The position numbers and the translations under genes are program-made. A DNA stretch of 64,000 bases, taken from the NCBI GenBank assembly GCA_950295325.1, contig OX485805.1, positions 19,083,501 to 19,147,500 on the forward strand, in the 5' to 3' direction. This stretch comes from Polytrichum commune (lineage: Eukaryota > Streptophyta > Polytrichopsida > Polytrichales > Polytrichaceae). A model generated the notes under the pieces. The model was not told the origin of the DNA. It worked only from the letters and a program-made list of their open reading frames with translations, and ran no database searches. This document shows, piece by piece, positions 1 to 64,000 of the stretch. Position 1 is the stretch's first letter; every line of letters begins with the position of its first letter.

Positions 1-331
1 CTACATGGAAATTAACCCTAAGTCTCAAACTTTGGTTATGCTATCACCAAGGAATCGATAGTGCCATGACACATGTCCCCGGTTTTGAGTATTAAAGTGA
101 GGAGGCATTTGTCTCAAATGGAGCAGTCATGACAGACTCTAAACATTGGTAATGTGTGCAGGCCAACTTTTGGCTTCAAAAATTCCAAATAATTTTAATT
201 TAAGGTATAAAATTACTAAAAATTTGAAGTTTTACTTATGTCTATCTTCCTACACCAATTTTTTTGGTACTACCTTATACTTCTCCAAATTTGGCACAAA
301 ATATATTAAGTGATTGGTTATGGGCGCCTTA
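1..331. other. Unassigned AT-rich DNA
   Basis: No convincing open frame, RNA gene or repeat boundary is visible here. It is plain AT-rich sequence leading into the first copy of repeat G. Confidence 0.5.
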
Positions 332-718
332 CTCTAGATGGATATTTTTCTCACCGCACCCACTTCTAGTGATATATGACATGCACTAAAGTTAGAGCAA
401 GATGATCAGCAAATGTGAACCGTGTCCATAGCCATTTGTCTCATAATTTTGTAAGCTCACATGAATATCTTATTCATTATCAAAGTGAAAAATCATTTTG
501 CTCATTAAGTGACCAATTGGCCCCTCACCTCCCCCCCCCCCCCAATTAATGTTGACTATTGAGCCAAGAAGAGTCAGCACTTACGAGCACACACTCAATC
601 TTTGTTTTAAACACATTTATTTTTAGTGTTGGTTCTTAGATCCTCACCTAACCATAGACCACTCAAATATAAGTGTCACCATTGCCGTTGTGTTTGATTT
701 AAGCACATCTACACCTTA
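332..718 (-). mobile_element. Repeat G, reverse copy with poly-C run
   Basis: This is a reverse-orientation copy of the commonest dispersed repeat in the window. Landmarks shared with other copies, read on the minus strand, are a left end like AAGGTGTAGATGTG, the phrase ACACTTATATTTGAGTGG, a G-rich centre, ATGAATAAGATATTCATGTG, and a right end resembling AGATGG. At 531-543 the G-rich centre has become 13 consecutive C on the plus strand. Repeat G behaves as a short non-autonomous DNA transposon of about 370 bp with weak terminal inverted repeats. It has no coding capacity. Confidence 0.65.
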
Positions 719-779
719 TTTCTCTGCAACCCATAGAAGTGTGCCCTTATGGATTCATTTTGACCATTAGAGTATTTGA

Positions 780-920
780 TGAAGTCACCCAGAGAGGGAC
801 AAAACCATGGGTTTGATCCTTCTTTGAGAAAGCTTTAAATCGAGAACACGTTAGCTCGTCGTACATCGGAGCCTACTTTGAAAGTTGAGTGAAACATTTG
901 GGACCTCCTCTTCCCACCTC
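780..920. repeat. Repeat shared with 55165-55300
   Basis: The stretch running from GAGAGGGACAAAACCATGGG to TTTGGGACCTCCTCTTCCCA recurs with modest divergence at 55165-55300 in the same orientation. Both copies lie downstream of a reverse copy of repeat G, so they may be an extension of a longer element. Confidence 0.6.
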
Positions 921-1629
921 TCAAACTTTGAGTGAATGTTAGGGTCTAGAATAGGGTATGCGCATGGGACCGTTGTCGTAAACCCCGCATCAGCCTATGC
1001 AAGGCTAGCTTGACCCACCCGTCCTAGTAGGACAAGCTAGAAAACCGTTTTTTTATAGCCCGACACCGCTCTTTATGTACGATATTAAACACTAAGAAAA
1101 TTTGGGTGACGTTGTGTTAGTTCTCGTAAACTCGAGGTTTGTGACCCAACCCATGGTTTCATCTCCTTTATTTCACAAAGAAATCTATCATGACTCCACC
1201 ACATTGTGACATATTTCTTCGGTGGGCAACATAGTGGGGATATCAACATCCACACGGTAGAAAGGAACCGAAGGTGCGATGAAAGAGGCGGGAGAATAAT
1301 CTCACTAGGTCTTCCAAGGCCCAAGCAAACAAGTGTTGGGTTCCGAGCATTGTGGAAGTACGCATATTGTTGATATTGTTGGATGCACGCGATTGACTTT
1401 GGTGGCTAAACGGATGTGGATATGCATATGGTGTAGAAGTGTGTCCATCCTTTCGAGGTTATTTGGACTCCGAAGGATGTTTTCTTCACCACCGACGTAC
1501 ACAACACAAATGGCAACCACTAAGACGAAGTCCAAGATTGGAGTCAATCCACACTTCATTGGCATTACAAAGCTCCCATGCGTCATGGAATGATCAACAC
1601 ATGGATGGTCAACCCCGCTTTGGCAACAA
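921..1629. other. Unassigned DNA with only short overlapping frames
   Basis: Several frames of 60-110 codons overlap on both strands between 1085 and 1699. None shows a recognisable motif or coding-like composition, so no gene is called. Confidence 0.5.
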
Positions 1630-2100
1630 CTATTTAGCATTACACCTTAAACTCCATAATATCAACCTCCATAATGTCACTCACTCTCTAATTTCCTGAA
1701 ACCCTAGGGAACGGATGCTCGTAGTTCAAATCTCATTCCTTATAGTCACATTTCTCTCCCTTATATCACAAATTTTGTCATTAATGCGAACCATCAAAGA
1801 AGTCAACCCACACCTCACATTGCATCATGTGTCAATATGTGGAGTGCCACCTTCTTAGTCTTATTCTTCTTCTTCTTATGCCACTTGTTGAATGTTGGTG
1901 CATGCATGTGCCACATCGCCCAGGAAGGCCAAGTGGAGTAGACCACACCACACCGTTAAAATGTTGCATTGTGTGTTATTCCATAGTGTCACATGCTACA
2001 CTACTTCTATAGTACCACGCATCCATGTTAACACTACGAAACTCCGTAATATCACGTGCACTTTGGTTGCCACAGGTGTGATTTTATAGAGTTTAGAGTG
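1630..2100 (-). repeat. Repeat K, reverse copy
   Basis: On the minus strand this matches 24180-24560 and 47330-47700. The shared landmark phrases are CACTCTAAACTC, CCAAAGTGCACGTGAT, TTACGGAG, GTGTTAACATGGATG, CATGTGACACTATGGAATAA and CAACATTCAACAAGTGGCAT, followed by an AAG-type microsatellite. At 1640-1740 the phrase CCCTAGGGAACGGATG also matches the reverse complement of the segment near 24480. No ends or target duplication could be fixed. It is probably a non-autonomous element without coding capacity. Confidence 0.65.
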
Positions 2101-2124
2101 TACAAGGATGGTGGGTTGTGGCCA

Positions 2125-2520
2125 CTACACTAAATGTGAAATTTAGTGTCACCAACTCTCATTGTCGTGCTCAACACTAATTGTAAACCGCGGTATAGTG
2201 TCACCGACACTAAATCTTAACCCAACATTCTTTCTCATTCCTTGTGAATTTTTTGGGGGATTATACATTTATGGTGTTGCAATTATTGTCAGTTACCATG
2301 TGGTTTTTCATCCACATTTCAATCATCCATGACAATATTTCATCACAAGTTGCTGACAAGAGAAGGTAGGGTTTTGGCCAATGGATGAACTCATCCATCA
2401 TCCATGACAATATTTGTAAACACATACATAAGAAGTGTCATCCGAAAAGTTACCATAGTGACACCAAATACCATAGACACTAAATACCACATTTAGTTCT
2501 TTGCCACTACGAACAAGATA
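2125..2520 (+). mobile_element. Repeat S (CACTAAAT-ended MITE-like), copy 1
   Basis: The element opens with CTACACTAAATGTGAAATTT and AGTGTCACCAACTCTCATT and closes with ACACTAAATACCACATTTAG. The opening matches 37595-37700, which has CACACTAAATATTGTATTTA followed by AGTGTCACCAATTCTATTTG. Imperfect inversion of the two ends suggests a terminal-inverted-repeat element. There is no coding capacity. Confidence 0.55.
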
Positions 2521-4202
2521 GATTATAGACATCCAAATGTATGCTAGTGTATTGTAGAGGGTTCTCTATTCCGACACAAACTAGTAAATTTTCCCTCAAA
2601 TTTTGCCACGTGTCATGTTGAGTTCTGGTAAGGCCCAATTGTCTCCCACACGGAAACTACACTCCAGCACAATAAAAATAAAGAAGAAATTCCTCTATGG
2701 CATCAGATTTGGACATCTAAAATCTACCTCGTAATGACAAAGAGCTACACTAAATATTGTATTTAGTACCACATGGTATTTTATGTCATTATGGCATCTT
2801 TTGTATTGACACTTCTCATGAATAAGTTTACAAATACTATCACCCTAACTTAAATTTTAGTTCATCCACTTTTGATATATTATGCATCCTAACATTTCTG
2901 TAATGGAATGTTGTCATTGATGATTGACATTTGGATGAAGAAATACTGAACAAGTGATAGTATTTGCAACATTGCAAATCTATAATTCCAAGGAATGACA
3001 AATAATGTTATATATACATTTAGATTTGGTGAAAACTACACGGATTGTTTAGATTGATATTGAGCAACACAATAGAATTACGTATACCACATTGACCACG
3101 TTTCAATCTGAAACGGGGTAAACATGAAAATGTCAATCCTATGGTGAATCTTAAATAGTCTTGTTAGATACATATTTAACATTAACTTCTTCGATGTGTA
3201 AGCAAAGGGTTAAGTGTAAAAGACTATCTACCATGTTAGTTCTGTACTTGAAGACGTTTTGATTAATTTGTGCTTATTCTAGGCTCTTTTAAAAGTGTGG
3301 ACGTTGCTAAAGAGTATCAATGACACTAATACGTGACTTTTGTGGAACCAAAATTAAATGAATAAAATCAACATGATACTAGGTATTCATTACTTAAAAG
3401 CAAAACTGGTCACTAGAAGAATTGGAAAGAAATGCACTTATAAAGGCGAATTTTCCAAATGATTGAACCTCCACGTGTATTCCATTGGTATGTATGTTTT
3501 CTTCTCCAAAGTGTGAATTCTACACTTCAAATTCATGTTCAATGTCTTTTTTTTATGAAGTTCACCTGACATTCAAATCCATTTGGTTATTTGGTTATTC
3601 GAGGTGAAAATTGAATCTCAAAGTGTTTAGTGCTGAAAGTATGAACCAATTAGAGTGTTTCAAGACTTAAGTGACATAAGGTAATACCCAGGACCACACG
3701 GACATGGACTAGAGGCAGTGAATGGACATCGCATGTCAGTGTAAAACGAACACTGACGATGTTTTTCCTTCTTCTTTATAAGATAAATTAAGTTTCCGAT
3801 TCATCCAACAAAAAAAAAAAAAAAAAAAAAAAACCAAAACAACAACAACAAGGGTTTGTATACAAAGGAGAAGAATATCAGGTTTGAAAGAACTACGTAG
3901 TTATTATTTATGATGAAAATCTCGTAACCCTAATTTGCGACTCGAACCAAGAATCGTGAAAGTGGAAAGTGATGGCTCCCTTGATTGCTCAAAAGCAAAA
4001 TGATGGAAACATCAACAAATTTGACGGCTTCAGTTATTCCACACTAATTACCTATTTTGGGGAATTGTTGGGTCCCCCATTGCACTTAATTAATACTATT
4101 CGTCGACGGCCACGAAGCTAGCCTCCTTTGCCATTGTCCTCAATTTGGCCTCTCTAACTCTTAAAAGCCCAAGTCATGCCCTTGTACTCAGTGGGAACAC
4201 AT
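2521..4202. other. Unassigned DNA with poly-A / CAA microsatellite
   Basis: No gene is supported. A run of more than 20 A at about 3810-3832 leads into an ACAACAACAA microsatellite (3838-3850). A poly-A tract of this kind could be an old retroposon tail, but no matching body was identified upstream. Confidence 0.45.
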
Positions 4203-4424
4203 GAAAACACAAGGTGTAGGTCCGAGATGACCTTAAACTATCGGATGATGGCGGAGAGATACCCAAATCTCAAGGAAGAGGTTGGCGGTTCGAATCCCAG
4301 TTGTGAAATCTCCTCTCTACTTGACGGAAAACTTGTCAGGTGGTCAACTGTCTCCTGTGCTTTGGCGTTGGCCTGTCAACCTTCTGTCTCAAAAAGAAAA
4401 AGAAAAAGAAAAAGAAAACACAAG
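4203..4424 (+). mobile_element. tRNA-derived SINE, full length, with 11-bp target duplication
   Basis: The body spans 4214-4413 and is flanked by perfect direct repeats GAAAACACAAG at 4203-4213 and 4414-4424. An RNA polymerase III A box (TGGCGGAGAGA, 4249-4259) and a perfect B box (GGTTCGAATCC, 4287-4297) sit at tRNA-like spacing. The 3' end is an AAAAAG-repeat tail. SINEs encode no protein, are transcribed by Pol III and are mobilised by LINE reverse transcriptase. A 5'-truncated relative with its own target duplication is at 37884-37995. Both share a 3' domain with CTCTCTACTTGAC and GTGGTCAA phrases. Confidence 0.88.
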
Positions 4425-5869
4425 TTTTTTTTTTTTTTTTTGGGGGGGCGGGGGTGGTTATATTGGAGAAGGAAAATATTGTGGACCCTACTAAAATGTA
4501 ATTTTCTAACATTCATTATTATGTGTTTTTGAGGACCCTATGGGTAGGTTAACTTGGTTTTGTTAAAACTTGGGGATACAAAAGTTATATATTATAGTTT
4601 TGGTTGATGTCATGTAAAATCTCACACTTACACATACAAGATCGTAAGTCACACGTCAACACATCACAACATGCACACAGTTCAACTTCTTAGTATGCAC
4701 TCTTTTCATTTCTAAAACATGACCTCATGGAAATGGTGATAAAATGCTTATGTTTGAGAACACATGCAAAATGCTCCAAAATTTGTGTCTAAAAAAACAT
4801 TCGCATACATAGGTGTAGCATTAGAACACAACCAACCAGCACATATCACAAAGTTTATTTAGGGCTTACACATTCAAATATGAAGAAATTTTGGAGTTCA
4901 AGTGGTTGAAACTACTCAATGCACAACAATTGCAAATTTGAGTCGCTTTGATAAGTGGCGGTTTTCTTGGACCAACCTACATTATGCACATACTAGTTGC
5001 TCAAGTACTCACTTCCTATCACCCACAATGTTCCTCGATTATCTACCAGATGCCTAGCATAACGTAATTTCCTTCGCTTCAAGATCCCCGACTAGAGCAA
5101 ATGGATTTCCCTCATCATAACTATTTTCATTCACTGCACTTAGTATTTGAATTATTTCAGCCACTGGTGTTGGATGGTCAAATGCATTCAAGACATGGAC
5201 TTCCCTATAGAGGCTTGTGATTGGGGGATGATCACTAAATGGGACTACCTTTCTTTGGCATCATGGTGAATATGTATGTTAGACACGAGGTTGTCAGGGT
5301 GGTTATGGATTGTGTTCTTGGAATGATCTCTAATTGTGGATCCAAACTCTTTACAAAACTCCACACATTACACCATTACTACACCCATAGAATTTTGGTC
5401 TGAAGACCTCGAGTGCCATCGGTGATCCTCCAAGGTTATTGATTTCAAATATTTTCTAAGTTTCTCTTTGGCCCACAAGTATCTAGCATGGGGGATGCAC
5501 TCCATTGTCAAGTTAAACACCATGTGCGATGATGTATATATATATATATATATATACTTTTTACACAAAGCATCACCAAAATGGATCAACATTTTATCAA
5601 AAAATTCATGAGTAGATATACATGGTATCTATTACATAGTAAAAATGGGTAACCAAATTTGATGATTTTAAAATTAAAAAAAAAACATACCGTTTCTAAC
5701 TAGAATGACGCAGAATTGAACTAAAACAATTACTACAAAAAAATGAAGACGACTAAAAATTTCAAAAAATATACGATAGATATTATCAATGATTATGTAT
5801 ATGTGGAGAAAAATATCATAATTCTAAAAATTATCTATGGCATATAACATAGGGTACCAAACTTTTATC
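4425..5869. other. Unassigned DNA; poly-T, G-rich and TA repeats
   Basis: A T run and G-rich run (about 4425-4457) directly follow the SINE, and a TA dinucleotide repeat lies at about 5535-5556. No coding region or recognisable repeat was supported in the remainder. Confidence 0.45.
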
Positions 5870-6430
5870 GCACGTGCTTATGAAACGAAAGGGGGTGTGA
5901 TCGCTTTGAGGTATCTAGCCATAACCTTAATAATCACCAATGTGGACTTCAGGTCATATGCCACATGGTCAAAGCTCTCACCACTAATTTTGAAACCAAC
6001 AAATGCAAGCAATGCTTGGTTAAAGTCATCAAGAGGAGTAAGGTTTTGGATTTCAACCTCCTATGCTATCAACTCTATAGGCCAACCACATGGATATACT
6101 TTCTAGATTCAAGGTTGGGATCAGCTAATGGTAGAATGTATACATCCGAAGAAAATCTATTGAGCCCCTCAAGCTTGTAGTTAATCTTGCATCTTCTCTC
6201 AATATCAAAGCATTGGAAGGGCATACAATACGAATACCTTCAAGTAGTGGTTTGAGTTTTGCATATGTGTCGCCCTCAACACACTCACAAGATCCAATAA
6301 GTTTTGGACTAACATAGGCATCAACAAGTGAGAATATTTTCATCTTCAGAGACATCGCAAACTTGGTTTGTAACCAACACTAGAACTGATGGAACTATAA
6401 TTGGTGGAGTTTATTATTATAACTTGAGCT
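5870..6430 (-). pseudogene. Decayed protein-coding remnant, function unknown
   Basis: On the minus strand three consecutive blocks read like protein but lie in different frames: about 6430-6330 (ending near VSEDENILTC), 6355-6125 (including YVSPKLIGSCECVEGDTYAK and PLLEGIRIVCPSNALILR) and about 6050-5880 (including LTPLDDFNQALLAFVGFKIS and ESFDHVAYDLKSTLVIIKVM). Stops and frame changes separate them, so this is not a working gene. Codon use looks more coding-like than its surroundings, with ordinary mixed residues and few low-complexity stretches. I do not recognise the family. It may be an old transposon protein or a host gene fragment. Chance open frames remain a possibility for each block alone, less so for all three in order. 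Confidence 0.4.
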
Positions 6431-7831
6431 TTGTTGCAAACACATGTTTTATAATTTGTAGGGAAACCCCCCCCTGGGGAGATAACATCTTTTTCTTCTT
6501 CTTCTTTTTTGGGTATAAATTGAGAATCTCAATTACAAAAGCAACCAAAGTACAACCACCAAGGGAGACATAACATTATCAAGTAGTTGTGTGCCCTAAA
6601 AATATAACCATGGGATATTGGGAGCTCAATTTGAATTTAAGCCTCCATGCACATGGTTTTGCATCACATGACAAAACATCATAATGAAATTAGTGTAGTA
6701 GAAGTGCACATACAAGTTCATTATATCCAAAGTTCATGCATAAGTCCAATGTTCCTTAAAAAAAACATAGTTAGGGTTAAGAGTTAACTTACCTTCCAAC
6801 AAGCCATCATTCCTTTATCCACCAACCCGGGGTTCTCGCTATGGCCAAATGATATGCTAACTTAATGTAATATGGGTATGTCCGTACTATAGTAGTTGGT
6901 GAGACATGTGATTCCTTCGGTTTAGACAATGCAACTTTTATTCCACACATCTTCCAAGTTCCCACTCCAAGTGATAGTTTAGACATTCACTCCCACTTTT
7001 AATACACTCTTGTGGGTCCTAGTAGCTAGTATCTTACAAACCTCAACTCCATCCTTTGTTTTGCTCATTTGGAGCTTATACATGGTAGTACTTACACGTG
7101 CGCTCTTAATTTCCTTCCGTATACAAGCAATATTATGTGCAAGGCACACAAGTGCTTTACTAGGTCATGCACCCATTCTATACACGACACCAACTTTCTT
7201 ATTTGTTTTTTCTAATCTTGGATTAAATAATAGAGTCCAAAAGCACACACACTCCAAATGTAGTACAAATGTCCAAACACAACCCTTAAATTTTTGAATC
7301 TCGAGAAGACATACTTTGTTGTTATCCATTGAAGGTTTTTATGTTATCATGTTCTCGATGGCCAAATTGGTGATTGTCACAAGGTATACGCAATGTTGAC
7401 GGTGTCATTTCACTCTACCTATAAAATACACATGGGCCTCCACCAATGGTGTTGCAGAATCGTCATGTTTGAAAGAAAAGGAAAAGAAAATCGAATGAAC
7501 ATCATTGTAAGTACATTGACGTGTGATTGTTGTGAAACACCTTACACCAAAATCTACGTGGGCATGTGGGGGGGGGGTGCAAAAGGTGATGTCCTGCCTA
7601 TTTTTTCAATAGGCGGCCTACCACTAGGTTGTTATAACTAATATTTTCTTCTTCTTTTTCTTGTTACAATAGTTGATATTTATGTGAGGCCTTGTGTACA
7701 TGCAAAACATCGGTCTCAACAACCATTTGAGCTTTGCACGTTTCCTTAAATCATTGTTGCATCAATTGAATTACTTGGTAAAGTTTCATATACCGTATTG
7801 CACATAGGATCACATAGCGTTGCCATTACAC
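6431..7831. other. Unassigned DNA with a 9-G run
   Basis: No gene is supported. A run of nine G lies at 7568-7576. Short open frames (for example near 7010-7297) show no motif or conserved composition. Confidence 0.45.
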
Positions 7832-7981
7832 TAAACATTTGATTTGTGTGCCATGTCAATCAGTATGGTCTTTTTGACTTGTCATGTAGCACTAGTTATC
7901 ACATGACTTTCAATACTTGCAAAACAATGAATGTGGGTTGACAATAAATAATGCAGGCCACACTAAATCAGATGTTTAGAG
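7832..7981 (+). mobile_element. Small inverted-repeat element (family Q)
   Basis: The left end CTAAACATTTGATTTGTGTG and the right end read in reverse, CTAAACATCTGATTTAGTGT, form an imperfect terminal inverted repeat of about 24 bp around a 150-bp body. Related ends occur at 17028-17185 and 57835-58010. It is a probable MITE without coding capacity. No clear target duplication was found. Confidence 0.55.
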
Positions 7982-8304
7982 TAGTTATTTGCCACTAGGA
8001 GTTTGGTATTAGAATCAACCACACTAATAGATAGTGGGTGTCTAGAATGTACCTCCTAGTGGCAAAAAAAACCCCATTGGCAACAACACATGATCCTTGT
8101 CGTGGGTTTGGTGACCCTCAAAATTGGTACTCCAAGTCTTGTATAGCTTTGAGTATTTCTTATATGTAAAATTAGACACAATAGGGTGTTCATGTCAACT
8201 TGGATAAATCATCACACCAATTAAACTTACATCGTGCAACTCGGAATTTGAAAGTGGACCTAATTTGAATGGGCTCCTGAGCAAGTGCGATACAATGTCA
8301 ACTA

Positions 8305-8673
8305 AGGTAGACATGCCTTATTCCATCATCTAGCAAGAATATGGACAACTACATTTTAGTGGTACATGGTCAAGTGTGGATCTAAGAATGGACACCAAAA
8401 AGATACGGACTACGTGCTCAAAACATGCTACTCTTCCTAGACCCAATAATAATTAACATGATTGTAGGGGACCCATATGACCACTTAATGGGCACGAAAA
8501 TCTTCACTTTCGTATTAGACAAGATATTCATATGAGCTCCAAAAAGAGTGAAAGAAATGGCTACATGCACAATTTGGGTTCGGTAATCATTTAGAGCTAA
8601 TTAATTGTGTGTTTCATGTCCTATGGGAAGTGGGTGTCGAGAGAAAAGTGTCCAAATAACACAACCTCTACCT
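8305..8673 (+). mobile_element. Repeat G, forward copy flanked by TA
   Basis: A 369-bp copy runs from AGGTAGACATG to CCTCTACCT, with TA on each side (8303-8304 and 8674-8675). It contains the family phrases GTGGATCTAAGAATGGACAC, ATATTCATATGAGCTCCAAA and AAGTGGGTGTCGAGAG. The inverted ends and TA flanks suggest a Tc1/mariner-like or otherwise TA-targeting MITE. It has no coding capacity. Confidence 0.7.
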
Positions 8674-8869
8674 TATGTGCCCATCAACTTTGAGAGGAAG
8701 GTGACAAAATTTCACTTTGTGGACCTTGCATATATGGTGTTCCTAAAGTAGTGACCAGGTGCCACACTTTGTGGCATGGCACAAAGAATATGATACAAAT
8801 GTAGCGGGTCCTCATACCTCTACTAACTTGTTAGTCGAGGTCCTCTACAATAGTGATGGGGACCCAATG

Positions 8870-9425
8870 CTAACCAGTGTTGGACTAGTATAGTATCGTC
8901 ATTTTTATACAACGTGGGTATCTTTAATGAGAAGTTCACATTGATACGATTAGGGTATGGGCATCTGATAGTGTTTTTGTTTTTGATATCATTTGGGTTG
9001 GTATGTCATGCAAGAATTTTTGTACCTAGGTAAAGTTGTTCTAGTATCAATATTATTTTGGGATGGTAATGACCAGTGGTCGTGTGATATTGTCTTTTTT
9101 GATACCAATAGGGTATGGGCATTTGATTGTGTTTTTGTTTATGATTTCAATCAGGTCTATATAACATACAAGAATTTTCATATGTAGGTAAAATGGTTCT
9201 GGCATCAGTACGGTTTAGAGTGGTAATGAATAGTGTTGGTTTGATATCGCCTTTTTATTCCTTTGGGTACGTATGATGAGGATTTCACAACTTTCGATAC
9301 TAGTAGGGTATGGGTATCTGACAAATAGTTTTCTTCGTTCGGGTCTATATTTTATACAAGAGCATTTGTATCTAGGCAAAATCGTCCTAGTATCAATATG
9401 GTTTTGTATGCTATTGACCACAATA
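8870..9425 (+). repeat. Diverged tandem array, three units of about 130-195 bp
   Basis: Units begin near 8943, 9101 and 9296 with GATAC...AGGGTATGGGCATCTGA. Each continues through a GTCTATAT-like phrase, an ACAAGAATTTTTGTA-like phrase, TAGGTAAA and a TAGTATCAATAT-like phrase. Unit 1 is about 158 bp and unit 2 about 195 bp; unit 3 is truncated near 9425. A partial unit precedes them from about 8870. A single related unit lies at 39995-40250, so the array probably arose by tandem duplication of a dispersed element. Confidence 0.7.
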
Positions 9426-9640
9426 ATAACTCATGCATTCAAAAATTCTCTCACCTTCACATAACCCATCAAAATATCAATATTTGGATGGGATTATAGT
9501 CTTGATACCCATGGGTAGTTCATTGATACCATTATTGATGTTGATTATTCATACCCCATGCATTCACCTATACAACAAGACCCAATGTTGGTATACATTT
9601 TATTTTTCTCAAGTAAATCAAAAATATTTTTGATTTATTT
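9426..9640. other. Continuation of the tandem-array repeat
   Basis: Phrases such as AAATATCAATATTTGGATGG and ATTATTGATGTTGATTA recur in similar form at 40210-40260 and 40960-40985. This stretch therefore belongs to the same dispersed element as the preceding array. Confidence 0.45.
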
Positions 9641-9797
9641 GCTACAATTTTCAAAAACCTTCGGCCTCAACGGAAAAGCCAAAATTTTGGCTTTTTATTC
9701 TTTGCTTGCGTGTTTGCTTGCTCTTTCGCAAGTTGATTATTCTATCCCTGAAGAGAATAAAGCGCTTTATGTTCATGGCAAAAAGGAAAACGTATAA
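9641..9797 (+). other. Compositional outlier: palindrome-rich, coding-like fragment of unknown origin
   Basis: An open frame ending with the stop at 9795-9797 reads through KAKILAFYSLLACLLALSQV and PEENKALYVHGKKENV. This gives a hydrophobic stretch followed by a charged C-terminus. The DNA differs from its surroundings: it is richer in CG dinucleotides, carries a perfect 22-bp palindrome centred on AAAATTTT (9674-9695), a CTTGCG...CGCAAG stem (9705-9732) and the palindrome AAAGCGCTTT. I do not recognise the peptide. Organellar or other foreign DNA is possible, as is the last exon of a lost gene. Upstream the frame merges into repeat DNA without a convincing start. Confidence 0.35.
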
Positions 9798-12648
9798 GGT
9801 AGAAGTGCATATAATGGACATTGTGAGCACATGAGAGCTTCAACATGCTAGATAAAATTTCACCCAAAATCTCAAAATTTAGAAACTCTAGAACGAAGTC
9901 AATGCAATACAATTCACATTAAATTGTGAATAATTGGTTAATATATGATTATTGGAAGTCAAGGTGTCTTTGTGATCCATAAAGGTTGCATAGGGCCCTT
10001 GTAGTTAAACTTTTGCTATGACTCTAAACTAACCCAAGAAAAATAACTAGGGTATTAGGTCTCATGGAAGACTAAGATAAAGTTTATTAGGATAATTGTC
10101 AAGTTGGATTAAGGTTTCTAATAACAATCTATATCTTTCACTACTTCAATTCTTATTAATTAGGTTATATTCACACTCTTATAGTTCATTGGTACTCTTT
10201 TTGTCGTGTGTGGTTCCGTCCTATGTGTATAGACTCTTATCACTCTAATTCCATCCGCTATATCAATCATGAAGCTCAAGAGCTTGGCAAATAGTTTTGT
10301 AATCTCCCATTCAAATGCAATAATCTGGTCACTGTCTTTATTAGGGCCCAAGTATTCTTTTAATATTCCATATTGTGTTCCTTAATCAAACTCTTGATTC
10401 ATTGTGGTTTTATCATTTTTTATGAATTGTCACAACTGGAAACATGCTATAGTTTGGTTTAACTTACAAGTCAACAATTCAATCTCACAAAAACTATAGC
10501 TACCATTTCAATTTGAAGGTATAGTCTAGTGGATCAAGCTAGTAGCTATGAAGTATGTTGCATTATTTCTTCTGTCGATTCTTTTTGTTAGAATATGCAA
10601 GTAATAAAGCATTCAATGTAGCTGAGCAACAAGGTCAAGTTACTCTGACCTTGCTTTGCCATCAATCTCACACTTAACTCTTATTTGTTATATTGTGGTA
10701 GAAGGAGTTCAGACTTCGTGCTATTATAATTAAATAAATCTCTCTAATTGCTTCAATTGTTCCCTTTGACTATATTAGCTTGGGTCAATCAAGTCTCATG
10801 TTGTCAAACTATAGCTTAATCTTTACTAGACGCCTTATTGTAATCACTACCAAAACAACAAACTTTCACTTCTTAACTCGCACATCAGTCTGGCTATATA
10901 TCTTCCTAGCCAACTCTTGTATCATTTAATGGACACGCAATTTAACATGATTGTACTCCTATTGCCTTCTAAAATTTATCACACAAAGACTAAGCTTACA
11001 GCCACTTTGTTATGAAACCATTCTAATGTTCCTTTGATCATCAATCAAGACTTGTCCTATCCCTTGTCAAACATCTCACTTCTTCTATTTAGTTGGCTCG
11101 TTCTTAGCCATATTGCCCAGTAATTAACTTCAATGATTATAGCTGGAAGACACATATTCATCACCATCTTATGCATATTTAACGCAACATCAAACCCTTT
11201 GGACATTATACACTTTATCAACTTAATTAGCTCCTTCCTCTTGTATAAACACAAACATAATCATGACACAAACTCACTACTGCAAATTAAACCATAATTG
11301 ATTCAATTAATAATTCAAGATTGAACAGCCAAACTTACGGTACTTTCCTATAGAGGCATCTCTTGCTATAACCTACACTCTCATCTTAGGATTATGTAGC
11401 TATATACTTCTTATCCTCTATCTTTTTCTTACGCTCAACCTACAACATGCAGTACTCTTGCTAGCCCTCACAACTATAATATGATTTGCCTATTACAAAA
11501 TGAGTAATCTTCTTTGTTAGGGGAACATCCCTTATAGCACCGGCCTCTAATACAATCGTATGCGGTCTGAAACTGTTGGAAAACGTTTATAGCCTACCAT
11601 TCACACTACTTTCAGGTTCCAACCTTACTTTATGCGTCAAATTTCAACAATCTACTTCCTATACCTAGTGTGAAAGGGCTCTAACCAAACATTTCTTGCT
11701 ACAACCCTCTTCCCATTGCAGCGTCGAACATGAACAAGCTTTTGGACTTTCATTGCAAACCATGCTCCATAACATTTGTTGAAGACAAGCTTACATCATC
11801 GTATGGAGAATTTCCATTGAATATACAATTCTCCTTTTCCAAAGTCTAGTCAAGGGATAGCAAAATAACAAGACATGAATGATTGTGGTTGTAGGGTGCA
11901 TCTCTATTGAGAAGTGGAAATGAAATGGAAATATTATCAAGAATCTAGGGCAACCTTTTTTCTTTCATGAATGGCAATTATGGATAGACTTCCCATCCCT
12001 TCCACCTTGTACTATGGGTGTTACAAAGCGAAAAGTTTGATAGTTTAAGTATGAAACCCCTAGATGTGCTCAACCTACTTAGAGAAGTTGACATCATCAT
12101 TATGTTTTCACTTCTCAATAGAAATGCGCCCTTAGTGTAAGGCCACCACTAGGCCATCACCACATATGTCTTTCTTTTATTATTAATGTACTAGTGATTG
12201 CCCGAACCGGACACTAGCTCGGTGACTATATCATTCAACAAATTTTTTTAAAAAAAAACAATAATTTATAAATTGATTTTTTACATTAATGATTGTCAAC
12301 GGTATCTTGAGAATGAACCTCCTGTGAAGACAATTCTAAAAGCATTTCAATCTTGCTATTCTCAATGTCGCTTGTGTTAGGTTGATTTACAAACCTCACA
12401 AACCTCACTTGACCCTTCCAATTGATATAGGCCTCCTCGAAATGGACAGTGGTGATCATTAAATTTTTTTGTCTTCAACAACCAATGAGTTGCATTTGTA
12501 GTCCTTAGAAGAATACAATTAGTGTTCTTGTTGAGGTATGTAGTTTCCCACCTTGGAGAAAAGTTGGTGTTGGAATTGGGTGTTTGTACCTTATGCTATG
12601 TGAACCCTTACCCCCAAAACCTTGTGATGAGGTTGAATAATATCAAGC
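9798..12648. other. Unassigned, ordinary AT-rich DNA
   Basis: This is the longest stretch with no recognised element. Only short open frames occur (the longest is about 65 codons). I saw no microsatellite of note, no long inverted repeat and no family match. Confidence 0.5.
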
Positions 12649-12650
12649 TA

Positions 12651-12867
12651 CATTGTTCATGGTATTTAGTGTCACTTACTATTTGAAGTTACACAATACT
12701 ACAATTTCTCACTAAGAAGGTAATTTTTTACCAAAGAGAAGTGACTATGTTATATAATGTCCATACAACCTGTTTAATCTTTGTAGGTACAATATGAAAC
12801 CTATTGTAAGAAGTTATAACATTATGTAATCCCAAATACAAAATGACACTAAATAACATGAATGGTG
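12651..12867 (+). mobile_element. Long-TIR MITE, family H, copy 1
   Basis: The left arm CATTGTTCATGGTATTTAGT (preceded by TA at 12649-12650) is mirrored by a right arm that reads CACCATTCATGTTATTTAGT in reverse. The arms remain alignable for about 60 bp through ACTATTTGAAGTTACACAAT. The element is 217 bp and has no coding capacity. The right flank is CA rather than TA, so the duplication has decayed. Other copies are at 38019-38242 and 41681-42112. Confidence 0.7.
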
Positions 12868-13129
12868 CAACGGTAAGCTTTAAGTGTAACTCAACACCAA
12901 GTTTCAAAACACGATAGCTTCTAGTAGTAATTCCATACAAGTTTTTTTTATGTTCTTTTTGTTTAAATTTTTTTAATACAAATTGAGGAATTCAATTGCA
13001 AAGGTAACCCAAAATACAACCAACCCGGGCAAGCCAACACAATCTGAGCGGTTCCATACAAGTCTCAACTTATCAATATAGAAGTTTTCCTTCATGTAAG
13101 TTATCCACATGTCCCGCATCTAGTGTCTA

Positions 13130-13345
13130 GATAGAATTTTCGGCATGCATAATCGATTGAGATCCTAGTGGTGTTTCCAAGGCCAACCAATCACATGTTA
13201 TGATCTTCTGGTTTCTCTTCATTACTTTAAAGCACTTTCCATAGATTCCTTTAGAAAGATACATAATTTTCCTGAACGTCTTAAACTTCAAATGCTAAGT
13301 TTCTTAAACTCAACCAATCATCTCTAACTACAAATTGGTTCTTCC
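13130..13345 (-). repeat. Dispersed repeat E, reverse copy 1
   Basis: On the minus strand it carries the family phrases GATTGGTTGAGTTTAAGAAA, TTTGAAGTTTAAGACGTTC, GGAATCTATGGAAAGTG and TGGAAACACCACTAGGATCT. It is one of seven copies in the window. It encodes nothing. Confidence 0.7.
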
Positions 13346-13610
13346 CGTTCATTGCCCGCATGTATGGGAGGGGTGGGCTTTTTTCCATGGCAAGAATCGT
13401 CTCCCAGTTGCAAACAAAAAGTACCACCCCTCCATGCATAATAGATATTTTGGGCCGTGTTTTCTACAGTTTTTGAGATGGACTGTTGTTGGTGGTTCAC
13501 ATGTGGTCCCAAGTTCCAAGTCTCTACATGGAGGCAGAGTCCCAACTTTTGAGCCCCAAGAAATTCAAATATGGTTTCTTTCATTGTAATTGGATCTTGA
13601 TTACTTTATG

Positions 13611-13611
13611 C

Positions 13612-13687
<76 letters not shown>
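13611..13687 (+). repeat. ACA trinucleotide microsatellite, about 25 units
   Basis: An essentially uninterrupted ACA/CAA repeat of about 77 bp. It produces artificial poly-Thr and poly-Asn frames that are not genes. Confidence 0.95.
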
Positions 13688-13706
13688 ACAAACAAAAAAA
13701 TGCACA

Positions 13707-13764
13707 GGACTTGTGTTGAGAGTTGAGTCTACCTTTAGCTCGACTCAACTCTCAACACAAGTCC
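13707..13764. repeat. Perfect 23-bp inverted repeat with 12-nt loop
   Basis: The arm at 13707-13729 (starting GGACTTGTGTTGAGAG) is exactly complementary to 13742-13764, around the loop 13730-13741. A perfect stem next to a long microsatellite in otherwise decayed DNA suggests a recent origin. It could be a small MITE core, a hairpin RNA source or a recent inverted duplication. Confidence 0.85.
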
Positions 13765-14303
13765 AAAGACTTGCCTCCAAAAAGTGTTGCCATGTAGGCA
13801 TGCGTGCCATGCTTGAGAGTTAAGACTTGGGACCTTGTGTGAAGTGGTAAGTCCCGACTTCACATACTCTCAACGGCTGAGATTGCACAGATTGACCTCA
13901 AGTGACTTGGGACCCCATGTGAACATGCCCTCGAGAAGGTGCTAGAAGTACAAAACTAGAAGAAGTATATTATCTATTATATTTAGAATTTTGTACTAGG
14001 GGGATAGATATTCTAGTTGGCATTAGTAATCTTGTTATGCAATGCCTATTATAGTGGTCTTCGTGACTTGCCATGTAGCATCAAATGCAATATAGCACTA
14101 GTTTCTAGTTGCCACCTAATGATTGCAAGACAATTAGTGTGAGGTGACAACAACCCTCAACTCTCAGATCACAAGCCAAATCATCATCATCATCATCACC
14201 ATGCCAAATCAGGAAAACAAATTAATTATCATCAACGATTAATTATGTGATATATGATAAGAGACTCAATTTATCCAAATATGAGAGCATTTGGATAACC
14301 TCA
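13765..14303. other. Unassigned DNA with ATC microsatellite
   Basis: Two similar phrases, GACTTGGGACCTTGTGTGAA near 13825 and GACTTGGGACCCCATGTGAA near 13903, look like the remains of a repeat. An ATC repeat lies at about 14177-14198. No gene is visible. Confidence 0.45.
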
Positions 14304-14631
14304 AGGTAAAATGTGCCTAATTCCAACATGACCATAATCCTAAAGACATGTGTTTACAAGAGATTGCACTACGTGTCCAAAATATGCGAACCATTCTAGA
14401 CTCAACAATCAGCATGATCGAGGAGACCTACACGACCACTCAAATGAGCACGAGAATCTTCGCTTTGACAATGGATATGATATTCATACGAACTCCAGAA
14501 ATTATGAGGCAAAATGGCTTGTGAGCATGATTTGGAAATATTAATCATCTCGCACGAACTCGGGGTTTCATTTCCTCAAGGAAGGAGAAGTGGGTGTAGA
14601 GAGAAAGTATTCAAATAACACACATCCACCT
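14304..14631 (+). mobile_element. Repeat G, forward copy
   Basis: A 328-bp copy runs from AGGTAAAATGTGCCTAATTC to CACACATCCACCT, with TA following. It includes GACTCAACAATCAGCATGAT, CACGAGAATCTTCGCTTTGA and AAGTGGGTGTAGAGAGAAAG. The left flank is CA, so the TA duplication is lost on that side. There is no coding capacity. Confidence 0.65.
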
Positions 14632-15252
14632 TATCTCCAAATGGGGTAACATCGTGTACACAATGTTTTATGCATGAGTCCAAATTTGCTTACAACCTAG
14701 GCCCACCGCTTTTCCCCATGCATTGGTGGCTCCTCGCTCACCCTCTTCCTCCACTTGTATAAAGGAGGGTGACAATGATGGTGGGCGATGAAACAAAAGT
14801 GGTGCCGAGCTCACCATGCAAGATCTTTTGCCTATCATAGAAGCGAGGTGACCCCTAACCTTACAAATCAATTCGATCTCGCTTTGCTTATTACCTACAA
14901 CGGGAAACTTCCGGCTTCCACAAACCTTTTTTGGCCGTTCGATGGGATTGGTGAATTGTTAGCAATTGTGAATCATGAAAAATGTCGTTTCAAGTGTCAA
15001 AATCGGAGTTGAGATGCAAAAGTTATGAATGTTGTGGCTATTTTCTCTCTCTTAACATGGTCACGTACAAGTCTTCTCATTTGCAAGTTGTAATGATACG
15101 AGATGATGGGTGGAGATGACACATAAATGGGTCAACCTCCTCCCAATGTGAAGATCAAAGGGTTGTTTGGATCAAGTTATCGTAGTGTTACAATGAGTAT
15201 CTACAAGTGAAAAGGATGAGAGGATGTGGACTCTTTATCGAGTACTTTTTTT
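14632..15252. other. Unassigned DNA
   Basis: No gene or repeat is supported. An open frame at 14788-15012 has no recognisable motif. Confidence 0.45.
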
Positions 15253-15470
15253 GAGGGGGGGGTCTAATTAGTGTGGGTTATCATTTGAAATTATGCATTG
15301 CTCTAACATTTTTATTGAGAGTATTGTTTTTTTACCCAAATAACATAAGTTGTCAGTATGCACGTCGAAGAATATGATATAAAGTAGTTGGTAAAAGAAA
15401 TAACGTCAGTAAGAAGTTATTGCAACCTATAACTCTGAATGGTAACCCACACTAATTAAACAAAATAGTG
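15253..15470 (+). mobile_element. Long-TIR MITE, family J, copy 1
   Basis: The left arm around TTAGTGTGGGTTATCATTTG and the right arm read in reverse, TTAGTGTGGGTTACCATTCA, continue as an imperfect inverted repeat of about 55 bp. TA follows the right end (15471-15472). The outer left end is partly overwritten by an eight-G run (15255-15262). A better-preserved copy is at 38330-38547. Confidence 0.65.
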
Positions 15471-16199
15471 TAGTGTAATGGATAAATTTAAATTGAAAAA
15501 TGAGTCATTTTCCTCTTAACATGTTATGTAGCGTATGTGTTGAGACATTTCATGAGCTACAACCAACCTCCTTAGTAAATCATGGGAGGTGCCATGTAGA
15601 AAAGAAAGGCATTTTGCTTATTATGCAAAATGTTTAACATAAAATTAATATCATCTGCTATAAATAGAGAATACACAATCATTATGCACATGCTAAAAGC
15701 GTTTTAAGGCGAATGTTCCATTAGCAAATCTATGGTGAAGTTTCACCATAAGTTGGATTGAAAATTGAACCTTTGTTGAGTTGGTTATGTTTATCAAAAG
15801 TGCATGTGTGTTGATTCCTTAAATGAATACCCAAGTCTCCCAATTATGTTGATTATTGAGTCTATAATGGTTGATAAATTTGGCACACATAGTCCAATCT
15901 CTTTTGAACACATATCTTGTTGGGTTTTGTTCATAAATGTAGCCTAACCTCACACCATTCAAATATAGGTGTCCAATTGAGATAAGCTTTTGAGTATGGC
16001 ATGCACACCTTTAGATATGTGGGCTTTGTGTGGCCACTCTTCTTAATTAAAGACACCAATGACATATGAGGAATATATAGCAAGACTTGTAGTTTTTAAA
16101 AAGCGGACACTAAACACACATGTGTTATGATGACATTGGATTGTGTGCTCTGTAAAACTGTCTCTAGGTCCCATATGGAACACAATTGAGAGCAACTAA
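15471..16199 (-). repeat. Unassigned DNA containing a partial reverse copy of repeat G
   Basis: Within about 15830-16020 the family G phrases appear in reverse: TGTTGATTATTGAGTC, CATAGTCCAATCTCTTTTGA and CATTCAAATATAGGTGTCCA. The rest has no recognised content. Confidence 0.5.
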
Positions 16200-16510
16200 G
16201 GTAGAGGGGCCCTTTCCCGCTCGGGTCCTTAAACTGCTTACTAGACCTATCCAACCAAGAGGTACATTATAGCTTCCAACCTCAAATTTCTATGTAATCA
16301 TGGTGTACATTTTTGGGGTGAGTGGTTTTGGGTACCCCTATGAGTTCTCCTTCCAAAATTCATAACTAACTCAATATTAATCCAAAATTAATTATTCCAA
16401 TTGGTCCAATTTCCAATGTACTTTGCACATCTTCCAAGATTGATTCCCCCTTAATAACTCCCCAATGAACATGCCAATCTGAAATTCGAGCGGGAAAGGG
16501 CCCCTCTACC
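16200..16510 (+). mobile_element. MITE-P: 311 bp, 24-bp perfect TIR, TAA target duplication
   Basis: The ends GGTAGAGGGGCCCTTTCCCG (then CTCG) are perfectly inverted at the two sides. TAA is duplicated at 16197-16199 and 16511-16513. A three-base TWA duplication is characteristic of PIF/Harbinger transposases, so a Tourist-like MITE is likely. There is no coding capacity. Perfect ends suggest relatively recent movement. Confidence 0.82.
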
Positions 16511-16513
16511 TAA

Positions 16514-17429
16514 TGTGATCAATATGATAGTAGAATCTTCACTTTGACCTCTTGTATCTTTTCACTTCTACTGAGCCTATTTTGTAAAGTTGACATGACA
16601 ATTTTTGTGATTCGCAATTGCTAACTAGACGAGACAGTTCTCGAGCCAATCCAATGGCCATAAATGTTTGTGAAGTCTCTTACAATGGGGCCACATAAAA
16701 ATAACTACAACTATGGTGGTGCTTGGTTTTATGCATGATAAATAAATTACCTAAGACAGAGCATACTAAAAGCATTGCCCCACTTGAAACCAACAACATG
16801 AAATCTTGCATAATAAGTGCATATTAAATATGATAATGTATAGTACTTTAACATCATGAATGTTTTAGACGTTTGACTCCATAAATAGCATCAGCGTCCC
16901 CAAATTAGTCTAGTTAGGTTTTAATTGGAATGAATTGGCCCTCATCTTGTTTTTACCAAAGCCCTTTCATCCATAATGGATGAGAGTGCATAGATGCTAT
17001 GAAACCTTTCTAAGTAAACTATACATCGAATTTAGTGTGGCCAAGACATTCTCATCGGCGACTTGAGTCAACGATCTTGCAGTCACTTGGTGGTGACCGT
17101 AGAAGGTGGCAAGTAACACTTGCTACTACATGATAAGTCACGGAGATCACTCTGATTAACATGGCACATCAATTTTGATGTCAGACTTTACCAAATATAT
17201 AGTCCTCAAATCTCATTTTCAATAGGAAGCTCTCGTATTGTGGAACTCCGTATACTAAGGTACGCATGGTTTATTCGGTTCATCTTTTTCTTGTACTCCA
17301 TCTTCTATTGATCATATTTATGTGCTCAAATCCATGTTGAACTAGCAAATCTTTAGCAAGACATCAACAAAAACCGTAGCGAGAATAACACCTCCCTTGA
17401 TGTAGTCATGGTTATCAAAATCGCATGTT
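16514..17429. other. Unassigned DNA containing a family Q-like element
   Basis: At about 17028-17185 the left end CATCGAATTTAGTGTGGCC and the right end read in reverse, ACATCAAAATTGATGTGCC, resemble the ends of the 7832-7981 element. The remainder is unassigned. Confidence 0.4.
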
Positions 17430-17640
17430 TGTTGATTCCTTAACTAACTTCATAAGTCCTCCCAATTACGTTCACTATTGAATATGGAGTAGTTAATCAA
17501 ATTTGAAGACACAATTCATTCTTTTTTGAACACGTGTCTTTAAAGTGTTAGTTCCTTGGCCCTCACCAAACTACACCCCAATCAAACACATGTGTTCAAT
17601 TAAGAGAAAAATAATCGAATAACACCCGCATACCTTAATC
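17430..17640 (-). mobile_element. Repeat G, partial reverse copy
   Basis: Reverse-oriented family phrases include CAATTACGTTCACTATTGAA, TTTTTTGAACACGTGTCTTT and CAATCAAACACATGTGTTCA. The part carrying the right end of the family is missing. Confidence 0.55.
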
Positions 17641-17911
17641 ACACTATTTGTATGGACGGGTGCTTTATGTAGACACGGGTGATGGGGAATGCAACCCTAA
17701 AGTATGTGGCACACAAAGTAAGATTTGTAGCTTTTCCTAGGCTATCAAAGTTGGTGACGTCTGGAGCTTGTCGGTTCACTTTCAAGAAGGGGAAAAAGGT
17801 TAGGTGCACACACGAAAGGTCTCATACTTTAGAAGGTGGCATCCTCAACGCACGCTCACTTTCCAACAAACCCATTCTCCTAGCTTGTGATTGTATTTGG
17901 TTACATACCTA

Positions 17912-18286
17912 AGGTGGATGTGGCTAATTCGGTGCCCGGCCTTTAACGGACACCTATATTTTAGGTAGTATATGGTTGGATGTGGATCTAAGAACAAACC
18001 CCATAAAGGCATGTGTTGAAAAGTGGTTGGATTACATGCTCCAAATGTGTTACTCATGCTGGATGCACTGTTCAACATGATCGAGGGGACCTACATGATC
18101 AATGAATAACTCGAAGATATTTGATGTTGACATTGTGTAAGATAATAATACGAGCTCCAAAAAGCACGAGGAGAGTGGTTACGGACATGATTTGCATTTG
18201 TTAATCATCTCGCACTAATTGCATGTTTCATATCCTACGAGAAGTGATGCGGGGAAGAAAATGTCCGTTTAGGGACCCACTTGCCT
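17912..18286 (+). mobile_element. Repeat G, forward copy
   Basis: A 375-bp copy runs from AGGTGGATGTGGCTAATTCG to CCCACTTGCCTT. TA is on the left only. It contains CAACATGATCGAGGGGACCT, the four-G seed seen in unexpanded copies, and CGCACTAATTGCATGTTTCA. Confidence 0.7.
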
Positions 18287-18453
18287 TGAACCGAAACTTG
18301 ACTCCATACCTAGCACGAGGACCCATCCCCCATGCCAAGAAGATTTAGCGAAAGGGCAAAACAAAAAGCAACGGATCCACACCGTCCCGTCCCAAAAGTA
18401 AAGTATTTCTTGGCCACATCACTTAAGTGCAAACTTGAGAATGTGGTTTAAAG

Positions 18454-18813
18454 TAGGCATGTAGATGTGCCTAAATTCAACATAGCAATAAAATGGACAC
18501 CTATAATTTGAGTGTTGTGTGGTTAAGTGTGGGTCTAAGTATGCATACCAAAAAACATGTGTTCAAAAGAGATTGAACTCACGCTCAAATTATATTAAAC
18601 ATTATTGGTTCAATAGTCAACATGGTTGGAAGGAGCTATATGACCACTTAATGGATAATGAATAATATATTCATATGAGCTCCAAAAATTATGAGTCAAA
18701 TGGCTATGAGAATCATATGAATTTCTTAATCACATTGCCATGTATATGTGTTGTACATCCCTTGAGAAGTGGGTGCATAGAGAAACATATATTCAAATAA
18801 CACACATTTATCT
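18454..18813 (+). mobile_element. Repeat G, forward copy
   Basis: It begins near ATGTAGATGTGCCTAAATTC and ends near CACACATTTATCTT. It includes CAACATGGTTGGAAGGAGCT at the G-rich centre, which is not expanded here. With 17430-18286 this makes three G copies within 1.4 kb. Confidence 0.65.
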
Positions 18814-19203
18814 TGGCAATGCAAATTAAAGGAGAAGCCCCGGCCTCTTGGAGAAGGTTATTCTCTTATATGTATGTAGAAAACCACCTCCCATTTCTTG
18901 AGTTTCTAAATGTTGCAATAACTGACTCGTTTGAGAATCAATCTCCTTGTGGAATACAAACGCCTATCCACATGTCAACTCAAATTCGTATGCAAGCACC
19001 GGCATTTCCTCCCCATTGTTCACATGGTTAAATGACGTGACAACCAATAAGATATCATTTTTCTTCTTTACTTCTACACAAATACATGGGTGGTAGTTGC
19101 ATGACATCATCATCCAACAAGAAATGACCGTAATGACAAGTTGCAACGTCATTCGATCATCTCATGTTTAGATCGTCGTGTCATTTACATACAACATTTG
19201 TAC
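18814..19203. other. Unassigned DNA
   Basis: Nothing recognisable is present. Short frames on both strands overlap and lack motifs. Confidence 0.45.
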
Positions 19204-19205
19204 TA

Positions 19206-19520
19206 CATGTGTATGGTATTTATAGTGTCGCATGTGTAGTACTATCACTTACTTTATTTTGAGGTGTATGCTAGGTTACACTAGTGACCAACAACTTCAC
19301 CATTTGGTATCACCTCATGACACTTGGCATTCGAGTGTGGATACTGATATCTTGGCATGAGTATGGTCAATAATGTTGTATGGTGCATGAAGATGTTACA
19401 CAACGGTCTACAAGTTGACTAAAGTGTGCACAAACGACACTTGGTATTAGCGTGCTCAAGAATATCCTCCTCTTGCATACCAAAATGTAAACACGAGAAT
19501 CTTCCCATTAGGATGCTCAA
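19206..19520 (+). mobile_element. Terminal part of long-TIR element family I
   Basis: It begins after TA (19204-19205) with CATGTGTATGGTATTTATAG and continues through ACTTACTTTATTTTGAGGTG and TATGCTAGGTTACACTAGTG. The same sequence starts at 63913 and, in reverse, forms the right side of the composite element ending at 26004. No opposite end was found. Confidence 0.6.
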
Positions 19521-20030
19521 TAATATCTTCCTCTTGCATAAGAGAATGCAAAACTATCATCTTGAATATCCCAATGTGCTACACAAAATGTCATAACGTA
19601 AACAATTTCTTCACTTAAACAGTTACTTATGTTGACAAATAGAATCATATTGGCAATTAGCGGATGTGACACTTTAAGACATGTAAAGTAGCCGACCCAT
19701 TCATGACCACCCCATTTTTGTAGCTCAAGCCTACCTAATTCCGTGCAACACATTATCAATCTTTGATCAATGCTGATAAGTCGTGGTCAAACTCAACTTA
19801 TCCAAATGTTAGTGGTTCAGTTGACAACTAGGTTTAGATTGCAAATTTAGGTGCCACAGTTATCAATCACGGGAATCAAGCGCTCTCGGTTTTGTACCTG
19901 AGAGGTGATTAGAAATAAGGTCGCCTATATCACAAGTATAGATCAAAGAGAATATGCACTTAAAGGATTCGTAGTATTGATTATTGGAAAAAAAATTCAA
20001 TGAAAGAGCACAAATTGCTTCTTATTTCTC
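19521..20030. other. Unassigned DNA
   Basis: No gene or repeat is supported up to the target duplication of the poly-G MITE. Confidence 0.45.
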
Positions 20031-20394
20031 TTCTCTACCTCGGGGGGGGGGGGTAGTCATTGGTTGGAGTAGCAGTATACGTGCGAACAAATGATAGGGT
20101 ATTTTAAAAACATGGGGGCTAAAAATTATAAATGGACTTAAGAGTAATATAGGGTATAAAAAATGGCATTGGACATCTTTAAAGTACTATAGGGTATGGA
20201 ATAATAAGTAATTTGGAATTATAAGTAATGCAAGCCATTTTTCTATTAACCCAAAGTAGAAATTTACATAATGATAGCATGTGAAAAAAAGAAGAGAATT
20301 GAAAGTAATACCCCCCTATAAAATAGTGGTTGTTCGCACCTATATCCTTAACTTTTTAACACACTGCCCCCCCCCCCCCCCCCGAGTTCTCTAC
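20031..20394 (+). mobile_element. MITE-A copy 1: poly-G-ended hAT-like element, 8-bp target duplication
   Basis: The element is 20039-20386 (348 bp), flanked by perfect 8-bp repeats TTCTCTAC (20031-20038 and 20387-20394). It starts CTC plus 12 G and ends with 17 C plus GAG. Inside each G run the subterminal 37 bp end in GTGCGAACAA in inverted orientation. Two more copies (38838-39176 and 61883-62223) are close to identical in the middle. Eight-base duplications are typical of hAT transposases. No coding capacity is present, so an enzyme must come from elsewhere. Confidence 0.88.
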
Positions 20395-21599
20395 ATGAGG
20401 ATCCCCCCCCCCCCAATAATCTTACACCTAAACCGCACATAGGCTAAAATCTCTTAATTGGTTGAGAATGGGTCACCTACCTTAGGCTACCTCTGGCCCC
20501 TTATGAGTTAGTTGATTCCACGCTCCAATTTTTTGCAAATACTAAGCTTAAGGTTGAGGCATCTATGACCAATAAAATAAGAGGGTTTGCATCTATTTAA
20601 GAGGAGTAATAGCGGGAAATTTTTATTTCTTGCGGAGAGAAACAAATTAAAAGGAAAATGCAAAAATAAAATAAAATTCATGTATATGGAATTATTTAAA
20701 CAGTTTACAAATTTCAAAGCGGTAAAGTTAGGACAACACATAGTCGATCCATATGTTAACCCATAACCGCTCATCTAACTTCTAATGCTCGGCTACGATA
20801 ATTGTCAAAACTCTTATGAAGATAATCGATCACAAGCCGTTGCCACCACATAAACTTCAACTCAACTCACCTGCAACATATAAATCTCATCCATGTCGGC
20901 AGTCCATGACCATAGTGAACAATTGAATGGACCTGATCGACTATGGATGCCTCGACCTTATAAGCCCATGCCAATTGCCACAAACTCCAACACTCTTCGT
21001 TCTCTTCCCCCCAAAACCAAACGAGTTCGGACATGTGATCCGAGGCCCCATTGGTCCATGAAAGGAGGCACGCCACTTGTCACTAGCCCACAACCCCCCC
21101 CCCCCCCCAAACACCCACCCACAAAACGCCATAGTATAATCTATAATTAGCAAGAAGGAAGAAGGTATAGAGGAGAATGAGAGCGGTAACCTCCACGAAG
21201 CTCCCCTTTAAAACACACATCAACCTTCCCATGACTTAAGTTATTAAGACATAAAGGCATTTTGAACACAAGTGGGCGGCAGCTGGGTCACGGTTGTTGG
21301 CCCATTAAGTGAAAAAAATTAAGTGGTTTAATTGTTGTTTGTTGTGTGTGGATAGTGGGTGCATGTATGGGCTCACGTGGTGACACTACCCGAGGAATGT
21401 GGGTGCCGTTTGGTTCATTTCTCATGTTCTCCAACTTCTACCGATTAGATTTACATAACAAAACTCATGTTGCATTAGTAAATCTACTTCGAAGTATATA
21501 TGGAAACCGACCTCCCCTGATTTAGTTATGATTATTGGAAGTGCATGTTTGTCGATTTTTTGATTAGATACACATTTTCTTCATTGTTGCGTAGATTGT
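20395..21599. other. Unassigned DNA with two poly-C runs
   Basis: C runs lie at 20403-20414 (12) and 21094-21108 (15). Open frames at 20893-21153 exist on both strands across the second run and are compositional artefacts. No gene is visible. Confidence 0.45.
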
Positions 21600-21745
21600 T
21601 AAGTGTTTAGGGGTGTAGTCGAATCTCTTTCAAACACGTGTCTTTATGATGTTTGCTCACCGAACCACATACCAATCAAATAAAGGGGTTCGATTACGAA
21701 AAACGAACTCAAGACCCATCTACCTTAAGTTATCTTCCAATGACA
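21600..21745 (-). mobile_element. Repeat G, partial reverse copy
   Basis: Family phrases in reverse include TTTCAAACACGTGTCTTTAT and CCACATACCAATCAAAT. It ends in CCCATCTACCTTAAG, which matches the AGGTAGATG family end. Confidence 0.5.
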
Positions 21746-21869
21746 TGTTTCTTACATAAGGTGGGTGGGTCTTAAATGGTCATTTTTTCCGACAAGCCCA
21801 CTCTATGTTGCCCTCCGCATCATACACGACAAAAAATAAAATTGGTCATACAACTCTCACTCAAATAGC

Positions 21870-22234
21870 GTCGATTGTTGTAGGATATGAAACATGCGAT
21901 TAAGTGACTATGAGATAGTTAGCAAATCCAAATCCTCTTTCCTCGTGATTGTTGGAGCTCATATGCTTATCTTGTTCACTATCAAAATGAAGAGTCTCAT
22001 GCTTATTAAATGGTCGTATAGGTATGAGAGAGTCGACATAAAGGTCTACATTACCCCCCCCCCCCCTTGTGTAAACTCTTGAGCCTAGAATGGTTATCAT
22101 ACTTTGAGCATGTAGTCCAATCTTTAAACACAAGTCTTTCTAGTATCTATTATTGGATCCGCACCTTACCACGTACCACTCAAGTACATGTGTCCAATTA
22201 AGATAGGTGACCGAATTAGGCACATCTACGTTGA
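21870..22234 (-). mobile_element. Repeat G, reverse copy with poly-C run
   Basis: A near-complete reverse copy: TAGGATATGAAACATGCGAT, GTTGGAGCTCATATGCTTAT, AAGAGTCTCATGCTTATTAA, then 13 C at 22054-22066, then CACGTACCACTCAAGTACAT and GGCACATCTACGTTGAGG. The C run lies at the same family position as those at 531-543 and 58802-58819. Confidence 0.7.
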
Positions 22235-23804
22235 GGTTGGTGGTGCTAAAACCGACACCCCACCCAAATCAACACCCTACAATATTGCAAAATAAGTACG
22301 TATTGATCCTAAAAGTGTTCACCGTCTTAAACATCAGGCTATTGTCACGTTGGTTATGGATCCTCCATCAATGAAAGGTTGAACCCTTGTAATCTATGTT
22401 GCAATTGGGTGGTTGTTGGCATGTATTTGACTTGATTTTTGCATGTTGTGTGCGGATTGTAGACGTGTGTACGTACAGTTCATATGATGACACTAAGTAA
22501 GCTCCAATGGCCAACTTCTTATATAAGGTAGATGGTGCTAAAACCAACGTCCTTGAACATGGTTGTAACAAATCCAAGCCTACATGTCATGAGCTCTCTA
22601 CTTGGAGCTTTTGGTGAGTAAATAAACTCATCTATCGAGAATGTTAAAATGCATTGTCTTATTCTATAATATCCTAGACAATTATATGTCTACAAAACAA
22701 GATTCCAAAGGAAATGGCATCAAATACCCCAAATCAACTAGTAAAGCCCATTTAAACATATACTACATGGGGCTTATTTTCACTAGAGCCCGACGGCTGA
22801 TTCTACCCACTTAGATGCCATGAAACCTAAGCCCGATGGTTATTCATGTCTAGAAATGGTAGTTTAACAAGTTGACTTCACATAGCATTGCTAAGCCCTA
22901 CTTGCAGTCACTCTAGGCATGAGAATACTACGGCCGATGACTGCGAATAAACATGTTGTAATTATTAAAACAAAAGGACAATCTAAGTCTAAGTGTCACA
23001 ACAAGGTCCCCATAAAACATGGCATCTCTTGTATACAGGATGGATGCACGAGCACAAGAATTAGGAATGCTATGGAACAATTCAAATTTCTACATAACAT
23101 TGCTTGTTTCGCCAACCACCGATGTTGTGAGCCAATGTAAATTAGGCAATGACATAGACCAACCACATTGGCGGGCTTAGTAGCACATAGCCTTTTCACA
23201 ACAATCATATGACTCTTGGGCAACTATTTCACGTCACTGGAAAATTGTCCGACCTCATCGGGGAAACCATAAACCTACCATAGTGTTCATTTGCCTTCTC
23301 TTTTTTTTACCAATGTAACCCAATTGCCTAGGACGCATATGATGGTAGTATTTCCACACAACCGTCAGTTTTGACTTGCCTTCCCATGCCTAGACCTAGC
23401 TCTCAATTTGGACAAAATTCAATATCTATGAACTAATGTAGGAACTAACTAGACATTATCATGGGTCCACAATCCCCTCTCATGCCTACTCAATAATGTT
23501 ATGTAAGGTAAGAATTCGCACTAAACCAACGCTACCAACATATGGGTCCTAGGCAATCACCATGATGCGATGGTGAGAGAAGCATGCAAAGTCATCCATG
23601 TGTGTAATATGATTTCCAAATGTTCCCGTGACGTTGGAGAATTTCTCAACGATGCAGGTCAATTTGCCCATGACTCATATGCTTGTAGTGCAATGTGCAT
23701 GCCTCATCAAATGTGGTACTATGCTTGGGCTCATGCATTCAAATTCGTTCCTTGTTTGCAATATATATAAATCTCGCAAATGTACTTAACTTGGAAGTTA
23801 GTAG
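22235..23804. other. Unassigned DNA
   Basis: No gene or confidently delimited repeat is visible. The phrase AACACCCTACAATATTGCAA near 22271 recurs loosely near 52818 and 58345, so some low-copy repeat may extend from repeat G. Confidence 0.4.
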
Positions 23805-23818
23805 CCCCCCCCCCCCCC
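23805..23818 (+). repeat. Poly-C run, 14 bases
   Basis: A homopolymer of 14 C in AT-rich sequence, not at an identified element end. Confidence 0.9.
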
Positions 23819-23953
23819 ATTCCGGTTGACATTGACAATATGAGAAATCTTGCAACAGCTTTTAGGAGGTCAACTGTTCTAACGAACATCTCGTAGTTTA
23901 CATATATTGGAATATGCATGAGTCTAGTAGCAAAGGATTTGTGGTTGTATAAG

Positions 23954-23954
<1 letters not shown>

Positions 23955-24015
<61 letters not shown>
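23955..24015 (+). repeat. Compound TA / TG dinucleotide microsatellite
   Basis: About 15 TA units pass directly into about 15 TG units. The TA part alone can extrude as a cruciform and the TG part can adopt Z-DNA. Confidence 0.95.
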
Positions 24016-24017
<2 letters not shown>

Positions 24018-24179
24018 GGTACTACTAGGTATATGATATACTATACGAGTAAGCATTGAACGACACCGTTTATGGTATTTAGTGTCACATATACTATTTG
24101 CGAAGTGCCTAAACTAGACACCTAGAGGTCTCAAAGTGTCATGTCCTCTAATTGCCAATATGGTATGATTCATCAACAT

Positions 24180-24560
24180 AAGTAACTGTTACAAGTGAAA
24201 TTTTATTTATATTACACTCTAACCTCTCAGATGTCATGCACATGGCCAACCAAAGTGCACGTGATGTTAAGGACACATGTGGTGTTAACATGGATGCATG
24301 ATAATAGAGAAACTGTGTAGCATGTGATAGTATGGAATAACACATAGTCAATAATGAAAACAATGACAATGTGATGTGTGTCGAGCATGTGGTTTGAATT
24401 CTTTGGTGGGCTATTTCAACGTCGAAACCCATGGTATACGGGGGATATGTGACAACAAGGAGGGAGATTTAAACTAAGCACATCCGTTCCCTAGGGTTTT
24501 CGGGATATAAGAGAGGGATTGACATTACGGAGGTTATGGTGTATGACAATATGAGTAGCA
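24180..24560 (+). repeat. Repeat K, forward copy 2
   Basis: It shares CCAAAGTGCACGTGATGTTA, GGTGTTAACATGGATGCATG, TAGCATGTGATAGTATGGAA and CCGTTCCCTAGGGTTTTC with the copies at 1630-2100 and 47330-47700. Confidence 0.6.
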
Positions 24561-24636
24561 TGTTTAGATACTTGAGATGATAGTTTTGCATTTTAGTATG
24601 CAAGGGGAAGGCGTTTATGGAGCATACTCATGGCAA

Positions 24637-25719
24637 ATGTCATGTGTTCAGAGAGAGAGAAGAAACGCTGACCTCTGATGGGATCAGCATGATTGAAATG
24701 CCCGTTCGACCCACCCTTGATATTATGTCCACTTGACATAATATCAGTGGTGCAGGACTACTAACCCCTCTCGGGGTGGGCACTATGGTAACTGGGGTAA
24801 CCAAGTTGGCCATGCGTTGGTGCGGTTGTAGTGCTTGTAGGGGCAAAGGTTATCACTTTGTGGGGTGGATATTGAGTCATGGGCCTTCCATTAGCTTATT
24901 GTGATATCTTTTATTTATTGGTTGGCTAGTGTTTTAGGGAGTTCTTATGGTAGTTGTGTGTCAAGTGGTATTGACTCGTTATTTTCTATCCTTCTTTTGT
25001 GGAGAATTATGGACATAGCATGTTGTATAGCAATGACATTAATTGCCTCAAATGTGTTCTTGATGCTCTGCTTAGGGATTTTAAATGTTGTTTCAATGTT
25101 ATCCATAGAGGGGATATGTGTGGCAGCCCTAGCGCCTGTAGTGATGACAATTAGTGGGTCTATTTTCCAACCTTTGTTGGCAATATTGTCCATTAATGGT
25201 TTATATTTTTATATTTTACGGTTTATAGTTTCATCCGGTATTCTATCGTTACAGTATGTAAATTTAATGAATTGTATTGTTAGGTTGTCATTAGGTTCTA
25301 TTGGGGGTGAGGACTGATATGGTAGTCCTTTCACACATAAAAGATTTGGTTTGAATCTGGCATTACAATGGCATCTTTGTTGGCCACATACACACGGTAA
25401 TACCCATGAAGGGACCGTGTTTTCTGGGGGGTCATTATTGAATGTTCCTGCATTCATGAGTATATAACATCTTGGCTTTTTTGATGACACTATAAGTTTT
25501 CTTAATTCCCATACTGCTTTATTGTGTCTTTTGGTACGGAGGGCATGAATGTGGTGTTGTTTGCATTTTAGAAGTACATGCAGCCATGTATCCGGGTCTG
25601 TTGAGTCACATATGGGGCATGTAATTGATGGAAAAACTTCTCTTCCGAAGAACAACTATTTCCTGGCATTTCCCATGTATTGACCATGTCTTAGTTTTAG
25701 AAGACATGTCATGTGTTCA
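24637..25719 (-). mobile_element. 5'-truncated LINE with 14-bp target duplication
   Basis: The body 24651-25705 is flanked by perfect direct repeats ATGTCATGTGTTCA (24637-24650 and 25706-25719). The coding remnant lies on the minus strand and the 3' end is at 24651, in a short CT-rich tract (GA-rich as written). The 3' untranslated part (24651-24944) contains an 11-bp perfect stem (24719-24729 with 24735-24745, loop of 5) and a CCCC/GGGG mini-stem near 24769. Structured 3' ends are used by some LINE reverse transcriptases for template recognition. Truncation of the 5' end is the normal outcome of target-primed reverse transcription. Confidence 0.85.
24945..25705 (-). pseudogene. LINE ORF C-terminus: CCHC knuckle plus restriction-like endonuclease, broken
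   Basis: A single frame runs from the truncated 5' edge to the stop after about residue PLDTQLP, with in-frame nonsense codons TAG (25656-25658) and TAA (25209-25211). After the first stop a CCHC knuckle is visible (CPIC, then WLHVLLKC; CX2CX9HX4C), followed by an RCHCNARFKPN...TIQFIKFTYCND block. Restriction-like endonucleases of R2/Dualen-type LINEs carry R/KPD followed by D/E. Here the expected D is N (codon 25344-25346) and the expected E appears to be K (25263-25265), so the nuclease would be inactive. The tail includes PLIVITTGARAATHIPSM and HKRRIENN. Remembered similarity to plant and algal LINEs supports the call. No reverse transcriptase domain remains. Confidence 0.8.
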
Positions 25720-26052
25720 CATTCCAGTATGCAAGAAGAAGATAATCCCGAACACACTAATGCCAAGTGTCATTTGCGAAAAATCAACTTGTAAACCATT
25801 GTGTAACACAAGCATACACCTCATAACACAAATGAACATAATACTCATGCCAACAATGTATCAGTAAACGCACTTGAACGCCAAATATCATGAGGTGACA
25901 CTAATGATAAAGTATACATTTGGTGATGAGTGTGACTTAGCGTGTGCCTCAATATAGGGTACGTGACACTATTACGCATGTGATCCTAAATACCATAAAC
26001 GGTGTAGTAAGTGAGAGTTCTCGTGTGGCCTATTTTCCACTCATGGATATAA

Positions 26053-26446
26053 GAGCATCCTCAGTCGGTCTAGGTAAAGCTCACTGCAAACCAAAACCTA
26101 TCTTTTGACTTACCTAAAATTAGAAACTGAATTTACCATCATTAGAAGCGCACCTAAATAAACGTGAGATATTTCTCAAGAACAAAGAATTGTAAAAATT
26201 TGACGTAGGTGAAATCCCTCATTGAAAACACCACATTTTCAAAATTTAGAGGGAGTGCACCAAATCTTGCTTTAAATGGAAAGATCCTCCCACACTCCCT
26301 CCAAATTTTTGACATTTAGAGGGAGTGTGGGAGGATCTATCCATTTTTAAGCAAGATTTGGTGCACTCCCTCTAAATTTTGAGCAATTTTAAGCAAGATA
26401 GGTCTTGGTTTGCAGTGAGCTTTACCTAGACCGACTGAGGATGCTC
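26053..26446 (+). mobile_element. MITE-N: 394-bp hairpin MITE, about 52-bp TIR, TAA duplication
   Basis: The ends GAGCATCCTCAGTCGGTCTA, continuing through GGTAAAGCTCACTGCAAACC, are inverted for about 52 bp with almost no mismatch. TAA is duplicated at 26050-26052 and 26447-26449, as for PIF/Harbinger. The centre contains a second long inverted repeat (26239-26301 against 26319-26382), with arms around GAGGGAGTGCACC and GGGAGGATC. RNA from this locus would fold into a long duplex and could feed small-RNA pathways. There is no coding capacity. Confidence 0.9.
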
Positions 26447-26449
26447 TAA

Positions 26450-27846
26450 GGGCTCAACATATATACGACAGTCCCAATGATATGAACATTTTTATATGAA
26501 CATTTTATTGAAGCAAACCTGCAGAGAGAATGATGATGATGATGTCCCTATGGGTACCACAAAGAGGAAACATTCCGTTACATTCCTGTATAACTTGCAA
26601 CCAATTTGTTTCCTTTTGCAACTGCCATATGATGGCCGTTTTACACACATGAGATATGAGATAAGGCATTCATTTATACTAAGGGTTGTGAGAAGAATAT
26701 GAGATAGGGTTTCTTGTGGCCATGGTCAAGGGTCTAAAGACCATGACCAAGAGAAATCCATGGTCGACAGTCTAAAGACCATGACCAGGAGAAATCCACA
26801 TCACTTTCAAAAAGCCTTGTTCAGATGACAGAGTGGAAAGTGGACTTAGACCATGACGTAGTTATTTTAATGAAGATCAAATAATAAAAATAAGGATACG
26901 ATCAACTAAATTGTTTTGGGAGTATCCCAATGTCCCCTTGTCCAGTGGGCATCGGGTCATTGGCATTACGAACGGACACTTTACTCACGCCGGCCCCTTG
27001 CTTGAAAGGGGTTGGAGTTTCTATCTATCTTTTGGGAGTAGACACTGTGTCCTGGTGAGACAACCTATTTGGGTTGTGTCACTGCGAAATCCGGGTGATC
27101 ACTAACCGTTACTAATTTTTGGATTTGTAGGATTCCATGTCACTTTCTCATTCATTTTCTAACATGGTCACTCTTTTCTTGGGTGCCTTGTGTACAAGGA
27201 AGAGACTCATACCACCATTCATTTTCTCAACCAATCAGAGAATTTAGAACGCGGTGGTGGTCATGGTCACGGGTCACTCGTGTAAATTGGCCCTAAGCAT
27301 GGGCATGCCTCTCATGCATCCGTGCTAAAATAAAATCATGCCTAAGGAGTTGGTTTGGGGGAGTTGGGGTGTAAAAATGAGGTGCATTATCATTGTAGGA
27401 GTTTTCATACCACACGTGTCATCACTATAACAGTCATTGTGTGGTCTTATCAACCTTTTTCTTCCATGAGGAAGGTTATAGAACTTATGAATGCAGATCT
27501 AGACTGCACCCTATTTGTGCATCATATAGTCACTCATTGGGAAAACAAATTGGATTGATTATGGTAAATAGCATGGGCACTTATAAGGTGCGATCCACCT
27601 TGGGTAACTTTGTAGTGTGGCATCATGATAATATACATCATCATGGTGGACAACAATGTGCAACCCAAGTTACACTTACACTTTGAGTTTTTTGAACCAC
27701 TCACCATGTTTCGTTCCTTCCCAATTTTGGTTATAAGCGGGGTATCCAATGAAAGCTATTGAGAATGTGAATCCAAAAAGCTTAATCTCGCTTTCTAAGG
27801 CCCAAAGTCGAAGAAGGGAAACATACAAAATTTGAGTTGACGTACA
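26450..27846. repeat. Unassigned DNA with a two-copy 38-bp tandem repeat
   Basis: At 26721-26797 a unit of about 38 bp (CATGGTC...GTCTAAAGACCATGACCA...GAGAAATC) occurs twice. Near 27262 the phrase GGTCATGGTCACGGGTCACT followed by TAAATTGGCCCT resembles the right ends of the GGGCC families C and D. No gene is visible. Confidence 0.45.

Positions 27847-27847
<1 letters not shown>

Positions 27848-27893
<46 letters not shown>
27848..27893 (+). repeat. CT dinucleotide microsatellite, about 23 units
   Basis: Uninterrupted CT repeat of about 46 bp. Confidence 0.95.
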
Positions 27894-27896
<3 letters not shown>

Positions 27897-27935
27897 AATA
27901 AATGGACTAATCAAGAAAAATGGATGCACCATTAA

Positions 27936-28279
27936 TCACGCCGTTCCTCCTCCATAGCCAGGAACGGTGGGATCTGCCTAAAAACCCCCCATCGAGCGTG
28001 GCTCGGAGGCTAGGTTCGGGAGGGGGTGGCAAGGTTGGGATAAAACATGCCCCCTATTTTTTTTTAATTGGGTGGGGCCTTATTTGATCTCATAAGAGGC
28101 TCCCTAGGGTAATTTGGGGCCGCATGACCCAAATTTAGCAAAAAAAAACCAAAAAAAGTCACCAAGGGGCTAAGACGGGGAGGGCCAGAAAAATGAACCC
28201 CACCGAACCTGGCCTCCGAGCCTCACAGCTGCAACGCTCGTCGGGGGTATTTAGGGAGCCCCGGAACGGTGCTGGTGAC
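27936..28279 (+). mobile_element. GC-rich inverted-repeat element (MITE-U), TAA flanks
   Basis: A 344-bp GC-rich block. The left arm (CCCATCGAGCGTGGCTCGGA, then GGCTAGGTTCGGGAGGGG) is mirrored by the right arm over about 70 imperfect bp (near 28190-28275). TAA sits at both edges (27933-27935 and 28280-28282), fitting a PIF/Harbinger-type duplication with one base of slack in the TIR. There is no coding capacity. Its CG-rich ends contrast with the surrounding AT-rich DNA. Confidence 0.65.
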
Positions 28280-28813
28280 TAACTAACAGAATTTTGTCAT
28301 GCTACTTTGAGGTGCAATAACTCATAATGGTTATTTGAATTTTGGGGTGAGCACCGTAAGTAATAAGAGTCAGGATAGTGCTCAGTGCTAACTTAAGCTT
28401 AGCCTTGTGAGAAGCACAGGCCCAAAGTCAAAAGCCAAAGTGGCAGAGGGGACCATATTGAATGTCAGATGCAACTGGCAGTGTCCGGAGAGCCAGAACC
28501 AGCTGCTCCACTATTTTTAGTGTGGGTGGGAAGAAAAATTAGTGTGGAAATAATTAGCACGGGCCACACTAATTTCTCTAGTCGAGGTGGACTTAATCAG
28601 AGTTCGGGAAGTTTTTGAAGCCTTAGTGGCTAATTGCCGGTAGTTGCTATGAAGGGTCGGATTTTTTTCCAAATTTACATCGGCAAGAGCCGGTCTTTTG
28701 TAAAATCAATCGGCCAATTGCCTATATTTTCATATTTTCATTGGCCAATATCCGATTAAATGGAATTCATATTGGAACTAATTGTTTTAAAAATGTATGA
28801 AAAGAGTTAATAT
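28280..28813. repeat. Unassigned DNA with an AGTGTGGGT family L fragment
   Basis: Near 28515-28590 the phrases TTTTTAGTGTGGGTGG, AAAATTAGTGTGG and GGGCCACACTAATTTC match the style of the family L elements at 29360-29490, 37206-37525 and 42380-42480. The remainder is unassigned. Confidence 0.4.
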
Positions 28814-28863
28814 CCTTGGCAGGAATTGAACCTAGCAATGCCTTCACCGCTTGAAGGCCAAGG
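28814..28863 (-). other. tRNA-like remnant lacking an anticodon arm
   Basis: On the minus strand a perfect 7-bp acceptor-like stem (CCTTGGC with GCCAAGG) encloses a 5-bp D-arm-like hairpin (CTTCA AGCGG TGAAG), six bases (GCATTG) and a T-arm-like block containing the B box GGTTCAATTCC. The anticodon arm is missing, so it cannot serve as a normal tRNA. It may be a SINE head or an old tRNA pseudogene. The stem could also be coincidence. Confidence 0.4.
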
Positions 28864-29359
28864 GTCCCCCAATTCTTCATAGAAGCAATTGGATTTGGTC
28901 ATGGAAAGGTTGCATAATTCAAAAAGTTTAAGGTTTAGGGTACTTCCTCAAGTGCATCATCAGATGCCCCAGACAAATAGCGCTCTGGATGCTTCCGGCT
29001 GAAATCCAGTAAGTCACAAGAAGAATCGGCTACATTTATGGGACATTTTCTGACCAACACATTGAATAGGAAATAATTGGAGTTGGGTACAAAGCCAATA
29101 CTAACCCGCAAAGTTTTGTTGTATATTTAGATTTGGGATTGTTTTGAAAGATTGCAGGGTCGAGCTGAGTAACCGTGGGAATCTGCCAAACAGTTTGGGC
29201 CAAATCCTGAATGAATGAATGAAGAAAGAGCTTTGCGTTTGACATTCGTTGGGTTGCGGTCCTCTGCATGAGCCCATTGTTGCCTCTTGTAGGAGTATGG
29301 GCAGTCGCATGATAGATGTGGCACAAAACAACATGACCACACACATTGGTTTTTCTAGA
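28864..29359. other. Unassigned DNA with overlapping minus-strand frames
   Basis: Three overlapping minus-strand frames (29036-29382) exist. None shows motif content, and overlap of several frames argues against coding. Confidence 0.4.
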
Positions 29360-29490
29360 AACACACACATTGTGACCCACACTACTTTTCTACTAAAAGT
29401 TTAGCGTGGGTTGGAGATTCATGTGGCCCACGTTAATTCATGTTATGAAAAGTAGCATGGGCTCTAGAAAATTATTGTGGACCATGGCAA
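29360..29490 (+). mobile_element. Family L fragment (CCCACACTA repeats)
   Basis: The phrases GACCCACACTACTTTTC, GTTTAGCGTGGGTTGGAG and GTGGCCCACGTTAATTC are inverted and direct variants of the family L ends. They look like the remains of a MITE-type element. Confidence 0.4.
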
Positions 29491-29499
29491 TAGGATTAG

Positions 29500-29695
29500 T
29501 TAGTGTAGTTATAGATGAATTGGGTGAGTTTGAAAGATAACCGCTTGAAGTTCAAGACCTTAAAAAGATTGCACATCATTTTAGAGGAATTTAGAGAATA
29601 TATACCCCAATTTGAGAAAGGAGACCCATAAGATGTCAACATGTAACCGGTGGGACTTGGAACACACTAGGATCTCAATAGCAATTTGAGGTCAC
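29500..29695 (+). repeat. Dispersed repeat E, forward copy 2
   Basis: It carries TAGTTATAGATGAATTGGGT, GCTTGAAGTTCAAGACCTTA, CATCATTTTAGAGGAATTTA, CATGTAACCGGTGGGACTTG and CACTAGGATCTCAA. GTTCAAGAC fits a Pol III B box loosely. Confidence 0.7.
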
Positions 29696-30704
29696 AATTG
29701 CACAACTTCCACATAGATTTACACCCACCAACACATGTCCAACTAAAAGGTCCAGTGGTAGATGCTTAGGAGATGTTGCGTTTGAATGTCGTGCAAACTT
29801 TCAGATCAATTGGGAATCGTTTACTAAAAGGGATCAACAACAAACGTGTTTAAAATATGTTGCCCCTAAACAACAGAGTTGACAAATGTCAAATTTTGGT
29901 TTGTAGACCAGTTCCACTGTAAACCAGTTGAGAGCACACTCCCATATTTGAATTAATCCCAAAACAACTATATGTGTTGAATCAAAATAATCCACATGGC
30001 ATAACATAATAGACTTGAACATGAACAAAAGGAGTAGTTGGAACAATAAGGAAACCATCTGAACTAGTGTAAAAGGGGTCATAGTGAACTACTCACAACC
30101 TGAGTATGGTCGCATAGGACATTAGGGGTTAAGTTAGTATGGATCAAGAAGGGCCACCCTAAGTCTGCAAACTTCTCATTGTTGTATTGTCTCTTGAGTT
30201 CCTTGCCATACCTTCCTTGGACCACATGCCCTGGAGGAGGTTCATATGATATTGCACTTCCACATATACTAAGTTATATATTAACTTAAGGGAGAGGGTG
30301 CTTAAACCAACACTTTAAGCTATTGCACGTACATACGACTATGTGGTTGATATATAAAATATATATTCATACCAGCCTTTTAGCTAAACATAGGTATAAA
30401 GGGGTAAAAAGTAGCCTCAATTGAATATTCAAAGTTAATACCACTAGCTTCCTTAAACCAATTCCTAGGCCATGTGTATGATGACCTTGCATATGACGAG
30501 GACCCCACCTTCACTGCCTTGAATCAACACATGATTGCCTAGAACCAACACGACACAATTGGGTACCAAACCCAAGCCAGATCAAAGCCCAACTAGTAAC
30601 GGTGTGCACAGCCACGTGGCCATCTTAACCATCCCACCCAGTACGGTTGCAAAACTGTCACTTTGCAGCCTGGGTACGAACCCCCTTTATGCCCATAATT
30701 GACC
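29696..30704. other. Unassigned DNA
   Basis: No gene, microsatellite or recognised repeat is supported. Confidence 0.45.
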
Positions 30705-30945
30705 CCTCGATGAACAGGGAGAACCGACCACTATTTACAAATGAATTGGTTGAGTTTGAGAAATAAGTGGTCGGAAGTTCAAGACTTTAAGAAAATGATT
30801 GATCGTTTTAGAAGAATCCATGGAATCTACTTCAAATTAATCAAATAAAAAAAACCAAAAGATCACAACGTACAACTAGTTGGACTTGGGAACATTAGGA
30901 TTTTGGTTGATTATGCCCAAAAATCTCCCCGGACATTGGACCCCC
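30705..30945 (+). repeat. Dispersed repeat E, forward copy 3
   Basis: A longer copy beginning with GATGAACAGGGAGAACCGAC, then AATGAATTGGTTGAGTTTGA, GGAAGTTCAAGACTTTAAG, ACAACTAGTTGGACTTGG and GCCCAAAAATCTCCCCGGAC. The GAACNGGGAGAACC start is shared with the copies at 13130, 33340 and 56750. Confidence 0.7.
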
Positions 30946-33337
30946 TTTGTGCTTTGTGGGCCTACCACCTTGGCTTTGTGAATATAATGGCTAGAACCAT
31001 TCCCCCCCCCCCCTTGAATAGAATGGCTAGAATAGGCACTGAAAGTCAGCCTAAATCCACCTTGAACCGACTTGAGATAGAATGAAGCATGTTGCCTACC
31101 CTACATGAAGGTAGTGGAGGCTAGTATGAGGTGGCACCACTAATGGCACCTAAAACTGCCACTCCGTGGGCCTGGTAGTCCTACACCATGGGATCAATTC
31201 AAGGTAGTAGAGTGTTGACGATTGGGAGGCACTTATAGGTGTTGGTTTTGGGTGGGGTGTTGGTTTTAGCACCCTCTACTTTATCCCTATCTTATTTGCA
31301 AACCCCCATGTGACCACCCCCAATCTTCCTTTCCCCTTGCTTTCCCACCATGAAACAAACATAAACATTATCTTATAAGGTAAGTTGTGCTGCCCAAAAA
31401 CCCAACATAGCATTATAATATGGACACCTGCATTGTAGTGGTGTGTGGTTAGGTGTGATTGTAAACAACCACCAAAAAAATGTGTGCATAAACTTTTGAA
31501 TGATCTACGAACTTACATGAATCATATAATGAATAATCCTAAAGGATAATTAAAAGGGGACAACAACATGTGAGCGAAGAGGATCTATCTATCTATCTCT
31601 CTATACAAACACATTCATTCATGATTGCTCCCAAGGGAGCAGGCGTTGATATTCACTTAAAATGACAACTCAAAAATTTTCAATAATGGAAAAATGAAGG
31701 CTTTCCTTGGCTTATCAATAGTATGTTGAAAAATAACAATCATATTATTTACCTTTTCAAGTGAGTCCTTACATCACTGTAGCATATTTCTAGTTCTTTA
31801 ATTGTAATATACGTCATATACATGCAAGACCTTGCCCCCCCCCCCCAACACACACACACACAAACCCCCCCTAGAACTATGCACCGCTTTGTATTGAATC
31901 ATGAAACTCAAAGAAGTTCCATTCACCTTTACAAGGGTGAGTACTTGTAGTCATCGTGCAAAAAGAATAATTTAACCCATCGATTCCAATATCTTACATA
32001 TTCATGCAAGATATGCCCTTCTTTTAAAAAATTAAAATAAGAATAAGATTAAAACAAGAAAAACAAACCCAACCACCCTAGACATAACATTAATGAGCAG
32101 CTAGAAGATGGGTTTCTTTCCAAAGGAAGCGGTTGCAATCAAAATTCTCTGATAAATTATAGCCACTTGTCAAAAACTCTATATTACACACAATATGAGT
32201 GCTTCCCATAAACGGGAATCTTGGAATCAAAGGAGAATTGTGCTTGCCTGATACTTGATCCCACAGAACGCATCCAAAGAGCTGAGTATTGTTTTGGAGC
32301 CAGGCATCACGTTGTAATAACTCTGCAAAATATAAAGCAATAAAAGTTCAAGTAACCTTCACCAAGGGGGAGGTGCTTGTTGTGACTATGACAAACAAGA
32401 TGGGAAAAAGGAGGGGGTCTTTTGAGTCCTAACATACCTCAATTGGGATGTACCACCTAGGATTTATAAAAAGAAACTCATGTTTTGTGTCAAAGTTGTG
32501 TCAAATCGACCATTTTGATATTGAAAGTGATGTTTTTTTACATGTCGGAAAGATCCCCTACTTCATCTAATGAAAATCAACAACCAAGTTCATCAATTCT
32601 TATACCATCACGTATTTAAGGTACACATGTATACCCCAAAACCAACCCATAACCTAAAACCGATGAGTATGTTAGTATGTGCATATTTCATATCTTTCAA
32701 TGGGGTTAAGGTTTGTGACAATCATATAAACATATCCGTCGTGGATGAAGGGGCTCTAATTACAACAAACCTCCCTATAGGTTGAGGGTTGATTTATTGC
32801 CATTGACATCTCTCCAAGGTATGTGCCCCTATCATGGACGATATTATACCTAGCAATCTAGACACGATCTATGAATCCCTAGATTTGAGGCGTGAGATGA
32901 AACCATCCCTTGATTTCGTGCATTTCGGATACACCATTCCAATTAGGTGCACAATATACCGTCAGATCAATTCCAACATTCTAATGCTACCTTCAAAGTT
33001 AAATCACATAAAAACTTTTAATTTTTGGCTTGGAAGGGCCAAGTTCCATGTGCCAGTGCCGGTCCGTTTTTTTTTTAAGTGGGTGAGAAACGGGTGACAT
33101 CATCCAAAAAATGAGTGATGTCACCCATTTAATGGAGGGGTACTTCTATGCGGGGTGTTGGTTTGTTCCGATTTCCTACTTTCTCACCAAATTTGGTGAG
33201 TACTAAGATGTCACAATTGATGAAGGTGACCGGTAATGAAGGCCATCATCATTTAACTTTTGATATTCGACTTGCACAAGATTTTCTGTACATTTATAAG
33301 TCCATCTCTCCTTAGTCATGCATGCAGTTTTAGCCTT
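30946..33337. other. Unassigned DNA with two poly-C runs and a repeat G fragment
   Basis: C runs lie at 31002-31013 (12) and 31835-31846 (12, followed by a short CA repeat). A partial repeat G copy is visible at about 31420-31500 (ATGGACACCTGCATTG, GTGGTTAGGTGTG), and a TATC repeat at about 31575-31600. Open frames of 70-90 codons near 32570-33097 lack motifs. Confidence 0.45.
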
Positions 33338-33339
33338 TT

Positions 33340-33585
33340 AGGTTAGTGTCCGCGGAGGTTTTGGGCATTAATCGGTCAAAATCCTAATGTTTCCAAGTCC
33401 AACCGGTTACATGTTGTGATCTCTCAGTTTTCCTTCATTAATTTGAGGTATATTCCATAGATTCCTCCAAACCGATGGATAGTTTTTTTCTGAAGTCTTG
33501 AACTTCAACTGGTTATTTATGAACATTCAATCGGTTCATTTGAAAGTAGTGGTTGGTTCTCCCCGTTCATTGTTTTGTGGTTACG
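33340..33585 (-). repeat. Dispersed repeat E, reverse copy 4
   Basis: Minus-strand reading gives CAATGAACGGGGAGAACC, AACCAACCACTACTTTCA, GTTGAAGTTCAAGACTTC, GGAATCTATGGAATATACC and TTGGAAACATTAGGATTTT. It lies immediately beside the LINE remnant that follows. Whether the two were inserted separately is not clear. Confidence 0.7.
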
Positions 33586-33599
33586 TGTTAGTTTTGGGT

Positions 33600-34172
33600 T
33601 TGCATGCCTACCTGAATCATAATCATATACATGCATCTTTCCATCTTTCGGGGAAGAAACTAGATTACCTCCACCTCAAAGATTTTCTCAAACACGAACA
33701 TGACCAGTACATGAAGCAACCATTGACACCATCACAACGCAAGATCATTGCCGCAAATTGCACCTCGAACTATAGATTAGCCATTGAAAGAGGACGATGG
33801 TCCACTATCCCTATCTCTAGAGATACTAGACTATGCCACTTTTGCTCCTATGATGGAGTTGACAACGAGGCACATTTTGTGTTGGAATGTCCCCTATAAA
33901 AGCCCATTAGAGACAAGTTTCCATCAATATTAGAGAATGCAGTCCTAGGCAGCCTCGCGTCTCTCTTTCGATTGGACCACCAAGTTGACGATACTAGCCT
34001 TTAATCTCACGGAGGCTACCGCACTCTGCCACTCTCTTAGAGAATAAGCTCGTTTGAAATCATCATGATGTACTTTCAGCCCCATTAGCCTTTCCGATTT
34101 CCTGGGGTTTAGAACCAATTCCATCTCATTTCATACAAGCTTTCGCCGAAAGGGGGAAAAGAAAAGAAAAGC
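33600..34172 (+). pseudogene. LINE reverse-transcriptase protein C-terminus (zf-RVT), broken
   Basis: The plus-strand frame reads KKLDYLHLKDFLKHEHDQYM, then PLTPSQRKIIAANC, YRLAIERGRWSTIPISRDTR and a zinc-binding CHFC...AHFVLEC motif (CX2C...HX4C) typical of the zf-RVT domain after plant LINE reverse transcriptases. The in-frame TAA at 33897-33899 falls where a codon TAC/TAT (Tyr) would be expected. The same frame then continues as KPIRDKFPSILENAVLGSLA to 34001. A frame change carries the similarity on (LTEATALCH, RRKGEKK) to an AAAAG-rich tail ending near 34172. No polymerase domain remains. It belongs to a different lineage from the endonuclease-bearing LINE at 24651-25705. Confidence 0.78.
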
Positions 34173-34523
34173 ATGGCACCAAGTGTACAACTATTGTACT
34201 CTTCACACATAGGTGTAGGATGGCGGGTTTTTTACGTGTCGAATTACGACCATTTTAGACCTCTCAAACGAACATCATCCTAAGGCCTACTATAAACCAA
34301 ACCGTTGCATGAACAAAATAAGAGATTAATAAAAGCACGAGCCATGGGCCACCTATATACATCACGACGGATGAAATCATCCGTAACACAAAACGGGCCA
34401 CATTCCGAAAACCCTTCTCATCACGAGTTTCTCCGATCAAGGATGAGATTCATCCACATATGCTCATCCACAATCTCCAATCCATAAAAACAAACAACCT
34501 ATTATTAAGGGGTTGGCCTTTTA
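34173..34523. other. Unassigned DNA
   Basis: No gene is supported. The stretch becomes gradually richer in CG toward the GC-rich island that follows. Confidence 0.4.
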
Positions 34524-35060
34524 GTAAGGAGGGGGGTTGGTTGGTTGGTTGTAATACGCCCCGTCCCTCGAGGCGGGTCCCACCAAATCCCGGGTCTCCC
34601 GCACCTGCCGCCACAATACAACCCGGGTACCCGGGGCCACCCGGCCCCCCAAAGATTTAAACGAGCTGCCCGTACTGCCCGGTGGTCAAAATACGCGCCC
34701 CCCCCCCCCGTCTGACCCTGGGCCCGGTCTGCCCGGGCGGGATCCGTAGGGGCGCTCCTCCTCTATATTCACAGATACGGTTTCAACGTACGGGATACGG
34801 TCAAAGGTTGCACGAGATCGTGCCATTGGGCAGCCGGGGCAGCCACCCTCACGATTGGGAAAGTTTGACCAGAGGCGGATGTTTGACTTTCCTTTATTAA
34901 TAGGCCCGGGCCGGCTTTTTGTGGGCCAGGCTTGGCATTGATAGGCCTATGATGGGGCCCCCCATTCTTGCCCTCCCGTAGGGGTCAAACCCTAGGCCTT
35001 GACCGCTGTTTTGGATATCGCCGGTGCGGCTGAGCTGGATGGATGATGAGCATCGTACCC
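34524..35060 (+). mobile_element. GC-rich island, possible solo or 3' LTR
   Basis: A purine-rich tract (AAGGAGGGGGG, 34526-34536) and GGTT repeats precede TGTAATACGCCCCGTCCC at 34550, a start resembling plant LTRs. About 500 bp of GC-rich, CG-containing sequence follows, including 12 C at 34698-34709, palindromic CCCGGGTACCCGGG-like motifs and CGGGCCGGCTTTTTGTGGG. No matching second LTR, clear CA end, primer-binding site or five-base target duplication was found. The alternative is a CpG island or another GC-rich element. Confidence 0.35.
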
Positions 35061-35166
35061 CCTTCCCGTGCCGACGTCATCCATCCACACGTCCATCCAT
35101 CCATCCCCCCCCTCTTTCCCCCTTTTGTTCGGATGCCATTCCATCCTTTAACTTATTACCGCTAGC
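35061..35166 (+). repeat. CCAT tetranucleotide microsatellite region
   Basis: Imperfect CCAT repeats (35078-35104) run into a C run at about 35105-35111. A second CCAT/ATTC-type patch is at about 35368-35410. Confidence 0.8.
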
Positions 35167-35285
35167 TACACTAAATACCGTATCTACACTAAATAGGATG
35201 TTTAGTGTTGGATTATACTTAATGTTGTTACCACTCTACCTTGCTCAGCACTAAGTGTCGGATCATTGACAATTAGTGTTAGAAG
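35167..35285 (+). mobile_element. Repeat T fragment (TACACTAAATA family)
   Basis: TACACTAAATACCGTATC, TACACTAAATAGGATGTTTA, GTTACCACTCTACCTTGCTC and GACAATTAGTGTTAG match 48843-49138 in rearranged order. It is a probable MITE fragment. Confidence 0.5.
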
Positions 35286-35463
35286 ATATGCTGGAATTCT
35301 CTTTCAATTATCGGTTTTATTTTTTATTTTTTTAAAATTTTCATTCATATGCTTACTAACACTAAATCTATCCATCCAACCATCTATATATTCATCCATC
35401 CATTCATCCATCTATATACGTTTCACTAAGATTGAACTATTGTTGAAAATACGGACATAATTC

Positions 35464-35600
35464 TAGGTTCAGTTGTTAACACTTTCGGGAGGGCCTATGC
35501 GTTGCCATTGAAGTAAGAAGATCTCCGGTTTAATATCTTAAACCCTCTACAATTTTGAGGACGAAAATCTCAATCTTCATCGTTCGTAATTGCTAACCAA
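35464..35600 (+). mobile_element. Possible tRNA-derived SINE head
   Basis: TAGGTTCAGTTGTTAACAC (35464-35482) resembles a tRNA A box and D loop, and GGTTTAATATC (35527-35537) resembles a diverged B box. No target duplication or tail was identified, so this is tentative. Confidence 0.4.
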
Positions 35601-37205
35601 TGAGACAATATTTCATCTAGTCCAACAACTAGAACATATGTGGATTTGGAAGTGCCCACAATAAGACCACGTACCTATTTCGAGTTAAAATCATTTATGT
35701 TATATTCTTCAGGCATGTAGAAACAGTGCTTAGTTGTCAAGTTTCTATATTGAGGATGGTCATATGGTCTCATGCTTGTGGAGAAATTGATCATTTCATG
35801 CTACGAATTATGTTAGACAATATTTTGTTTAAGAATTTTGGTTATAAACATCTTGGAAGTCCAATAGTCGGTGGTTCTACATACCGGTCATCAATGTCAA
35901 ATCATTCCTTCTTATTATTGAGAGGTTCATTTTGTAGTGATTTAGTTTCATTATCTTCCTTCTAGAATGATATCTTGATAGAATGTAGTTGAAATTTCAT
36001 CCTATTTTACACCCATCATACTCTCGAGATTAGAGGGACTACTATTGACATTCATGCCTCCACAACTGAAGGTTTTCAATAACAACATTTTGTTGGGAAG
36101 AATAATGTGACGGATGTGAACAATGATAAACTTTTGAGCCCATAATCATATGATATCCAATCACAACATGTACAACTAACCAACATTGGTATGTAAGCCT
36201 TAGGGGGTCACCCTTCTTGAATAGGACACCTATATTTGAGTGGAATATGAGAAGCTTCTTGTTAATTGTACGATGTTTGACTATGTGTTGTAAATATAGA
36301 CACCAATCTAGGCGTTCCTTTTAACACAATTTGGAGAGTTCGTTGCCATGCCACCATTGGCAACTCACACCCTGTTCAATTTATTCATTTCTCTTAGCAC
36401 AAGTGCCACATGTCACATAACATTTGACCAAAACCCATGACAAGGTTGAGGTTGATGTGGCACCCCCCCCCCACCCACCCACCCCACAAAAGATTACAAC
36501 ATCATGGTATGTGATTGTTGAAAGAGATTAATTTTTCTTTTTCTTTCTTTTTCAGTTTAAAGAGAAATGTAATCTTCCATTTTGGCCCTCTTATAACTTT
36601 TGCATTTGAAATTTGATTTTAAAACTTGAAACAACAATCTTAACGATTGACAATTGATGATTGGATGAGACACTTCTTGATCTAATCCAACCACCCACAG
36701 TTGTGCGTGGAGTTGGAAGTGCCATAACATTCTTCAGCTCTTGTCCAATGTTCAGTGGGGCCAGGTCCATGGAACAGTACTCTAGGGTGTGTTACACGTT
36801 GTTTGCATCTTGCAAAACTTTCATATTGAATCTAAAGCCACTTGAGGCAAAGTGACCAAACCTGGGAGCCATATGGTGTTTTTGAAGGAGACGAGGCCAA
36901 TGACAAGTACAATTGATGTGCTTTCCATCATTGTTGTTGCTCGTGGACTTTATGTGGACGGTTTATGTATCTCGCATTTACTAAAATCAACAAAGGGTTG
37001 TGAGCCATTGAAGAATGTTGTGGCCCACACAACAAGACCACGTACCTTATGATTTCCTAACTTCCCATCTCAAAATTGTAGTTATTTGTGTTGATGGGAG
37101 AGGGGGGGGGGGGGGCAATGAAAGGACCCAACCGTGTGTCACAACCATCCAATTAACTTGTTTAGAGGAGACAAATAAACAAAACCAAATTATCTACTAC
37201 ACTAA
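35601..37205. other. Unassigned DNA with poly-C and poly-G runs
   Basis: A C run at 36463-36472 (10, followed by ACCC repeats) and a G run at 37102-37115 (14) are present. A repeat G fragment (GGACACCTATATTTGAGTGG) lies near 36223. Frames of 60-80 codons show no motif. Confidence 0.45.
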
Positions 37206-37525
37206 ACAATCCTAATAATGTAGGTCACGTTCATTTTCTAGAGCCCACGCTAATTTCAAACCCACGCTAAATCTATAGGAGAAAATTAGTGTGCGCCATA
37301 TGAATTGTTTTCTAGAAAACCCATGTGGGTGATTATTCTAACTTATGCTACTTTTGTCCTTAAACTAACATACAATGTGTTGGTTAGAAGTCTTGAAGAA
37401 GGTTTACGGGACGATCCATGGTCTTGGATCCACAATAGTTCCACCCTCGCTACAAAATTAGTGTGGTCCATGTTGATTCTCTCCACGCTAATTTTCCACC
37501 CACACTAATAGGATTGTTTTGCGTG
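37206..37525 (+). mobile_element. Family L element (AACAATCCTATTA-ended MITE)
   Basis: The left end AACAATCCTAATAATGTAGG and the right end read in reverse, AACAATCCTATTAGTGTGGG, are inverted. Internal CCCACGCTAAT and ATTAGTGTG phrases alternate in both orientations. No coding capacity and no firm target duplication were found. Confidence 0.5.
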
Positions 37526-37594
37526 CCTATCATACAAATCATGATCATTGTTAGTAGGCTCGTTCCATGCCATCACCATTGATGTTGTATTTAA

Positions 37595-37890
37595 TTATCA
37601 CACTAAATATTGTATTTAGTGTCACCAATTCTATTTGTCATCCTCAAGACTAATTGCATGTTGCCTGTATACTGTCACTAACACTCATTGTAAACCTAAC
37701 ATTACTTGTAACCCCTTTTAAAAAAAACCGGGGGGGGGGGGGGGGGGGCAATCACAGATCAACAATGTTGCAATTACTACCACTTACTAGAAAAAAAATC
37801 ATCCAAATTTCATTCATCCATGAGAATTTTACATTACCCATAAAAAGGATGCAAAATGTACTAAACTAAAAGTGGACGAACTAAATATGA
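37595..37890 (+). mobile_element. Repeat S, copy 2, with a 19-G run
   Basis: The opening CACTAAATATTGTATTTAGT and following CTAATTGCATG, TGTATACTGTCACTAACACT phrases match 2125-2220. A run of 19 G lies at 37730-37748 where copy 1 has only a short G run near 2255. The 3' part is interrupted by a SINE insertion. Confidence 0.55.
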
Positions 37891-37995
37891 ATGAACTTCC
37901 AGGCTGTGAAATCATCTCTCTACTTGACAGAAAAACTAGTTAAGTGGTCAAGTGCCTCTTGTGTGTTCCAAAAATAAGAACAATATGAATGAACT
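37884..37995 (+). mobile_element. 5'-truncated SINE with 14-bp target duplication
   Basis: The body 37898-37981 (84 bp) is flanked by perfect direct repeats AATATGAATGAACT (37884-37897 and 37982-37995). It contains GGCTGTGAAATCATCTCTCT and TTAAGTGGTCAAGTGCCTCT, which match the 3' half of the full-length SINE at 4214-4413. The tRNA-like head is missing, as expected from incomplete reverse transcription. Confidence 0.85.
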
Positions 37996-38018
37996 AAAAG
38001 TAATGTGGGATGGTAGTA

Positions 38019-38242
38019 CACCAGTTATGGTATTCAGTGTCACTTGCTATTTGGAATTACACAATGCTATAACTTTTGGGATGTAGATATCATTCTTTAC
38101 CAACAAAAGTTGATTAAGCTATTAGACATTCTAGAACACATACAACTTTCCTTGATTAGAGAAAAGTTCATGGTAAGTACAAAGTTATAGCAAGGGTGTA
38201 TCTCCGAATAGCACGTGACACTAACAAATATCATAAACGGCG
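38019..38242 (+). mobile_element. Long-TIR MITE, family H, copy 2, TA duplication
   Basis: A 224-bp element flanked by TA (38017-38018 and 38243-38244). The left arm has GTTATGGTATTCAGTGTCAC then TTGCTATTTGGAATTACACA. The right arm in reverse has GTTTATGATATTTG, AGTGTCACGTGCTATTCGGA and TGCTATAACTTTG. Imperfect arms of about 60 bp dominate the element. There is no coding capacity. Confidence 0.78.
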
Positions 38243-38329
38243 TACTTGTAGATTTGTTCATTACTAGTGTCAATAGCAAAAGTTACCACAATGATTTAAA
38301 AGAAAAAAATCATTATTGACCGATCGCTA

Positions 38330-38547
38330 CATTGTTTTGTCTATTAGTGTGGGTTACCATTCGGGAGTTACATGTTGCTAGAACTTTTAACCTACATCGT
38401 CGTTTTTAACCAACTAAGTTATATCATGTTCTTCATGGTGTATATACTAACTACTCATGTTATTTAGGTAAAAATGATAATATTGGTAAAATGTTATAGC
38501 AACATGTAACTCCGAATGCTAACCCACACCATTTAGACAAAACAATG
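38330..38547 (+). mobile_element. Long-TIR MITE, family J, copy 2
   Basis: A 218-bp element starts after TA (38328-38329) with CATTGTTTTGTCTATTAGTG. Read in reverse it ends with CATTGTTTTGTCTAAATGGT. The arms continue through GTGGGTTA, CATTCGG and AGTTACATGTTGCTA for nearly 60 bp. The right flank is TG. The arms align with those of family H, so H and J appear related. Confidence 0.78.
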
Positions 38548-38750
38548 TGGTTATAGATGAAATGGTTGAATTTGAGAGATAAGCTTTTGAAGCTCAAGAC
38601 TCCATGAAAAATTACCAATCATTTTAGAGGATTCTATGGAATATGCTTCAAATTAATAAAGAGTAACCAAGAGATCACAACATGTACCCGGTTGGACTTG
38701 GAAACACTAGGAATTTAACCGATTATGCCCAAAATTCTCTCCGGAGTATG
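38548..38750 (+). repeat. Dispersed repeat E, forward copy 5
   Basis: GGTTATAGATGAAATGGTTG, TTTTGAAGCTCAAGACTCC, GTACCCGGTTGGACTTGGAA and CCGATTATGCCCAAAATTCT identify it. It abuts the family J element on its left. Confidence 0.7.
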
Positions 38751-38829
38751 GATGGTAACCAAAAAATTGGGTGTTTCATCCCAATTTGGAGCCGCTCCCA
38801 GACCAGACCTTGCCCTAAATTCGCATTGG

Positions 38830-39184
38830 ATCTAAGTCGGGGGGGGGGGGGGCGCAGTGTGTTAAAAAGTTAAGGATATAGGTGCGAACAACCACTATTT
38901 TATAGGGGGGTATTACTTTCAATTTTTTTTTTCACATGCTATCATTATGTAAATTTCTACTTTGGGTTAATAGAAAAATGGCTTGCATTACTTATAATTC
39001 TAAATTACCTATTATTCCATACCCTATAGTACTTTAAAGATGTCCAGTGCCGTTTTTGATACCCTATATTACTCTTAAGTTCATTTATAATTTTTTGCCT
39101 CCATGTTTTTAAAATACCCTATCATTTGTTCGCACGTATATTGCTACTCCAACCAATGACTACCCCCCCCCCTGAGATCTAAGT
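38830..39184 (-). mobile_element. MITE-A copy 2: poly-G-ended hAT-like element, 8-bp target duplication
   Basis: The element is 38838-39176 (339 bp), in reverse orientation relative to the other two copies, flanked by perfect ATCTAAGT (38830-38837 and 39177-39184). On the plus strand it begins C plus 14 G and ends with 10 C plus TGAG. Two bases of the usual CTC terminus are missing on the left. The interior matches the other copies closely (TATCATTATGTAAATTTCTA, GGTTAATAGAAAAATGGCTT). Confidence 0.88.
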
Positions 39185-39290
39185 TTTGGCTATGAATAGA
39201 TAGATAGATGGATGAATGAATGAATGAACAAATGAATGAATGAATGGATTGGTGGATGAATGAATGGGTGGATGGATGTATCCAAAACTT
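39185..39290 (+). repeat. Degenerate GAAT / GATG tetranucleotide repeat
   Basis: GATA, GAAT and GATG repeats with interruptions span about 100 bp right beside the MITE. Confidence 0.85.
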
Positions 39291-39994
39291 GGATGGGCTC
39301 CGGTCATGTGGATGATGGAAATAAGGCCACTCAAATGGTGCCACCTGGTGGGGAATTACCATGCCATACGCACACAATATCCTTAGGTGGCCAACGAGAC
39401 ACTAAGGAGCCTTCTCATTGGTGGGGAGAAGGGCTTGAGGGCTTGAGGGCCCTTGATCCGTGAAATACACATCATGTGATTGGTCGAGAAGCCAAAGACA
39501 AGCCAAGTTCAAATTTACACTATATCTTGAAGGTTTGAGGGGTCAAAGAAATTTGAATGAATTGAAAATCTACATGGTGGTATCTAGGATAATAGTTTCA
39601 TTGTTTACTAGATATTGTGTTAGGATGATCTGGGATTAATGCAAGGCTAGGGGGCCGTGACAATCAATTAAATTTTCATTGGCTCCTAGAAATACTATAT
39701 TGTCATGGTGCATATCCAACCCCGACCATACGTTGCGGTCCCTCAACATGGTTCATTCTCACTTTACACTAAGCTTGAGGACCCATCAATTGCAAAACTA
39801 GATATATGTTTCTCACAATACAACAAAATTTAGATGATTTTTAAGGGCCCTATGTTCACATGGTCACGGCTCTTGGTCAGTGTATAAAGTGGCCCTCAAT
39901 TGTCCTCTTCACTCCACTTCACACTTGAGCTTTCAATTACATTGATTATGTTAGTACCAATGTTGGACTAGTTGTCTTTTTTCGGTGCCATCTA
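39291..39994. other. Unassigned DNA with a family C fragment
   Basis: At about 39845-39897 the phrases TCACATGGTCACGGCTCTTG and AAGTGGCCCTCAA match one end of family C. The rest has no recognised content. Confidence 0.4.
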
Positions 39995-40250
39995 TTTTTT
40001 TTTTATATTGTTACGATTTCACTTTTTTTTTGTAACCAGTAGGGCATGGGTATTTGAGGATGTTTTCATCTTTGATATTATGTGGGTCTATATATTATGT
40101 AGGAAATTTCATATGTAGGTAAAATTGCTCTAGTACTAATATGGTTTAGAGTGGTGTTGACCCAAATACTAACTTAGGCATACATAGATTCCTTGACATT
40201 AAGATACCCACTAAATATCAATATTTTATTGGTATTTACTATTGTGATAC
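39995..40250 (+). repeat. Single unit related to the 8870-9425 tandem array
   Basis: AGGGCATGGGTATTTGAGGA, GGGTCTATATATTATGTAGG, TTTCATATGTAGGTAAAATT and TAATATGGTTTAGAGTGGTG correspond in order to one array unit plus its downstream part. Confidence 0.6.
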
Positions 40251-41680
40251 CCGTAGGTAAGCTTGGGGCCATTACAAGCTATATACTTTTGTAAACCATG
40301 TGCAGTTGGGGGTTAACTAAAGATGGGCTATTTATCTAGATTTCTTGAATAATTGGCACCCTGTTAGTAAATTAAATGGTACTTTGAGGTATTTTTCAAG
40401 ACTCTATAGGCAAATATAATTCACACCATGTGTTCATACTATAGACATTTTTTTGTTTGTAAATTGTACCGTCTATCAAAATATTGAAATTTTGACTTAA
40501 ACTTACATTGATCCATAACAAAACAAGAATACATTAACCGTCATGCAAACAAAATTCAATAGTACCTAGTTGCAATACTGCCTTGAAACACTTAGTGACC
40601 ACCCCAAGCTTGTCAACATCGAAACTCGATCACTTTTAGGCAACTGAGGCAACTTCTCCATCCAATCCAAAGACATTCCTCGTTCCTCACATAAATTCTT
40701 CGTTCCTCCAAATACAATAAACTCTAAATACTACCTATGTTTTTCACCTACCCTATTTCAGACATAATATTGCATGGGCCATTTCATCCAAGCTATAGTA
40801 TATCCAAAATTTGTATAATTTTTTTTTCTTGAATTAAAAGTACGCTATATCTAATGAAGAATTTTTTTCCCATCAATCAAACCTACTATCTTCAGCCATA
40901 CTAATATGTTTTTCTCACGTGGTTTGACAACGATCTCCCCGTGTAAGTAAGTTCTTTGAGATCATTATTGATGTTGATTACTGATACCACGAAACCACCA
41001 GTCGAACATTGGTAAATATTGTGGACCGTACTATTCATGAAATTTCCACACTAATTAACGACATTGGGGGTAAAAACGTGGGTGCACACTATTTATCAAC
41101 TCACATTCAATAACATCGGAGGCCCATGACGTATGCTAGAACAAATTATATTGCATTGAATATAGTCTACTACATACTACTATCTAGTCGACAAGTGGCT
41201 TGCACTTCATGAAGTGAGCACATGTCTAGTAAAAGGGGTGCTCATCACCAAAACTTACCTTCAAGAAATTCCTTCACCTGCTCCAAATGATGATACCATC
41301 TTCAAATCTTGCTTGTTTTGTAGAGCTTCACAAAACAAAGCTTTTCATGCTATTTCTATAGACTAAAGACCGCCTCATTACTCTTAGTTATATGACCACA
41401 ATGCAAAGATAAGGTGCTCTTCATGTTGATTTTGAATGTCTTATATATTCCTTGACTCTCGGACTTAGGAAGTGAGTTTGTGCAACTTGAATATACATTT
41501 TTAATAGTTTTCAATTGATGTCTTAGCGACAACAAAATTGAAAGACTAGGAATATTTTGAGCAGTTCAAGATTCAAGTGTAAGTAGCATTGCATGCTATT
41601 TCCATGAGACGGTGTGTATTGTGAGCCACACTCTAGGGTTGCAGTGGGTAGGTCCCACAATATTTACCATAATTAGTGTA
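40251..41680. other. Unassigned DNA
   Basis: AT-rich sequence with T and A runs. A short match to the tandem-array repeat lies near 40960. No gene is visible. Confidence 0.45.
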
Positions 41681-42112
41681 CAATGCTTGTGGTATTTAGT
41701 GCCACTTACTTAGTTGGAACTATGCAGTGTTGTAATTCTAGCCAATGCATAGAAGTAGGTTGTCTAGATATTATAAAACATAAACAACTTTACTTGTAAA
41801 TTCTTACATTCATCACTATATTCGTTAATTTGAGACTTTCTCTTGTCTCAAATTAATATATGGACCACAACAACATGGTCTAATGTTTGGGTCGTCCTAC
41901 CTAAACCATCTTGATATGAACACCTGCTTCAAAGTATTTGCATCTTACAACATTCTCCAATATCTGTGTGATTTTATCCATGTTCTTATATTTGTGACTA
42001 TCTCAAAATGCCGAAAAAGTCCCAAATTAACGAATATAGTGATATTCTAAGTAACAAATTACAGCATGGCACGACTCCAAATAGTACGTTACACTTAATA
42101 CCATAAGCAATG
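41681..42112 (+). mobile_element. Long-TIR MITE, family H, copy 3, hosting a nested element
   Basis: Flanked by TA (41679-41680 and 42113-42114). The left end CAATGCTTGTGGTATTTAGT is mirrored by the right end read in reverse, CATTGCTTATGGTATTAAGT. Without the 232-bp nested insertion and one duplication the host would be about 196 bp, a little shorter than the other H copies. Confidence 0.75.
41812..42043 (+). mobile_element. Nested CACTA-like MITE inside family H
   Basis: The ends ATCACTATATTCGTTAATTT, then GAGACTTT on the left and GGGACTTT on the right read in reverse, are inverted for about 28 bp. ATTC occurs directly outside both ends (41808-41811 and 42044-42047). If the AT is excluded the element has CACTA...TAGTG ends as in EnSpm/CACTA elements, but the expected three-base duplication is then not clean. 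Superfamily is uncertain. Confidence 0.65.
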
Positions 42113-42114
42113 TA

Positions 42115-43141
42115 GTGACCTTTAACACTTTCACAAGATTATGATTTGTGACAACTGCACTAATTGCACATAGTATTGTGACCTCCTATAGTTTTGACAA
42201 ACCATGATAATTTGGTCAATGTAACTTTCTCGACCCACCATATCATAAGTTTAAATATAGTCATGTTGAATCAATGTTTCCTCTATGAATGTGAATTACA
42301 TTTGGTTGAGGAATACAACATCCATATCATACTAAAATATTTGATATTTTGATTAAAAATTTATCTCCCAAATAAATTTTTATAGGCCACCCTAAATCTC
42401 AACCCAGAGGATCCCACAGTAATTTCTACCAATGCTAACTTTTAGCCCACACTAATAGATGTAATGCGTGTAGCATGGGGGGTTTGTTGTAAAAGCATGC
42501 CCCTCCCAAGATTGCATGAATGAATTTGAAGATGGTTTGAATTACAAATTCTAGAGGTTGGAGGCAGTGTGTATGTTTGACAAATTTCATGTGATGTTCA
42601 ACCTCAAATCCAAAGTGTCACGTGACGTTTTCAAAAACAAAAATGAATGTCAATTGACATCTACATTTTATTCCAAAATGTCACCTCAATTTTTGGCTTA
42701 CACAATATTTTAGAAAACTAATATTTTGAATAATAAAAAACAAACTTGATTTGTAACAAAAAGAAACTATCAATCGAGCGTAAGTATCCTTCAGTCTCGC
42801 ATGTTTCTCCAAATGTTGAAGATGGTAGCCCAATCCATTGCATCCACTTCAAGCCCACAAAGAGAAACCCGCATAAGGGCATCAAGGGTCTTCAAGTTCA
42901 ACCTATTGCGCAAGTGGCTTTTGATTGCATTTTGTTTGGAAGATCCTCTCTCACAAATAGCTATACTTGATGGAATGAGTATAATTTTTTTGTCAAAGTT
43001 GCATAAGTTTAGGCCAATTTGTGTGCCATTCCAAATTGCTACCACATATGCGCCAAGCCTCAAATATTGTTTTGTTCTCACACTCATGTCGAAGTGTTTC
43101 CGTAAATTCCAAGAGTTCCCCCTTACACATGTCACTCTCTT
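42115..43141. other. Unassigned DNA with a family L fragment
   Basis: A CCCACACTAATAGATG phrase near 42448 belongs to family L. Open frames on both strands at 42746-43235 overlap one another and reach into the next MITE, so they are not called as genes. Confidence 0.4.
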
Positions 43142-43676
43142 CTTCAGTGCACGGGTAGATCACTCTAAGGCATTTTTGTGCACCACGTGCGGCTGGGGGT
43201 TTATTGTTTTGGGGCTATTTACCTTCAAGGGTTGAATTTAAGCCTCCCTATAATTACTTAAATTTCAAAAATGGTCCATTTGTTTGCACCCTTCCATTAC
43301 TTATATTATCCAAGTCACTCCAATTTTTTGTACTCTATATTCCTTTTAACGACAACGCGTTCCCTTTTCATCCATTTTTGGACAGACGGAAATTCCAATT
43401 ATCATCCATCCCTGTGAGTCCTAAACCCATTTACATACCATACTAAACATACCTTCTAGGATCCTTATCTTCAGCCCCTATATTAATTTTACAAAAAAAT
43501 AATGGCCCACGTTTTATGTCCATCTAACTTACTTATAATGGGATTGTCTACATTTAATGGCCCCTTCATTATTTGGAATTCCTTTATAATTTTTATTTCA
43601 AATGATTTTAATCCTCTCTATATTATGCCGCACGTCGTTTTTAAAATGCACTAAGTGATCTACCCGTGCTTCAGTG
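43142..43676 (+). mobile_element. MITE-B copy 1: CACGGG-ended, 8-bp target duplication
   Basis: The element is 43150-43668 (519 bp), flanked by perfect CTTCAGTG (43142-43149 and 43669-43676). Inverted ends start CACGGGTAGATCACT and stay alignable to ACGTGCGGC for about 42 bp. A second copy is at 50663-51161. Eight-base duplications fit a hAT-type transposase. A frame at 43204-43446 lies inside the element and is not a gene. Confidence 0.88.
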
Positions 43677-44639
43677 TATTGAAACTTCAACAATATCCTT
43701 TCGAGCCACAATTCGGTATTTGTGATTCGGTCACTATCATTGCTTGGATAATTATGGACATAAACTCTCAAAGGTGATCAACATGGGTGACTCTCTTGCA
43801 CTGCAGAGTGGAGGCTTTTAGGCTCACAATTACGTATGCTCCTCCCTTTGCTTGATTCTAGTTGAATGTATCTATTTATCTATCTACCTATCTGCTGAAC
43901 AATCAATATCAACCGATATCCTCTTGAAGCATATTATATCCTTTAGTGGTAACGAAAAAGAATAAAAAGTTGTTCAATTGGTGAGGTTTGATCTAGGTCT
44001 CTGAACTGGAATTGTGAAATATAGAAACACTTCTAGTGCGCTGGCCAACAAAAGGTTGTTACAAGAAGGAATATTGATTATCATTGGGAATTAATTGGTT
44101 CCAGGTGTTTCCAGAGAGGCAGGGGAAGTGGAAAGCAACCACACAATCACAACTTCATAATTACAAGTTAATTATCCCAACAGAACAATTCACTCTGGAA
44201 CAAAGTGCGCTACAATCAATCCTAACCGAAAGCAAGCACTAATCTTCGTGCCACTTCTGCGTCATTTTTGCAATAAGAAGCCTCTCCAACTCCAAGAAAA
44301 CTCAAAGGGATTCAGATGCTTTCAACAAGGGAGCTTTGCGATTCAAAGGGAATTGCTCAAAACAACTTTGGTTGAAAGCAAGAAAAACTCACATTGGTTG
44401 GAAGCAAGAAAAAACTCATATGGAATGGAGGATGTGCAAGCACCACGGTGATACAAACATTTGCCTCGCCATGTTCCTAGTTAGTCTCGCTCTCCGATCA
44501 CCGTCTTAGCTCCCGGTTACAAAGGAAATTGCAAGAGCAAAGTTGAACTTAAGTATGTAAGTGAGTGTAGGAAGTTCTCCTACTGTTATGGGTTATGTTT
44601 TCCGGATACTTGAGCTGCACTTTATAGTACTCAAGTAAT
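43677..44639. other. Unassigned DNA with small tandem repeats
   Basis: A TATC repeat lies at about 43870-43893. At about 44367-44425 a unit of about 28 bp (TTGGTTGAAAGCAAGAAAAA) is repeated once. No gene is supported. Confidence 0.4.
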
Positions 44640-44770
44640 ATGTGTCATTTCAATTTCTAGTGTGTCAATTGACGTGTGGTTTTTTTCTTCACAAGTCACA
44701 GTACGTGTCAATTTCTAGATTGTGCGTGTCAATTGACGTGCATTTTTTTTTTGTGCAAGTTTTTGCGTGT
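44640..44770 (+). repeat. Two-copy tandem repeat of about 65 bp
   Basis: Two units of the form GTGTCAATTTCTAG...GTGTCAATTGACGTG followed by a T-rich stretch occur back to back. The inner TGTCAATTGACG is nearly palindromic. Confidence 0.7.
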
Positions 44771-45097
44771 CAAAAGAGAAAAACTTGCAAAAACTTTGTC
44801 AAACATATACACTGGTTGGAGGACAACTGTGATAACTATACCTAAGTTGAACCTTTACCTAAAACCCACCTTAATACTTTCTTGCCTTGAAATGAACATG
44901 CATGGAATATAAGAGACTACTAAAGTCAATTTTGAACATGCCTACAACCGGCACATTGTACTTTATGTATAGTAATCTACCGCTTAAGTGTGCAAATTTT
45001 TTTCGACAAAAATCGTGGTTCATATTTTATTGTTTGAACATGTCATGTAAAGTCAGCTTCTGCAAATGCATGAAATTTTTACACTTGACATTCAATG

Positions 45098-45466
45098 TTA
45101 GTTTGTTAACGATTCACTGAAACGTCTCAAACGATTGTCAGAGTTCATCATACATTTGTTCAACTTCCGTTTGAACATTGAAGAAAAGCAATTGGTCGTC
45201 GATGTCAAGGACAATGTTGTGTAGAGCTTCAAAGCCTTTGAAGTCGGTAGAACTTTTAGATTTGGCAAATGTCTCGATAGGCTCTCGCAACAAATAATTC
45301 GTTGCAGTATGTTCTCCCAATTGTCCCAGACTTTCCGGATGGTGCCTTCACTAACTTCATATTCCTGCCCTAGTGCTCGCTTGCTCAACTTTGCAACGAT
45401 TTCACATCATTGGGCTTCGGTCAAGCGGGTTGCCTCAGGTTTCATCCATTTCCCGTTGCAATTCAT
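45098..45466 (-). pseudogene. pogo/Tigger-like (CENP-B-like) transposase N-terminal remnant
   Basis: From an ATG at 45466 the minus strand reads MNCNGKWMKPEATRLTEAQ, an in-frame TGA (45407-45409, probably once Trp), then CEIVAKLSKRALGQEYEVSE and GTIRKVWDNWENILQR. This is a homeodomain-like helix-turn-helix of the type found at the N-terminus of pogo/Tigger transposases and CENP-B-like proteins. Near 45320 the coding similarity moves to another frame (REPIETFAKSKSSTDFKGFE, then ALHNIVLDIDDQLLFFNVQT) and soon ends. The DDE catalytic domain was not found nearby, so the element is dead. The family call rests on remembered motif resemblance. Confidence 0.55.
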
Positions 45467-47329
45467 CGAATCAGAGGATCTAGAAAGCAATATGATTAAA
45501 ATAAGCACCTACCAACTAAGTGTTTACTTAAGCGGGAGATTACTGTATATGGTGTATAGAAACTACATGCTAAATTGTGTTGAAGCTCGAAATCCTAGAT
45601 TTCGATATCAATAACACCCCCTAATAATACCAATGAACATAATAATAATAATAATGTGCTTAGATGCTTACGAGGACGATTGTAGGTGCAATTTAGCCCT
45701 TATTATTTGTGTTTGAAAAATAATAGGTTTGGCTACGTGCTGAGTTTAGAAGCAACCAAGGTGGCGAGTTTGTGATTTTTGTGAAGTTTAGAGTGGCTAC
45801 ATTTGTATGAATGAATAGGGGGTATTTGGCAAATCATGGAACCTATGTGTCAATTTGGGTGGCAACTCTAATTGTACATGGAAGAAATCCAACTCTATTT
45901 GTATGCTTTAATAAGGTGAACAACGGCCCATAAAAAATAATAAGCGAATAAGCGACCCCGTTTATATTCATAGTCTAGTTTTGGCCACATACACCACAAA
46001 TGAAGGGGAAGTTGACTAAATATTGAATTTTAACAAGCCCATTGAGATTGGCTACATGAATAAAATTGCACAAGCCCCTTAAAGGCTTACAAGCTCAACT
46101 AGTTTGCAAATGTATGAGTGGATCAACATGCATGTATCATACATTTCAAGCACTTAGCAACATCGTAGGCCACCAACCCTCTAAACCATCAATGTGCACC
46201 CAAATTGAACAAGTTAGCACACATATAAGATGATTAGCGTTGAAACATCATTGCCATAGTATAGGTGAAAACATCACATTCACATGCACCAGATTTTTTC
46301 AAGGCCGACTCAGTTTCTAGTCTTGTAGGATGCACTTGAACGTTGGAAGAAGCTGTAGTTGGCCAAAGATGCCTCCAAAGACCAATTCAAGCCGGCCTTT
46401 CTTGCATTCGAGAAAATGACATATAAGACAATTTTAAGTGCCACGTGATGTTTTTGACAAATACCAAGTTCATACACTTGAAGTACCTAATGCCTTCCTA
46501 CGCCCAAGAAGATGGGACCATGTCACTTTAACAAGAGAATACACTCAAAATGAACATCATTGCTTAAAAAGACAACTCATACAAACTTACATACAAGTAC
46601 AAAGGGTAGGTAGGGATGTTGGCCTTTGCATTGACAAAATTGCATCAAAAGGTCCAATTGTGATTACAAAATCTGATGCTACTAGGAGTATCATAACCTC
46701 CTACTATTCAAACTCAACTCGCAATTTCATACCATCGGAATTCCACTCCTCCCATTCACGAATCAAAAACCTCATCATGACGGAAATTGACAAGATTCAA
46801 TTGCCTCTAGAAATACGTACCCACTAACAAGCCCCAAATGAGAATATCCGCAAGCCACCTTCAAGCAACACTGATGCGCTCCACTCATAAACTTGGAATT
46901 GGGTACCCAATTTCTTTCTAACTCCACTACAATCAAAAGGTGATGCCATTAATCCGCATTACAAGAGCAAAGAGGCTATAAAGGTACAAACTAAGAGAGC
47001 AAGAGGGTGGCGACTAGTGGGGTGGAGAATGGAGGAGAAAGTGGTGGCACCACTCACCCCACTCAACTAAACCTTAAGCAACGTGAGCCCTTGGATGGGA
47101 GGATGGGCTCCATCCATTGCTCACAACAGAGCTCAATGACGACTCCCAATAACGAAGCTTAATGGTGGGTCCCGATTATTAGGCGGCTCCACTCCAACCA
47201 TGCAAACCTAGTTGGCGTCAACTCTTACCCACAAATAGTGGAGGTGACACCTGACAAGGCAAAAATCACTCCACCATAGCAAAGTGGCTACTGGTAGCCC
47301 GAAAAAAAGAGGGTTGGTGCAATTGCAAT
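45467..47329. other. Unassigned DNA
   Basis: An open frame of 129 codons at 46438-46827 is the longest here but shows no recognisable domain. A short AAT repeat lies near 45641-45653. Nothing else is supported. Confidence 0.45.
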
Positions 47330-47575
47330 ACACTCTAAACTCCGTAGTATCACACATGTGGAACCAAAGTGCACATGATATTACGGAGTTTTGTAGTGTT
47401 AACATGGATGTGTGATACTATAGAATTAGTGTAGCATGTGACATTATGGAATAACACAATGGAGATGTGAGGACTATTTGATTCGTTCTCCTGTCACCTA
47501 CGCTAGTGTGGTCCACTCCACTTGGCCTTCCCGGGCAATGTGGCGGACGCATGCACCAACATTCAACAAGTGGCA

Positions 47576-47606
<31 letters not shown>

Positions 47607-47700
47607 ATGACACTCCACATGTTGACACATGATGACGGCCAGAGATATATTTTCAATACTTCCCAACAACCAATGATTGCACATGGCATCCACCCAACAT
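47330..47700 (+). repeat. Repeat K, forward copy 3, with AAG microsatellite
   Basis: It shares ACACTCTAAACTCCGTAGTA, AGTGCACATGATATTACGGA, GTTAACATGGATGTGTGATA and CATTCAACAAGTGGCATAAG with the other K copies. The AAG repeat at 47577-47606 is at the same family position as a shorter CTT-type tract near 1870, so the microsatellite grew from a seed inside the element. Confidence 0.7.
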
Positions 47701-48314
47701 GGTTGCTATGTTACGGTTTGGACATATAAACCCCACTGCTTAAGATCAGTTTTGGACACACCTATAATCAACACTTTGAACACTCGTCATTGATTCGTAT
47801 AGTGTCCAAAAACTACACGCTAAAATGCGTTGGAATCCCCTTTCCGTTCCCCAAAAAGACTTAACATTCACTAAAGTAATATCCCCCCCCCCCCCGCGCC
47901 CCTAGAGAATCAATGTGCTCCGATGCTTCAAACGAGGACGGTGTTAGGTGCCATTTCAATACATGCTCCCTGACAATCAATGATTGCACATGGCATCGCC
48001 TTATACGGCGGCCACCCCATGTTGTGGCTGCTATAGAAGTTATGTTGAAATGCTAAATGGATGGATTGTTTGATGAGTTCGGAAGCTATCTTACTTGGAA
48101 GGGGTGTGGGTTGGTGTGTGTGTGTGTGTGAGAGTAATAAGAGTGTTGGGGGACTCCAGCTCCAAGGTCATAATAAATAGCCCACCTTATTTAAGTCCAT
48201 GTGGGAATCAAATACTTGGCCAAAGGACGGGAACGCAAAAAGCATATGTAAGCTATCTTACAACCCGTCCGCGTGTGGCTCCGGTACATTCTTCACATGA
48301 CCACACACACTCAT
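47701..48314. other. Unassigned DNA with poly-C and TG repeats
   Basis: A C run at 47883-47895 (13) and a TG repeat at about 48110-48131. No gene is visible. Confidence 0.45.
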
Positions 48315-48817
48315 GGCCACTTCACACATGAGCCAAGAGCCGTGACCATGAAGTTGTGAGAGCCCAAAAGAAAGTGTCCAAAGGCTGTCCCAACGCATCT
48401 CCCAAATCATGTGAGTGTGGTCACGGGCCCTCAAGTGTAGCGTGGAGTCACATGTGACTGGGCCCTCAACTAAATGCTATTTCAATGATTTTTTTTATTC
48501 ATGCGGGTTTTCACACATGATCAAGTAAAATAAATCAACGGTTGTGAGTGTTCGGAGTGCCATGGTCTCTTGGTTTTCGTGTTCGGCCTACCTTCAAGAG
48601 GTGGTTTTGGAAAATAGTCCAAGTGACCACGAGACATGATCCATTTGATGCCATGCAGAAATCCATGTGGACTTCACATCCATCTTGCATTCACATACTC
48701 CGTTGGTCCTTCAAGCGTAGTGTGGAGCAAACTTGGAGCGGCTCCGCCTTTTCCACCAATGAGAGTGCTTGAAGTGTAATGGTCTCGGGCCCTCAGTCTC
48801 ATGTGTGAAGTGGCCCT
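48315..48817 (+). mobile_element. MITE-C copy 1 (GGGCCACTTCACAC ends)
   Basis: About 503 bp with inverted ends GGCCACTTCACACATGAG. Internal phrases such as GAGCGGCTCCGCCTTTTCCA and CACTTCAAGC-type sequence match 50634-51622 in reverse. No clean target duplication was seen. It has no coding capacity. Confidence 0.7.
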
Positions 48818-48842
48818 CAATGAACGGGGCCGAGAACAAACC

Positions 48843-49138
48843 ACTACACTAAATATGATATTTAATGTTAGATACACTAAATACGAACACTACACTAAAT
48901 ATCACTAACCCTATGAAAGTAAGTAACATTAAATGTAAACTCAAACACTAAATATCATCTATGGTAATATGTGAAAGTTACATGCACGAATTTAGTGTTT
49001 AGTAGGAAAGAGGTGGCAACAAGGAAGGCGGCGGCGGCGCATTTATGTCTAACACTAATTATCAAAGAATTGAAAATTAGTGTTGAGCAGAGTAGGGTGG
49101 TAAAACACTAAATCTAATCAAACACTAAATATCATAGT
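48843..49138 (+). mobile_element. Repeat T element (CTACACTAAATATGATATTTA ends)
   Basis: The left end CTACACTAAATATGATATTT and the right end read in reverse, CTACACAAACTATGATATTT, then AGTGTTTGAT, are inverted. Internal copies of ACACTAAATA recur in both orientations. A CGG-type mini-repeat lies at about 49028-49040. The element is related to the fragment at 35167-35285. Confidence 0.55.
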
Positions 49139-49139
49139 T

Positions 49140-49315
49140 TGTGTAGTTACAGATGAACTGGTTGGGTTTCATGAAGATTTACTGATCATTTTTAGAGTAG
49201 TTTAGAGAATATGCCTCAAATCATTGAAGCAAACCGAAAACATGTCAACGTATAACTGGTTCAACTTGGAAACACTTAGGATCTCAACCGGTTATGTCCA
49301 AAAATCTCCCCAAAC
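49140..49315 (+). repeat. Dispersed repeat E, forward copy 6
   Basis: TAGTTACAGATGAACTGGTT, TAACTGGTTCAACTTGGAAA, CACTTAGGATCTCAACCGGT and TATGTCCAAAAATCTCCCCA identify it. It lacks part of the B-box-like segment. Confidence 0.6.
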
Positions 49316-50633
49316 AATGCACACATTCACTCTTCGGCTTGGCTTTTGATGACAAAGAAGCTCATCGCACTCTTCTAAATCCGCCTTAAACTACCATCAA
49401 GCCAAGAGACGAGCTAAGGACCCAATCTTATGTGCCCTTTATTGAAGGCAATGATCGACCTCCATGAATGAGTCTCAACCGTTGAATTGGATTGACGAGG
49501 ATTATCACATGTGGTTTTGCAATTGTGAATCGTGAAAATTGGCATTTCAAGTTTCAGATTTGGAGTTGAGATTCAAATGGTTTGAAAAGATCAAAGCGAT
49601 TGATTTCTTACTGCCAACTTTTTCAATGTTTTGGTTGTCATAAATGAGCCCAAACCTTGGGGGATCGCTTGTTTGCTAGGGTGAGATGAAATCAGAGGAA
49701 GTCAAAAATTGGGCAAAGGCTGCATGATTGTACATGTGACCTACTACAATCAATATGTATATGGAATTGTACTTCCATACCTTTGTCCTGTGGGCACTGG
49801 ATTGGGGGTGGATCGAACAGACACTTAATTCACGTCGGTCTCCTCCGGAGACCGAAGTTTTTCTTCTTCTTTTTCTTCTTCTGTATATGGAATTGAAATC
49901 AATTGTGACTTACGGGATTTTCTCAGTGGCTCGTGGATTGGGTTGTCCAAGTAGAGCGTTGCCCATTCCTTCCCCATTGTAATGAATAAGAGTAGGGTGC
50001 GTGACCAAGTAGTCACCTATACCAATAAACCTCAAAACTGGTCACGTACTTAGTTCACTAGGTGGGTGTTATTTGATGGAGTTGAAATTTTGTGAGGAGG
50101 TTCATGTGTTTTAAGAACATCCACCATTGAGATTTTGAAAATTCCAATATTTCATTGCACATCCACTACGTTGAAGTTTTGGCCTCATTTGTGGCATAGT
50201 TTAGGGTTAGGACATTACAAGCATCAAAATAAAACATCACATTGAGGTGAATCATTGTAGACGTAGCATTAGTTTTAGCTTTTGCATCAATATTGAGACA
50301 ATGAAGAGACTCCCTATAACTTGTTTCAAAATTTTGATGCGGAACTTTTCATTTCTTCTCACCCCACCAAAGGACATCCACAACAATACCCCCTCCACAT
50401 CACTCACCACGAATAGGCTAAAATGTACCAAATTACCACACATGGGTGGCCCAAAAAGCCATTAAATTTTCTACAATGTAATGTGCACTCATCCATAGAG
50501 ATGGGCTTTTCTCAAAGTGAGTGGATCTCTAGAATAAGATTCACGAACTTTGACACTTAAATTGCCCGGTTTCACCCACCAAGTTATGAAACTCATACTT
50601 CCAGCCATTGAATTAAAGACCATGCGATTCATC
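49316..50633. other. Unassigned DNA
   Basis: A CTT-type patch is at about 49860-49881. Short frames without motifs are present. No gene is supported. Confidence 0.45.
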
Positions 50634-51622
50634 AGGGCCACTTCACACACGAGACTGAGAGCCACGGGTAGATCACTCTAAGGCATTTTTGTGCACCACG
50701 TGCGGCTGGGGGTTTTTTTTGTTTTGGGGCTATTTACCTTCAAGGGCTGAATTAAAGCCTCCCTATAATTACTTAAATTTCAAAAATGGCCCATTTGTTT
50801 GCACCCTTCCATTACTTATATTGTCCAAGTCACTGCAAATTTTTGTACTATATATTCCTTTTAAGTAATTTTGGATAGACGGAAATCCCAATTATCATCC
50901 ATCCCCATGAGTCCTAAACCCATTTACATACCATACTAAACATACCTTCTAGGATCCTTATCTTCAGCCCCTATATTAATTTTACAAAAAAATAATGGCC
51001 CACATTTTATGCCCATCTAACTTACTTATAATGGGATTGTCTACATTTAATGGCCCCTTCATTATTTGGAATTCCTTTATAATTTTTATTTCAAATGATT
51101 TTAATCCTCTCTATATTATGCCGCACGTCGTTTTTAAAATGCACTAAGTGATCTACCCGTGCTGAGAGCCCGTGTTAATTGCACTTCAAGCACTCTCATT
51201 GGTGGAAAAGGCGGAGCCGGTCCAAGTTCGCTACTTCACAGTACGCTTGAGGGACCAATGGAGTATGTGAACGCAAGATGGATGTGAAGTCTACTTGGAT
51301 TCCTACATGGCATCTAAGAGATCATTTTTAATGGTCACTTGGATTATTTTCAAAAACCGTTTGGAGGTAGGCCTAATACAAAACCAAGAGACCATGGCCC
51401 ATGATGTTCTATTTTATCATGTGTGAGGACCCGCATGAATAGACATTCATTAAAATAGCATTTGGTTGAGGGCTCGGTCACATATGACTTCACACTACAC
51501 TTGACAGTTTGTGACCCACATTACATGATTATGGAGGTGTCTTGGGGCATCCTTTGGACACTTTCTTTTGGGCTCTCACAACTTCATGGTTACCGCTCTT
51601 GGCTCGTGTGTGAAGTGGCCCT
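50634..51622 (-). mobile_element. MITE-C copy 2, reverse, interrupted by MITE-B
   Basis: The ends AGGGCCACTTCACACACGAG and, read in reverse, AGGGCCACTTCACACACGAG bound a reverse copy of the 48315-48817 element. MITE-B occupies 50663-51161. Removing it with one 8-bp duplication leaves about 480 bp, close to the length of the uninterrupted copy. Confidence 0.75.
50655..51169 (+). mobile_element. MITE-B copy 2, nested in MITE-C
   Basis: The element is 50663-51161 (499 bp), flanked by perfect CTGAGAGC (50655-50662 and 51162-51169). Except for small indels it is nearly identical to 43150-43668, which suggests both moved in the same period. Confidence 0.9.
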
Positions 51623-53708
51623 CAGTCTCCACAATGCCAACTCCAAATAAAGGGTCTAGAATTCATGTAGTCTAACACATCTTTGATTCGGTTTGAAACC
51701 CCATACTTCTAGAAGTTAATTGACCATATAGACTACCCAAACTTTGTTCACTATTACAAGGTTAGATGGGGCCGTCTTGTCCTATTTGTCATTGGAGCAT
51801 GATAGGGGACAACATGAATGGTAAATAAACTATTATCGTTATTAAATTATTTTAAAAAACCATTTTCATCCCCATCTCATCATTTGTGACAACTTGGTAA
51901 CAATGATACTAGGATGGTGTTTATGTAATGTGCACATAGTCCAATATCATTGTAACCTGTATTTTCTTGGTGTTTGTTTTGACTACAAGCCTTGCCACAT
52001 ACAACTCAAATATAGGTGTCCAAATAAGAAGAGTGATAACAAACTGCTCCCATACATTATTGCTTGGCTAGAGCTTTGTTCTATCTGCACAAATTTGAAT
52101 TCATTCGGGAAGGTGAATCGGAAAAACGTTTGTGCGGCGTGTCAAATTCTAGTGGCCAAAACACAAAAGAGAATTTGTAGGGGGGGAAGTCCTTCCTAGG
52201 AAAAACTACAAATGGATCCATGGACAATTGTTTACATCCACTCCATCGATTGCGCCAAAAAATAAGAGGGACAATGGTGGAGATAAAATCCACCTTCCAA
52301 TACACAACTACACCTTTTACATTAATGCAAAAAAAGAAGAGAAAAAGATTGTAGTTGTGGTTGTATGAAATACAACCACAACCCCTTTCAATAGTTGTGT
52401 TTAAGTGGCCCTTGTATCCACTCTTCTCAATATGTTGCTTTCCATATGTGTAGAATCTCAAAATCAACATTCTGTTGCTTTGGCGAGAAGAAATTGTTGC
52501 ATACAAGTGTACCTCTCATCCATCCATGTCAACAACCTACTACTCTCAAAAGATGATAATCCTTCCAGGTTTAGTAGTTAACACAGTAAGAAGGGGCTAT
52601 GTGATGACTAAAGAGAAAGAGAATCTTATCTTGGACTTCTTAGATTTTTTTTGCATCTCAACATTGTTTATGAAACTTGTGATGCATGATTTGTAACCCG
52701 GATGAGACAATTTTGGACATGATCCAATGGCCATAATTACTTGTAGAGTTCAAAGTGACCACAAATAGGACCACATAAGGTAGATGGCACTAATACTCAG
52801 CGCCCCACCTAGAACCAACACCCTAGAATCTTGCCCTAAAAACATACATTGATTTTGAGAATGTCCACCACCTTTACATCATCATCATCATCATCATCAT
52901 CTACCTTAAAAGTATTCATGTGTCATTTGGTCATTTTTCTTAGTCACACCCCTAAATCTTATTGGTGTGCGATTAGGCGAGGATCAACACATGCTCAAAA
53001 GAGATCAGACTACCTCTTCAATGTTTATTAACGACTCCACACTCAATAGTGAGCACAACGAAGAGGACCTATGAATACATTTTGTTAAGCAATCAACAAA
53101 CTCGCACTTCTGAAAACCATAACTAAACCACGAGAAGTCCCATTTTGCAATGCGATTTTTGTTGGTGCTTCATCATAAAGACATTATTACGATACCAATG
53201 TTGTTGTGTAGGTTTCAACTGGTAGTAGAAGTTGGAGAGGAGCAGCATGAACACAAACCGAATAATACCCACGTACCTTAGGACTGGGGCGAACCGACCT
53301 GTACACTAATTCCTTGGAGACAAGGGTTTAGGCATCCAACAACTGGTTAATCAACATCGTAAGTCATGCCAACTTTGGAAGTGGTTTGTTTGGGTCGACT
53401 TTCAAGAACCACTCCGAAGACCACCTCCAACGGAAGTGTGCACTTTTTGGCTTGGAATCGATGAATGTAATTGAGAGTACTTACAAACTTGTGTGCTCTC
53501 TCAGCTGCTGCAGGCTAAGTTATTTATTAGTCCACCAACACCTGAATAGATTCCACGCTCAACAGCATGCGCCAAAACCTAAGAAGCTAAGGTTGGGAAT
53601 ATGCGCAACCCTAGATTTCAAACAATTAAAGCGTCGGCTAATTTATACAAGGAATAAATAACTCATAGTCACGACAAAGAACAAGGTTAAGAGCCACCCC
53701 GATGCACT
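51623..53708. other. Unassigned DNA with repeat G fragments, a hairpin and an ATC repeat
   Basis: Repeat G fragments are visible at about 51990-52030 (reverse) and 52960-53070 (forward). A perfect 13-bp stem with a three-base loop lies at 52354-52382 (arm GTTGTGGTTGTAT). An ATC repeat is at about 52878-52902. Open frames at 51894-52506 on both strands overlap and lack motifs. Confidence 0.45.
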
Positions 53709-53750
53709 TACGGTGGATGGGTCTCAACGGCTTACCTTTTTTGACTACTA

Positions 53751-54171
53751 AGGTAGAAATACCATAACCCGTGAAAATAAGGTGATTTGCATTGAAGATA
53801 TGGTATGACAATCATGAGATAATTTTCCAAGATAGATGAGAAGGATTCATGAAGAATGCAAGTTGTTTTATATTTTTCTGTCTTGTACAAAAAATGTTAC
53901 AAATTTTCAAAGTGAAAAGTTGTCAAACCTCCTACTCGTTCACTAGATTCTTCCTACACCAAACACGGTAATCCGCATTTCCATACAGAACATCGCCTAA
54001 ATCAGTTACCTCATGAGTACATTAACACTTGACTCCCATTGGCTACACTAAGTGTGCACGCATTGAAGTTGCCGCCGAGCCATGATCCGTTTTAGAAATG
54101 ACACTTCACCATTATGACGGCGATCTAGTGCACGGCTAGAGGGTGGTTAACCGCTTATGGTATTTCTACCT
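53751..54171 (+). mobile_element. MITE-F copy 1, TA target duplication
   Basis: A 421-bp element with perfect 17-bp inverted ends AGGTAGAAATACCATAA, flanked by TA (53749-53750 and 54172-54173). TA duplications suggest a Tc1/mariner-type transposase, as for Stowaway MITEs, though the terminus is not the Stowaway CTCCCTC. No coding capacity. Confidence 0.85.
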
Positions 54172-54210
54172 TAGCCCACTTCTCCGACTAGGATACGAAA
54201 CACGTGATTA

Positions 54211-54634
54211 AGGTAGAAATATCATAACCCGTGAAAATAAGGTGATTCGCACCAAAGATCCGGTTTGACAATTGTGAGATAAATTTCCAAGATAGATGAG
54301 AAGGATTCATGAAGAATGCAAGTTGTTTCATATTTTTTTGCCCTATACAAAAAAATGTTACAATTTTTTAAAAGTTGAAAGTTGTCAAACCTCCTACTCG
54401 TTCACTAGATTCTCCCTACACCGAACACGGTAATCCGCTTTTCCATACATAATATCGCCTAAATCGGTTACCTCGTGACTACATTAACACTTGACTCCCA
54501 TTGGCTACATTAAGTGTACACGCATTGAAGTTTGCCGCCGAGCCATGATCTGTTTAAGAAATGGCACTTCACTGTTATGAAGGCGGTCTAGTGCTCGGCT
54601 AGAGGGTGGTTAACCGCTTATGGTATTTCTACCT
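54211..54634 (+). mobile_element. MITE-F copy 2, TA target duplication
   Basis: A 424-bp element in the same orientation as copy 1, only 39 bp away, flanked by TA (54209-54210 and 54635-54636). The left end is AGGTAGAAATATCATAA (one mismatch to the right end). The interior differs from copy 1 at scattered positions, so the pair is not a very recent tandem duplication. Confidence 0.85.
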
Positions 54635-54932
54635 TAGTAAAAGATGCTTAGCAAATCCACATCGAGGCCATAGCTACTTTCCTCGTTCTTTTTGGAGCTC
54701 ATGTGAATATCTTATTCATGATCAAAGTGAAGAGTCTTGTGCTCATAAAATGGTGTTATCTGCACCTCCGGTTATGTTGATTATTGAGTTTGGAATAGAT
54801 GTCGTATCTTGAGCACGTCGTCCAATCTTGTTTTAAACACATGTCTTTTTGGTATCTATTCTTGGAACTAGACCAGTCCACATCATAGGTATCCTTATAA
54901 GAAATATAACCGAATGGGAGTCATCCACCTTA

Positions 54933-55941
54933 AGGTATGTGGTCCTAGCGAGGGAGCTTCCAACTCCATTGACAATTTTGACCGTTGGATTGAAGAGGAA
55001 CTTGTCCTATTTGCTTAACATTTGCAGATCAATCAAGTATCAATTCAAGTTCTAAATGCATGAGTTCTAGGATGTAAAATGTGAAGATGTTCTTTCTCTT
55101 TAAGTTGTTAGATAGGGCTTCTCAATTGTGTTGACCATCGAGCTTAATAGCGTCTTCCATAAAGCATCTCAACGAGGGACAAAACTATGGGTCTAATCCT
55201 TCTTTGAGAAATCGTTATGCTAAATGTTCGTTAGCTCATCATGCACTAGAGCCTATTTTGAAAGTTGGGTGAAACTTTTGGGACCTCCTCTTTCCACCTC
55301 AACCATGCATGGCATGGTTGAGGGGGCATTTTTTTAAGACTCATTGTGCAAGGTTACTAGCTATATTTCAAAGGAGCCGTTGGGAGAAAGGTGTTGGTGG
55401 GCCTGACCTTCATCACATGTGTAGTGCTTTGTTTGATAATTTTTGTTTGGGTGCTGGATGGGTTGTGTTGATGTGTGGATTCGCAAGCCTTTCCACGATG
55501 CAGTGGGCAGGGTCGAAAGACCAAGGTGTAATTCCCATTTGGAATCATTCTTTTGCACATTGAATCTTCGATGCAGCCAAACTCTAATGCACCTTGGGTT
55601 GTATTTGCCACATTTACATCAACAACTTAGGAAGTAGGGGTCATATTTCAATTCTACATTGGCAAAACATAACCACATAACTCTCCCCAAACAAATTTTA
55701 TATCGCCACATACTCAGACCTTCTACAACATGTCACCATCCTGGACTGATGTGGACCCTCTAAAAGTGCCCAAGTAGATAGCCAACGCATGGGCCACGAG
55801 CCAACGAAGACACCCATTCTTCTTCTTCTTCTACTTCTTCTTCTTTAACAATCTCGTTGCCATGGGATGCCTTGGGACTCGGGAGGACGAAGAAGAAATC
55901 CTCAGCCCAAGATGGGGATGAGATTGTAGGAAGTGTAAGTT
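54933..55941. repeat. Unassigned DNA, repeat shared with 780-920, CTT repeat
   Basis: 55165-55300 matches 780-920. A TTC-type microsatellite lies at about 55819-55848. Open frames on both strands at 55309-55637 overlap and are not called. Confidence 0.5.
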
Positions 55942-56316
55942 AGGGCCGGTTTACACTACGGTGGAGAAGTCCACCGGTCATGAAAAAGGGCGTTTCTCAA
56001 TTGTGATTGGTCGAAAATGCAACTCTTGACCGGTGGGTGTTTACACTAGGTGAAGAAAACAATGGTGGTGAACTTTTCTCATGGATGATAAAATGACATG
56101 GCCGCCTACATGGCGGCACTTTTTGGAGTTGGGCTTCTCCGGCCTCAAGAGGCCGGACAAGAAACTCCTCCTCCGGAGAAGCCCAACTCAATAAAAATAT
56201 TTTATTGTGCTTTAATTCTTCTCCGGCACATCCACCATTTGCCTCATATAACCATGTCTTGGCCAAGCATTCTTGACCGACCGGAGGCCTTCTCCACCGT
56301 AGTGTAAACCGGCCCT
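55942..56316 (+). mobile_element. MITE-D: 375 bp, 28-bp perfect TIR, internal hairpin
   Basis: The ends AGGGCCGGTTTACACTACGG (then TGGAGAAG) are perfectly inverted. AAGTT is present on each side (55937-55941 and 56317-56321). Near 56130-56195 a 17-bp stem GAGTTGGGCTTCTCCGG pairs with its complement, enclosing a second perfect hairpin CCGGCCTC/GAGGCCGG. The GGGCC-R-S-TTYACAC end resembles family C. Five-base duplications do not point clearly to one superfamily. No coding capacity. Confidence 0.85.
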
Positions 56317-56749
56317 AAGTTAATATGAATGAATCCATCACTCTCCCAATCTCTTCCATGGAATCGGAGGACAGTCAGGCGGCTGATGGGGATTAATAAG
56401 ACTGTCCTTAAGTTAAGTCACATCTCCATCTCTCCATCTCTCCATCTCTCTCTCTCTCTCCCTCTCCCTCAAAATTCATCAACGATTTCTGACAATGGCT
56501 CAGCGATGCAATCTCCGGACTCCATCGCGATTTTAATGCCAGGCATTCAGTAATAACTTCGGATGAGTTAAGTTAGTGCTGAATGAAAGAGAAGAGAAGA
56601 GAGTGGCAGCTCATGAACATAATTATGATGTCCACTACACTAACGTAGTTATTATGCGGACCGTGTGTTTCGTATTCTCCAACTTCTACCGATAGTTGAA
56701 GGAAGGGAGTAAGGCACAGTGATTTTTTTTTTTTTTGGGGGGGGGGGGG
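56317..56749. repeat. Unassigned DNA with CT repeat and 15-G run
   Basis: CATCTCTC and CT repeats lie at about 56425-56470. A T run followed by 15 G is at about 56723-56751. No gene is visible. Confidence 0.5.
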
Positions 56750-56965
56750 GGTTTGGGCATAATCGGTTGAGATCCAAGTGTTTGCAAGTCCAACCGGTTA
56801 CATGTTGACATCCTCCGGGTTTCCTTGATTAAATCGGGGTATATTCTATAAATTCCTCTAAAACGATCGGTAATTTTCCTGCAGTCTTGAACTTCAACCG
56901 GTTATTTTTCAAACTCAATCCGTTCAATTTTAACCAACTGCCGGTTCTCGCTGATCATTGGTGAG
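56750..56965 (-). repeat. Dispersed repeat E, reverse copy 7
   Basis: Minus-strand phrases are GGTTGAAGTTCAAGACTGC, GGAATTTATAGAATATACCC, CAACATGTAACCGGTTGGAC and CTTGGATCTCAACCGATTAT. The sequence beyond its 5' side (CCAATCATAATAC) recurs loosely beyond the 33340 copy, so the family may be longer than the 200-250 bp called. Confidence 0.7.
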
Positions 56966-58627
56966 GAAAACCCATTTCCGATACCCGCCCCAATCATAAT
57001 ACAGGGTTCTCTAAAGCCGAGAGACGTTTCACAATTGTAGCCGTCATTTTGTAGTTTGGAATGTTGGAAGTAGATGGTGTCTAGGTGAGGGGCTGATCAC
57101 ACCCGCCGCTCATGGCATCCTCCGGCTGTAATAGTGTGGAAAAGTGGTGGGTCAACGCCTATTTGTCAACCAGGGCATGAGACAGAAGTCCTAGTTGTTG
57201 ACATGTGTAGTGTGATGAGAAAAAGTAAGCTACGAGGGCACGGATTTGGGTTCCCTGAAAAGGGTGATTAACTATGCTCAAGTTTTTAGTCTCTCAGTTG
57301 TTGGAAGTAGGTCGACCTATGTTGTGAATATGGGTTGAGAGAGAATCTCGCCTGTAAATATACTGAATGTGGGGAATATTTTGTTGAATATTGTCAGCCC
57401 CACAAAACATTGTTATGGATCTGAATAATGTTATGACTCTCGACCAATACAATTGTTTGATTTTCTAGTTACTTAGGTCTTGGACCCTAGTGTAGACCAC
57501 CCTCATTATAGCTGGTAATTAGTCCTGCTTACCATGTTGATTCTGAACCCACCAAGAACTTAAAAATAAATAAATAAAACTAACAATATACAAAATCATA
57601 TAAGAAACAATATAAATACTATATTGTTACATTTTTATGTGGGAAATCGGTTATTATATCAATATAATATCATTACTTTCCATAGTAAATGTCAATATTC
57701 TTAATTAATGTGGACCTGCAGTATTCACAAACATTCACAACTAGCACATGGGTACTTGTATTAAGCGGTGTTATTATTAAAAAATAAATCTTAATTACAC
57801 AAAGACTTATAATTGTGGCCTAGACTACACTAAACTTATAATTTAGTGTGGCCCACACTATTCATCGTCATCTACTCATATTAATTGACTTGCAATGACT
57901 AGATGATAATTTTGGGGGCGTCATATGACACTTGGTGCTACAAGACAACTGTGACCACTTTAATGGACATCCTAAACTAGTTCTAATGTCACAATAAATC
58001 AGATGTTTAAAAAAGAAATTCATAAGTATTTATTATTGTGGGTCACATGATTTTCTTGAACATGGATGAATGTGAGTTTATATCATCATGAGCATGCATA
58101 AAATAATAAACTTGCGACAAGTGCAACATAAATTATGATAGAAGGGAGAGAAATTTTGATGAGTGACATGGATGGTGTGGTGGTTGGCATTAAGAGAATG
58201 TGCAACAAGGCTACACATCGATTTTAAAGAGTTTGACATCAATGTGAGCAAAGATATATATGTGGCACATCAATCCTAAGCCGCACTAAATGAACGTTAT
58301 AATGCATTTGGTAGCTAACTTGGTAGAGTATGCTAAAACCAACACCCTAAAAAAAATACCAACACCTTAATTTCTTGCAAAATAAGCACATGTTGATTAT
58401 GAAAATATTCACTACCTTAAGATCGTGCTCATGTGTTGGATTTGAGTGATTTTACTGATAAAACTTTGAACGCCTTATAACTTCTACATGTGGTATTCAC
58501 ATTAGACATACTTTGGTACGTTGGAATCCCCTGCTAGTTGCTACAAGAATCAAGAGAAAAGTTCTCAAACATAATAATATTGTCTTTGCTCAATGCTCAA
58601 GGGCTGGTTCTAGCACCATCTCTATGA
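56966..58627. other. Unassigned DNA with half of a family R palindrome and a family Q-like patch
   Basis: 57378-57450 (GGGGAATATTTTGTTGAATA, AACATTGTTATGGATCTGAA) matches the right half of 60288-60444. 57835-58010 has AATTTAGTGTGGCCCACAC and AAATCAGATGTTT, family Q-like ends. No gene is visible. Confidence 0.45.
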
Positions 58628-59028
58628 AGATAGACGTGTCTAATTCGGTTACTTGTCTTAATTGAACACCTATATTTAAGTGGTATGTGGTCAGGCATGA
58701 CTCTAAGAACAAATTTTAGAAAGACATGCGTTCAACAAACATGAACAATGTGCTCAAAAAATGATAACCATTCTAGCCTCAATAGTCAATATAATCTGAG
58801 TGGGGGGGGGGGGGGGGGGAGGGGAAGGATCTATATGACCACTTAATAAGCGTGCAAATCTTCACTTTGATGATTGATAGAGAACTCATAGGAGCTATGT
58901 TGATTATGAGGAAAGTGGCTACAGCCTCCATTTGGATTTGCCAATCATCTTGTACTAATTGTGTGTTTCATATCCTAGGAGAAGTGGGCCAGTTAGAAAA
59001 GTAACCATTTATGACCCATCATCTTCCT
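58628..59028 (+). mobile_element. Repeat G, forward copy with 18-G run
   Basis: Bounded by AGATAGACGTG and CATCATCTTCCT, with TA after the right end. It contains GAACACCTATATTTAAGTGG, CAATAGTCAATATAATCTGA, then 18 G at 58802-58819 in place of the short GGGG seed, then ATCTATATGACCACTTAATA. Confidence 0.7.
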
Positions 59029-59343
59029 TAGACATGTTCCATTAGAGATGTAAAATTTCTTTGCAACTTTCACACATGTGATATTCAACTTAGAGAAACT
59101 CACACCATGTTTCAATCACAACAACTGGCACAAAGTCCAATTTCCTTGAAACCCCATGTGCGTATGGGATGCCTAGTATTATTTATCACTTGGGTTATGT
59201 GGATTTTAATGACCTTTGGTTTTTACAAACACAACCTTTTGGGTGGAGGTTCAAGGGTTAGAATGCCTACACTTGTAGTAGCTTTGAAGTGGAAGAATAT
59301 GTCAACAAGTTTATTCTTGACGACCTAAAGTCAAAGATGACTT

Positions 59344-59811
59344 ATGTCCTTTTGTGGTGAACTTCAAAGTGTTCAACTATAACAATTTTAACCATTGTTT
59401 ATGAGCATGTTCTATACATGTGCATTTTAAAATTCAAATTTTGACACTAGGGTTGAACTGAACATTTTTTCCGCATTTGTAGTAGTAGTTGTGCCAAAAT
59501 AGGTGGAGGTGTAGGAAAAGAAAGAGGCGAGATAAAGTGAAGAAGAGGAGATAAATTACTCAACTACACATGGGCTAGATGTCCTTTTGTGGTGAACTCC
59601 GAAGTGCTCAACCATTAAAGTTACAACCACCATTTTGGGCATGTTCTATACACGTACATTTCAGATTTTAGATTTCGACACTAGGGTTGAACTGAACACG
59701 TTCTTCGCATTTGTAGTAGTTGTGTTGGAATAGGTGAAGGTGTAGGGATAGAAAGACGATAGGTAAAGTGACAAAGAGGAGATAAATCGCTTGTATGCAC
59801 ATGGGTTGGGA
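59344..59811 (+). repeat. Direct tandem duplication of about 235 bp
   Basis: Unit 1 (59344-59578) and unit 2 (59579 to about 59811) both begin ATGTCCTTTTGTGGTGAACT and share GACACTAGGGTTGAACTGAA, GCATTTGTAGTAGT and GAGGAGATAAAT. Divergence is visible at many positions, so the duplication is not recent. No coding signal is present. Confidence 0.85.
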
Positions 59812-60287
59812 CAACAAATACCAAGGGTTGACGAGGTGGTAAATATTACCCATCTTCAAATCCTACTCAAGGGCCTGGATTGATTAGTATAGTTTTATTT
59901 ACAGTCAAAAGTTTTCAAGAATATTTGATGGAAAAAAAACAATGATGTTGCTAGTTCCAACTATGTGGAAGGAGTTAGAAATTCACCTTGTACAACTTTT
60001 CTTTTGTATGGTAGTTCCAAAGCAAGCATTTAAAATAAATTACATTTTATGATACATCTTTGATTTGATTTGGAAATCCTCAATACTTTTAAACGGTCGT
60101 TTTCTCCTAATTTGTTTTCTTTTTCTTTGAGTTCATTTAGAGTAATAGCATAAAACATGATATTTTAGTATTATCACGAAAATGATTCTTCAAAGCAAAC
60201 ATGTAGGGGACAATTTTAACTAACCACCTCCCCTCACCCCAAATGGTACATGTCAATATTCAAATAAACAACTCATACATAGTCTCA
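59812..60287. other. Unassigned DNA
   Basis: No gene or repeat is supported. Confidence 0.45.
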
Positions 60288-60444
60288 CATAATAATATTC
60301 AGATCCATAACAATGTTAATATGTGGGATTGTCAATATTCCAAACATATTCCCAAATATTCCCCACATTTGATTTTAATGTGAGAAATATTCTGTGGAAT
60401 ATTGTCAATCCCACATAACATTGTTATGGATATGAATAATGCTA
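60288..60444 (+). mobile_element. Palindromic MITE-like element, family R
   Basis: A left arm of about 54 bp (ATTCAGATCCATAACAATGT, then GGGATTGTCAATATTCC) is mirrored by the right arm (60391-60444) around a spacer of about 50 bp. A half copy is at 57378-57450. The transcript would form a long hairpin. No target duplication was fixed. Confidence 0.7.
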
Positions 60445-61040
60445 TATACTACCCAAATATGAATTAGTACATATTTGACAAAACAAATCATATATGTGAG
60501 TTGACGTGACGATGTCTAGAAATAACTCATCCTCCTTGAAACGGATCATTCATGTGTACAAGGGAACCTTGAGAGAACGACACTCGTATGAATGCTATAG
60601 ATTGAAATATCTTATCGATGGTGTCACATATTGCATTCCACTTTCCTCTTTTAAGTTAATTGTGATTTAATGTAGTTTGAGTCTCACCAAGTAAAATCTG
60701 ATTGTTACACTTGTGTGGGGCTTGTACAAACTATCACGTAGACCTTAAAAACTATATCCTTGCCTTAAGTTTTCATGCCCACATACCACTACCAACACGT
60801 GAGTCTACGGAATCATTTTGTGTCATTAGAAGAAATATGCAAATCTACCAGAATGATAGATTTGCGGTTTTTTCAAAGACATATGATAATTTTCTAGTGA
60901 CGCAAGTCAATTACCCATCCGTTTTTACTGTACCTTAGGATCATCCTTGTTCAATGTAATGACTCAAAACCATGTGTGATGTTGTAATTTGGACACTTAC
61001 TTGGATCCCCACCAAAGATGAGCCTGGAGGAGACAAAGTA
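60445..61040. other. Unassigned DNA
   Basis: No gene or repeat is supported. A frame at 60702-60938 lacks motifs. Confidence 0.45.
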
Positions 61041-61634
61041 AGGGTCACTTCACACACAAGACTGAAGGCACATGACCATTGTAATCTAAGAGCTCTCATT
61101 GGTCGAAAGGTTGGAGACCGTCCAAGTTCACTTCACACACGAAGGTGAAGGCCTAAAGGCCCAAAGAAGACTTCATGGATGAAAAGTCTACATAGAGTCC
61201 TACATGGCGAACTATGGATAAGGTTTCATGGTCTCCCAAAATTTCCTTTTGGCCCACCTCCAAGAGGTGGGCCTAACGCAAATTCTAGGAGACCATGATT
61301 TTTTTAAAATATTTTTTCCAGCAGGACTAATTTCAGGACAAATTGCAAGGTAGATTCCATATTAGATTCTTGGAAAGACAAACACCACCAAGTAATTCTC
61401 TTGTATTGATAGAGTTCGAGACATATTATATTAAACGAAATCCTTCCCTCTTTTCCCGCCAACAAAATATGCAATGGTCCCGCGACATGGTCCATTCTCA
61501 CTTCACACTATGCTTGAGGGCCCGTGACTACATAAAATGGCTTTCCCAACACCCATGGTACGGCCTTTGGATGAGAGCCAAGGGTCCTCACCATTACAAG
61601 GTCGCGGCTCTTGGCTCATATGTGAAGTTGCCCC
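61041..61634 (+). mobile_element. MITE-C copy 3, diverged
   Basis: The left end AGGGTCACTTCACACACAAG and the right end read in reverse, GGGGCAACTTCACATATGAG, are inverted. AAGTA and AAGTT, four of five matching, sit just outside. Internal phrases GAGACCATG and TGGGCCTAACGCAA follow the family order. Overlapping frames on both strands at 61304-61702 are not genes. Confidence 0.65.
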
Positions 61635-61874
61635 AAGTTAGCCATACAAGACTTGGTTTCAATTGTATTTTAATCTTTGAAATGAACCAAAGTTATTCAT
61701 AAAACCAAAAGGGGGTTTCCATCAGTTTGGTTTCATGTGAGAAGGAACTATCATGGCACGTAAAAAGTTGGGATGGTTGCCATTGAAGGTGAGAGAATAT
61801 CCCTTTACAAAGCGCCTCACCGGTGCACCAAATACTAACAAATCTAGCCTTGAAGACAACCTAATTTTCCGCAC

Positions 61875-62231
61875 TTCTAAACCTCAGGGGGGGTAGTCAT
61901 TGGTTGGAGTAGCAATATACGTGCGAACAAATGATAGGGTATTTTAAAAACATGGGCGCAAAAAATTATAATTGGACTTAAGAGTAATATAGGGTATAAA
62001 AAATGGCATTGGACATCTTTAAAGTACTATAGGGTATGGAATAATAGGTAATTTGGAATTATAAGTAATGCAAACCATTTTTCTATTAACCCAAAGTAGA
62101 AATTTATATAATGATAGCATGTGAAAAAAAGAAGAGAATTGAAAGTAATACCCCCCTATAAAATAGTGATTGTTTGCACCTATATGCTTAACTTTTTAAC
62201 ACACTGCCCCCCCCCCCCCCGAGTTCTAAAC
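61875..62231 (+). mobile_element. MITE-A copy 3: poly-G-ended hAT-like element, 8-bp target duplication
   Basis: The element is 61883-62223 (341 bp), flanked by perfect TTCTAAAC (61875-61882 and 62224-62231). It starts CTCA plus seven G and ends with 14 C plus GAG, same orientation as copy 1. The shorter left G run shows that run length varies between copies while the rest is conserved. Confidence 0.9.
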
Positions 62232-63908
62232 TCAACATACTTTGGGGTGGGGTATATAGCTTTCGCTGGCCATACAATTGACTTGGTTCCAACTTTCAAT
62301 GCCACGGGGTTTCATGTTTTCGTGTTTTTGGACCCGTGTTGTCGTACGAATTCCGAGCTCCAACTTTCTTGGTGCTCCCCATGACTCGCTTTCATCTCAA
62401 ACTCACGCGGCTCAAAGATATTCGACAACTCCCGATGCCGGCCTACTTGCAACTTGTGATGATTTGGAGTTCTCTTTATATGGCCCTAAACGTACAATGT
62501 TAGGAAGACTTTTAAGTGTTTGTTGAGTGCCAAGAGGGAATTGATCATCACATACGTATGTACCTCTCATTCACCCCACCCTCCCCAAAAAAGAAAACAC
62601 CCCAAATTAATTTGTAGTAATGGAATGTTTTGTTTGGTCTTATGAGGATGATAATCGATTCAACTCATAAAATAGTAAGTTTTGAGCTCTTGAGTTTCTA
62701 TATTGTGCTAGGAATTAGGTAAATCTAAATTTATGTGTGGGTTTTGAGCATAATAATAATGATGATGATGATGATGCATGGCACATACTAGTTTCAAATG
62801 TGAATGACACCTCTTGTTGTTAACACGTTTAAATCATAGTTGATTGTGCTAACCGTGACATATATAGCATATCCAAAGTGGGGTTTCGACCACATCGCTT
62901 TTCAAAAGTTATAAAATTATGGTTCCCGTGTTATTTTTCTAGTTTCTTTTCTTTTCTTTTCTTTTTCCCTTGAATCATTTATTTTGGAATTGATGCTCTC
63001 ATATGGTGCAACTGATAATGTAGTTGATGTTCTCATATTGGATACATTTGAGCAAGTGTTTTGTTTGTATTTACGTAAATGATTTATCATAATTACTATC
63101 AAACATAGGTACAAAATATTGAAATTGGCAACCCTATGTTTGGTGTATACATTGATTCAATGTTGTAGTTTGATGTGAATCCACAAGAGCCTGTAAGTTC
63201 ATCATCTTTGTCCAATATATAGGATTGAGGTAGATAGTGCCACCAATGAAAGTGGTGCATTTGCCACTATCTTAGATACTGGGATAGAGGTGATGAACTT
63301 CATAACTCTTGTGTTGAATCAATGTGAAAATCAACACCAACACAAAACTACTTCTTCTTCCTCCTCCTTTTTGAATTTTTTTTGAATTTTTTAAAAGTTT
63401 TGTTTTGTTTTGTTTTGGTTTTGACCCCCCCCCCCCTCCAACATGAACCAAAATGACCCAAACAACATTGTGCCTAAAGGATCATATTGAAGGCACCGCA
63501 TTTTATGTCAAGTCTGCCACTTTCAACGATTTTGACACCAAATGTGGTCCCTTCATCATGCTCCGTTCGACAAGGTATCCTTTGAGTCAATTTGTCTTTG
63601 ATGTTTGTGTGGAAAAAAGACTCAAAATGACCAAAACGGCATTTATGCCATACAAACTGGCTTGCGATGAACAAATTATGTGTCATTTGGACACAAATAT
63701 GTTCCTCACGAGCCAATGGAAATGACTCCAAATCGCTTTGGTCATTTTGGACCGTGTCATTTAGTTTAGGCTCGTGTTTTCTTGTGGCGCAAGTAGCTAG
63801 TGCAGTGTTCAACTTGGTACATATATATAAGATTTTGAGGTTCAAACTTTGTGGTGGTGTGCGGTTAGAGGACTCCATGTCTCGTGGGTTCTCAAAAGCC
63901 TTGGAAGT
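62232..63908. other. Unassigned DNA with ATG, TTTTC, TTTTG and poly-C repeats
   Basis: An ATG/GAT repeat is at about 62755-62776, TTTTC at about 62944-62965, TTTTG at about 63400-63420, and 12 C at 63425-63436. At 63440-63790 both strands are open over more than 80 codons and the outer parts carry CCAAAATGACC and, in reverse, similar sequence, so a MITE is possible. No gene is called. Confidence 0.45.
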
Positions 63909-63912
63909 GGTA

Positions 63913-64000
63913 CACCGTTTATGGTATTTGGTTTCACATGTGCAATAGTGTCACTTACCCTATTTTGAGGCGTATGCTAGGTTACACCAATGATTAACAA
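63913..64000 (+). mobile_element. Start of a family I element, cut by the window edge
   Basis: It begins after TA (63911-63912) with CACCGTTTATGGTATTTGGT and continues TTTTGAGGCGTATGCTAGGT, matching 19206-19300 and the reverse of 25905-26004. It runs off the window. Confidence 0.65.

What the first reader, a model, noticed from the sequence alone, without database searches (positions are those of the whole stretch)
20031..20394. MITE family whose termini are long poly-G/poly-C runs, three copies with perfect 8-bp target duplications
Copies at 20039-20386, 38838-39176 and 61883-62223 have different, perfect 8-bp duplications (TTCTCTAC, ATCTAAGT, TTCTAAAC). This proves independent transposition. 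The ends are CTC/A plus 7-14 G on one side and 10-17 C plus GAG on the other. A homopolymer as the outermost transposon end is unusual, because transposases normally read a defined sequence. Its length varies between copies. The conserved inverted motif GTGCGAACAA lies about 27 bp inside the run and may be the real recognition site. G runs could form quadruplexes at the two ends.
Basis: partly seen in the sequence, partly recalled or inferred. Interest (0 to 1): 0.72.

Follow-up and report, generated by a model that had tools for sequence, protein, structure and literature searches.

The report
MITE family with slipping poly-G ends
A short non-coding jumping-DNA family with about 1,300 copies in this genome has ends that contain long runs of G; the runs look like ordinary repeat stretching of a short G-rich end sequence, and a smaller sister group without the runs jumped too.

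Summary
Three ~340-bp copies with perfect, different 8-bp duplications sit exactly where stated. The genome (408 Mb) holds about 1,300 copies (1,298 motif hits, control 9). Of 90 copies examined (one row a repeat), 77 have a perfect 8-bp duplication and 9 one mismatch; shuffled flanks give 0.2 and 2.1. The outermost bases are CTC...GAG; the homopolymer lies just inside, then a core of about 313 bp with GTGCGAACAA usually 27 bp in.

The homopolymer is not required. A small subfamily (45 tip hits, control 1) has the 11-bp tip CCCGGGGAGGG; 18 copies with such tips at both ends all have 8-bp duplications. The G form probably spread as CTC+G7-8 and lengthened by slippage: end counts are G7 146, G8 205, G9 84, G12 220. 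Run length shows no detectable inheritance, resembles this genome's other long G/C runs, and differs among duplicated copies of one insertion.

By its duplication this is a hAT-like MITE. No autonomous partner was found in the 34 stretches scanned, the tip does not fit the hAT start that I recall, and the superfamily is unproven.

The parts
20031..20038 (.). target duplication TTCTCTAC, left, copy 1
20039..20386 (+). MITE copy 1 (348 bp, CTC...GAG)
20042..20053 (+). G12 run, 5' end copy 1
20081..20090 (+). subterminal motif GTGCGAACAA, 27 bp inside the run
20330..20339 (-). subterminal motif GTGCGAACAA, 27 bp inside the run
20367..20383 (+). C17 run, 3' end copy 1
20387..20394 (.). target duplication TTCTCTAC, right, copy 1
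38830..38837 (.). target duplication ATCTAAGT, left, copy 2 (shared stretch is 9 bp, 38829-38837)
38838..39176 (-). MITE copy 2 (339 bp, inverted; one tip is C instead of CTC)
38839..38852 (+). G14 run (family 3' end) copy 2
38882..38891 (+). subterminal motif GTGCGAACAA
39126..39135 (-). subterminal motif GTGCGAACAA
39163..39172 (+). C10 run followed by TGAG (family 5' end) copy 2
39177..39184 (.). target duplication ATCTAAGT, right, copy 2
61875..61882 (.). target duplication TTCTAAAC, left, copy 3
61883..62223 (+). MITE copy 3 (341 bp, CTCA...GAG)
61887..61893 (+). G7 run, 5' end copy 3
61921..61930 (+). subterminal motif GTGCGAACAA
62170..62179 (-). subterminal motif, variant GTGCAAACAA
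62207..62220 (+). C14 run, 3' end copy 3
62224..62231 (.). target duplication TTCTAAAC, right, copy 3

Best explanation
This is a high-copy non-autonomous cut-and-paste element (a MITE, about 1,300 copies) with a core of about 313 bp, short inverted tips of about 11 bp and 8-bp target duplications. It was most likely moved by a hAT-type transposase acting in trans. The tip exists as two discrete alleles. One, rare, is CCCGGGGAGGG. The other, carried by the great majority of copies, is CTC followed by a G run that was about 7-8 long when it spread (so also about 11 bp). Once inserted, the uninterrupted G run behaves as a mononucleotide microsatellite and slips, mostly to 10-19. Shown: the copies, the duplications, two tip classes, the near-constant 27-bp spacing of GTGCGAACAA, lack of detectable heritability of run length, and run change after insertion in one duplicated insertion. 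Inferred: hAT transposase, founder length 7-8, and that the motif is the transposase-binding site.
For: Duplications: 77 of 90 perfect and 9 with one mismatch; shuffled flanks give 0.2 and 2.1 (one row, L002, repeats L003). Tips of the non-homopolymer class: 45 hits genome-wide, control 1; 18 distinct copies have such tips at both ends, 15 with a perfect 8-bp duplication in the fixed register, 2 with one mismatch, 1 perfect after an extra C. Tip class is inherited: 5 changes on the core tree against 17.0 in shuffles, 0 of 500 as low, though no inner branch of that tree is strongly supported. Run length shows no detectable inheritance: Mantel rho 0.078 (p 0.078, 75 left ends) and -0.018 (p 0.65, 73 right ends). 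Run lengths are bimodal: 25 of 148 are 8 and 5 are 9; genome-wide G7 146, G8 205, G9 84, G12 220, controls 1, 0, 0, 1. Runs of 9 or more do not differ from other G/C runs (114 vs 42; Mann-Whitney p 0.55, KS p 0.37). Four loci that descend from one insertion by segmental duplication (same duplicated bases apart from one substitution) have runs 16/16, 12/11, 11/10, 11/10; three are 97.2-98.7% alike over 3 kb, the fourth (L003) is 95.0% over 2.1 kb and 90.4-92.0% over a further 0.66 kb. Elsewhere in the window a repeat family has two or three C in three copies where three other copies have 13-18 C. hAT dimerisation domains abound: 150 matches scored of 1,060 candidates.
Against: The G class is far more numerous than the CCC class (two of 90 sampled copies have CCC-type tips at both ends, two more at one end), so the G end may be the more mobile one. 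No autonomous element with these ends among 30 hAT loci and 4 further downstream stretches; most hAT candidates were not examined. Tips CTCGG/CCCGG lack the A at position 2 of the hAT consensus that I recall. The duplication sequence is only weakly patterned. G7 is also common (146), so the founder length is 7-8 rather than exactly 8, and the excess at 8 over background runs (25 of 148 against 4 of 52) is not significant (p 0.16). The left-end Mantel test is near the usual threshold. Two of the four duplicated copies have equal runs. The two tip classes have the same age, so which tip is ancestral is open. Run lengths rest on one assembly.
Confidence: 0.75

Rival explanations
1. The transposase truly recognises a variable-length homopolymer end: it binds GTGCGAACAA and cuts at CTC whatever the run length, so expanded copies go on transposing.
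For: Tip-to-motif distance is 38-47 bp in the six window ends, all with perfect duplications; both tip classes moved; the G class is by far the more numerous; Hermes, a hAT element, is bound at subterminal repeats away from the tip (PMC10368747, passages).
Against: Run length shows no detectable relatedness signal and changed after insertion in a duplicated copy set, so lengths at the moment of insertion are unknown; the mode at 7-8 suggests short runs when mobile.
Confidence: 0.15
2. The long G runs are sequencing or assembly artefacts.
For: Homopolymers are error-prone (general knowledge); even lengths are over-represented (95 of 148).
Against: Lengths range from 5 to 21 with a trough at 9, some runs are interrupted by other bases, and the genome has other long G/C runs outside the MITEs. 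Errors of one or two bases cannot be excluded.
Confidence: 0.04
3. Not hAT: a P-like or short-duplication Mutator-like MITE.
For: 8-bp duplications are not unique to hAT (recalled), tips lack the usual hAT start (recalled), and no hAT partner was found in the part searched.
Against: Duplications are 8 bp, not the 9 of plant Mutator elements (9 nt in grapevine, PMC2528002 passage), and hAT domains are plentiful in this genome. The search for the P-element family did not complete.
Confidence: 0.15

Closest known systems
hAT MITEs of plants, e.g. BniHAT-1/-2 of Brassica nigra (PMC7385995, passages read)
   Same: Short, AT-rich, high copy, 8-bp duplications, short inverted ends (25 and 12 bp there)
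   Different: Here the inverted end is a G run in most copies; partner transposase not identified
Pineapple Ac-mMITEs (PMC8449440, abstract and passages read)
   Same: Terminal GA/TC bases that the authors think grew into (GA)n/(TC)n tracts by slippage after insertion: the same idea
   Different: Dinucleotides, Mutator-like 9/10-bp duplications; authors stress targeting of (TA)n. Here a mononucleotide inside the element at both ends
Coral CMITEs (PMC2872659, passages read)
   Same: Families that share an internal region but carry different terminal repeats
   Different: TTAA duplications, piggyBac-like; no homopolymer tips in the passages seen
Hermes hAT transposon ends (PMC10368747, passages read)
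   Same: Transposase BED domains bind subterminal repeats inside the tip
   Different: Binding site AAG(T/C), a different element; the role of GTGCGAACAA here is only inferred

Membership tests
MITE | short, uniform length, no coding capacity | tested here: met
   323-350 bp between outer run ends in the 77 rows parsed at both ends; no stop-to-stop frame of 75 aa or more lies wholly inside a window copy (two frames overlap a copy's edge)
MITE | terminal inverted repeats and target duplications | tested here: met
MITE | high copy number of near-identical copies | tested here: met
   1,298 motif hits, control 9; 87 of 88 sampled places are full-length, 92.7-98.7% like copy 1
hAT superfamily | 8-bp target duplication | tested here: met
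   77 of 90 perfect, 9 with one mismatch
hAT superfamily | short inverted ends (8-23 bp in grapevine hATs, PMC2528002 passage) | tested here: met
   11 bp in the CCC class; 3 bp plus run in the G class
hAT superfamily | tip begins C/T-A..G (consensus recalled, from no call) | tested here: not met
   tips mostly begin CTC or CCC; the feature is typical rather than universal, so the element is called hAT-like, not filed as hAT
hAT superfamily | related autonomous copy with hAT transposase | tested here: inconclusive
   30 loci and 4 stretches, none; 1,060 first-look candidates exist
P element | P-type transposase in the genome | not tested
   every request for PF12017 did not complete
Mononucleotide microsatellite | length changes by slippage independent of descent | tested here: met
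   no detectable relatedness signal; lengths differ among duplicated copies of one insertion

The most novel reading that the evidence does not exclude
A cut-and-paste transposase works on ends whose tip-to-binding-site distance is elastic: it docks on GTGCGAACAA, cuts at CTC, and tolerates a G run of 7 to nearly 20, or CCCGGGGAGGG, between them. The element then carries its own hypermutable spacer at both ends, and slippage would tune or end its mobility after each insertion.
Probability: 0.15. Interest if true: 0.65.

Novelty: new variant of a known kind. Interest (0 to 1): 0.4.

Why it matters
The family is a natural experiment on transposon ends: nearly the same core moved with two different tips, one of them an unstable homopolymer. 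It shows that an odd-looking end can be a by-product of microsatellite slippage, which matters for annotating MITE boundaries and for deciding which bases a transposase must read. About a thousand insertions, most with a G run at both ends and of similar age in the sample, also give an unusual data set for measuring how G runs evolve.

Tried and rejected
Autonomous partner: 30 hAT loci of about 3.2 kb plus 4 two-kb downstream stretches were scanned for motif and tips. Only L123 matched fully, and it holds a whole MITE; a one-mismatch tip in L142, a one-mismatch G tip at the edge of L141 and weak motif matches in L130, L131 and L139 lack the rest of the end and are taken as chance. A search with PF14372 found nothing, but its own control rang nowhere, so it says nothing.

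Genes: 88 of the 97 stop-to-stop frames of 75 aa or more (10, 78) against Pfam gave only weak hits (best E 0.0019, CENP-B_N; a hAT dimer hit at E 0.034 is at chance level for 78 proteins).

Other collections: no exact match to a 22-base left-end pattern in viral contigs or to a 21-base one in prokaryote genomes. Rfam: no match in the window at gathering thresholds.

Empty sites: no unoccupied paralogue of the three insertions inside the window.

Ancestral tip: not resolved by age or by an intermediate (CTCGGGGAGGG plus YAGT occurs once, at the element of L105).

Correlations of run length with divergence or between the two ends: none detected.

Papers: full-text searches listed none that by title or abstract describes a MITE with homopolymer tips; the listed papers were mostly not opened. 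Opened, by abstract or passages only: PMC7385995, PMC10368747, PMC3942097, PMC2528002, PMC9296464, PMC8449440, PMC2872659. One search was a background search on hAT binding sites.

Rows dropped: one search found no right end in 3 of 91 and no left end in 11 of the other 88; its row for copy 1 (W1) was parsed from the wrong end. One search used 90 rows (L071 has no element; L002's row repeats L003). In one search, 4 of 90 rows fit neither class: L037 and L040 showed no duplication, L056 and L080 had off-register tips. One search kept 107 distinct copies and left out truncated ones such as L112/L113. Mantel used 75 and 73 of 84 G-class copies. The first 88 copies were picked by an exact right-end motif on one contig, so they lean to well-kept copies; all 18 CCC-class copies come from the search for their tip (two of them are also in the first sample), so 18 of 107 is not a frequency.

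Full report
What is there. The window holds three copies of one element. Copy 1 is 20039-20386, copy 2 is 38838-39176 (inverted), and copy 3 is 61883-62223. Each is flanked by a perfect and different 8-bp direct repeat. A blind scan for 8-bp repeats next to inverted tips returns these three, two copies of a second family, and nothing else; ten simulated sequences return 1 in all. The cores differ by 3.2-4.5% in substitutions. In family orientation the order is CTC or CTCA, a G run, YAGT, 23 further bases, GTGCGAACAA, and the mirror image at the other end. The two inner arms share only 10 of their first 27 bases, but the motif sits 27 bp from the run at five of the six window ends (the script stopped part-way and was completed) and at 69 of 77 left and 74 of 88 right ends parsed genome-wide.

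Whole genome. The window lies in a 407.8-Mb genome of 64 contigs. The right-end motif pattern occurs 1,298 times against 9 for its reversed control. A left-end query gives 1,452 first-look candidates, of which 40 were scored. I took the 100 listed places in order and fetched the first 88 (8 loci, 80); 87 of 88 are full-length copies, 92.7-98.7% like copy 1. With the three window copies, 90 rows (one row, L002, repeats L003) give 77 perfect 8-bp duplications, 9 with one mismatch and 4 that fit neither class. Pairing flanks of different copies gives 0.2 perfect and 2.1 one-mismatch on average.

The homopolymer is dispensable. Four of the 90 rows had a different tip, CCCGGGGAGGG or close to it: two at both ends, two at the left end only. 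A search for that tip plus YAGT found 45 ends (control 1), 30 of them in 15 pairs 310-320 bp apart. Among 107 distinct copies from both samples, 84 have G runs at both ends, 18 have CCC-type tips at both, 2 are mixed and 3 have a G run beside an altered inner edge; this is not a frequency, because the CCC copies were sought by their tip. All 18 have 8-bp duplications: 15 perfect in the fixed register, 2 with one mismatch, 1 perfect after an extra C. The CCC class is thus real and mobile, but much the rarer; the G class may be the more mobile of the two.

Tip class goes with the core. Three core positions that differ between the classes (found, so not independent evidence) read TTC in 65 and TAC in 13 of 84 G-class copies (6 others: TAT 2, GTC 2, TTT 1, TTA 1), and GAT in 11, TAT in 6 and TAC in 1 of 18 CCC-class copies; the two mixed copies read TAC and TAT. 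On a core tree the tip class needs 5 changes against 17.0 when shuffled, none of 500 as low (no inner branch of 104 is strongly supported). Both classes have the same spread around their own consensus, about 2%, so age does not say which came first. The hybrid tip CTCGGGGAGGG occurs once.

Run length behaves as a microsatellite. Parsed G-class ends have 5 to 21 G: 25 of 148 are exactly 8, 5 are 9, and a second peak lies at 12 and 14. Exact genome-wide counts are G7 146, G8 205, G9 84, G12 220. Unlike the tip class, run length shows no detectable inheritance (Mantel rho 0.078, p 0.078, and -0.018, p 0.65), and no relation to divergence or to the run at the other end was detected. Runs of 9 or more are not distinguishable from 42 other G/C runs of the window and fetched DNA (p 0.55 and 0.37). 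The excess at 8 over background is not significant on its own (25 of 148 against 4 of 52; p 0.16), so the founder length rests mainly on the trough at 9 and the match to an 11-bp tip. The clearest case is one insertion copied by segmental duplication. L003, L004, L006 and L007 share the duplicated bases ATATTGAG (one side of L003 has one substitution). L004, L006 and L007 are 97.2-98.7% alike over 3 kb; L003 matches them at 95.0% over 2.1 kb and 90.4-92.0% over another 0.66 kb. Their runs are 16/16 (L003), 12/11 (L004) and 11/10 (L006 and L007). Lengths therefore changed after insertion. The window as a whole is rich in such tracts: 21 G/C runs of 10 or more, 16 outside the MITEs, against 8 A/T runs; a first-order model expects under 0.1 for G and C together. 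In other fetched DNA the same holds at length 10 or more (14 against 5, and 15 against 10), while A/T runs of 8-9 are commoner. In an unrelated repeat, three copies have 13-18 C where three others have two or three.

Mechanism. Most likely a transposase in trans bound the inner ends and cut at the CTC tips, leaving 8-bp duplications. GTGCGAACAA is the obvious candidate binding site, by position and by analogy with Hermes, whose BED domains bind subterminal repeats (PMC10368747, passages). That step is inferred. A tip of CTC plus 7-8 G has about the length of the CCCGGGGAGGG tip; without the interrupting A the run is pure and can slip. Which allele came first, and how both ends came to change, is not known. 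The two mixed copies have the CCC-type tip on the left and the G-type tip on the right, which suggests that one end changed at a time.

Classification. MITE by each structural test made. The 8-bp duplication and the many hAT domains in the genome (150 scored of 1,060 candidates) point to hAT. The tip does not begin with C/T-A as in the hAT consensus that I recall, no partner was found in the 34 stretches scanned, and P elements could not be tested. I therefore call it hAT-like. The host was not identified; the repeat content suggests a plant (inference).

What is known. Slippage of terminal simple sequence after MITE insertion has been proposed for pineapple GA/TC tips (PMC8449440). Families that share an interior but have different tips are known in corals (PMC2872659). 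I found no description of homopolymer tips in the listings of the searches made, which do not cover Repbase or most subscription journals.

Verdict. A real, well-supported MITE family; the surprising end is best explained by ordinary slippage of a G-rich tip. It remains a useful system for asking how much of a transposon tip must be fixed.

Noticed in passing
43142-43676 and 50655-51169: A second MITE family with perfect 8-bp duplications (CTTCAGTG, CTGAGAGC) and inverted tips CACGGGTAGATCACT. The joined flanks of the second copy match an unoccupied paralogue at 48466-48817 across the junction at 79% identity.
   Followed up: partly
whole window; other fetched loci: Long G/C mononucleotide runs are more common than long A/T runs: 21 against 8 of length 10 or more in the window. 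Background runs outside the MITEs (52 of length 7 or more, window included) peak at 12-15 with few at 8-9.
   Followed up: partly
MITE ends in the fetched copies: Even run lengths are over-represented (95 of 148). No explanation; it may be a sequencing effect.
   Followed up: no
544, 22067, 58801, 15842, 17464, 54770: Diverged repeat family in which three copies carry 13-18 C at a point where the other three have two or three C.
   Followed up: partly
26052-26447: A ~396-bp stretch with 53-bp inverted ends, 98% complementary (AGAGCATCCTCAGTCGG...), probably another MITE.
   Followed up: no
G000, e.g. C7:27950642, C5:38737725, C4:5520394, C6:18872690: Several hAT-domain matches lie in open frames of exactly 1,084 aa, which looks like a young, possibly intact hAT family.
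   Followed up: no
38838-39176: Copy 2 lacks the CT of one CTC tip and its flanks share 9 bp; slippage of TCTC, or a cut one base inside both tips, would explain it.
   Followed up: partly
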